From assembly GCA_902762955.1 (NCBI GenBank), contig CACWQH010000002.1, forward strand, positions 1-37,878: a stretch of DNA of 37,878 bases. The letters are read 5' to 3'. Every line of letters starts with the position of its first letter. Positions within the stretch are counted from its first letter, which is position 1. A program made the translations under genes and the position numbers. Origin of the DNA: an uncultured Lachnospiraceae bacterium. Lineage in GTDB: Bacteria; Bacillota; Clostridia; Lachnospirales; Lachnospiraceae. The notes beneath the pieces are model-generated. The model was not told the origin of the DNA, ran no database searches, and saw nothing but the letters and a program-made list of their open reading frames with translations. This document shows positions 1 through 37,878 of the stretch, piece after piece.

Positions 1-139
1 CTGTTCTGAAACTTTGTTAAAGGATTTTTAAAATCCTCCGAAAATCTTTTTTAAAAGAATCTTCGGGGTTAACATGTTATTAATTTTTCAAAGGTTCATC
101 TTGTTCAAGTCGACTGCTTATCTAAAGGATAAGTTTAAA
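1..139. other. Intergenic edge of the window, downstream of the tRNA-Ser pair
   Basis: No convincing coding sequence. The stretch has small AT-rich inverted repeats (for example GGATTTT/AAAATCC near 22-38) and lies 3' of the minus-strand tRNA-Ser(GGA). It could hold the tRNA 3' trailer, but I see no GC-rich stem followed by a T-run that would make a clear terminator. Confidence 0.4.
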
Positions 140-228
140 CGGAGAAGGAGGGATTTGAACCCTCGCGCCGCTATTAACGACCTACTCCCTTTCCAGGGGA
201 GCCCCTTCAGCCGCTTGGGTACTTCTCC
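140..228 (-). tRNA. tRNA-Ser (anticodon GGA)
   Basis: Serine tRNA read on the minus strand. The acceptor stem GGAGAAG (222-228) pairs with CTTCTCC (141-147), with a G discriminator at 140, as expected for tRNA-Ser. The T arm GAGGGTTCAAATCCCTC and the long variable arm of class II tRNAs are visible. The anticodon loop reads CTGGAAA inside a CTCCC/GGGAG stem, giving anticodon GGA (codons UCC/UCU). CCA is not encoded. It lies 36 nt downstream of a second tRNA-Ser and is probably co-transcribed with it. Confidence 0.95.
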
Positions 229-264
229 AAACAGCGCCTGAACAACACATCTTAAAGATGTAAG

Positions 265-350
265 CGGAGAGAGAGGGATTCGAACCCTCGCGCCCTTGCG
301 GACAAACGGTTTTCAAGACCGCCTCGTTATGACCACTTCGATATCTCTCC
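265..350 (-). tRNA. tRNA-Ser (anticodon UGA)
   Basis: Second minus-strand serine tRNA. Acceptor stem GGAGAGA (344-350) pairs with TCTCTCC (266-272), with G discriminator at 265. The anticodon loop CTTGAAA lies in a GCGGT/ACCGT-type stem and gives anticodon UGA (codons UCA/UCG). A long variable arm and the T arm with GGTTCGAATCC are present. CCA is not encoded. Together with the GGA isoacceptor it forms a two-tRNA serine cassette. Confidence 0.95.
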
Positions 351-383
351 ATAACATTTTTTCTATATATTTTTCGCAATTAA

Positions 384-408
384 AAGTCGCTGTTTCTTTC
401 AGCGACTT
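384..408 (-). terminator. Rho-independent terminator after ispD
   Basis: A perfect 9-bp stem (AAGTCGCTG 384-392 with CAGCGACTT 400-408) around a 7-nt loop. Read on the minus strand it is followed by a short T-run. It sits between the ispD stop and the tRNA pair, so it separates the ispD transcript from the tRNA transcript. Confidence 0.75.
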
Positions 409-437
409 GATTATCTTATCAAAATAACATTACATTG

Positions 438-1208
438 TCAACTGATTTTTTCATTTTTTTTGAAGAAATTTTCAACAAAATTTTTTGCTATATTTATATC
501 CTCCGGAGTGGTGATTTTAATGTTTTCATAAGCCCCATTTATAATCTTTGAACGAACACCATTATATTGTTCAACAAGCATTGTGTCATCGGTTATATTG
601 TGGTTTTCATCCTTAAGCATCTTATCATATGCTTCCTTAATCAGCTTAAATCTAAATCCCTGAGGTGTCTGTATCTGCCACAACGTCTTCCTGTCCGGTG
701 TTTCTATACCGAATCCATTTTCATCTACAACCTTTATCGTATCCTTAACCGGCACACCGACGGTACAAGCACCGCACTCTTTAACGGTATCTATTACATC
801 GTCAATCATCTTATCCGTCACAAACGGTCTGGCTCCATCGTGAATCAAAATCACATCATCATTTACACCATTCGCCAAATCAGTATCTATTTCCTTACCG
901 TCACCGCTACATTTATTATATTCAGCAAGCTTAACTATGCCATTATAAACTGAATTATATCTTTCCTTTCCACCGGCTATAACGTCCGTCACCTTGTCAA
1001 AGCCATATCTTTCTACAATTTCTTTTTGGCAAAATTCTATGTCCGTTTCTCTGGTAACGAGAATAATCCTGCTTATATGTTCATTATTCTGAAATGTATA
1101 TAATGAATAATATAATACTTCCCTGTCATTCAATTTTATATACTGCTTGGCAACGTCCAGGTTCATTCTGCTTCCGCTGCCGCCCGCAAGTACAATCGCA
1201 ACTGCCAT
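438..1208 (-). CDS. ispD: 2-C-methyl-D-erythritol 4-phosphate cytidylyltransferase (IspD)
   Basis: Cytosolic enzyme that transfers CMP from CTP to methylerythritol 4-phosphate, the third step of the non-mevalonate isoprenoid pathway. The 256-residue product has the nucleotide-binding signature LAGGSGSRM (7-15), the AGGKERYNSVYNGI block near 78-91, the HDGARPF motif (123-129), KDTIK (155-159) and a C-terminal ITTPEDI segment. It is somewhat longer than the usual ~230 residues because of an acidic insert around 99-117 just before the HDGARPF strand. Start ATG at 1208 is preceded by AGGAGA at good spacing. It begins only 12 nt after the stop of the upstream HEPN gene, with no obvious promoter between them, so it may be co-transcribed with that gene. 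Confidence 0.96.
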   Translation of the reverse strand: MAVAIVLAGGSGSRMNLDVAKQYIKLNDREVLYYSLYTFQNNEHISRIILVTRETDIEFCQKEIVERYGFDKVTDVIAGGKERYNSVYNGIVKLAEYNKCSGDGKEIDTDLANGVNDDVILIHDGARPFVTDKMIDDVIDTVKECGACTVGVPVKDTIKVVDENGFGIETPDRKTLWQIQTPQGFRFKLIKEAYDKMLKDENHNITDDTMLVEQYNGVRSKIINGAYENIKITTPEDINIAKNFVENFFKKNEKIS

Positions 1209-1220
1209 GTTGTTTCTCCT

Positions 1221-1889
1221 TCAAAAGCAATATAATCTATTGTTATGTGCGCAACAATTTCTAATAGAGGTTAAATATTTAAGTAATGATTCCAATTCGC
1301 TATCCATAATTTTAAATGTTTTTGAAATGTTTTGTCGATCATTTTGTTTCATATTAAAATAAAATTTACTTATCTGTCCAAATGTCAAGATATTATTTAA
1401 TACCCATAAAGGAATATATCCATAGTTATTAAGATAATGATTTATACTTGGATCTGATCCTCTAGAAGCAATTTGATGCTGTATATCAGAAAGTAATGCC
1501 ATGATATTTTTATGTGCATCTTTTTTATTTGAATCAAAATTCTTGTATAGAAGATAATTATCATGTCCATATTTTTGAGGAAACTCATACGCAATAAGGC
1601 ATTTTATATTTCGTTCAATCTTAAGAATATATCTCAAAAAAATCTCCCTGAGGCTTTGGTCAAAAATGAACAACGAATATATTTCATTTATAGTAGTACC
1701 TTTCTTATATTCATCCTTTGAAGCATCTTTTAAAAACAAATTTTTGTATCCATTTATAAGATTATAATATCCTTCATGTTGTAATCGAATTTTAGCAAAT
1801 TTTCTATCTTCTGATGTATTTATCTCTATTCCTCGTTTAATCAATAATTCAATTAATTCATTGTGATTTTTAAAGATTTTATCGGACAT
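1221..1889 (-). CDS. Abi_2 (AbiD/AbiF-like) HEPN-domain protein, C-terminally short
   Basis: A 222-residue member of the abortive-infection Abi_2 family (AbiD/AbiF type). Seen in the sequence: the N-terminal block around KIRLQHEGYYNLINGYKNLF, the central IERNIKCLIAYEFPQKYG block, and RNCCAHNNRLY near the end, which contains the R-x4-H signature of HEPN RNases. Known Abi_2 proteins are usually about 300 residues and continue well past this motif; here translation stops nine residues after the His. The product is therefore truncated or an unusually short form. The start is ATG 1889 because AGGAGG lies 7 nt upstream; a longer frame to 1967 would run through the upstream hairpin. It has a strong promoter of its own and a terminator-ended leader. 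RNA cleavage and phage defence are inferred from the family, not shown here. Confidence 0.8.
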   Translation of the reverse strand: MSDKIFKNHNELIELLIKRGIEINTSEDRKFAKIRLQHEGYYNLINGYKNLFLKDASKDEYKKGTTINEIYSLFIFDQSLREIFLRYILKIERNIKCLIAYEFPQKYGHDNYLLYKNFDSNKKDAHKNIMALLSDIQHQIASRGSDPSINHYLNNYGYIPLWVLNNILTFGQISKFYFNMKQNDRQNISKTFKIMDSELESLLKYLTSIRNCCAHNNRLYCF

Positions 1890-1906
1890 ATTAAATCCTC
1901 CTAAAT

Positions 1907-1984
1907 AAAAAGACCCCGGGCCCGAAGGACACCGGAGTTCACTCCATAATAATATATTCAAAACCAAAAATATTATTCTAATTT
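1907..1984 (-). ncRNA. Putative short structured RNA upstream of the HEPN gene (abiF-RNA-like arrangement)
   Basis: A predicted transcript of about 78 nt starts from the promoter at 1991-2019 and ends in a terminator-like hairpin just before the HEPN gene. Two hairpins are visible. The first is AT-rich (arms 1970-1977 and 1948-1955, 8 bp). The second is GC-rich (arms 1932-1938 and 1913-1919, 7 bp with one G-U pair), contains an inner CC-UUCG-GG cap, and is followed by CUUUUU (1912-1907). A competing small hairpin GGAG-UGAA-CUCC (1945-1934) would disrupt the terminator stem. A small RNA encoded directly upstream is the arrangement described for the abiF RNA motif and its HEPN partner. I cannot test a match to that motif here. 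It could instead be a simple attenuator leader. Confidence 0.55.
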
Positions 1985-1990
1985 TTTACC

Positions 1991-2019
1991 ATAGTAGCAA
2001 AAAAAACTCATAGTGTCAA
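1991..2019 (-). promoter_or_regulatory. Sigma-A-type promoter for the leader RNA and HEPN gene
   Basis: Minus-strand TTGACA (2019-2014), a 17-nt spacer, then TACTAT (1996-1991). The -35 is a perfect consensus match at ideal spacing. Transcription would start near 1984, about 95 nt upstream of the HEPN start codon, leaving room for the structured leader. Confidence 0.75.
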
Positions 2020-2150
2020 TAAATTTATTTTTATAAAATTCCATTTCCATTATTATAGAACAACGCATAATATATTTCAATATTAATTTACCTATTATAA
2101 ATAATTATATGTTATGAAAACTTTTATTCTTAATCTGCACTCTTTACTCA

Positions 2151-2363
2151 TCAAATCGTAAGATATTTCTTCGGTACCGGCAATTCATCATACATATCAT
2201 TAAATAATCTATTCAGAAATTCTTTATTATCTATATCTTCAACCAAAAACATTTCCCTTGCACCCTCGTACGGAAATTCAAGCGGTGCATCCGGCATAAG
2301 CTTTTTTGATGACTTTGTCTGCTTGAAGCCATTTACTCCTTCCTCCAATAAGAGAAAAATCAT
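2151..2363 (-). CDS. Small unknown protein, translationally coupled to the preceding gene
   Basis: A 70-residue ORF that I do not recognise. Its ATG (2363) overlaps the stop of the upstream ORF in an ATGA junction, which argues for translational coupling and for its being real. The product has no signal peptide or clear motif; the sequence around PDAPLEFPYEGAREMF is moderately complex and does not look like random frame noise. There is no clear terminator after it. It could be a short independent partner, or the remnant of a longer protein. Confidence 0.45.
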   Translation of the reverse strand: MIFLLLEEGVNGFKQTKSSKKLMPDAPLEFPYEGAREMFLVEDIDNKEFLNRLFNDMYDELPVPKKYLTI

Positions 2364-2722
2364 TTTCTATAAATTATCTCAATATCGCCATCAACAAAAC
2401 CGACTCCTACTCCACTATATTTCAATAGTATTGCCGAATTTGTCCCCTGTTCCAAATACCTGTTTAAGTTATTAACAGCTGATTCAAGAGCCTTTTCCCA
2501 ATCTCCCTCTTCTAACCACACATATAAATTTTCTCCGGAAGAAAAAGATTCATAGCAAGCCCAATCTTCTTCATCAAATCTTTCTGTTCCTGTTATCTGT
2601 ATGGCATATTTATCTTTTTCCGCTTCTTCATATAAGTTGAAATTAATCGCAACCGTTTTTTCCGGAAATTCATTTTCCAATACTTCATTAACCCATTTTT
2701 CAAATTCATCATAATTAAACAT
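2360..2722 (-). CDS. Small acidic unknown protein (immunity-protein-like character)
   Basis: A 120-residue, strongly acidic cytosolic protein with no signal peptide or membrane segment. I do not recognise the family. Size, acidity and Trp/Tyr content (e.g. FDEEDWACYESFSSGENLYVW) are typical of immunity proteins of contact-dependent or polymorphic toxin systems, but this is only a resemblance. The ATG at 2722 is chosen over one at 2743 because GGGAGAG lies directly upstream. It starts 33 nt after tsaD stops on the same strand and overlaps the next ORF by 4 nt, so the two form a coupled pair that may ride on the tsaD transcript. Confidence 0.6.
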   Translation of the reverse strand: MFNYDEFEKWVNEVLENEFPEKTVAINFNLYEEAEKDKYAIQITGTERFDEEDWACYESFSSGENLYVWLEEGDWEKALESAVNNLNRYLEQGTNSAILLKYSGVGVGFVDGDIEIIYRK

Positions 2723-2755
2723 AATACTCTCCCACATCCACATTTTGTGATAATG

Positions 2756-3769
2756 TCATATACTCTTCATCGGCAGATTAGGCTCCGCATTCAAATCCCA
2801 GCCATGTCTGATTCCGGCCATGTACTCGTGATATCCGGCAACGCCTATCATCGCTGCGTTGTCGGTACAGAATATCGGGGACGGATTATAAAATGCAAAT
2901 CCGTTTTCCTCACAGGCTTCTCTCATAGCTTCTCTTAAGGATGAATTGGAAGCTACTCCTCCTGCCAAAGCTACACTTTTACAGCCATACGCTTTTGCCG
3001 CATTTATTGAATTATCCACCAGTACATCTATAACCGCTTTTTGGAAAGAGGCTGCCACATCTGCATTGTTTACCTCTATGCCCTTCATCTGACAACCGTT
3101 CAGATAGTTAAGTACTGCCGACTTAAGGCCGCTAAATGAAAAGTCATACGAATCCTCCATATGTGCCCTCGGGAATTCTATCGCATGAGGATTACCTTTC
3201 TTGGAAAGCTTGTCTATCTTTGGTCCGCCCGGATAACCAAGACCGATTGCACGTGCAACCTTGTCAAAGGCTTCGCCTGCCGCATCATCTCTGGTTCTTC
3301 CGACGATTTCATATTTGTTGTAATCAAGCACGTGCACAAGATGGGAATGTCCGCCTGATGCTACCATACACATATAAGGTGGTTTCAGGTCGGGATTTTC
3401 AATATAGTTTGCTGCTATGTGTCCCTCTATATGATGCACTCCCACCAAAGGTTTTTTCTTGGCATAAGCAATTGCCTTTGCAGCACTTACTCCAACTAAA
3501 AGAGCCCCGACAAGACCGGGGCCATAGGTTACTGCTACTGCATCTATATCATCCCAGCTAACGTCTGCTTCCTTTATGGCAGCTCTTATTACCTGATTTA
3601 CTTTTTCAACATGTTTTCTGGAAGCAATTTCAGGAACCACTCCACCGTATAATTTGTGAAGCTCTATCTGTGAATATATTATATTTGATTTTACCTTTCT
3701 TCCATCCTCCACAACTGCTGCCGCAGTTTCATCGCAGGAGGATTCTATTGCAAGTATATTTATGCTCAT
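2756..3769 (-). CDS. tsaD: tRNA N6-adenosine threonylcarbamoyltransferase (TsaD)
   Basis: Catalytic subunit of the t6A37 complex; it transfers threonylcarbamoyl from the TC-AMP intermediate to A37 of ANN-decoding tRNAs. The 337-residue ASKHA-fold protein shows the N-terminal [13 protein letters not shown] phosphate-1 motif, the metal-binding HxxxH (His113/His117 in VHHIEGH), the ASGGHSHLV block and the C-terminal CTDNAAMIG with the metal-binding Asp. Length is typical. TsaB and TsaE partners lie upstream on the same strand (6046-7254), so most of the t6A machinery is local; TsaC is not in the window. The start ATG 3769 gives the conserved N-terminus. Confidence 0.97.
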
Positions 3770-3881
3770 TTTCCGTGCCTTTCAACCATTATTCTTTATA
3801 CGTTAATATCGGACAGTATATTCATATTACACACTTATCTTTCGCTTATTTGTATTACTCATATCTTGCGCTCATCCCTCT

Positions 3882-4469
3882 TTAATCCGTACTACTCATA
3901 TCCGGTGCGCCCCATGCGTATATCTTCCAATCATCATTTTCCTTAATCAAAACATAGACCACATACATATAGGACTTTGATTCTGAGGTATCAAGTGTAA
4001 GGGTCACCTCAAGTGCCGCCATCTCTCTGCCGTCCCGTTTATAATACTTCACCTGACTTGCCTCCGGCAGCTCATAGACCTTATAGTTAAAGCCTTCCTC
4101 TTTCATCTTGGTTATATTTTTCTTCAGGTTTACAAGATTATCATTTTCAGTATTAAACGCAAGTATCTCCTGTGAATATAGGTTCCTTACCTGCTGATTT
4201 AAAATCACCAGATCATCATCCGAAACTCCATCCCCATACATAAGCTTGAAAAATCTGCAATGCATTTTTACTACATCACGTGGAGTCTTTGGATAATTAC
4301 TTATGAAGTCATAGGTTTCAAGCTCATCTGTTTCTGTCTTGGTTGCTTCTTCCTTTCTTTTGGATGACCTGTTGCCCAGATGATTAAAATATATCAAAAC
4401 AACTGCCACAAGAAAGATAGCCACTACTACAAATTTTACTGTTTCAAGAGAACCTTTTTTCTTTTTCAT
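3882..4469 (-). CDS. Membrane-anchored conserved hypothetical protein
   Basis: A 195-residue protein of unknown function. A short basic N-terminus (MKKKKGS) is followed by one hydrophobic segment at about 11-30, then a polar, charged linker (about 33-55) and a globular part of about 140 residues ending with YVVYVLIKENDDWKIYAWGAPD. The topology suggests a single-pass protein with the globular part outside the membrane. The C-terminal strand-rich end resembles NTF2-like or lipoprotein-type folds, but I do not claim a family. It lies between rnz and tsaD on the same strand, with about 100 nt on each side, and AGGAGG-like sequence precedes its ATG. Confidence 0.75.
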   Translation of the reverse strand: MKKKKGSLETVKFVVVAIFLVAVVLIYFNHLGNRSSKRKEEATKTETDELETYDFISNYPKTPRDVVKMHCRFFKLMYGDGVSDDDLVILNQQVRNLYSQEILAFNTENDNLVNLKKNITKMKEEGFNYKVYELPEASQVKYYKRDGREMAALEVTLTLDTSESKSYMYVVYVLIKENDDWKIYAWGAPDMSSTD

Positions 4470-4564
4470 ACAAAGCCTCCTTATCCATCAGAAATTCAAA
4501 CCCTTAATCAACGCCCAAAAGCTTTTACGCAAATCACCTAAACCTCTTTTTATCATCAAATGTT

Positions 4565-5473
4565 TTAATCCTCAAACTTAAGTTCCTTCTCCATTCTGTC
4601 CTTTCCCATAACCGCTCTTGGGAAAATGTCTTTAACCATATCCTCAAATTCTGCAGGTCTGTTAGTAGCCGGACTATAATGCGTAAGCCACATTTCCTTT
4701 ACGTCTGCCATCTTGGCAAGATTAGCAGCCTCCCGCATAGTCATATGCTTGTGCTCCTTTGCATTGGCAAGCTTATCATCCTCACCATACATACCCTCAC
4801 ATATAAATAAATCTGCACCCTTGGCATATTCTGCAATAGAAGGTATCGGTCTTGTGTCTGTACAATAAGTACATTTAAGACCCTTTCTCGCCTCACCCAT
4901 AACCATATCACTCGTATATTCTTTTCCCTCGTAGGTTATGGCCTCTCCCTTCTGAAGCAGGCTCCAGTAATTAACAGGTAGTCCCAAGGCCTTTGCCTTT
5001 TCAACGTCAAACTTACCGGCTCTGTCAAGCAGTATACTGTAGCCATAGCAGGTCACTCTGTGATTTACCTTAAAGGCTTCTATCTTAAGACCACACATTT
5101 CTATGATTTCGCTTTCCTTTTCAAGCTCTATAAATTTTATATCAAACGGAAGCTCCGGTGCGATAATTCTGAGAGAATTAACCACCTTTTCAAGTCCCTT
5201 TGGCCCTATCATGGTAAGCGGCTTGGTTCTTTCGGCGTTACCCATAGTTAAAAGGAGTCCCGGAAGTCCGCTTATATGATCAGCGTGAAAATGTGTTATA
5301 CATATAACATCTATCGGTTTAAAGCTTAAGCCCTTTATCCTTATTGAATTTTGTGTTCCTTCGCCACAGTCTATAAGTATGCTGCTTCCGTTATATCTCA
5401 CCATAAGTGATGTAAGATATCTGTATGGAAGCGGCATCATACCACCTGTTCCAAGCAAGCATATATCCAGCAT
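4565..5473 (-). CDS. rnz: Ribonuclease Z (tRNA 3' endonuclease)
   Basis: Metallo-beta-lactamase-fold endoribonuclease that removes 3' trailers from pre-tRNAs lacking an encoded CCA, such as the two tRNA-Ser genes in this window. The 302-residue protein has the catalytic HxHxDH (61-66, HFHADHISGLPG), an N-terminal GTGG loop, the extended exosite segment in the middle and the C-terminal HMTMREAA and LTHYSPA metal-ligand blocks. Length is typical of bacterial RNase Z. It lies between rimI and the membrane protein in the tRNA-modification gene group. Confidence 0.94.
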   Translation of the reverse strand: MLDICLLGTGGMMPLPYRYLTSLMVRYNGSSILIDCGEGTQNSIRIKGLSFKPIDVICITHFHADHISGLPGLLLTMGNAERTKPLTMIGPKGLEKVVNSLRIIAPELPFDIKFIELEKESEIIEMCGLKIEAFKVNHRVTCYGYSILLDRAGKFDVEKAKALGLPVNYWSLLQKGEAITYEGKEYTSDMVMGEARKGLKCTYCTDTRPIPSIAEYAKGADLFICEGMYGEDDKLANAKEHKHMTMREAANLAKMADVKEMWLTHYSPATNRPAEFEDMVKDIFPRAVMGKDRMEKELKFED

Positions 5474-5522
5474 GTCTCACCTCATAATTAAACTATCAAA
5501 ATAATTTGCACTCATAAATCAT

Positions 5523-6059
5523 CTAATCAGCATCCGACAATTTACACTCATATATTATCGCGTCCTCAACCGGTGAATTATAATACTCTTTTCTGACCGA
5601 AATATTATCGTACCCAAGTGCCTCATAAAGTCTTCTTGCCTTTATGTTACTCTGTCTGACCTCAAGGATACTTCTCACACAGCTTGGACTTATATAATCA
5701 AAATACTCCTTCATAAGCGCCCTTCCGATGCCCTTTCGCTGCATCTCCTGTGACACCGCAATTCTTAAGAGCTCTGACTCATCTATAATTACATTTGCCA
5801 TAAGGTAACCGGCAAATATATAATCCTCTTCATCCACATAATTATCCTTATCGATAGCTATATGTGTATCATTGACCTTGTCGTAATCCGGTCCTCCCAT
5901 AATAACCTTTATCCGGATATCTCCGTCAAGCCAAAATGCCACAAATAAAACATTGTAATCCTGTTCTATAGAATCCGTTATGCTTTCGGAAGACCATGCA
6001 TCCGAAAATGTCCTGCTTTCTATATCAGCAATATTTTCAATCAAACTATCTACGTCCAT
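5523..6059 (-). CDS. rimI: Ribosomal-protein-alanine N-acetyltransferase (RimI-like GNAT)
   Basis: GNAT-fold acetyltransferase expected to acetylate the N-terminal alanine of ribosomal protein S18. The acetyl-CoA-binding motif A is clear (LRIAVSQEMQRKGIGRALM), followed by the motif B region EVRQSNIKARRLYEALGY and the usual C-terminal EDAIIYE strand. The chosen ATG at 6059 has GAGGAG just upstream; an in-frame GTG at 6077 would lengthen it by six residues. The 5' end overlaps the 3' end of tsaB by about 14 nt, so the two are coupled. tsaB-rimI adjacency is very common in Firmicutes. It has an insert with VIMGGPDYDKVNDTHIAID, making it longer than minimal RimI (~150). Confidence 0.88.
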   Translation of the reverse strand: MDVDSLIENIADIESRTFSDAWSSESITDSIEQDYNVLFVAFWLDGDIRIKVIMGGPDYDKVNDTHIAIDKDNYVDEEDYIFAGYLMANVIIDESELLRIAVSQEMQRKGIGRALMKEYFDYISPSCVRSILEVRQSNIKARRLYEALGYDNISVRKEYYNSPVEDAIIYECKLSDAD

Positions 6060-6753
6060 CTTTCTCCTCTCGTTCACGTTCTGCCTGAGACTTTCTAAGA
6101 TAAACCGGTTTTACATCATCGGCGTTTTCCACCTTTCCTTCTTTCATATAAATCATGCCAAGCGCTGCGACACTTCCTGCTCTCTGTCTGTTTAAATGTG
6201 CCGGCGCAAAGTAAGCTTTGTTTTTTATCTTTTCCTCTATACGCTCTTTAAAAACAGGAATTCCGTCTCCTACAAATATAACATCCCTATCCAGGTCATT
6301 TATGATATCAATCAAGTCATTGATATCCATGGCATCCTGTTCCTTAAGAGTAATCATTTCCTCATCCTTAAACTCATATAATGCCGTATAGACCTGACTT
6401 CTTCTCGCATCAAGTATCGGACATATAAGCTTGTCGCTGCCCCACAGATTATACGCAAGTGCATGGCAGGTAGGCACTGCAACTACAGGCTTGTCAAGTG
6501 CAAGTCCAAGTCCCTTAACCGTCGACATCCCTATCCTAAGTCCCGTAAATGAGCCCGGTCCGGCTGCAACAGCAATCCCGTCAACACTGTCCAAATCAAG
6601 CTCCGTCATGCTGACCACTGCATCAAACATAGGAAGAAGAGTCTGCGAATGTGTCTTTTTATAATTTACCGAGTACTCCGCAACAAGTATATCATCACAA
6701 GCGATAGCTACACTCGCCACCATACCCGAGCTGTCAAAACCCAAAATCTTCAT
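6046..6753 (-). CDS. tsaB: tRNA threonylcarbamoyladenosine biosynthesis protein TsaB
   Basis: Non-catalytic ASKHA-fold partner that dimerises with TsaD in the t6A complex. The 235-residue product shows the N-terminal LGFDSSG strand, the characteristic KTHSQTLLPMFDAV segment, and GPGSFTGLRIGMSTVKGLG, which is diagnostic of TsaB. The C-terminal PVYLRKSQAERE end is also typical. ATG at 6753. It overlaps rimI downstream and lies about 80 nt after tsaE. Confidence 0.95.
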   Translation of the reverse strand: MKILGFDSSGMVASVAIACDDILVAEYSVNYKKTHSQTLLPMFDAVVSMTELDLDSVDGIAVAAGPGSFTGLRIGMSTVKGLGLALDKPVVAVPTCHALAYNLWGSDKLICPILDARRSQVYTALYEFKDEEMITLKEQDAMDINDLIDIINDLDRDVIFVGDGIPVFKERIEEKIKNKAYFAPAHLNRQRAGSVAALGMIYMKEGKVENADDVKPVYLRKSQAEREREEKDGRR

Positions 6754-6834
6754 ATCAATTCAATTCCTTTATCAAAGTACAACAGGGTGCCTGACCCATC
6801 TGTCAAACCCACCTTATGTTGCATTATATTTATA

Positions 6835-7254
6835 TTATATATCCTCTATCGTAATATTTCTATAGTCGAAACCCTTTTCAACATCTTTTGTGATGGTCAC
6901 CTTTTTATAATGCGGCGGCAGAATGTCCTCTATAAGCTCGGCCCATTCTATAAAGCATACACCATCACCATCTATCTTATCATAGTATCCTATCTCGTCC
7001 ATTTCATCCGAATCACCTATCCTGTAAACATCAAAATGGTAAAACGGAAGTCTGCCCTCATGATACTCCTTAAGTATCGTAAATGTCGGGCTGCTTATAG
7101 GCTCTTCTATGCCAAGTCCCTTTCCAAAGCCCTGCGAAAGAACCGTCTTGCCGGTACCCAAATCACCATACAGGCAGTAAACCTCTCCCGGCTTGGAAGC
7201 CTCCGCCAACCTTACACCTATATCAAAAGTTTCCTCTCTTTTAAAACTATCCAT
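6835..7254 (-). CDS. tsaE: tRNA threonylcarbamoyladenosine biosynthesis ATPase TsaE
   Basis: P-loop ATPase that energises the TsaBD complex during t6A formation. Visible motifs: Walker A GDLGTGKT near residues 30-37, the switch-like SSPTFTIL, and the FYHFDVYRI and CFIEWAE blocks specific to TsaE. Length (139 residues) is typical. I chose ATG 7254 because it places the conserved ETFDIG element near the N-terminus as in other TsaE proteins; a TTG at 7266 is an in-frame alternative. Neither start has a strong ribosome binding site. Confidence 0.94.
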   Translation of the reverse strand: MDSFKREETFDIGVRLAEASKPGEVYCLYGDLGTGKTVLSQGFGKGLGIEEPISSPTFTILKEYHEGRLPFYHFDVYRIGDSDEMDEIGYYDKIDGDGVCFIEWAELIEDILPPHYKKVTITKDVEKGFDYRNITIEDI

Positions 7255-7277
7255 TTTATTATCCAATCTTATATAAA

Positions 7278-7817
7278 TTATATTCCTTTACCGGTCTGGT
7301 ATATTTTTAAGTTACTGCTTAGACGCGGCCTGTATTCTGCCGTGAACTGAACCGCAGTAGAAAGAATCCTTCCCTTATCCTTGCCAAGCTCTGAGGTAGG
7401 GATTACAAATGCAGACATCGGCCCTGTATATATGGCAATCATACTTTTGGTAAGCATGATTCTTGTGATATCACTCCATTTTACATCCTGACTAAGCTCT
7501 CCCTGACTTATGGTTATGCCTTCACTTCCGAAGGTGTAATCAAGCGGTGTCTTGTAGGACGGACTGGTTTTTAACTGTTTTTTTGTTTTCAGTGCAAGTG
7601 AAAGCGGATTTAACACAGTAAATGCAAGCGCCACAATTAAAAATATCACCTTATTGATTATCGAAAGCTTGTCCCATCCAAGCACAAGAATCACAATAGA
7701 ACCGAGACTCAAAAAAAGTCCCAAAACTCCCATGATATTTCTGTAATTTGTATTTAATACATAGCTGTATAAAGCCTTAAATGTCATATTAACTGACTTG
7801 GTTTTTGTTTCTGTCAT
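7278..7817 (-). CDS. YcxB-like membrane protein
   Basis: A 179-residue protein with two adjacent hydrophobic segments (about 28-48 and 53-75) followed by a cytosolic domain. The YTFGSEGITISQGELSQDVKWSDITRI segment is the hallmark of the YcxB-like C-terminal domain, a PH-like fold of unknown function. ATG 7817 is preferred to TTG 7838 because GAGG lies at suitable spacing. It starts 10 nt after comEB stops and ends just before tsaE, so it is in the same operon. Its role is unknown. Confidence 0.8.
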   Translation of the reverse strand: MTETKTKSVNMTFKALYSYVLNTNYRNIMGVLGLFLSLGSIVILVLGWDKLSIINKVIFLIVALAFTVLNPLSLALKTKKQLKTSPSYKTPLDYTFGSEGITISQGELSQDVKWSDITRIMLTKSMIAIYTGPMSAFVIPTSELGKDKGRILSTAVQFTAEYRPRLSSNLKIYQTGKGI

Positions 7818-7827
7818 TTCTTTATCC

Positions 7828-8310
7828 TCACAGCTCAAGCTCTATCTTCTTATGCTTATTTTCATAAGCCCTGTAAGAAACTCCTGCCATACCAAACATT
7901 TTTTTTGCGGCTATGGTACTATCCGTATCCTGATATTTGTCCGAAAGATATATAACCTCGGTTATGCCTGACTGGATAATTGCCTTTGCACATTCATTGC
8001 ACGGAAAAAGCGTAGTATAGCATCTCGCTCCTTTGAGATTGCCCGAACCGCGATAATTAAGTATTGCATTTAACTCCGCATGGCATACATAAATGTATTT
8101 GCTGTCAAGTGCTGCTCCCTCTCTGTTCCAAGGCATATCATCATCATCGCAGCCTGCCGGCATTCCATTATAGCCCATAGACAAAATTCTGTTATCACTG
8201 CCGACTATGCATGCTCCAACCTGTGTTCCCGGGTCTTTGCTCCGCTCCGCTGACATTATGGCAATTCCCATAAAATATTGATCCCATGTAATATAATCGT
8301 CTCTTTTCAT
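7828..8310 (-). CDS. comEB: Deoxycytidylate deaminase (ComEB/dCMP deaminase family)
   Basis: Zinc enzyme converting dCMP to dUMP for thymidylate synthesis. The 160-residue protein has the zinc/catalytic HAE motif (His77, Glu79 in CHAELNAI) and PCNECAKAI with Cys104 and Cys107. The N-terminal WDQYFMGIA and MGYNGMPAGCDD substrate loop are typical of dCMP deaminases rather than tRNA deaminases. ATG 8310 follows a GGAG-type site. It is first in the minus-strand group leading to ycxB-like and tsaE. Confidence 0.93.
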   Translation of the reverse strand: MKRDDYITWDQYFMGIAIMSAERSKDPGTQVGACIVGSDNRILSMGYNGMPAGCDDDDMPWNREGAALDSKYIYVCHAELNAILNYRGSGNLKGARCYTTLFPCNECAKAIIQSGITEVIYLSDKYQDTDSTIAAKKMFGMAGVSYRAYENKHKKIELEL

Positions 8311-8370
8311 ACCGGCTCCTTCTCATTGCATAAAAGCTTTAAACCTTCAAAATAATCATATATATAAGCA

Positions 8371-8401
8371 AATACAGTTGTACGCTATGCACAACTGTAT
8401 T
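8371..8401 (-). terminator. Inverted repeat after lysC, possible weak terminator
   Basis: An 11-bp perfect inverted repeat (AATACAGTTGT 8371-8381 with ACAACTGTATT 8391-8401) with a 9-nt loop lies between the lysC stop and comEB. There is no good T-run after it on the minus strand, so termination may be weak or the element may instead stabilise the lysC mRNA 3' end. Confidence 0.4.
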
Positions 8402-8415
8402 CACAAATAACCGAT

Positions 8416-9621
8416 TTAGTTATCTCCAAGATTGAATTTCTCATGGATTGCATTCATAGCTCTTTCAAGATTCTTTTCATTGATAAGGACTGTTACTCTT
8501 ATCTCTGAAGTTGAAATCATTCTGATGTTAATGTTTTCATCATAGAGTGCCTCAAACATCTTAGCGGCAACTCCGGCATTGGTCTGCATACCTGCACCAA
8601 CGATAGAAACCTTAGCAACCTCTTTATTTACATCAATGCTCTCGTACTCGCTGAAGTTCTCGCTTATTATCTTAGCTGCCTCATCAGCACTATCCTCATT
8701 GGTTGTAAAGCTTATATCCTTTGTTCCGTGTCTTCCTACAGACTGAAGTATCATATCTATATTTATATTGTGTTTTGCAAGGCTGTTAAATAATTTAAAT
8801 GCAACACCCGGCTCATCCTTTAATCCTATAATTGCAATTCTTGCTGTATCAGAATCTCCTGCTACTCCGCTAACAAGCATCTTTTCCATCTTTGAACCCT
8901 CCTTAACGACTGTTCCCTCTGTAGTATTTAAACTTGAACGTACTACAAGCTGTACGCCGAATTTCTTTGCTAATTCTACTGAACGATTGTGAAGCACGCC
9001 TGCACCGAGTGTTGCAAGCTCGAGCATCTCATCGTAGGTTACCACATCCAGCTTTCTTGCTGTAGGAACCTTACGCGGATCTGCTGTATATACTCCGTCA
9101 ACGTCTGTATATATCTCACATGCATCTGCATTAAGTGCCGCTGCCAGTGCAACTGCAGTAGTATCTGAACCTCCTCTTCCGAGAGTGGTATAATCATCAT
9201 ATTTATTGACACCCTGGAAGCCTGTAACTATTACTATCTTTCTATGCTCTAATTCATGTCTTATACGCTCACTGTCTATCCTTTTGATTCTTGCATTTCC
9301 GTATACCGAGGTTGTATGCATGGCAACCTGAAATGCATTTAAGGATATAGCCGGAACTCCAAGCTTATTCATTGCCATCGCCATAAGTGCAACGGACATC
9401 TGCTCACCTATTGTGAAAAGCATATCCATTTCTCTTTTTGGTGGAATCTCATTGATATCCTTTGCCATGGTGATAAGCTCATCAGTATATTTGCCCATTG
9501 CAGACAGTACAACTACAACGTCATTCCCCTTCTGGTAATCCTCTATACACCTTCTGGCAACATTAAAAATTCTCTCCTTGTCAGCGACTGAAGTACCGCC
9601 GAACTTTTTTACTATCAGCAT
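8416..9621 (-). CDS. lysC: Aspartate kinase, monofunctional with C-terminal ACT domains
   Basis: Phosphorylates L-aspartate in the first step of the Lys/Thr/Met pathway. The 401-residue protein starts with KKFGGTSVAD and has the GRGGSDTTAVALAAALNADA nucleotide block and YTDVDGVYTADPR. Two ACT domains follow (starting near ARIAIIGLKDEPGVAFKLF and KVSIVGAGMQTNAGVAAKMF), so allosteric inhibition by lysine and/or threonine is expected for the family. ATG at 9621 has AGGACG upstream. It follows hom after 24 nt, so hom and lysC are co-transcribed. I see no lysine riboswitch or T-box before the pair. Confidence 0.95.
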   Translation of the reverse strand: MLIVKKFGGTSVADKERIFNVARRCIEDYQKGNDVVVVLSAMGKYTDELITMAKDINEIPPKREMDMLFTIGEQMSVALMAMAMNKLGVPAISLNAFQVAMHTTSVYGNARIKRIDSERIRHELEHRKIVIVTGFQGVNKYDDYTTLGRGGSDTTAVALAAALNADACEIYTDVDGVYTADPRKVPTARKLDVVTYDEMLELATLGAGVLHNRSVELAKKFGVQLVVRSSLNTTEGTVVKEGSKMEKMLVSGVAGDSDTARIAIIGLKDEPGVAFKLFNSLAKHNINIDMILQSVGRHGTKDISFTTNEDSADEAAKIISENFSEYESIDVNKEVAKVSIVGAGMQTNAGVAAKMFEALYDENINIRMISTSEIRVTVLINEKNLERAMNAIHEKFNLGDN

Positions 9622-9645
9622 ATCGTCCTCCTACATTGCCTTTTA

Positions 9646-10854
9646 TTATAATGTTGTTCTTATTCTTTGGATAAGGTCAAACGAACGAATCTTTTTATCG
9701 AAATCGCCCTGCTTCATGGATGAAGTTAAAAATGCAACCTCACCGAGAACCTTATCACTATTAATATATGTTACTTCTCCAAAAACATCTTCAATATGTG
9801 TCTTTGAATTTGTATCCTTTACTCTTACAAAAAATCTGCATTCGAAATCTTTTATATCACCAAGAGTAATCTTATCCTTTTCCCAGATAGTCATTATATT
9901 GGTGCCCTGATGCTTAACCGCATCAACAACATCGGCAACTACCGCACTGGCAGTAGGAAGCTTCCCCGCTCCGCGGCCGTAAAACATGGTATCACCAAGT
10001 ACGTTACCATGTATAAATATTCCGTTAAATACTCCGTTTACATTCATAAGCGGATGCTCTTTATCAAGCATAAACGGTGCAACCATAGAATAGATTACAT
10101 CATCCTTAACCTTTGTCATACCAAGAAGCTTGATAACCGTATCCGTTTCCTTGGCATATTCTATATCGGCATTGGTAATCTTACTGATTCCCTCTGTGTA
10201 TATATCCTCATAATCCACCTGTCTGCCATAAGCAAGAGAGGTAAGAATAGCTATCTTTCTGCATGCATCATGACCTTCTACATCAGCTTCCGGATTTCTC
10301 TCTGCATAACCCTTTTGCTGAGCCTGTCTTAATACAGTATCAAAATCCTCTCCTTCATCGGTCATCTTGGAAAGTATATAATTAGTAGTACCGTTTAATA
10401 TACCGATTATCTCCGTTATCTTGTCCGCTGTAAGAGACTGGTTGATAGGTCGTATAATAGGTATTCCTCCACCGACACTGGCTTCAAATAAAAAGTTCGT
10501 GTTGTGCTCCTTGGCTATCTCAAGAAGCTCTGCGCCATGCTTTGCAACAAGCTCTTTATTGGAGGTACATACGCTCTTTCCGGCAAGAAGTGCATCCTTT
10601 GTGAACTGATATGCAGGATTAATTCCTCCCATTACCTCAACAACAATCTTTACTTCAGGATCATTTAAAATAACATTGTAATCATGAACAAGTATCTTCT
10701 CTACAGGATCTCCCGGAAAATCTCTCAAATCAAGGACATACTTAATGTTGATTTCCTGACCTGCTCTTATATTTATACTGTCATGATTTTTTTCTATAAC
10801 CTCCACTACTCCGGAGCCTACTGTTCCGTATCCAAGTACCGCTATATTTATCAT
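9646..10854 (-). CDS. hom: Homoserine dehydrogenase
   Basis: Reduces aspartate semialdehyde to homoserine, the branch to Thr and Met. The 402-residue protein has the Rossmann GYGTVGSGVVEV loop at 8-19, the EVMGGINPAYQF block, SNKELVAKHG, the catalytic-domain GILNGTTNYILSKM and YADVEGHDA-like ADVEGHDACRKIAIL segments. The C-terminal ACT region is shortened but recognisable (FECRFFVRVKDTNSKTHIEDVFGE). It starts 3 nt after the cheW stop, which indicates tight co-transcription with cheW, and precedes lysC. Confidence 0.95.
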   Translation of the reverse strand: MINIAVLGYGTVGSGVVEVIEKNHDSINIRAGQEINIKYVLDLRDFPGDPVEKILVHDYNVILNDPEVKIVVEVMGGINPAYQFTKDALLAGKSVCTSNKELVAKHGAELLEIAKEHNTNFLFEASVGGGIPIIRPINQSLTADKITEIIGILNGTTNYILSKMTDEGEDFDTVLRQAQQKGYAERNPEADVEGHDACRKIAILTSLAYGRQVDYEDIYTEGISKITNADIEYAKETDTVIKLLGMTKVKDDVIYSMVAPFMLDKEHPLMNVNGVFNGIFIHGNVLGDTMFYGRGAGKLPTASAVVADVVDAVKHQGTNIMTIWEKDKITLGDIKDFECRFFVRVKDTNSKTHIEDVFGEVTYINSDKVLGEVAFLTSSMKQGDFDKKIRSFDLIQRIRTTL

Positions 10855-10857
10855 CTT

Positions 10858-11370
10858 TTATATCTCCTCTATATCTCCGCTTTCCTCTTCTCCCGGATTT
10901 TCTTCAAGAAGCTCTGCAAGCTCTTCGAAAACCTCATCGTCTATAAGCTTATCAACTGATATACATAAGATAATATCAGCCTTCTTATCTCCCGGTAATC
11001 CTACCCTTATAACACTTTCAAGATACCCGGTGTTATCATTTTTAACAACACCCGGAACCTTCTTTATATCTTCAGGCTCAACAGGAACTATTCCAAGTAC
11101 ATCATCTACCTCAAGTCCAAGCTTTATCCCATGTGTTTCGCATATTAAAAGCTGAACATTATTGCCCTTTTCGGACTCATCCAGTTCAAATCTTTCTTTT
11201 AAATTAAAGATAGGAACGATTTCATTTCTAAGATGAATTATACCCTTTATGAATTCTGCACTTGTTGGTATTCCGACAACACTGTAGTCACTTTCAATGC
11301 CATTTATTTTAGCCAGATTAACACTATACCTCTTATTGTTCAGTAAAAAAATAATGTACTTTTCTTCCAT
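10858..11370 (-). CDS. cheW: CheW-like chemotaxis coupling protein, orphan
   Basis: A 170-residue CheW-domain protein. The fold is shown by YIIFLLNNKRYSVNLAKINGI at the N-terminus, IPTSAEFIKGIIHLRNEIVPIFNLKERF in the middle and GLEVDDVLGIVPVEPEDI. CheW links methyl-accepting receptors to CheA. Two odd points: no other chemotaxis gene is nearby (neighbours are prfB and hom), and the last ~30 residues form a very acidic tail (EELAELLEENPGEEESGDIEEI) beyond the domain. AGGAGG precedes the ATG. A chemotaxis role is plausible since a YjfB-like motility protein is also in the window, but a function outside chemotaxis cannot be ruled out. Confidence 0.88.
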   Translation of the reverse strand: MEEKYIIFLLNNKRYSVNLAKINGIESDYSVVGIPTSAEFIKGIIHLRNEIVPIFNLKERFELDESEKGNNVQLLICETHGIKLGLEVDDVLGIVPVEPEDIKKVPGVVKNDNTGYLESVIRVGLPGDKKADIILCISVDKLIDDEVFEELAELLEENPGEEESGDIEEI

Positions 11371-11403
11371 GCCTTTATTCCTCCTTAAAGATTTCCGTAT
11401 TGA

Positions 11404-12523
11404 CTAATTCTCATATTTAGACGTTTTTATCCATTTTAAATAAGCATTAATAAATAAGTTTATATCACCGTTTAAAACTGCATCTGCATTGGCAGTTTCA
11501 CAGTTTGTTCTGTGATCCTTAACGAGCTTATACGGCTGTAGGAAATATGTCCTTATCTGACTTCCCCAACCATTTTCGGTAAGCTCTCCCCTTATATCGG
11601 AAATCTTATCAAGATTTTCCTGCTTTTTAATCATATAAAGCTTAGCCTTGAGCATCTTCATAGCCTTATCCTTATTGCTGTGCTGCGAACGTTCATTCTG
11701 ACACTGCACAACTACTCCGGTAGGAAGATGCGTTATTCTTACAGCAGAGGAGGTCTTATTGATATGCTGACCGCCTGCGCCGCTGGCACGATATGTATCG
11801 ATCTTTAAATCATCATCATTTATTTCAACAACTATATCATCATTTATTTCCGGCATTACATCTACGGCCGCAAAGGTTGTCTGTCTCTTTCCTGCTGCAT
11901 TAAACGGAGACATCCTGATTAGTCTGTGAACCCCCTTTTCGGACTTTGCATAACCATAAGCATCATATCCGTTTATCTGAAATGTGATTGATTTGTAGCC
12001 AACCTCATCTCCATCAAGGAAGTCCAAAACCTCTACATCAAAGCCCATCTTTTCAGCCCATCTGTTGTACATCCTGTAAAGCATGGATACCCAGTCACAG
12101 CTTTCTGTACCACCGGCTCCGGCGTTGATATTAATCACCGCATTATTTTCGTCAAACTCATCTGATAAAAGAGTAGCTATTCGAAGTGTCTCAAAGCTGT
12201 TCTTAAATTCTTCAAAGGTATCTGTTATCTCGCCAACCAGACTTTCGTCATTATCCTCTTCAGCCATCTCGATAAGCGTTTCAATGTCATCTGCCTGATT
12301 TTTAATACCCTCAAATTCTTCAAGAGATTTTTTCAATCCCTTAAGCTCCTTCATAACCTTTTGGCTTTCATCGTTATCATTCCAAAAGTCGGGACTTTCC
12401 ATCTTTGCTTCTAACTCTTTTATTCGGATTTCTTTGTGGGCGATGTCAAAGTGAATCCCTCAATTCTTCCAGCGGGTTCCTATATTCTTTTAATTTAAGT
12501 CTCAAATTATCAAGCTCGACCAC
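11404..12523 (-). CDS. prfB: Peptide chain release factor 2, with programmed +1 frameshift
   Basis: Terminates translation at UGA and UAA. The gene is in two frames: a GTG start at 12523, a short first frame reading to an in-frame TGA at 12448-12446, then the main frame after a +1 slip, giving about 372 residues. The peptidyl-hydrolysis GGQ motif is in YRASGAGGQHINKT (about 250-252) and the RF2-type SPF tripeptide is in RMSPFNAAGKR (about 205-207), which identifies RF2 rather than RF1. AAGGTGG lies upstream of the GTG. It is 87 nt downstream of secA, the usual secA-prfB order in Firmicutes. Annotating only the ATG at 12402 would miss the first 40 residues. Confidence 0.94.
12446..12460 (-). 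promoter_or_regulatory. Programmed +1 frameshift site of prfB
   Basis: On the minus strand an internal Shine-Dalgarno-like GAGGGA is followed by the slippery CTT (12451-12449) and an in-frame TGA (12448-12446) plus C. Shifting from CTT-TGA to TTT-GAC continues the RF2 reading frame with DIAHKEIRI. UGA is the codon RF2 itself reads, so this is the known autoregulatory loop. The stop in frame 1 and the continuing frame are read directly. Confidence 0.9.
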
Positions 12524-12610
12524 CCTATCACCACCTTAATAAATTATATAATATATCTATTAATCAAATTTTTATAATCTGTATATCCAAATTAATAAGC
12601 ATCTGATTTA

Positions 12611-15184
12611 TTATGCGTTTCTTCCGCAGCACATCTTATATTTCTTTCCGCTTCCGCAAGGACACGGATCATTTCTTCCGATCTTGGCAGTTGCTCTTCT
12701 TACAGGTCCCTTCTTGGCAGAATCATCTCTGTTTGTACCTGTAACCTTGGCTACCTCTTCACGCTCAACCTTCTGCTCAATCTTAACATGCATGAGCATC
12801 TTAACTGTATCCTCCTGGATAGCGGCAGTCATTTCATTGAACATATCATAGCCTGCAAATTTATATTCTACCAACGGATCTCTGCTGCCGTAAGACTGAA
12901 GTGATATACCCTGTCTTAACTGAGTCATATCATCGATATGTGACATCCATTTTTTATCTATAACCTTAAGAAGGATAACTCGCTCTATCTCTCTTATATG
13001 CTCCGGCTCAGGGAATTCAGCTTCCTTAGCCTCATATATCTTGACAGCCTCTTCCTTAAGTCTTTGCTTAAACTTTTTAACATCTCCGGATTTCTTTTCC
13101 TCATCGGTAAGAACTATTTTTTCGTAAGGAACAATCGGGATAAGGAGTCTGTTTAATTCCTCTATCTCCCATGCATCCGGTGAAAGGTCTGCGGCACAGG
13201 TTTTATCGATGTATTTTTCAACCGTATCCTGCATGAATTTAAGAACTACATCACGCATGTTTTCGCCATCAAGAACTCTTCTTCTTTCTGCATATATAAC
13301 CTCTCTTTGCTCATTATTGACCTGGTCATATTCAAGAAGATTTTTTCTTATGGCAAAGTTATTGGACTCAATTTTCTTTTGAGCCTTTTCTATAAAGTTT
13401 GTAATTGTCTTATGCTGTATCTCCTCACCCTCAGGAATCTTAAGTGCATCATATACCGACTTAACCTTTTCTGAACCGAAAAGTCTCATAAGGTCATCAT
13501 CAAGTGAGAGATAAAATTTAGATTCACCCGGATCTCCCTGACGTCCTGAACGACCTCTTAACTGATTATCTATACGTCTTGACTCATGTCTTTCAGTACC
13601 TATAATCTTAAGACCTCCGAGCTCTGCCACACCTTCACCAAGCTTTATATCGGTACCACGACCTGCCATGTTGGTAGCTATGGTAACAGCACCCATCTGA
13701 CCTGCATCTGCAACTATCTCTGCCTCAAGCTCATGGAACTTTGCATTCAAGACCTTGTGCTGTATGCCTCTCTTGGAAAGCATCCTTGATAATTCCTCTG
13801 ATGCTTCAATGGTGATAGTACCAACCAAAACAGGCTGTCCCTTTTCATGAGACTCTGCAACGGCATCAACGATAGCATTAAGCTTTTCTCTCTTAGTCTT
13901 AAATACCGAATCCTGATGATCTATTCTCTTTATAGGAAGATTGGTAGGAACCTCAACAACGTCCATACCGTAAATCTCTCTAAACTCATTTTCCTCTGTA
14001 AGAGCGGTACCTGTCATACCGGCCTTCTTCTTATATTTATTGAAGAAGTTCTGGAAGGTTATGGTTGCAAGAGTTCTGGTTTCTCTCTTTACCTTAACAT
14101 TTTCCTTTGCCTCTATAGCCTGATGAAGTCCATCAGAAAAACGTCTACCCGGCATAATACGTCCGGTAAACTCATCAACTATAAGTACCTCATCATCCTT
14201 TACAACATAATCCTTATCCTTAAACATAAGGGCATGTGCACGAAGTGCCATAATCATATTGTGCTGGATATCTATATTTTCAGCATCCGAATAGTTTTCT
14301 ATATGGAAGAATTGCTCAACCTCTTTGACACCCTGCGCGGTAAGAACAACCTGCTTGTCCTTTTCATCAACGAGGTAATCACCATCCTCCTCTATTTCAT
14401 TTCCCATGATTGCATCCATCTTGCTTATCTCCATGGATGCGGTTCCTCTTTTAAGTCTTCTTGCAAGGTAATCACACATCTTATAAAGATCTGTGGACTT
14501 ACCGCTCTGACCTGATATGATAAGTGGTGTTCTCGCCTCATCTATAAGTACGGAGTCAACCTCATCGACGATTGCATAATGCAAATCTCTTTGAACAAGC
14601 TGCTCCTTGTAGATAACCATATTATCTCTTAAGTAATCAAAACCAAGCTCATTGTTTGTAACATAAGTTATATCACAATTATAAGCCTCACGTCTTGCAT
14701 CATTCTTATCTCCGTTAAGTATAACTCCAACCTTTAAACCTAAAAATTCATGAACCTGCCCCATCCACTCAGCATCACGCTTTGCAAGATAATCGTTTAC
14801 GGTAACTATATGAACACCCTTTCCTTCAAGTGCATTTAAATATGCAGGAAGTGTTGATACAAGAGTTTTACCTTCACCTGTTCTCATCTCAGGTATACGT
14901 CCCTGGTGAAGAAGTATACCACCGATAAGCTGCACTCTGTAGTGCTTCATACCAAGAACTCTTGCTGCTGCCTCTCTTACAACCGCAAAGGCTTCTACCA
15001 GTAAATCATCTAATGTCTCACCCTTCTCAAGACGTTCCTTAAACTCTGTAGTCTTTGCCTTAAGTTTCTCATCGCTTAAACCCTGCATGGTCTCGTCAAG
15101 AGCTTCTATTTTATCAACAATAGGATATATCTTTTTTAATTCCTTTTCGCTATGTGTTCCAAATACCTTTTCTATAAGGTTCAT
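12611..15184 (-). CDS. secA: Protein translocase ATPase SecA
   Basis: Motor of the Sec export pathway, moving unfolded preproteins through SecYEG. The 857-residue protein has Walker A GEGKT at 103-107, the Walker [20 protein letters not shown] segment, the preprotein cross-linking and scaffold regions, the second nucleotide-binding fold with [13 protein letters not shown] and [13 protein letters not shown], and the C-terminal zinc-binding [14 protein letters not shown] that contacts SecB or ribosomes in other bacteria. Length is normal for Firmicutes. GGAGGT precedes the ATG, and a good promoter is at 15235-15263. Confidence 0.98.
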
Positions 15185-15234
15185 TTTAATTTACCTCCAA
15201 ACTGGCACAACATAGTTATTGCACCGTAAACCTA

Positions 15235-15263
15235 AATATAACATTATTCAAGTATTTAGGCAA
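15235..15263 (-). promoter_or_regulatory. Sigma-A-type promoter of secA
   Basis: Minus-strand TTGCCT (15263-15258), 17-nt spacer, TATATT (15240-15235). The start of transcription near 15228 leaves about 45 nt of leader before the secA ATG. Its position means the structured element at 15303-15383 lies upstream of, not inside, the secA mRNA. Confidence 0.55.
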
Positions 15264-15302
15264 GTTTTTTTTATAAATCCTAATATCTTTGCGATATAAA
15301 AT

Positions 15303-15383
15303 CGAGTAGGGAAGATGAAATCGCACCCTACTCGTGCGCGAGCCACCGTTCAGCTTTAGCTGAGATATACATTTCGGCGGCTC
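15303..15383 (-). repeat. Structured inverted-repeat element between hpf and secA
   Basis: Two perfect or near-perfect stems stand side by side. The first pairs 15375-15383 with 15340-15348 (9 bp; complete on the minus strand with one G-U, while the plus strand would have an A-C mismatch, so the minus RNA is the structured one) and encloses a small hairpin CAGCT-TT-AGCTG (15351-15362). The second pairs 15326-15334 with 15303-15311 (CGAGTAGGG/CCCTACTCG, 9 bp) and is followed on the minus strand by ATTTTATAT. It lies after the hpf terminator and before the secA promoter. It could be a small RNA, a processed 3' UTR, or a dispersed intergenic repeat. Confidence 0.5.
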
Positions 15384-15390
15384 TGTGCAT

Positions 15391-15420
15391 AAAAAAAGAG
15401 TGGTTACAAAATGCAACCAC
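15391..15420 (-). terminator. Terminator of hpf
   Basis: Minus-strand hairpin of 9 bp (arms 15412-15420 and 15400-15408, one G-U) with a 3-nt loop, followed by TCTTTTTTT (15399-15391). It lies 17 nt after the hpf stop codon. Confidence 0.85.
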
Positions 15421-15436
15421 CCTTTTATATTCTTAT

Positions 15437-15964
15437 TTAAAATTCCGGCTCTATAAGTCCGTATGTATTACCCTTTCTCTTATATACTACGTTAACCTCT
15501 TCCGTCTCAGCATTTCTGAATACGAAGAAATTATGTCCCAAAAGTTCCATCTGTACACATGCATCTTCCGGATACATAGGCTTAACTGCAAATCTCTTGC
15601 TTCTGATAATCTTAACCTCTTCTTCGTCAGCATCCTCCTCTGAAAAGAAATCATTTCTGATATAATTTGCATTCTGCTCTTTATCAACTATCTTCTTCTT
15701 GTAACGTGTAACCTGACGCTCTATAACCTCAACAACAAGGTCAATTGATACATACATATCATCACTGGCCTGTTCTGCTCTTATGATATGTCCCTTCATA
15801 GGAATAGTAACCTCAATCTTTTGTCTTTCCTTTTCAACAGATAAAGTTACCTGAGCATCAGTATCATCAGTGAAGAATTTTTCCAATCTGCCAAGCTTGT
15901 CATAAATCGCAGTCTTTAAACCCTCTGTAACCTCAATATTTTTTCCACTAATTATGTAATTCAT
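15437..15964 (-). CDS. hpf: Ribosome hibernation promoting factor, long form
   Basis: Dimerises 70S ribosomes into inactive 100S particles in slow growth or starvation. The 175-residue protein has the N-terminal S30AE domain (MNYIISGKNIEVTEGLKTAIYDKLGRLEKFF, about 1-100), a variable acidic linker rich in Glu/Asp (about 118-132) and the C-terminal dimerisation domain KRFAVKPMYPEDACVQMELLGHNFFVFRNAETEEVNVVYKR in continuous order. The start is ATG 15964, preceded by GAGGAG; an upstream in-frame ATG at 15997 has no such site. It is flanked by terminators, so it is probably monocistronic. Confidence 0.95.
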   Translation of the reverse strand: MNYIISGKNIEVTEGLKTAIYDKLGRLEKFFTDDTDAQVTLSVEKERQKIEVTIPMKGHIIRAEQASDDMYVSIDLVVEVIERQVTRYKKKIVDKEQNANYIRNDFFSEEDADEEEVKIIRSKRFAVKPMYPEDACVQMELLGHNFFVFRNAETEEVNVVYKRKGNTYGLIEPEF

Positions 15965-16070
15965 GTGCCCCACTCCTCGTCTATAATATATTTCCAAATA
16001 ACAAGCAGGAATATCCTCAATAACGTCTAAATACTATACAGCCTGTCCCTGTTTGTTAAATGAATGTATC

Positions 16071-16117
16071 AAAAAAACACTTCTATGATACATTGAAATA
16101 ATTATATCATAGAAGTG
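16071..16117 (-). terminator. Strong terminator after the NlpC/P60 gene
   Basis: A 13-bp perfect inverted repeat (CACTTCTATGATA 16078-16090 with TATCATAGAAGTG 16105-16117) followed on the minus strand by seven T (16077-16071). It isolates the wall hydrolase transcript from hpf. There is also a T-run on the plus strand side. Confidence 0.9.
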
Positions 16118-16137
16118 CTATTTTTTAAAGCTAAATT

Positions 16138-17463
16138 TTAATAAACTCTTATTGCCTTACATGGCGTGCTGTAATACATATTTGAAACTATAATTCCGGT
16201 CTTTTCCGTACTTGCATGAACAACCTGTCCGCCACCTATATAAAGAGCAGCATGTCCGATAGTTGTTCCTCCGTTTTTATAAAAGATTATATCTCCGGGA
16301 GCTACTTCAGATAAGCTTACCTCTGTTCCGCAGTTAGCCTGTGCTGAAGATGAATGCGGAAGGTATACACCAAAGTTAGCATATACACTCATTGTAAAAC
16401 CTGAACAGTCAGTTCCATCAGTAAGACTTGATCCACCGTAAACATATGGATTACCAACAAACTGAAGTGCAAAATTACAAACATTCTGAGCATTCGGATT
16501 TACTGCAGGTGCAGGTGATAAGGCAGGAGCTTCTGTTGCAGCCGCAGTTGTTGGTGCTGCAGTAGTTGAAGCTGCCGTTGTTTGTGCAGCCGTTGTCTGA
16601 CTGTCATTATTTTTTGCTGTCTGAGTTGTAGCTGCTGTTGTTGAATCCTCCTTAGCTGTCTCAGTTGTATTTTCCTCAACATTTACCGCAACAGCCTTGC
16701 TTGTCCTATATGAAATGCTTATGTATTCGTTCTTAACATATCCACTAAGTCCCGCATCGACTTCAACCTTAGTCCATGCATCTCCCTGACTTACAATTCC
16801 ATACTCTTCGCCGCCTGTCAAAAGTGTAAGACATTCACTGTCCTCGCTATCGCTCTGTCTTAAACGAAGTGTAGTTGCATTTACTACAGCAACCTTCTGG
16901 AGATTATTTTCAGCATATGTTTTTGCATCGTTTCCAAAAGCTAAAAATTCATTTTTTATGTATCCGTCACAGTTTCCTGATTTAATATGAGACCATTCCG
17001 AACCCTTTTCAACAATTGTTACAAGTCCGCCGTTATTTATGATACCAACTTTATTGGAATTAACATCGGCATCCTTTCTAATATTAACCTGTCCACCGGT
17101 TGTAACGATTGCCTTATTGGAAAAATCAATATAAAGACCACTTGCTGCTTTAGTCTCCTGCTTTTCTTTTTCCTCACTATCTTTATCTTCATCAGCATCT
17201 GCCAATTTTATTCCAAGTATCTCATCAAGCGCTGAAGTAGAATTAAAAGCTATATATCTGTCAAGTGCCGAAGAAATACTTACATTAGAATCACTATACA
17301 AAACTTCCGGAACAACATCCGGCTCATCTACTACCGTTTCTAAGGCTTCATTATTGTCAATCACATCATTTTCAGCTGCTTTTACATCAGCAAAACCGTA
17401 AAAGCAAACACCGAGTCCCATTGCAGCAGCAAAAGCAACGTACTTTTTTAATGTTTTCTTCAT
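16138..17463 (-). CDS. Secreted SH3-domain NlpC/P60 peptidoglycan hydrolase
   Basis: A 441-residue exported wall endopeptidase, expected to cleave gamma-D-Glu-diamino acid bonds. In order: signal peptide (1 to about 30, KKTLKKYVAFAAAMGLGVCF, cleavage near VKAA-EN), an acidic region, two bacterial SH3 domains (about 120-175 and 185-250) for wall binding, a low-complexity Thr/Ala/Gln linker (about 263-320), and the NlpC/P60 domain. Catalytic Cys353 (DGTDCSGF), His404 (IGHAALYIG) and a third polar residue His416 (VVHAS) are all present, so the enzyme looks active. It is monocistronic, with a terminator behind it and a WalR-type direct repeat with promoter in front. Confidence 0.93.
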   Translation of the reverse strand: MKKTLKKYVAFAAAMGLGVCFYGFADVKAAENDVIDNNEALETVVDEPDVVPEVLYSDSNVSISSALDRYIAFNSTSALDEILGIKLADADEDKDSEEKEKQETKAASGLYIDFSNKAIVTTGGQVNIRKDADVNSNKVGIINNGGLVTIVEKGSEWSHIKSGNCDGYIKNEFLAFGNDAKTYAENNLQKVAVVNATTLRLRQSDSEDSECLTLLTGGEEYGIVSQGDAWTKVEVDAGLSGYVKNEYISISYRTSKAVAVNVEENTTETAKEDSTTAATTQTAKNNDSQTTAAQTTAASTTAAPTTAAATEAPALSPAPAVNPNAQNVCNFALQFVGNPYVYGGSSLTDGTDCSGFTMSVYANFGVYLPHSSSAQANCGTEVSLSEVAPGDIIFYKNGGTTIGHAALYIGGGQVVHASTEKTGIIVSNMYYSTPCKAIRVY

Positions 17464-17487
17464 TAAAACGCCTCCATCTGTTTTTTA

Positions 17488-17515
17488 TTTATACTAATAG
17501 ATAATTCAAATACAA
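17488..17515 (-). promoter_or_regulatory. Probable promoter of the NlpC/P60 gene
   Basis: Minus-strand TTGTAT (17515-17510), 16-nt spacer, TATAAA (17493-17488). The -35 lies 3 nt downstream of the TGTAAC direct repeat, a usual position for an activator site. Confidence 0.45.
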
Positions 17516-17518
17516 AAT

Positions 17519-17535
17519 GTTACAAAAATGTTACA
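17519..17535 (-). promoter_or_regulatory. WalR (YycF)-type direct repeat
   Basis: Minus strand reads TGTAAC-ATTTT-TGTAAC. This fits the published WalR consensus of two TGTWAH hexamers spaced by 5 nt exactly. The site is upstream of a cell-wall hydrolase, the class of gene WalRK controls in Firmicutes. The match is read directly; regulation is inferred. Confidence 0.55.
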
Positions 17536-17651
17536 ATAATTATCTATAGTATATCAAGTTAACATAATGTTGTCAACCATAATTTAGTAAAAAAGCCCAT
17601 TTTATATAATAATCGGCATTTTTTCGCAAATCTTTACATTTTTTTAGGAAT

Positions 17652-17679
17652 AAAAAAATGGAGCATATTAAATGCTCCA
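17652..17679 (-). terminator. Terminator after the YjfB-like gene
   Basis: Hairpin TGGAGCAT...ATGCTCCA (arms 17672-17679 and 17659-17666) followed on the minus strand by seven T (17658-17652). Confidence 0.88.
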
Positions 17680-17700
17680 TAAATCAATCACAATATCACA

Positions 17701-17892
17701 CTATAAACGAATATCAATATTACCGCCTATATTAGGGTTGATTGAACGCTCCATCATCTGCGTAATCATATCACCATTGGTTTCAACTGAATCCAATGAT
17801 TTCTTAAGCATAGCAATATCTATAGCATTCATATTCTTTGTATCTGTAATTTGAAAACCTATACCTGAATTACCAAGAGAACTAATATTCAT
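17701..17892 (-). CDS. YjfB-like putative motility protein
   Basis: A 63-residue protein of the YjfB family, small proteins associated with motility loci in Firmicutes; the molecular role is not known. The signature is visible in the conserved C-terminus ERSINPNIGGNIDIRL and the central IAMLKKSLDSVETNGDMI helix. The ATG at 17892 is chosen because AAGGAG lies 8 nt upstream, in preference to an in-frame GTG at 17901. It has its own promoter and terminator, so it forms a small single-gene unit. Confidence 0.82.
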   Translation of the reverse strand: MNISSLGNSGIGFQITDTKNMNAIDIAMLKKSLDSVETNGDMITQMMERSINPNIGGNIDIRL

Positions 17893-17953
17893 ATCCTGCA
17901 CTCCTTATATATAAACAAAAACCGCAAACTTATCCAATAATAGTATTTTTATC

Positions 17954-17982
17954 ATTATACTATCTAAATCATTTTTCCGCAA
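17954..17982 (-). promoter_or_regulatory. Promoter of the YjfB-like gene
   Basis: Minus-strand TTGCGG (17982-17977), 17-nt spacer, perfect TATAAT (17959-17954). Predicted start near 17947, about 55 nt before the ATG. A sigma-A type element; no sigma-D (TAAA / GCCGATAA) sequence is seen. Confidence 0.6.
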
Positions 17983-18022
17983 GTGGTTTTTTAATTTTTT
18001 ACCATTTATTTTTTACTGAATT

Positions 18023-18745
18023 TCATTCCCGGTTTAGGTACGTCTTACACACAGCTTCAGTTATTGCAACTGCCAGCTCATCCTGATACTTTTCATCTAC
18101 AAGCTTACGTGTTTCTTCGGGACAGCTTAAAAAACCACATTCTATTATAACTGCCGGACAGGCACTTTTCCTCAATATGTAATAGTCATCATTTGCTTTA
18201 ATCTTCCTGTTGTTTTCCTTATCCACAGTCTGTTTAATCTCGGTTTGAATTCCCTCTGCAAGCTTTCTGCTTTCATCTGAGCCACTATAGTAAAAAACCT
18301 GAGCCCCCTTTACATTTGTATCCTTGTAGCTGTTTTGATGTATGCTTATCAGAAGATCTGCACCGCTTCCGTTAACAAGCTCCATACGGTTTATCATATC
18401 TGATTTTTTCTTATTTGTGGCTCCTGTCTCTGCAAGACATATATCGCTGTCTCTTGTAAGGATAACCTTTATCCCCTTTCCCTCGAGTCTTTGTTTTAGC
18501 TTTAACGCAATCGCAAGGTTGACATCCTTTTCCATTATGCCATCCTTGCTCACCTTTCCGGGATCATTACCTCCGTGTCCGGCATCTATTACTACAACCA
18601 TCTCCTCATCTTTTGTTTCGGCACCGCTAAAATACACAAAGCAGTTTATCAGCATAAGTGAAAAAAATACCAGCATTCCAAGAAACGTCCTTTTTTTACG
18701 TTTTTTGAAATGCTGATTAATTATATCTACATTATTCCTTTTCAA
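18023..18745 (-). CDS. N-acetylmuramoyl-L-alanine amidase, CwlD-like
   Basis: Zinc amidase of the Amidase_3 family that cuts the bond between MurNAc and the peptide stem. The 240-residue protein has a basic N-terminus, one membrane anchor (about 20-40, FLGMLVFFSLMLINCFVYF), and the catalytic domain with the zinc ligands in VVVIDAGHGGNDPG (His57), GIMEKDVNLAIA (Glu72) and LLISIHQNSY, plus the catalytic Glu in PAVIIECGFLSCPEE. Size and single anchor resemble CwlD, which makes muramic delta-lactam in spore cortex, but nothing else here points to sporulation. The start is TTG 18745 preceded by GAGGTG; the next in-frame ATG would remove the anchor. Confidence 0.88.
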   Translation of the reverse strand: MKRNNVDIINQHFKKRKKRTFLGMLVFFSLMLINCFVYFSGAETKDEEMVVVIDAGHGGNDPGKVSKDGIMEKDVNLAIALKLKQRLEGKGIKVILTRDSDICLAETGATNKKKSDMINRMELVNGSGADLLISIHQNSYKDTNVKGAQVFYYSGSDESRKLAEGIQTEIKQTVDKENNRKIKANDDYYILRKSACPAVIIECGFLSCPEETRKLVDEKYQDELAVAITEAVCKTYLNRE

Positions 18746-18845
18746 TTAAAAGCACCTCAATAATCATATATTATCAGATTATGCTTTTAATTATTTAAAT
18801 ATTACACGAGGATATCCGCCGCAGTCATCAATCCGGATATTATAA

Positions 18846-19616
18846 TCATTCCAGATTATGTTCCATCTGCATCTTTTGCCTTTCTTCCTTCATAGCTTCA
18901 ATTATGGTATTTCTGGCTTCAATTGCATCGTTCTTTGTCGCAGGCTCCACATCCTTTAACACATAATCAATGCCCATCTGCTCATACTTTGTCTTACCCA
19001 TATCATGGTAAGGAAGAACGTCCAATGCCTTAATATGTTTAAAGTGAGCAAGAAATGTTCCGAGTCTTTTTAGATATTCGGGAATAAGCGTAATTCCCGG
19101 AACAACCACATGTCTTATCCATATTTCCTTTTCCTGCTCGTCTAAAAACTTAAGGAAGTCAAATATATTATCACAAGGCTGCTTGGTAAGTTCGAGATGT
19201 TCCTTTGGGTCTATATGTTTTATATCAAGCATGATAAGATCTGTCGATTTCATAAGTCTTTCATACTTGGCAAGAGTTTCGGGGTTATCCCTTCTAAACA
19301 TTATTCCGGAGGTATCAAGGCATGTATGGATTCCCTTTTCTTTAGCCTTTTCAAAAAGCTCGATAAGAAAATCTATCTGAACCAAAGGCTCACCACCTGT
19401 TACGGTTATTCCGCCCTTTTTATAAAATTCCTTATATCCGTCATAATCCTTAAGTATCTCATCCGGTGTCATTTTAGTCGCACCCGTTGCTTCCCATGTA
19501 TCCGGATTGTGACAATACTTACATCTCATTGGACAACCCTTGACAAATACTACATATCTTGTGCCGGGTCCGTCAACGGTTCCAAAAGTTTCTATTGAAT
19601 GAATTAAGCCTTCCAT
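18846..19616 (-). CDS. pflA: Pyruvate formate-lyase activating enzyme
   Basis: Radical SAM enzyme that installs the glycyl radical on PFL. The 256-residue protein has the iron-sulfur motif CPMRCKYC (Cys28, Cys32, Cys35), the preceding GTVDGPGTRYVVFVKG typical of PFL activases, the SAM-binding TVTGGEPLVQ, and the later LDIKHIDPKEH and HVVVPGIT blocks. ATG 19616 follows a GGAAG-type site. It lies behind a strong terminator that closes the pfl operon and has its own extended -10 promoter, so its expression can be uncoupled from the PFL subunits. Confidence 0.96.
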   Translation of the reverse strand: MEGLIHSIETFGTVDGPGTRYVVFVKGCPMRCKYCHNPDTWEATGATKMTPDEILKDYDGYKEFYKKGGITVTGGEPLVQIDFLIELFEKAKEKGIHTCLDTSGIMFRRDNPETLAKYERLMKSTDLIMLDIKHIDPKEHLELTKQPCDNIFDFLKFLDEQEKEIWIRHVVVPGITLIPEYLKRLGTFLAHFKHIKALDVLPYHDMGKTKYEQMGIDYVLKDVEPATKNDAIEARNTIIEAMKEERQKMQMEHNLE

Positions 19617-19675
19617 AATAATCTTCCTCTCAATACTTCATATGCTAACTTCATAGTCGCTTTTTTCCTGCACTT

Positions 19676-19684
19676 ATTATACCA
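19676..19684 (-). promoter_or_regulatory. Extended -10 promoter of pflA
   Basis: Minus-strand TGGTATAAT (19684-19676), an extended -10 element (TGn-TATAAT); no good -35 hexamer is seen. It is located between the grcA terminator and the pflA start. Confidence 0.5.
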
Positions 19685-19732
19685 CGAAAGCATATTATAA
19701 TTCCATACTAAAATCAAATATAGCTGCTAGAC

Positions 19733-19763
19733 AAAAAAAGAGACCGGCAAAACACCGGTCTCT
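19733..19763 (-). terminator. Terminator of the pfl operon
   Basis: Hairpin AGAGACCGG / CCGGTCTCT (arms 19755-19763 and 19739-19747) with a 7-nt loop, followed on the minus strand by a T-run (19738-19733). It lies 23 nt after the glycyl-radical subunit gene. Confidence 0.92.
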
Positions 19764-19786
19764 AATTGATAAACCTAAATCACTGA

Positions 19787-20026
19787 TTAAAGTGACTCAT
19801 GGAATGTACGTGAGATAACATCAGCCTGCTGCTCAGGAGTAAGCTTGATGAAGTTAACAGCATATCCTGAAACACGGATAGTAAGCTGTGGGTAGTTCTC
19901 AGGATGCTTCTGTGCATCAATTAATGTATCTCTGTTATATACATTAACATTTAAGTGATATCCACCTTTTTCTACATATCCATCTAACATTCCAACTAAG
20001 TTATCAATCTGCTGTGTACTAGCCAT
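19787..20026 (-). CDS. grcA: Glycyl-radical subunit of split pyruvate formate-lyase (GrcA/YfiD-like)
   Basis: A 79-residue protein equal to the C-terminal glycyl-radical domain of PFL. It contains [23 protein letters not shown] in continuous order and the radical motif RVSGYAVNF, with Gly54 as the radical site, and ends in the family-typical [11 protein letters not shown]. In E. coli such a protein (YfiD) is a spare part for oxygen-damaged PFL. Here the PFL core gene two positions upstream stops exactly where this domain begins, so this protein is probably an obligate subunit rather than a spare. AGGAGG precedes the ATG. PflA (gene downstream) would activate it. Confidence 0.92.
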
Positions 20027-20059
20027 TATATTATATCCTCCTTTTCGAAATTTAATATA

Positions 20060-20275
20060 TTAGTTATTCTCTTCAAATGCATCGTCTATGCCATCGTGAA
20101 GTGTAGGAACACTACATGCAAGATTGCCTTTTGCACAGTCCAGACATCCAAGGGTTTCAACCTCTTTACCTTCCTGATTAGGGTCATAGGACACATTGAT
20201 GTGTCCATGTCCCTTTTCAACCATGCCATCTAACATTGCGACGATGTCTTCTACATTGTTTAAACCATTATCCAT
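20060..20275 (-). CDS. Cys-rich small protein paralogous to the N-terminal part of the glycyl-radical subunit
   Basis: A 71-residue protein between the PFL core and the glycyl-radical subunit. Its first half, VEDIVAMLDGMVEKGHGHINV, aligns with [21 protein letters not shown] of the neighbour, so it is a partial duplicate of the domain start. Its second half is different: the glycyl-radical loop is missing and replaced by a segment with three cysteines (GCLDCAKGNLACS) and an acidic end. It therefore cannot carry the radical. A role in assembly, activation or protection of the split enzyme is inferred only from position and homology. ATG 20275 has AAGGAT upstream; TTG 20278 is an alternative. 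Confidence 0.8.
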   Translation of the reverse strand: MDNGLNNVEDIVAMLDGMVEKGHGHINVSYDPNQEGKEVETLGCLDCAKGNLACSVPTLHDGIDDAFEENN

Positions 20276-20301
20276 CAAATCAATCCTTTTTACTGTTAAT
20301 C

Positions 20302-22365
20302 TTAAAGCTTAAGGTCAACATCAAGGTCACCTGCGAATACCTGATCTTCCTTACCAAGAGCTCCAGGGATGATTGAGAATGTATTTGAAATACCATCCTG
20401 TGAATCCATATATGGAAGCTTAGCTACTGAAGAAAGTGAAGCTATCGCACCATGAGTATCTCTTCTATGCATTGGGTTAGCACCAGGAGCAAATGGTTCA
20501 CCATGCTTTCTACCGCAAGGAGTATCACCTGTATTCTTACCATAAGTTACGTTTGAAGTAATTGTAAGAATTGACATTGTTGGGAAGCCGTTTCTATATA
20601 CATGATGCTTTCTTAACTTATGCATAAATGTTGAAACAAGGCTTGCTGCAATCTTATCAACTCTGTCATCATTGTTACCATACTTAGGGAAGTCACCTTC
20701 TGTCTCATAACTTGTAACGATTCCCTGCTCATTTCTTATACACTTAACCTTAGCATACTTGATAGCTGAAAGTGAGTCTGCTACAACTGAAAGTCCTGCA
20801 AGTCCGGTTGCGAAGTATCTCTTTACATCTCTGTCATGAAGAGCCATCTGGATTCTCTCATAAGCATACTTATCATGCATGTAGTGAATGATGTTAAGTG
20901 CACTTACATAAACCTTAGCAAGCCATTCCATCATATCATCAAATTTCTCCATAACCTCATCATAATCAAGGTACTCTGAAGTGATTGGTCTGTACTTAGG
21001 AGCAACCTGTACACCTGTACACTCATCAACACCACCGTTGATAGCGTAAAGTAAACACTTAGCAAGGTTAGCTCTTGCTCCGAAGAACTGCATATCCTTA
21101 CCGATTCTCATTGAAGATACGCAACATGCGATACCATAATCATCACCGTGAACAGGTCTCATTAAGTCATCATTCTCATACTGGATTGATGAAGACTTGA
21201 TTGACATCTTAGCACAGTACTGCTTCCAGTTGATAGGAAGTCTTGTTGACCAGAGAACTGTCAGGTTTGGCTCAGGTGCAGTACCTAAGTTATCAAGAGT
21301 GTTAAGGTAACGGAAGCTCATCTTTGTAACAAGTGTACGTCCGTCTACACCCATACCGCCAAGTGACTCGGTAACCCATACAGGATCGCCTGCAAAGATT
21401 GAGTTATACTCAGGAGTTCTTGCGAACTTAACGCATCTTAACTTCATTACGAAGTGGTCAACGAATTCCTGAATCTGCTCCTCAGTAAATGTACCGTTCT
21501 TAAGATCTCTTTCTGCATAGATATCAAGGAAAGTAGAAGTACGTCCAAGTGACATAGCTGCACCGTTCTGCTCCTTAACTGCTCCAAGATAACCAAAGTA
21601 TAAGAATTGGATAGCTTCCTGAACATTCTTAGCAGGCTTTGAAATATCAATGCCATAGAATGAAGCCATCTTCTTTAATTCCTGTAATGCACGAATCTGC
21701 TCTGCAATTTCTTCCTTGCCTCTTATAACGTCATCAGTGTAAACAGTACCAAATGATTCCTTTTGAATCTTCTTGTCTTCAATAAGGAAATCTATACCAT
21801 AAAGAGCAACTCTTCTGTAGTCACCGATGATACGTCCACGTCCATAAGCATCAGGAAGACCGGTAATGATGTGGTTTGTACGACATCTTCTGATCTCATC
21901 ATCATAAACATCAAATACACCTGCGTTATGAGTCTTTCTGTGAGTAGTGAAGAACTCAACTATCTCAGGATCAACCTTATAGCCGTTATCTTCACAAGCC
22001 TTCATAGCCATACGGATACCACCGTATACGTTCATACCTCTCTTGAAAGGTTTGTCAGTCTGGAAACCAACGATTTTTTCCTTACTCTTATCCAGGTAAC
22101 CTGCCTGATGTGAAGTAAGAGTAGATACAACCTTAGTATCCATATCTAAAACTCCGCCTGCTTCTCTTTCTTTCTTGGAAAGATCAAGAACCATCTGCCA
22201 TAAATCCTTAGTATCCTGTGTAGGTCCTGCCAGGAAAGAATCATCACCCTCATATGGAGTATAGTTTCTCTGAATGAAATCTCTAACCTCAACCTCTTTC
22301 TGCCACTTTCCGCCTACAAATCCATCCCAGCTGTCTGTCTCAAGTGCATCCATTTTTAACAACAT
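20302..22365 (-). CDS. pflB: Pyruvate formate-lyase core subunit, lacking the glycyl-radical domain
   Basis: Non-oxidative cleavage of pyruvate plus CoA to acetyl-CoA and formate. The 687-residue protein has the PFL landmarks in order: [10 protein letters not shown] near the start, [23 protein letters not shown] (about 168-190) in continuous order, the active-site cysteines Cys414-Cys415 in [17 protein letters not shown], and [20 protein letters not shown] near the C-terminus. Normal PFL is about 750 residues and ends with the RVSGYAV radical domain; here the chain stops after [23 protein letters not shown], just before that domain. The missing part is encoded by 19787-20026. ATG 22365 follows AGGAGG. 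The gene is first in the operon behind a strong promoter with GTATAC operators. Confidence 0.95.
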
Positions 22366-22422
22366 TTCTTTGTTTTCCTCCTTTTATTTTACTTTCGTTC
22401 TTACTCGAAATTATCGTGTCGT

Positions 22423-22437
22423 GTATACATTGTATAC
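22423..22437. promoter_or_regulatory. Double GTATAC operator in the pfl leader
   Basis: Two copies of the palindrome TGTATACA (GTATAC cores at 22423-22428 and 22432-22437), centre to centre 9 nt apart. They lie about 20-35 nt downstream of the predicted pfl transcription start, where a bound repressor would block transcription. Confidence 0.55.
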
Positions 22438-22462
22438 AAGGATAACTTCTGTAGATGCCTAT

Positions 22463-22491
22463 ATTATAAGGTTAAATTGTATACACGTCAA
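22463..22491 (-). promoter_or_regulatory. Promoter of the pfl operon
   Basis: Minus-strand TTGACG (22491-22486), 17-nt spacer, perfect TATAAT (22468-22463). A GTATAC palindrome (22479-22484) sits in the spacer next to the -35, so a bound protein would directly hinder RNA polymerase. Confidence 0.8.
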
Positions 22492-22532
22492 CTTCATAAA
22501 AGCATTTTTTTGTACTTTTTTCAGTACACTAT

Positions 22533-22549
22533 TTGTATACTGTATACAA
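22533..22549. promoter_or_regulatory. Upstream palindromic operator TTGTATACTGTATACAA
   Basis: A perfect 17-bp palindrome centred on T22541 with two overlapping GTATAC cores (22535-22540, 22542-22547). It lies about 80 nt upstream of the pfl start and about 22 nt before the -35 of the divergent DUF1858 gene, so it could serve both promoters. The shape TTGTATACAA is compatible with GntR-family or similar dimeric regulators; I cannot name the protein. Confidence 0.55.
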
Positions 22550-22570
22550 TTTTAATAAATAACATTCTAA

Positions 22571-22600
22571 TAGACATTTATATAGAGTTTGTGTTATACT
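22571..22600 (+). promoter_or_regulatory. Probable promoter of the DUF1858 gene
   Basis: TAGACA (22571-22576), 18-nt spacer, TATACT (22595-22600), about 60 nt before the ATG and divergent from the pfl promoter. Confidence 0.45.
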
Positions 22601-22667
22601 TATCAATGTTTGGAAAACTACTTATTAATATGTAAGAATTATCTTACTCAAGGAGGTATATAATATA

Positions 22668-22886
22668 ATGGCAAAACAAGTAACTAAAGACATGTTAATC
22701 TACGAAATACTTGAAATCGATCCGGGCAATGCCGCAATCCTTATGGCATCCGGTATGCATTGTGTAGGCTGTCCGTCTTCTGCGATGGAATCTCTGGAGG
22801 ATGCCTGCATGGTTCACGGTATGGACGTAGATGATGTAATTTATTCTATAAACGAGTATCTTGAAAGAAAAGAAGCAGCAGTTTAA
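22668..22886 (+). CDS. DUF1858 / hybrid-cluster-protein-associated redox disulfide protein
   Basis: A 72-residue protein that is almost entirely one DUF1858 domain, named for its association with hybrid cluster (prismane) proteins. Visible signature: VTKDMLIYEILEIDPGNAAILMASGMHCVGCPSS with a CxxC pair (Cys32 and Cys35), then an AMESLEDACMVHGMDVDDVIYSINEYL helical end. A redox or metal role is suggested by the CxxC, but biochemical function is unknown. AAGGAGG precedes the ATG. It is divergent from the pfl operon and shares its operator region, and is followed 30 nt later by the BI-1 family gene. Confidence 0.9.
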   Translation: MAKQVTKDMLIYEILEIDPGNAAILMASGMHCVGCPSSAMESLEDACMVHGMDVDDVIYSINEYLERKEAAV

Positions 22887-22916
22887 TTATTTATGATTTT
22901 ATAAGGAGGTTATACT

Positions 22917-23891
22917 ATGAATTTAAAAAATGACGACAGCAACAATTATAACCAGCAGGGTGGTTACAATTTGAACGGCAACTACTCAAACGGCTATAAT
23001 AATATGAACGACAATTATAACAACGGCTATAATAATGGTTATAATGCAAATAGTTACAATGCAAATAGTTACAATACTAATGCTAACTTTACCCAGAATA
23101 ATTATAATCCGGGCAATGGCGGTTATAACAATTACAACAGCAACTATGCAGCAAATCAGAACCTTTTTAACGGTATGAGTAATTCCTACATGGCAGGAAA
23201 TAACGTAACCTATCAGCAGGTTCAAAGTTCATATGCCAATGCTGAGAGAATATCAGATGAGAAATTCAATATGATTCTCGGTGGCTGCCTGCTTTGGGGA
23301 TTTTTAATCAACTGTGTACTTTGTACGGTATTTAGTGATTCTATTGTTACATTAGCCATAAACAATTATGTATTATTCCTGATATCATATTTTGTACTTG
23401 TTATAGCAGGAAGTGTTATGGTTAATAAATCCGATAATCCTGTTGTAAGCTTTATAGGCTATAACCTTATAGTTATTCCTATAGGTATGATAATTTCAAT
23501 GTCCCTTTCAATTTATGTTTCAGCAGGTTATGCAAGCATAATACCTGTGGCATTTGGAATTACGGCAGTAGTAACGCTTACAATGATGCTTCTTTCTTCA
23601 TTTTTCCCTGATTTCTTTGCAAGCAACACTATGGGAAAAATACTTGGTATAACACTTCTTGTTACTATTATAATTGAATTAATTCTCTTAATCACAGGAG
23701 CAGGAAGTCTTGGAATAATTGATTATATAGTAGTTTTGATTTTCTGTGGCTATATCGGTTACGACTGGGCTAAGGCAAATATGGGTGAAAAGACCGTAGA
23801 CAAGGCTGTTGATGCAGCTGCCATGCTTTATGTAGATATAGCAAATCTCTTCTTAAGAATTATGAGAATCCTTGCAAGAGCACAGAGATAA
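22917..23891 (+). CDS. Bax inhibitor-1 (BI-1/YccA) family membrane protein with Asn/Tyr-rich N-terminal tail
   Basis: A 324-residue protein in two parts. Residues 1 to about 100 are low-complexity, dominated by Asn, Tyr and Gly (repeats such as NNGYN and NSYNAN). Residues about 118-320 form some seven hydrophobic segments and end in AAMLYVDIANLFLRIMRILA, the typical C-terminus of BI-1 proteins, with YIGYDWAKA before it. BI-1 family members such as YetJ are pH-sensitive calcium leak channels. The prion-like tail, predicted to be cytosolic, is unusual in length. GGAGG precedes the ATG. It is probably co-transcribed with the DUF1858 gene. Confidence 0.85.
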   Translation: MNLKNDDSNNYNQQGGYNLNGNYSNGYNNMNDNYNNGYNNGYNANSYNANSYNTNANFTQNNYNPGNGGYNNYNSNYAANQNLFNGMSNSYMAGNNVTYQQVQSSYANAERISDEKFNMILGGCLLWGFLINCVLCTVFSDSIVTLAINNYVLFLISYFVLVIAGSVMVNKSDNPVVSFIGYNLIVIPIGMIISMSLSIYVSAGYASIIPVAFGITAVVTLTMMLLSSFFPDFFASNTMGKILGITLLVTIIIELILLITGAGSLGIIDYIVVLIFCGYIGYDWAKANMGEKTVDKAVDAAAMLYVDIANLFLRIMRILARAQR

Positions 23892-23924
23892 TAAGCAATT
23901 AAATTTACAAGGAGAACCTTTACA

Positions 23925-25916
23925 ATGAATAATATTGACATAAAATCAGTAAACTCCATAAGAGTTCTTGCGGCAGACGCAATTCAAAAGGCCAATTCCG
24001 GTCATCCGGGACTTCCTTTAGGTGCAGCTCCGGCAGCATATGAACTATGGGCTAAACATATGAAGCATAACCCTGCAAATCCTGACTGGGTAAACAGAGA
24101 CCGTTTTATCTTATCCGGTGGTCATGGTTCTGCACTGCTATATTCACTTCTTCATTTCTTTGGCTATGGTATAACCATAGATGATATGAAGAATTTCCGA
24201 CAGCTTGGTTCAAAAACTCCGGGTCATCCTGAGTACGGCCACACTATCGGTGTTGAAGCAACTACAGGCCCTCTTGGTGCCGGTATGGCTATGGCTGTAG
24301 GTATGGCTATGGCAGAGAACCATCTTGCTGCAACCTTTAATAAAGAAGGTTATCCGGTTGTCGACCACTATACTTATGTCTTAGGTGGTGACGGCTGTAT
24401 GATGGAGGGTATCTCCTATGAAGCATTTTCACTTGCAGGTACTCTCGGACTTGAAAAGCTTATTGTCCTTTATGATTCAAACAATATATCTATTGAAGGT
24501 GATACCAATATCGCCTTTAGAGAAGACGTAAGAAAGCGTTTTGAAGCCTTTGGTTTTCATACACAGCTTGTGGAGGATGGCAACGACCTTGATGCTATCG
24601 GCAAAGCTATAGAGGCTGCAAAGGCTGAAAAGGGCAGACCTTCCATGATAGAAATCAAAACCAAAATCGGTGCCGGATGTCCTGCAAAGGAAGGAAAGGC
24701 TTCTGCACACGGTGAACCTTTGGGCGTTGAAAATGTCGCAGCACTTCGAGAGAATCTCGGCATTGAGGATAAGGGTGCATTTGTTATCTCACAGGATGTA
24801 TATGATAATTTTGATAAAATTGCCAAGTCAAATGCTTCATATGAAGATGAGTGGAACAAACTCTTTGATGATTACTGTGCAAAATATCCTGATATGAAAA
24901 AGCTTTGGGATACTTATTATAATAAAGACAGTGCCGAGTGTCTTTTTGATCTTGATGATTTTTGGAACACCTGTGACAAGCCCGAGGCAACAAGAAATGT
25001 TTCCGGAAAGATCATAAATATAATTAAAAATGTTTTACCTAATATGTTTGGTGGTGCAGCAGATCTTGCTCCTTCGACCAAAACATATATGAATGATATG
25101 GGTGATTACTCAAAGGAAAATCCTTTAGGCAAAAATATTCATTTCGGAATAAGGGAAATCGCTATGGCTGCTATCGGAAACGGTATAGCCCTTCATGGAG
25201 GCTTAAGACCTTATGTTTCAACCTTCTTTGTATTTAGCGATTATGTTAAGCCTATGGCAAGGTTATCTTCTCTTATGGGACTTCCGCTTACATATGTGCT
25301 TACACATGACAGTATCGGTGTAGGTGAGGACGGCCCTACACACGAGCCTATAGAACAGCTTGCCATGTTAAGAGCCATGCCAAACTTTTATGTATTTCGT
25401 CCTGCAGATGCAACAGAATGCGCTGCTGCATGGTACTTTGCCCTTAACAAAAAGGATGCTCCTACAGCTCTTGTACTTTCAAGACAAAATCTTCCACAGC
25501 TTGACGGAAGCAGCCAGGAGGCTTTAAAGGGCGGATATATAATCTCAGATTCCGACAAGGATACACCTGATGCCATAATAATAGCAACAGGCTCTGAAGT
25601 GTCTCTTGCAATAGATGCAAAGGCAAAGCTTGCCGAAAATGATATAGATGTAAGAGTTGTCAGTATGCCATCTATGGATTTATTTGAAGATCAGCCGGAA
25701 GAATACAAGAATCGTATACTTCCAAAAAATGTAACTGCAAGAGTAGGTGTTGAAGCACTTGCAGAATTTGGCTGGGGTAAATATATCGGCATAGCCGGCG
25801 AGTTTGTGGGTATGCATTCATTTGGTGCATCAGCACCGGGTGGTCAGCTCTTTGAACACTTCGGAATTACAACGGATGCTGTTGTCGAAGCTGTAAAGAA
25901 AGTAACAGATAAATAG
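23925..25916 (+). CDS. tkt: Transketolase
   Basis: ThDP-dependent transfer of two-carbon units in the non-oxidative pentose phosphate pathway. The 663-residue protein is full length. The N-terminal PP domain has [27 protein letters not shown] and the ThDP motif [20 protein letters not shown]...NN (about 153-182). The Pyr domain shows [21 protein letters not shown], and [20 protein letters not shown] is diagnostic of transketolase. The C-terminal domain ends with [21 protein letters not shown] lies 11 nt before the ATG. The gene ends in a bidirectional terminator. Confidence 0.97.
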
Positions 25917-25928
25917 ACGATGTGTCAT

Positions 25929-26073
25929 GGGCGTGAGCCCTATTACATCTATTCTAGAAACTATAGACTGCATAAAAAAATGTGCACGCATGGCACGTGT
26001 TACTTAACGCCATGCTTTGCACATTTTTTAATACAGTCTGATATACTCATACGTTGTAACAAGGCTCACGCCC
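25929..26073. repeat. Nested inverted repeat containing a bidirectional terminator
   Basis: Three concentric inverted repeats share one centre. Outer arms GGGCGTGAGCC (25929-25939) and GGCTCACGCCC (26063-26073) match over 11 bp. Middle arms AGACTG (25965-25970) and CAGTCT (26034-26039) match over 6 bp. The inner stem is AAAAAATGTGCA (25975-25986) with TGCACATTTTTT (26018-26029) plus GCATGGC/GCCATGC (25988-25994, 26009-26015). The inner part gives a strong terminator in both directions, as expected between convergent tkt and mecA. The outer stems are not needed for termination, so the whole may be a larger RNA or a mobile palindromic unit. Confidence 0.75.
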
Positions 26074-26084
26074 TGCAACATACT

Positions 26085-26858
26085 TTATATTTCGGAAAGC
26101 TTCTGAACCGCATCACTCTCGATAATCACCTTGAAGTGCTCATCCATATAATTAGGAGTTGCATAGGTTGCTTTAATCTTATTACCATACTCTCCCATTA
26201 TATTGCAGGTTCTTGAAAATTCACCGTCTGTGTTCTTATCTTTAGTCATGTAAAGATAAAATCTGCTGTCTCTTGGATTTTTATATAATGAATTCATACT
26301 CTTATAAATATTTTTTACAAGCTTTGCAGATAAAATTACCTCATCAAGAGATTTGAAAGCAAATATACGGAATACATTTTTATTGCTTTCAGTTTTTACA
26401 GCACTTCTTGTCTTTTTAGACATTCTGTTATTATTTAATGCATTTAAATTCTCTGCAAGACTTCCAAGTGCTTCGAGTAAGGAATCTGTAGCCGGTACCA
26501 TTCCATTATGATTATGCTCCTCAAACTCATCCTCGTCCTCAATATCATTATCATCGTATTCTTCCATTGCCGGTTTAGTGAATCTTGAAAATCTTGTATC
26601 CAACTCCTCCGGATCCTCAACCTTGGTAACTATAAGTACAAGGCACTCCGGTGAAACAGGTATAGCTTCTATCATAAGAGGAATATTATCCACTTCAAAT
26701 CCAAGTTCATTTGATGCCTGCTGCATCATCTCTCTAAAAAGCTCCTTAGCCTTATCAGTACCATATGCAAGCTCTGTAAGAAGCATCTCCTTGTCTGCAA
26801 GATCAGCCTTATAAAGAGTACATCTTATTTGATTTTCACTTAATCTCTCAATTTTCAC
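26085..26858 (-). CDS. mecA: Adaptor protein MecA
   Basis: Adaptor that delivers substrates to the ClpC/ClpP protease; in B. subtilis MecA targets ComK. The 257-residue protein has the N-terminal substrate-binding part (MKIERLSENQIRCTLYKADL), an acidic, variable linker (about 98-117, EEYDDNDIEDEDEFEEHNHN) and the C-terminal ClpC-binding domain with VFRIFAFKSLDEVILSAKLV, LYKNPRDSRFYLYM and the EYGNKIKA block. The start is GTG 26858, preceded by GAGGGGTG and giving the family N-terminus; a TTG at 26879 is upstream in frame. It converges on tkt with the nested repeat between. Confidence 0.9.
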   Translation of the reverse strand: MKIERLSENQIRCTLYKADLADKEMLLTELAYGTDKAKELFREMMQQASNELGFEVDNIPLMIEAIPVSPECLVLIVTKVEDPEELDTRFSRFTKPAMEEYDDNDIEDEDEFEEHNHNGMVPATDSLLEALGSLAENLNALNNNRMSKKTRSAVKTESNKNVFRIFAFKSLDEVILSAKLVKNIYKSMNSLYKNPRDSRFYLYMTKDKNTDGEFSRTCNIMGEYGNKIKATYATPNYMDEHFKVIIESDAVQKLSEI

Positions 26859-26933
26859 AGTTGTCACCCCTCTTTGCAATTATAAACATAATTGACTAAG
26901 CTAACTAATCTAACACTTTAATTTCTTAATATT

Positions 26934-26961
26934 AGTTTATCACAAATTATTTTACTGTAAA
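26934..26961 (-). promoter_or_regulatory. Possible mecA promoter
   Basis: Minus-strand TTTACA (26961-26956), 16-nt spacer, TAAACT (26939-26934). A moderate match in very AT-rich DNA, so uncertain. Confidence 0.3.
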
Positions 26962-27261
26962 GATTTTTCGTACTTTTTTCACAATATTTTTATTGGTAAA
27001 ATTGCTTTTTTAATCCAGTCCTTGCAATAAAAATATATTTGTAGTAAAGTATTATCATACAAATGCGCAAAAATGTCAATTCATTATTTTCAAAAGTAAT
27101 ATCTTTTATTTTAACTATTAGCATTTTCCCATCCTGGTGATAATTGTAAAAGTAAAAATATTATTTTATTTTAATGCATTTGTATACTATATATGATATG
27201 AATTTAAGAAAAAGAAGGTGCTGTATAAAAAAGTAAAATATCAATTGCATTACAAAACACG
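26962..27261. other. AT-rich intergenic stretch without a supported gene
   Basis: About 300 nt between mecA and the ferredoxin terminator. It has many A/T tracts, one isolated GTATAC (27182-27187) and no convincing coding frame or structured RNA. A 19-codon plus-strand frame (27218-27277) is too short to support. Confidence 0.5.
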
Positions 27262-27291
27262 AAAAAAGGGAGCTTAAAAACTCCCTTTTTC
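27262..27291 (-). terminator. Terminator after the ferredoxin gene
   Basis: Hairpin AAAAAGGGAG / CTCCCTTTTT (arms 27263-27272 and 27281-27290) with A- and T-rich flanks on both sides, so it can act on either strand. It lies about 60 nt after the ferredoxin stop. Confidence 0.8.
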
Positions 27292-27352
27292 TTTTTAAAT
27301 ATTTTTCTTTTTCATTAACTATATTGTGCTTTATGAAATTACTCCTCAAAAA

Positions 27353-27523
27353 TTACTCTTCAGAAATAACTCCCATAGGACAAGTTCCTGCACATGAACC
27401 ACAAGAAATGCATGCATCAGGATCGATAACAAATGCTCCATCGCCTTCGCTTATAGCTCCAACAGGGCAAGCGCCTGCACATGATCCACAGCTGATGCAT
27501 CCTTCGTTAATAACAAATGCCAT
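27353..27523 (-). CDS. 2[4Fe-4S] ferredoxin, clostridial type
   Basis: A 56-residue small electron carrier with two CxxCxxCxxxC motifs (Cys9, 12, 15, 19 and Cys38, 41, 44, 48), each followed by Pro as in clostridial 8-Fe ferredoxins. It would serve pyruvate:ferredoxin or hydrogenase-type reactions. ATG 27523 follows AAGGAGG; a longer frame to 27571 has no such site and would cover the promoter. It lies downstream of hydF with its own promoter, so it need not depend on the hyd transcript. Confidence 0.95.
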   Translation of the reverse strand: MAFVINEGCISCGSCAGACPVGAISEGDGAFVIDPDACISCGSCAGTCPMGVISEE

Positions 27524-27571
27524 AATATGTACCTCCTTACTAGTATGCTCAACATTTTTACTGCTACGCAT

Positions 27572-27600
27572 ATTTTAATCTATTTTATATTTTATATCAA
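27572..27600 (-). promoter_or_regulatory. Promoter of the ferredoxin gene
   Basis: Minus-strand TTGATA (27600-27595), 17-nt spacer, TAAAAT (27577-27572), about 50 nt before the ATG. Confidence 0.55.
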
Positions 27601-27647
27601 GGCTTTTTTATAAAAAAAGAAAAAGTTAGGCAAGGTAAACTCTCGGT

Positions 27648-28850
27648 TTAACTATAATTCCCATTAAATAATTCCAGTGATCTGAAAAGTATTCCCTGAG
27701 TAAGGGCAATTACCGTACCGTAATTTGTAAACGGAACCCCCGCATCTATGGCACACTTCATTCTGTATTTCATCTCACGCTCATTTAACATGCAGCCTCC
27801 ACAATGAACTATCGCCTTGTACTTTGATAATTCTTCCGGAAAATCCATGCCCTGACTATACTCAAAGTGTATATCCTTTCCGGTGTACTCCTTAATCCAG
27901 TTAGGAAGCTTTACGGTTCCGATATCACCACACTGCCTATGGTGAGTACAGCCTTCGGAGATAAGAACTGTATCTCCATCCTTTAATGAATCTATAGCGT
28001 AAGCTCCGGAAACAGCGGTCTCTAAAAAGCCCTTATATCGTGCCATAAGAATCGAAAATGATGTAAGTTTAATATCATCAGGAAGACCGGTTGCAACTGT
28101 CTTAAACACCTGGCTGTCCGTTATAACAAGCTTAGGTTTTACAGAGAGCTTTTCCAATGCAGCTGTTATCTCATTTTCTTTAACTACCATTGTTACTGCA
28201 CCTGCATCAAGCAGATCCCTTATGGTCTGCTGCTGTGGAAGTATCAGTCTTCCTTTCGGTGCTGCCTTATCTATAGGAACAACCAGCATTACAACATCAC
28301 CGGAACATATCAGATCAGACACAAGCTTCTTTTCAGGCTTATCGTCTGTCATAAAAGCTATTTTTTCTTTAAGCTGATCAATATTATTTTTATCCTTGGC
28401 ACTGACCAAAATAGCATTTTCTTCTGAAGACAGGCGGATCATATCCTTTACATCAAGGAGGTCGCATTTGTTATATACAAGAACATAATTAATGTTTTTC
28501 TTTTTGAATATATCCAAAAGCTCATAATCTGCTGCCGTCATACCGACCGTTGCATCAACAACCAAAACCGCTACATCGGTTTTATTTAAAACCTGCTTGG
28601 TCTTTTTTACTCTCAGTTCTCCAAGAGCTCCGTCATCATCAAAACCCGGAGTGTCTATAATAAGAACAGGTCCCATAGGTAAGAGCTCCATCGACTTTGT
28701 AACCGGATCGGTTGTTGTTCCCATAACATCAGAAACAACAGAAAGCTCCTGCCCAGTAACCGCATTTACCACACTGGATTTACCGGCATTACGTCTTCCG
28801 AAAAATCCAATATGTACTCTGTTTGCCGAAGGTGTATCATTCATACCCAT
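27648..28850 (-). CDS. hydF: [FeFe]-hydrogenase H-cluster maturation GTPase HydF
   Basis: Scaffold on which the diiron subcluster of [FeFe]-hydrogenase is assembled before transfer to HydA. The 400-residue protein has an N-terminal GTPase domain with P-loop GRRNAGKS (18-25), the TTTDPV switch, DTPGFDDDG and the NKCD specificity motif (YNKCDLL), then the dimerisation part and the C-terminal iron-sulfur domain with CTHHRQCGDIG and HCGGCMLNEREM. ATG 28850 follows an AGGAGA-type site. It starts 14 nt after hydG stops, so hydG-hydF is an operon. No hydrogenase structural gene and no hydE are in the window. Confidence 0.96.
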   Translation of the reverse strand: MGMNDTPSANRVHIGFFGRRNAGKSSVVNAVTGQELSVVSDVMGTTTDPVTKSMELLPMGPVLIIDTPGFDDDGALGELRVKKTKQVLNKTDVAVLVVDATVGMTAADYELLDIFKKKNINYVLVYNKCDLLDVKDMIRLSSEENAILVSAKDKNNIDQLKEKIAFMTDDKPEKKLVSDLICSGDVVMLVVPIDKAAPKGRLILPQQQTIRDLLDAGAVTMVVKENEITAALEKLSVKPKLVITDSQVFKTVATGLPDDIKLTSFSILMARYKGFLETAVSGAYAIDSLKDGDTVLISEGCTHHRQCGDIGTVKLPNWIKEYTGKDIHFEYSQGMDFPEELSKYKAIVHCGGCMLNEREMKYRMKCAIDAGVPFTNYGTVIALTQGILFRSLELFNGNYS

Positions 28851-28864
28851 AAGACCATCTCCTT

Positions 28865-30304
28865 TTAGAACCTGAAATCCCTTTCATCATCTACTATCTT
28901 ATCAAGATACTTTTTACAAGTCTCACGTACATTTTCCTTTGGAATATTTAAAAGCTCGCGCTCTATCATTTCCTCGCCCATCTTTTTGGTTTCTTCGCTT
29001 GCATAATCAACCAGATACTCCTTGAGAGTCATAAGCGCATTTGGATGGCAGCAGTTTTGAATCTGTCCCGCCTTACAAAGTGCCATAAAACGGTCACCCG
29101 TTCTTCCGGCTCTGTAGCAGGCGGTACAAAAGCTAGGTATGTGTCCGCTCTCCATAAGCCACTTTATTACCTCATCCAGGGTTCTTTGGTCAGATACATC
29201 AAACTGCTCGGTATCATGAGGTCTTTCCTCTTCGGTATATCCTCCTACAGAGGTACGTGAGCCTCCGCTTATCTGTGATATACCAACCTGAAGCATCCTT
29301 GCTCTTACCTTTTCATTTTCTCTGGTTGAAATAATCATTCCCGTATATGGAACAGCAATTCTGATGCAGGCTGCTATCTTGGTAAATATTTCATCTGATA
29401 TTGAATTATCAAAAGCATCCGGATCTATATCATCAGCATGCTTTACTCTCGGAACACTTATCGTATGCGGTCCTACACCATGAACCGCCTCAAGATGTTC
29501 TGCATGCATAAGCAAGCCCGCAAACTCATATTTATAGCCTTCAAGTCCAAATAATACACCGAGACCTACATCATCTATACCGCCCTCCATAGCTCTGTCC
29601 ATCGCCTCGGTATGATATGCATAATCATGCTTTGGTCCGTAAGGATGAAGCTCTTCGTAACCTTTTTTATTGTAGGTTTCCTGAAATAATATATATGTAC
29701 CGATTCCTGCATCGGCAAGCTTCTTATAGTTTTCTACTGTAGTTGCCGCAATATTTACATTTACACGTCTTATATCGCCGTTTTTATGATGAACACCATA
29801 AATTGTTTTTATGCTTTCCAATATATATTCTATAGGATTATTTTCCGGATCCTCACCTGCTTCAATAGCAAGTCTCTTATGACCCATATCCTGCAAAGCA
29901 ATAACCTCTGCACGAATCTCCTCCTGCGTCAGCTTCTTTCTTACGATATGGCTGTTTTCCACATGATACGGACAATAAAGGCATCCGTTTATACAATAAT
30001 TGGAAAGGTAAAGCGGTGCAAATATTACTATCCTGTTGCCATAAAATGCAAGCTTAATCTCCTCCGCTACCTCATACATCCTCTCAATTCTTGAAGGCTC
30101 CTCACAAGCCAAAAGTACTGAAGCTTCCCTATGTGTAAGTCCGCTGCAATGCCATCCGTCCGCTGTCTTCGTAGGTCTTGCTTTTTCAAGTATACTGTCA
30201 ATCAGTTCATAATTATCTTTGTTTGCCTCAGCATAGGAAAGAGTTTCCCTTATCTCCCCGTCATCTATAAACTCTTCTGCCTTAAGGGATTTTGGATTGT
30301 ACAT
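28865..30304 (-). CDS. hydG: [FeFe]-hydrogenase maturation tyrosine lyase HydG
   Basis: Radical SAM enzyme that splits tyrosine to p-cresol and dehydroglycine and makes the CO and cyanide ligands of the H-cluster. The 479-residue protein carries the radical SAM motif CINGCLYC (Cys104, Cys108, Cys111), which follows the ThiH/HydG-type CxxxCxxC spacing, and the C-terminal second cluster site CTACYRAGRTGDRFMALCKAG that separates HydG from ThiH. ATG 30304 has GAGGTG upstream. It is followed closely by hydF. Confidence 0.96.
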   Translation of the reverse strand: MYNPKSLKAEEFIDDGEIRETLSYAEANKDNYELIDSILEKARPTKTADGWHCSGLTHREASVLLACEEPSRIERMYEVAEEIKLAFYGNRIVIFAPLYLSNYCINGCLYCPYHVENSHIVRKKLTQEEIRAEVIALQDMGHKRLAIEAGEDPENNPIEYILESIKTIYGVHHKNGDIRRVNVNIAATTVENYKKLADAGIGTYILFQETYNKKGYEELHPYGPKHDYAYHTEAMDRAMEGGIDDVGLGVLFGLEGYKYEFAGLLMHAEHLEAVHGVGPHTISVPRVKHADDIDPDAFDNSISDEIFTKIAACIRIAVPYTGMIISTRENEKVRARMLQVGISQISGGSRTSVGGYTEEERPHDTEQFDVSDQRTLDEVIKWLMESGHIPSFCTACYRAGRTGDRFMALCKAGQIQNCCHPNALMTLKEYLVDYASEETKKMGEEMIERELLNIPKENVRETCKKYLDKIVDDERDFRF

Positions 30305-30378
30305 TATTTCACCTCGTCTTAATTATTTTGGTTTATTAATCTTAATCTGTTTCGAAAGCTTTTATCATAAGCTAAGTC

Positions 30379-31797
30379 TTATTCTACAACCTGAACCTTA
30401 ATCATATTGGTCTTACCGCTTATTCCGAGAGGAACTCCGGCTGTCATGACAACAGTGTCATCCACCTCTATAAGTCCAAGCTTTTTACCTGCCATAATGG
30501 CGTGATCAAAGAGTTCAAATATTTCATTTTTTTCTTCTATTTTAACAGGATGAATTCCCCATGAAAGATTGAGCTGTCTGCAGACTCTTTCATCTGTGGA
30601 ACCTGCCAATATATCACAGGATGGTCTGTATCTGCATATCATCCTTGCAGAGGTACCTGACTTTGTAACCGTTACAATAGCTTTGGCATTGAGGTCCATG
30701 GCTGTTGTGCAGGTAGCATGACAGACTGCATCGGTAACATTTGGATTAAACGGTCTGTCAAAGCTGAAAAATCTCTTTCTGTAATCTATATCCCTCTCTG
30801 TTCTTTCAGCTATCTTGACCATTGTCTTAAGTGCCTCTATAGGATAAAGACCTGCTGCAGTTTCACCGGAAAGCATGATTGCGCTGGTACCGTCATAAAT
30901 CGAATTAGCCACATCAGTAGTCTCAGCTCTTGTCGGACGTGGATTTTTCATCATGGAATCAAGCATCTGTGTAGCAGTTATAACCTGCTTTCCTGCCTTA
31001 TAAACCTTCTTGATAATCATCTTCTGGATTACGGGAACCTCCTCACCCGGTATCTCGACTCCCATGTCTCCACGGGCAACCATAATACCATGGGATGCAG
31101 CTATTATCTCATCTATGTTTTCCACACCCTCTGCATTTTCTATCTTGGCAATTATATTAATTCCCTTAGCACCATTATCATCAAGCAGGTTTCTAATCTC
31201 CAAAACATCTCTTGCCGAACGCACAAATGATGCAGCTATAAAATCCACTCCCTGCTTGATACCAAACATTATGTCAGATACATCCTTTTCACTCATATAA
31301 GGCATATTAAGGTGAATACCCGGGATATTTACTCCCTTATGATTGGATACATATCCGCCGTTAATTACATCGCAAACAATATCCTTATCCTTTATCTCTT
31401 TAACCTTTAATTCAATCAAACCATCATCTATAAGGATTCTTCCGCCGACATCTATATCCTCGTGAAGCCTATCATAGGTAATCTTTGAAATGTGACGGTT
31501 ACCCATTACCTCTCTTGATGTAAGAGTAAATTCCTGACCTGCCTCAAGTAAAACCTTGCCCTCTTCAAAATCTCCGGTTCTAACCTCAGGACCCTTTGTA
31601 TCTAAAAGTAAGGCAATAGGCTTACCTGTCTCCTGCCTTATCTTCTTTACCATATCCATACGTTTTTTTTGCTCTTCATATGTACCGTGTGAAAAATTGA
31701 GTCTTGCAACGTCCATTCCGGAATCTATAAGTTCCCTTAATACCTCTTCATTATCCGTCGAAGGACCCATTGTACAAATTATCTTTGTCTTTCTCAT
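30379..31797 (-). CDS. pyk: Pyruvate kinase
   Basis: Converts phosphoenolpyruvate and ADP to pyruvate and ATP, feeding PFL. The 472-residue protein starts with MRKTKIICTMGPSTDN, has LARLNFSHG-type VARLNFSHGTYE, LLDTKGPEVRTGD, the active-site IAKIENAEGVENIDEI and MVARGDMGVEIPGEEVP, and MLSGETAAGLYPIEA. It ends about where the C-terminal regulatory domain ends, so it lacks the extra PEP-utiliser domain found in some Bacillus enzymes. ATG 31797 is chosen because GGAGA precedes it; the frame continues to 31815. It has its own promoter. Confidence 0.96.
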   Translation of the reverse strand: MRKTKIICTMGPSTDNEEVLRELIDSGMDVARLNFSHGTYEEQKKRMDMVKKIRQETGKPIALLLDTKGPEVRTGDFEEGKVLLEAGQEFTLTSREVMGNRHISKITYDRLHEDIDVGGRILIDDGLIELKVKEIKDKDIVCDVINGGYVSNHKGVNIPGIHLNMPYMSEKDVSDIMFGIKQGVDFIAASFVRSARDVLEIRNLLDDNGAKGINIIAKIENAEGVENIDEIIAASHGIMVARGDMGVEIPGEEVPVIQKMIIKKVYKAGKQVITATQMLDSMMKNPRPTRAETTDVANSIYDGTSAIMLSGETAAGLYPIEALKTMVKIAERTERDIDYRKRFFSFDRPFNPNVTDAVCHATCTTAMDLNAKAIVTVTKSGTSARMICRYRPSCDILAGSTDERVCRQLNLSWGIHPVKIEEKNEIFELFDHAIMAGKKLGLIEVDDTVVMTAGVPLGISGKTNMIKVQVVE

Positions 31798-31882
31798 AAA
31801 AAAATCTCCTATCATTTAGTCATATATTATTATTGTCAATTGTAAAAAATATGAACAACAAATACACCTAAAACATACTTAT

Positions 31883-31911
31883 AGTATAAGCATCTTCATA
31901 TCAAAAATCAA
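31883..31911 (-). promoter_or_regulatory. Promoter of pyk
   Basis: Minus-strand TTGATT (31911-31906), 17-nt spacer, TATACT (31888-31883). Divergent from the lipoprotein promoter. Confidence 0.5.
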
Positions 31912-31939
31912 TGTGAAAATATACATTTTGATAATATAT

Positions 31940-31968
31940 TTGACAAATATTACTAACGCAATTAAAAT
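31940..31968 (+). promoter_or_regulatory. Promoter of the lipoprotein gene
   Basis: TTGACA (31940-31945), 17-nt spacer, TAAAAT (31963-31968). The predicted start is near 31975. Confidence 0.65.
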
Positions 31969-31997
31969 TAGTGTGAATAACTATTTACACTAATTTT
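31964..31997. promoter_or_regulatory. Inverted repeat over the -10 and start site of the lipoprotein promoter
   Basis: Arms AAAATTAGTGT (31964-31974) and ACACTAATTTT (31987-31997), 11 bp each with a 12-nt gap. The left arm overlaps the -10 and the start site, so an RNA hairpin would be incomplete; a DNA operator is the simpler reading. Confidence 0.45.
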
Positions 31998-32022
31998 TAT
32001 TGTATTTGAACAGGAGATTTTT

Positions 32023-32517
32023 ATGAAAAATCATTTTAAAAAAATTGCAGCCATAAATTTAATATTATTAATGTGCATTACAACCTTAACGGGTTGCAGC
32101 AAGGATCCTAAAAATTTCTCCTGCGGTGCGCTTACTGTAACTCTTAACAAAACCTTTAAGGAATCAAGCCACAAAGGATTTGATTTATATGTTTCCAGTG
32201 AAAATGTCATTTTTTCGGTTGTCGAAGAAACAGAAGAAAACCTTGAATTTTCCGGATACACTATTTCCAATTTAAAAGGATATTGTGAAGAGATTATGTT
32301 GCTTAACGAGGTATCCTCTGACGCCTTAAAGCAGCGAAATGATTACTATTACTTTACTAATAAAAAGACCATTTCAGGAGCCTCTTACACTTATGTGCAT
32401 TGCATGTTTTATGGTGCAGGCTCATACTGGATATGCGAATTTGTGTGCAAATCAAAAAACTATGATGCATATAAAGACCGTATATTTAAATGGGCTGATT
32501 CAATTACAATACAATAA
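32023..32517 (+). CDS. Small putative lipoprotein of unknown function
   Basis: A 164-residue protein with a lipoprotein signal peptide: basic start (MKNHFKK), hydrophobic core IAAINLILLMCITTL and lipobox LTGC, predicting lipidation at Cys25. The mature part has no family I recognise; it contains scattered Cys, Tyr and Lys and ends FKWADSITIQ. AGGAGA precedes the ATG. It lies 35 nt upstream of murC on the same strand, so it may share the murC transcript. Confidence 0.8.
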   Translation: MKNHFKKIAAINLILLMCITTLTGCSKDPKNFSCGALTVTLNKTFKESSHKGFDLYVSSENVIFSVVEETEENLEFSGYTISNLKGYCEEIMLLNEVSSDALKQRNDYYYFTNKKTISGASYTYVHCMFYGAGSYWICEFVCKSKNYDAYKDRIFKWADSITIQ

Positions 32518-32552
32518 AAAATAAAATATAACAAGAAATGTGAGGTTATAAC

Positions 32553-33935
32553 ATGTATAAGGTAGATTTTAACAAACCCTGCAAGGTTTATTTCATGGGT
32601 ATAGGCGGTATCAGTATGAGCGGACTTGCCGAGATACTTTTGCAACGCAATTTTACTGTGTACGGTTCAGATATCAAAGAATCCGACATAACTGATATGC
32701 TTAAATCACTGGGAGCAGTTATTAATATAGGTCAGGTTAAGGAGAACATAACCGACGACATTGATCTGGTAGTATATACCGCAGCTATAAGTAAGGACAA
32801 TGAAGAATATCAGGCGGTTATTTCTAAAAATATCCCTACCCTTACAAGAGCCCAGCTGCTCGGTCAGGTTATGAACAACTACAAGTATTCACTTGCCATA
32901 AGCGGAACTCACGGAAAGACCACAACCACTTCCATGATGTCTCACATTTTACTTAAGGCGGATACAGATCCAACCATTTCGATCGGAGGTATGCTTGATG
33001 TAATCGGTGGTAATATCAGAGTTGGCAATTCCGATTATTTTGTAACAGAAGCCTGCGAATATACTAACAGCTATCATGCCTTTAATCCATATATAAGTAT
33101 TATATTAAATGTAGATGAAGACCATCTTGACTTTTTCAGCGGCATAGAGGAAATTGTTGAATCCTTTAAAACGTTTGCCGAAAAGCTTCCTGATGACGGA
33201 CTTTTAGTTATAAACGGAGATATGGAGCATAAGGACCGAATAGTCTCTGATTTAAAATGCAGGATAATAACCTTCGGATTAAATGAAGACAACAACTACA
33301 GTGCTAAGGATATCACCTTCGACTCCGAAGGTCACCCTAGCTTTACTCTTGTAAAGGACAAAAAGGAAGCAGAAAAAATAACCTTACATTCAACAGGTAT
33401 TCATAACGTAGTAAATGCTCTTTCTGCAATAGCAGTTGCTGAATTTTTAGGTATCAGCATGGACGATATCAAAGCAGGTCTTATAGCTTGCACCAGTGCA
33501 AAAAGACGTTTTGAGCATAAGGGTGTTACAGATAATGGTGTCATAATAATAGATGATTATGCACACCATCCTACTGAAATCGCAGCAACCTTAAAGGCTG
33601 CTATGAACACTCCTCACAATGAGCTTTATGTTGCATTTCAGCCTCACACTTATACAAGAACCTATGCACTCTTGGATAAATTTGCGGAAGCTCTGAAGGT
33701 CTGTGACCATGTTTTGGTAGCAGATATATATGCCGCCCGTGAAAAAGATACAGGCCTTGTATCCTCCAAAGACCTTTGTGACAGGATAAATTCCCTTGGA
33801 GGACACGCAGAGCACTTTAAAGACTTTTTGTCAATAGAAAAATTTGTTGAAAAAAATTGCAAAAAAAATGATTTGTTGATAACTATGGGTGCCGGAGACA
33901 TTAATACTGTTGGAATTTCACTCTTAAAAAAATAA
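32553..33935 (+). CDS. murC: UDP-N-acetylmuramate--L-alanine ligase (MurC)
   Basis: Adds L-alanine to UDP-MurNAc, the first amino acid of the peptidoglycan stem. The 460-residue protein has the N-terminal Rossmann GIGGISMSGLAEIL (16-29), the ATP-binding SGTHGKTTTTSM in the central domain, the TEACEYTNSYHAF and NVDEDHLDFF blocks typical of MurC, and the C-terminal DDYAHHPTEIAATL. Length is typical. GTGAGG lies upstream of the ATG. It is followed by a strong terminator. Confidence 0.97.
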   Translation: MYKVDFNKPCKVYFMGIGGISMSGLAEILLQRNFTVYGSDIKESDITDMLKSLGAVINIGQVKENITDDIDLVVYTAAISKDNEEYQAVISKNIPTLTRAQLLGQVMNNYKYSLAISGTHGKTTTTSMMSHILLKADTDPTISIGGMLDVIGGNIRVGNSDYFVTEACEYTNSYHAFNPYISIILNVDEDHLDFFSGIEEIVESFKTFAEKLPDDGLLVINGDMEHKDRIVSDLKCRIITFGLNEDNNYSAKDITFDSEGHPSFTLVKDKKEAEKITLHSTGIHNVVNALSAIAVAEFLGISMDDIKAGLIACTSAKRRFEHKGVTDNGVIIIDDYAHHPTEIAATLKAAMNTPHNELYVAFQPHTYTRTYALLDKFAEALKVCDHVLVADIYAAREKDTGLVSSKDLCDRINSLGGHAEHFKDFLSIEKFVEKNCKKNDLLITMGAGDINTVGISLLKK

Positions 33936-33953
33936 TTATCCACATTATCCACA
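33936..33953 (+). promoter_or_regulatory. Two tandem DnaA boxes
   Basis: TTATCCACA at 33936-33944 and again at 33945-33953, both perfect consensus DnaA boxes, directly abutting and in the same orientation, just after the murC stop. Confidence 0.75.
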
Positions 33954-33992
33954 AGCCTGTCAGAGCAAAATGTTCTGACAGGCTTAATTTTT
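33953..33992 (+). terminator. Terminator of murC
   Basis: A 12-bp perfect stem (AAGCCTGTCAGA 33953-33964 with TCTGACAGGCTT 33974-33985), 9-nt loop, then AATTTTTT. It ends the lipoprotein-murC transcript. Confidence 0.9.
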
Positions 33993-34066
33993 TCAGTTTA
34001 CATAATCTAACATTTTTTTCAAGCATTTTAAGACATAATTAAGTGTCAAAATATTATGGTAACAAG

Positions 34067-34105
34067 CAATCCACATTATCCACATTTTCCACAAAATTAT
34101 CCTCA
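34067..34105 (+). promoter_or_regulatory. Second DnaA box array
   Basis: Four boxes in the same orientation: CAATCCACA (34067-34075, two mismatches), TTATCCACA (34076-34084, perfect), TTTTCCACA (34085-34093, one mismatch) and TTATCCTCA (34097-34105, one mismatch). The first three are contiguous 9-mers. The array ends 24 nt before the -35 of the DnaD-domain gene promoter. Confidence 0.7.
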
Positions 34106-34128
34106 CCCTATTCAGAAATTATGTTCGG

Positions 34129-34156
34129 TTGCAATTAATTTTTTCTATGCTATAAT
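34129..34156 (+). promoter_or_regulatory. Promoter of the dnaD-like/dnaC-like operon
   Basis: TTGCAA (34129-34134), 16-nt spacer, perfect TATAAT (34151-34156). It lies downstream of the DnaA boxes and about 37 nt upstream of the chosen ATG. Confidence 0.6.
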
Positions 34157-34192
34157 TCAACTTGCATTAGCAAAGAGGGGATGTTTTTAAGC

Positions 34193-35416
34193 ATGAAAAC
34201 TATAACAATTTCAACAGAAAACAGTGAAACATATTCTTCGATTTCCAACTTTTTTATCGACTATTATATGACCGATGCCAACGGTGAATTCGTAAAGGTA
34301 TACCTGTATCTTGCCAGACTGCTTAGCAGTAATTCCAAGATTACCGTTGCTGAAATTGCGGACCATTTCAATCTCACCGAAAAAGATATATGCCGGGCTA
34401 TCAAATACTGGATATCAAGAGATGTATTAAAACTTAATTATGACGGAAGGGGACATCTTAGCGGAATAGTACTTCTTCCTCTTCACAATCCGGCTAACGA
34501 TTTGGTAGGTAAGGAAACAGATATTATTTCTTTCTTAAGAGACGATGAAGAAAATGAAGAAGACAAAGATGTTCATAATAACCAGTCCTATAATAAAGAT
34601 AATAACGGTAAAACTGATTCGAAAACAGAATCCAAAACAGATGCGGAAATAATTCCTATGCCTAACTCCAAGAAAGCTGAAGATGAGGAAGAAAAGGATG
34701 CTACTACTCCTAATAAACCAAGCTTCACAAAGGCGGATTTGGATCGCTTAAAAGGGGACGATGATTGGACAGACATCGTATATCAGATAGAGACATTATT
34801 TGGTAAGACATTATCATCAAGAGATGTCAATACTCTTCTTTACATATATGATACACTTGAGTTTGATGTCGACTTATTTGATTACCTTATTGAATACTGC
34901 GCTACCATGGGAAGAAGGAATTGCAGATATTTAGAGGCAGTTGCCATTGCCTGGTATAAAGAGGGTATAACAACTCGTCAGGATGCCAAAAATCAATCCT
35001 ACAATTTGAGCAGCACCTCAAAGATTGTTTTTAAAACTCTTGGTATGCGTTCACATGTACCAACCACACTTGAGCTAAAGCTTATTGCAAAATGGACCGG
35101 TGACTTTTGTTTTACAGATGAAATTATTAAGTCCGCATGTGAACGAGCCGTATTAAACAATTCGGCAACCTATTCATATGTAGATGCCATTCTTATCAAC
35201 TGGCATAAAAGTGATGTACATACATTAGAAGATATTGAAAGACTGGATAAGGAGTTTAATGCCAATAAACAAAAGAGCAAAAGCAATAATCAGGCACCTG
35301 CAAAACCTGCAGTGCAAAAAAACACAACATCATTTAGTAACTTTCAGCAATCAAATACGGATGAACCATTAGAAGAAATTGAAAAATTGTTTCTTAAAGA
35401 GGTTAATAAGAAATGA
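34193..35416 (+). CDS. DnaD-domain replication initiation protein (tandem DnaD domains)
   Basis: A 407-residue protein with a winged-helix-like N-terminal part (about 30-80, FVKVYLYLARLLSSNSKITVAEIADHF), a long charged low-complexity linker (about 115-180) and two DnaD/DnaB_2 domains: about 205-265 (ending YLEAVAIAWYKEGITT) and about 293-348 (ending YSYVDAILINWHKSDVHT), each with the Y-x3-I-x2-W signature. Such proteins act with DnaA and the helicase loader at origins. ATG 34193 is preferred because GAGGGG touches the ATG at 34181. It overlaps the loader gene by 4 nt. Confidence 0.9.
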   Translation: MKTITISTENSETYSSISNFFIDYYMTDANGEFVKVYLYLARLLSSNSKITVAEIADHFNLTEKDICRAIKYWISRDVLKLNYDGRGHLSGIVLLPLHNPANDLVGKETDIISFLRDDEENEEDKDVHNNQSYNKDNNGKTDSKTESKTDAEIIPMPNSKKAEDEEEKDATTPNKPSFTKADLDRLKGDDDWTDIVYQIETLFGKTLSSRDVNTLLYIYDTLEFDVDLFDYLIEYCATMGRRNCRYLEAVAIAWYKEGITTRQDAKNQSYNLSSTSKIVFKTLGMRSHVPTTLELKLIAKWTGDFCFTDEIIKSACERAVLNNSATYSYVDAILINWHKSDVHTLEDIERLDKEFNANKQKSKSNNQAPAKPAVQKNTTSFSNFQQSNTDEPLEEIEKLFLKEVNKK

Positions 35417-36423
35417 CTTATAAAAAACTGAGCATCGAAGATATCATGCACGAGTATGAGCAGATACGCTTAAATAATTTCAAAACATCACAGGAAAGAA
35501 AAGAAGAAATATATAATCTGATCCCGCGTATTAAAGAGATTGATGAAGAGAGCTCCGTTTCATATATAGAAGCGGCACGAATGAAGCTAAATAATCAATC
35601 TGATGATGAGGTTACATTAATCAGAGATAAAAACCGTAAACTTACGGAAGAAAAAAAAGAACTGCTTATAAAGTATAACTATCCTACCGACTACCTGGAA
35701 CCTATATATAACTGTCCATTATGCAAGGATACCGGCTATGTTAATCAGGAGCGATGTGAGTGTTTTATAAACAAGATTATTGACGGCTTATACTTACAGT
35801 CTAATTTACAAAATATATTTAAAAAGGAAAACTTTGATACCTTTTCACTTGATTATTACAGCAAAGAATTATACTCAAACGACAGAGCATATTCTCCGTA
35901 TGAAAATGTCAAAAATATACTTGCTGTTTCACACAATATTATAGATAAATTTGATACCGATATCGGCTGTGCCAATATATTAATATATGGAGAGACAGGT
36001 CTTGGAAAAACCTTTCTTACAAACTGTATTGCAAAGGAATTATTGGATAGAAAGCATAGCGTTTTTTACCTTTCTGCAAACGAATTATTTGAAGATATAC
36101 TTGCCGGCCACATTATGAAAAATGACAACGACTATACTGATTTATATAATTTTATTTATAATTGCGAACTGCTTATAATAGATGATTTAGGTACCGAGCT
36201 TACGAACAACTTTGTATTATCCGAACTGTTTGAGATAATAAATAAGCGTTCAATAATAGGCAAGTCGACTTTAATCTCTACTAATTTATCGATAAAGCAG
36301 CTTAGGGACAGATATACAGAAAGAATAATGTCCAGAATAGTTGATAATTACACCGTATTTAATATGTATGGTGATAATATAAGATACCAAAAAAGAAAGC
36401 AGGCTATTAATTCACAAGATTAA
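35413..36423 (+). CDS. DnaC/DnaI-like AAA+ helicase loader with zinc motif
   Basis: A 336-residue ATPase expected to load the replicative helicase. An N-terminal helical part is followed by a four-Cys zinc motif (Cys101, Cys104, Cys115, Cys117, CPLCKDTGYV and RCEC), then the AAA+ domain with Walker A GETGLGKT (193-200), Walker B LLIIDDLG (253-260) and a sensor region STNLSIKQLRDRYTERIMSR with the Arg finger area. The order and the zinc motif match DnaI of Bacillus. ATG 35413 overlaps the DnaD-domain gene stop, so the two proteins are made together. Confidence 0.92.
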   Translation: MTYKKLSIEDIMHEYEQIRLNNFKTSQERKEEIYNLIPRIKEIDEESSVSYIEAARMKLNNQSDDEVTLIRDKNRKLTEEKKELLIKYNYPTDYLEPIYNCPLCKDTGYVNQERCECFINKIIDGLYLQSNLQNIFKKENFDTFSLDYYSKELYSNDRAYSPYENVKNILAVSHNIIDKFDTDIGCANILIYGETGLGKTFLTNCIAKELLDRKHSVFYLSANELFEDILAGHIMKNDNDYTDLYNFIYNCELLIIDDLGTELTNNFVLSELFEIINKRSIIGKSTLISTNLSIKQLRDRYTERIMSRIVDNYTVFNMYGDNIRYQKRKQAINSQD

Positions 36424-36460
36424 TCTGAATTTATAGACTTGAAAAAACGGAGGGAAAATC

Positions 36461-37669
36461 ATGCCAGACTCAAGTAACCTTATAAGTGTACCTGTCGGAA
36501 AGCTTGGAATCATACCATTGGAAAGTTCTGTATCCTTGGGTGAAAAAGTTGATAAGTACATTGTAAAATGGAGAAAAGAAAGACACAGCGAGCACAAAGA
36601 CAACCTAACATTTACAGGATATGATAAGGATTCATATATTTTAGAAGCATCCTGTCCACGTTTTGGTTCAGGCGAAGCTAAGGGAATGTTAAAGGAATCT
36701 GTACGTGGTACCGATATTTTTCTTTTAGTAGATGTTATAAACCACAGCATAGAGTATTCTATATGCGGTGTAAAAAATAAAATGTCACCGGATGATCACT
36801 ACAGTGACTTAAAAAGAATTATAGCAACCATCGGAACAAAGGCCAACAAGATTACTGTTATAATGCCTTTCCTTTATGAAAGCAGACAGCATAAACGTTC
36901 AGGCCGTGAGTCTTTAGACTGTGCCGTAGCATTGCAGGAGCTTGTAGCTATGGGCGTGGATAACATCATCACATTTGATGCACATGACCCAAGAGTCGTA
37001 AATGCAATACCTTGCAGCAGCTTTGAAAATATTATGCCAACCTATCAGTTCATTAAAACTCTTTTGCGTACTACTCCTGATCTGGAGATTGACAAAGAGC
37101 ATCTAATGGTTATAAGCCCTGACGAGGGTGCCATGAACAGAGCAATTTATTTTGCTAACCACCTTGGGGTTGATGTTGGTATGTTTTATAAGAGACGTGA
37201 TTATACAACCATTGTAAACGGAAAGAATCCTATCATAGCTCACGAATTCCTCGGCGACTCAGTTGACGGAAAGGATGTAATAATTATAGATGATATTATA
37301 GCTTCCGGTGAGAGTATGCTTGATGTAGCCAGACAGCTTAAGGCACGCAATGCCAGAAGAGTTTACTGTCTTGCAACCTTCGGTCTTTTCACAACCGGTC
37401 TTGAAATCTTTGATGAGTATCACAAGAACGGAACAATCGAAAAGGTTATAACCACTAACCTTACTTATCAAAGACCTGATCTTTTCGATAGAAGCTGGTA
37501 TGAGTCAGCAGACTTAAGCAAGTACATTGCAATCCTTATCGACCACTTAAACCACAATGCATCGATAAGCTCATTGCTTGATCAGTCCGAACGTATTCAG
37601 GCACGTATCCAGGAATACAAAAAAACCGGAACCATAACTCCAAACTACAAGGCACCCGACCTAAATTAA
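36461..37669 (+). CDS. prs: Ribose-phosphate pyrophosphokinase
   Basis: Makes PRPP from ribose 5-phosphate and ATP for nucleotide, His and Trp synthesis. The 402-residue protein has the DHYSDLKRIIATIGTKA and MPFLYESRQHKRSGRES blocks, TFDAHDP, and the PRPP-binding loop VIIIDDIIASGESM (about 275-288). It is longer than classical Prs (about 315 residues), with an N-terminal extension of about 40 residues and a C-terminal tail ending IQARIQEYKKTGTITPN; this longer form is common in Clostridia. AGGGAAA precedes the ATG, and it starts 38 nt after the loader gene. Confidence 0.92.
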   Translation: MPDSSNLISVPVGKLGIIPLESSVSLGEKVDKYIVKWRKERHSEHKDNLTFTGYDKDSYILEASCPRFGSGEAKGMLKESVRGTDIFLLVDVINHSIEYSICGVKNKMSPDDHYSDLKRIIATIGTKANKITVIMPFLYESRQHKRSGRESLDCAVALQELVAMGVDNIITFDAHDPRVVNAIPCSSFENIMPTYQFIKTLLRTTPDLEIDKEHLMVISPDEGAMNRAIYFANHLGVDVGMFYKRRDYTTIVNGKNPIIAHEFLGDSVDGKDVIIIDDIIASGESMLDVARQLKARNARRVYCLATFGLFTTGLEIFDEYHKNGTIEKVITTNLTYQRPDLFDRSWYESADLSKYIAILIDHLNHNASISSLLDQSERIQARIQEYKKTGTITPNYKAPDLN

Positions 37670-37878
37670 ACCTTCGCAACAAACTTCGGTTTCTCGCATA
37701 ATAGTGGGTATCCGTACCACTGCTTATATATGACTGACTTCACGCTATTTTAGGTTTTCTAAAGCGAAAAGTATATGAAAAGACTGATACACAACGTGTC
37801 ATCGATTTGCTAAATCAAAGCACTCGAATTCTTTATAGGTGCTAAAAATCGAAAACTCGCTACGCTCAAACAGTTCGA
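37670..37878. other. Intergenic edge after prs
   Basis: No coding frame with support. A small hairpin GTGG-g-TA/TACCAC lies at about 37704-37720 but has no T-run, so it is a poor terminator candidate. The remainder is AT-rich with no repeat I can name. Confidence 0.4.

Follow-up and report, generated by a model that had tools for sequence, protein, structure and literature searches.

The pyruvate formate-lyase (PFL) encoded in the stretch of DNA analysed here (37,878 nucleotides from an uncultured Lachnospiraceae bacterium, called the window below) is split into a catalytic core and a glycyl-radical domain (GRD) that is a small protein of its own, and the genes for the two flank a third small gene, termed mini. 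A split PFL of this kind is found in many gut Clostridia, where the split is nearly always accompanied by a two-cysteine element, which forms either another small protein or the tail of the core. Core and GRD very probably form an obligate two-part enzyme, and the cysteine module is in all likelihood functionally coupled to the split. The best explanation, to which an even chance is given, is an obligate multi-part PFL with the module as a stand-in or guard of the empty radical-domain site. For many Clostridia of the gut PFL is a main pyruvate route, and oxygen destroys its radical. With a core made without GRD, the way in which cells renew glycyl radical enzymes after oxygen becomes open to direct tests with natural parts.

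Core and radical domain are separate genes

The core gene (20302..22365, minus strand; 687 aa) was identified from the open reading frame list and a profile match. The NCBIfam model PFL1 (TIGR01255, 744 positions) recognised the core unaided with 1103.7 bits against a cut-off of 994.2. The match covered positions 2-666 and stopped there, showing that the GRD is not in the same chain, and the adjacent catalytic cysteine pair was found in the motif IACC as Cys414-Cys415 (codons 21121..21126, minus strand; position counted by hand). The GRD gene (19787..20026, minus strand) encodes a 79-aa protein with the motif RVSGYAV, in which the radical glycine is Gly54 by hand count. The protein covers positions 665-744 of TIGR01255, so that core and GRD together tile the PFL model and the small protein contains, by alignment, what the core lacks. 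An AlphaFold model of the core, built on a shallow alignment, had a pLDDT of 47.4. Foldseek with this model, run against a fold library to April 2026 without the PDB entries 38la and 38lb, led to PFL, the same answer as the sequence. Pyruvate cleavage by the window's proteins with PflA is a putative function, assigned from sequence.

The preliminary description had proposed a core without its radical domain, a separate 79-residue gene for that domain and an intact Cys414-Cys415, all of which agree with these results. It placed the end of the core at GALGKEDQ, and the real end lies 12 residues later; the tail past GALGK has 15 aa and no cysteine. Its two-gene picture was right in that the two genes are separate, but the third gene (20060-20278) had been overlooked, and the arrangement is common and not specific to this genome.

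The GRD protein also matched the NCBIfam model NF038360 (autonomous glycyl radical cofactor GrcA3) with 160 bits against a cut-off of 158. Like GrcA and GrcA3, it is a stand-alone small protein with an RVSGY radical loop; as for the other attribute of a GrcA-type spare, no complete PFL was found alongside it in the 88.9% complete genome. Shine-Dalgarno-like sequences precede the core, mini and GRD genes alike. A fusion of core and GRD by read-through or frameshifting was rejected on this ground and because the mini gene intervenes.

The order on the minus strand is core, mini, GRD, a terminator-like hairpin and a PflA-type activase. The hairpin (19739..19763, minus strand), a pattern match with 11 pairs and a T run, resembles an intrinsic terminator and lies directly 3' of the GRD gene; the pattern was found twice, against 1.9 expected in shuffles. 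Past it lies the gene for the PflA-type radical SAM activase (18846..19616, minus strand; TIGR02493, 288.8 bits). Upstream of the core is a promoter-like TTGACG-17-TATAAT (22463..22491, minus strand), a match to a consensus with 18 sites found and 15.8 expected, numbers close to those of shuffles. The same upstream region holds, within 22430-22549, 5 of the 6 sites of TTGTATAC in the window, where 1.6 are expected window-wide. Two pairs in this cluster are palindromic, and the cluster is possibly an operator. The divergent neighbour (22668-22886, plus strand) encodes a DUF1858 / hybrid-cluster-associated redox disulfide domain. A divergent DUF1858 gene within 1 kb was present at 22 of 42 loci with an adjacent mini and at 5 of 29 without, with 9 loci of short flank excluded.

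Occurrence of the split

In the window's genome (81 contigs, 88.9% complete) this core is the sole PFL-like core. One further Gly_radical match was obtained, in a gene read by eye as NrdD with an NrdG-like neighbour, and the search for a second full-length PFL that had been suggested earlier thus returned none. A match to the GrcA3 profile (E<=0.001) was obtained in 171 of 200 genomes from the window's family, full-length PFLs included. The GRD occurred as a short separate frame in at least 80 of them, the window's included, with at least 89 such matches. A PFL1 match at E<=1e-150 was found in 79 of these 80 genomes, several of which are incomplete; 76 contained only GRD-less cores and 3 a full-length PFL1 too, while in the remaining genome (G022) a contig edge cuts the core. 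Because only a GRD-less core was present in 76 of the 80, the GRD protein should be required, as had been claimed, and not a spare for a complete PFL.

The GRD loci numbered 90 (89 fetched and the window), and 10 had no core in the stretch, leaving 80 split loci. Every one of the 10 core-less loci is in a genome with a split core elsewhere; L123, which begins where its contig does, may not be a genuine orphan. At two of the 10 the second, core-less GRD gene adjoins a thioredoxin gene (L258, 8001-9499, in G080; L119, 4468-5104, in G190), and the one in G080 is also near a Crp-type regulator. A core-less GRD beside a thioredoxin gene is possibly a spare made under stress.

The mini gene

The mini gene (20060..20275, minus strand) encodes 71 aa from an ATG, or 72 aa from a TTG at 20278. 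The N-terminal half of the protein (IVAMLDGMVEKGHGHINV) is similar to the first half of the GRD, and in the C-terminal half (GCLDCAKGNLACSVPTLHDGIDD) a conserved cysteine pair stands where the GRD has its radical glycine. An alignment of 28 of the 51 minis, with two short ones excluded, showed D16, G24, H25, C47, A53, C54 and P57 to be invariant, and neither the radical glycine nor the RVSGY loop was present in any of the 28. Two of the 51 (L043, L068) end after the first CxxC. At E<=0.1, Pfam Gly_radical matched 2 of the 28 minis (best 0.01) and the GrcA3 profile 24 (best 8.6e-7), with homology over the first half; the window's mini scored 16.5 bits against NF038360. Pfam gave no useful match to mini, and no convincing mini-like chain was found in the PDB (best E 0.34). 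The AlphaFold model was of low confidence (pLDDT 55.6) and contained only a helix at 6-20.

Mini is the fastest evolving of the three proteins, with 71% identity to a same-genus relative where core and GRD each have 96%. Nevertheless, pN was below pS in all five comparisons (0.17-0.23 vs 0.55-0.88). A scan of genome_contigs with the L118 mini found 433 stretches encoding relatives, and among the best 80 of these the mini was followed by a GRD in 80, preceded by a core in 76 and followed by an activase in 74. The order core-mini-GRD was also seen in strain-named records, for example Acetatifactor muris DSM 23669 (L166). In one genome of another family (L226) the order is core, GRD, mini. Selenocysteine in the L131 mini was considered and rejected, the TGA being the stop codon after ...EGYDD in the frame read by eye.

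The cysteine module occurs in cis or in trans

At 51 of the 80 split loci a mini is adjacent and the tail of the core contains no cysteine; at 27 the adjacent mini is missing and two or more cysteines are present in the core tail. The other two (L253, L254) have neither, and a mini with the full cysteine motif is present at another locus of each genome. Mini and cysteine tail were never found together, including in whole-genome searches of all 27 tail-type genomes. Among the few mini-type genomes searched for a second mini, a further partial match was obtained in G002.

The mini tail and the core tails are homologous. A profile of the cysteine half of mini picked out 24 of 35 core tails, whereas none of 58 short core ends, none of 20 full-length PFLs and none of the tails shuffled in 100 rounds were recognised. 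The 35 leave out L109, which has a true end without cysteine. In an earlier run, which did not include the ends of L220 (core in two frames) and L233 that are in the final count, 23 of 34 tails were recognised and at most one in shuffles. Eleven of the 35 tails missed E<0.01, 7 of them CACCEP-like, and the cysteine spacing is variable among core tails.

The search was extended to the class, where 25 of 391 genomes gave a match; 5 had already been sampled, 5 with long frames were left out and 15 loci were fetched. Tails were found at 8 of these (L214-L220, L223), minis at 5 (L224-L228) and neither at 2 (L221, L222), and the whole genomes of L221, on a partial contig, and of L222, a member of a second split lineage, contained no mini. 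Across 299 genomes sampled from the whole phylum, complete minis occurred only in the window's genus, and two further mini matches were GRD halves inside long frames. Furthermore, none of 28 genomes chosen because they have a full-length GRD frame contained a mini. Among 31 full-length proteins (20 junctions parsed, 11 read by eye), at least two cysteines at the junction were present in L247 only; L270 has one.

Phylogeny of the split cores

The split cores fall into one clade, which includes re-fused proteins, with an SH-aLRT of 98 in a 90-row tree (L091, L120, L220 and L221, too short or broken, excluded) and 100/98 in a 36-row tree. On well-supported branches the labels mini and tail changed at least 6 and 3 times, the corresponding numbers in the 90-row tree being 4 and 3; some of the counted changes go to 'none' or fused and not between mini and tail. 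The re-fused clade of L248 and L260-L263 has no junction cysteine, and its genomes have no mini. L247, also fused, retains a linker with three cysteines, which was not recognised by the mini profile.

A second split lineage, consisting of L222 (from a single genome in another family of the class) and the viral L279, branches as a 100/100 clade apart from the main split clade. Both cores end SLGKDD or SLGKDED with a separate GRD adjacent, and no cysteine module was seen at either locus. Because this lineage is split without the module, the module belongs to the main lineage and not to splitting as such, and the claim that every split needs it is weakened.

A GRD was present at 12 viral loci, and a search of viral contigs with two peptide patterns found no mini. 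The L279 contig (109,813 bases) carries the core at 923-2977 and the GRD at 2995-3228. L278 and L288 are identical stretches of two viral contigs; the core that follows the GRD in L278 is interrupted in frame by two TGA codons, which may represent a recoded stop. The L281 and L282 contigs (332,864 and 230,252 bases) have a stand-alone GRD beside NrdD and a radical SAM gene, and further family matches in L282 are to RNA ligase/tail-fibre attachment and to polynucleotide kinase.

Proposed mechanism and alternatives

In the proposed mechanism the core would contribute the substrate site and the cysteine pair, and the 79-aa GrcA3 protein, acting in trans, the missing strand, the glycyl-radical loop and the C-terminal helix. 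The GrcA3 protein would be charged by PflA and exchanged once oxygen has cut it. A module with a cysteine pair would be kept with the split state because the radical-domain site of the core can be empty. In cis, the tail would occupy the chain position of the radical-domain start; in trans, mini would dock with its GRD-like first half and place its cysteine pair where the radical loop would be. The module would fill the vacated site of the core until a fresh GRD displaces it, and would shield the catalytic cysteine pair, either through a reversible disulfide or as a thiol reductant.

Renewal by exchange of the GRD is plausible, since the E. coli PflB G734A mutant is reported to make formate when GrcA is present (PMC12338860), and since core-less GRDs occur at 10 of the 90 loci. 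A stand-in or guard would explain the tie of the module to the split, its interchange between cis and trans and its loss on re-fusion. As the mechanism of the module it is tentative, at a little short of an even chance. The whole picture, a three-part enzyme whose empty core is plugged and redox-guarded by a decoy radical domain (in cis or in trans, and droppable on re-fusion) while GRDs are swapped and the core outlives them, may also be correct, with the balance leaning against it. A half-of-sites asymmetry, with mini on one protomer and GRD on the other, was set aside; PMC12338860 argues against half-site reactivity in vivo.

The module could instead be a recognition adaptor, the tail or mini replacing a docking element of the shortened core and aiding the binding and activation of the GRD. 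When E. coli PFL is truncated at 695, YfiD binding is undetectable and the radical yield is 32-fold lower, and residues 696-733 were proposed as a recognition element for this reason (PMC8683613); the split cores end even earlier. Moreover, the re-fused clade, which has no need for recognition, is also without the module. A stand-in would compete with the GRD, and an adaptor aiding its binding fits nearly as well. However, the GRD-like half of mini and the GRD should be rivals for one and the same strand position, and the second split lineage (L222 and the viral L279) has no visible module. An adaptor is a possible but rather unlikely explanation.

An accessory subunit carrying a metal or Fe-S cluster, comparable to the beta and gamma subunits of benzylsuccinate synthase (BSS), is improbable. 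Mini is a small cysteine-containing partner of a glycyl radical enzyme, and a promotion of thiyl radical formation has been reported for BSS beta (PMC12590467). However, the 28 minis share only two invariant cysteines, too few for a [4Fe-4S] cluster in one chain, and the cysteine spacing in the tails is variable. Four conserved cysteines were looked for and not found, and there was no Fe-S family among the profile matches.

Three further explanations have little in their favour. A GRD that serves, like YfiD, as the spare of some complete PFL encoded elsewhere would agree with the GrcA3 name, which is of the same kind, and with the 3 of 80 genomes that also have a full-length PFL1, but it is very improbable given the GRD-less cores alone in 76 of the 80 and a GRD gene that adjoins the core. 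That mini is a decaying, functionless duplicate of the GRD gene, as its fast evolution and its homology to the first half of the GRD might indicate, is hardly credible in view of the invariant cysteines, Gly-His and Pro of the 28 minis, pN below pS throughout, the complementarity with the core tail and the relatives in 433 stretches. Although the genome of the window is fragmented, the chance that an assembly or sequencing error split one PFL gene, a concern raised in the preliminary description, is negligible, because the separate GRD gene recurs in at least 80 of 200 genomes, the order core-mini-GRD is found in strain-named records and each gene has a Shine-Dalgarno-like sequence.

The stand-in or guard remains the preferred reading. 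The cysteine module is an unnamed component tied to the GRD-less core. A two-part PFL from nature whose small radical domain can be replaced also offers engineering a useful point of departure.

Comparison with known systems

No account of a split PFL or of mini was recognised in the open-access full-text literature. Parts of the split are already known to someone, since NCBI has named a family, GrcA3, for the GRD protein, and GRD-less cores have been solved. The closest solved relatives of the window's core are PDB 38la and 38lb ('Formate acetyltransferase'), both of which are outside the GRD matches in the PDB. The chain of 38la ends SLGKED, similar to the core ends of L222 and L279, whereas 38lb continues with a tail starting GECDMC. 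The window's 79-aa protein passes the NF038360 model, the name of which denotes an autonomous cofactor.

PMC8683613 and PMC12338860 describe how PflA sets the radical on the GRD glycine and how oxygen cleaves the chain there. They also describe E. coli PflB with GrcA/YfiD and phage T4 Y06I, in which, as proposed here, a small glycyl-radical protein charged by PflA acts in trans on a PFL core. E. coli GrcA/YfiD, however, mends a complete PFL that oxygen has cut, whereas the window's core is encoded without a GRD and in genomes with the split a complete PFL1 is mostly not seen. Mini resembles BSS beta and gamma in being a small extra protein that may tune a glycyl radical enzyme, as those subunits are reported to do (PMC12590467). 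BSS beta and gamma hold [4Fe-4S] clusters, whereas mini has two invariant cysteines and a GRD-like half.
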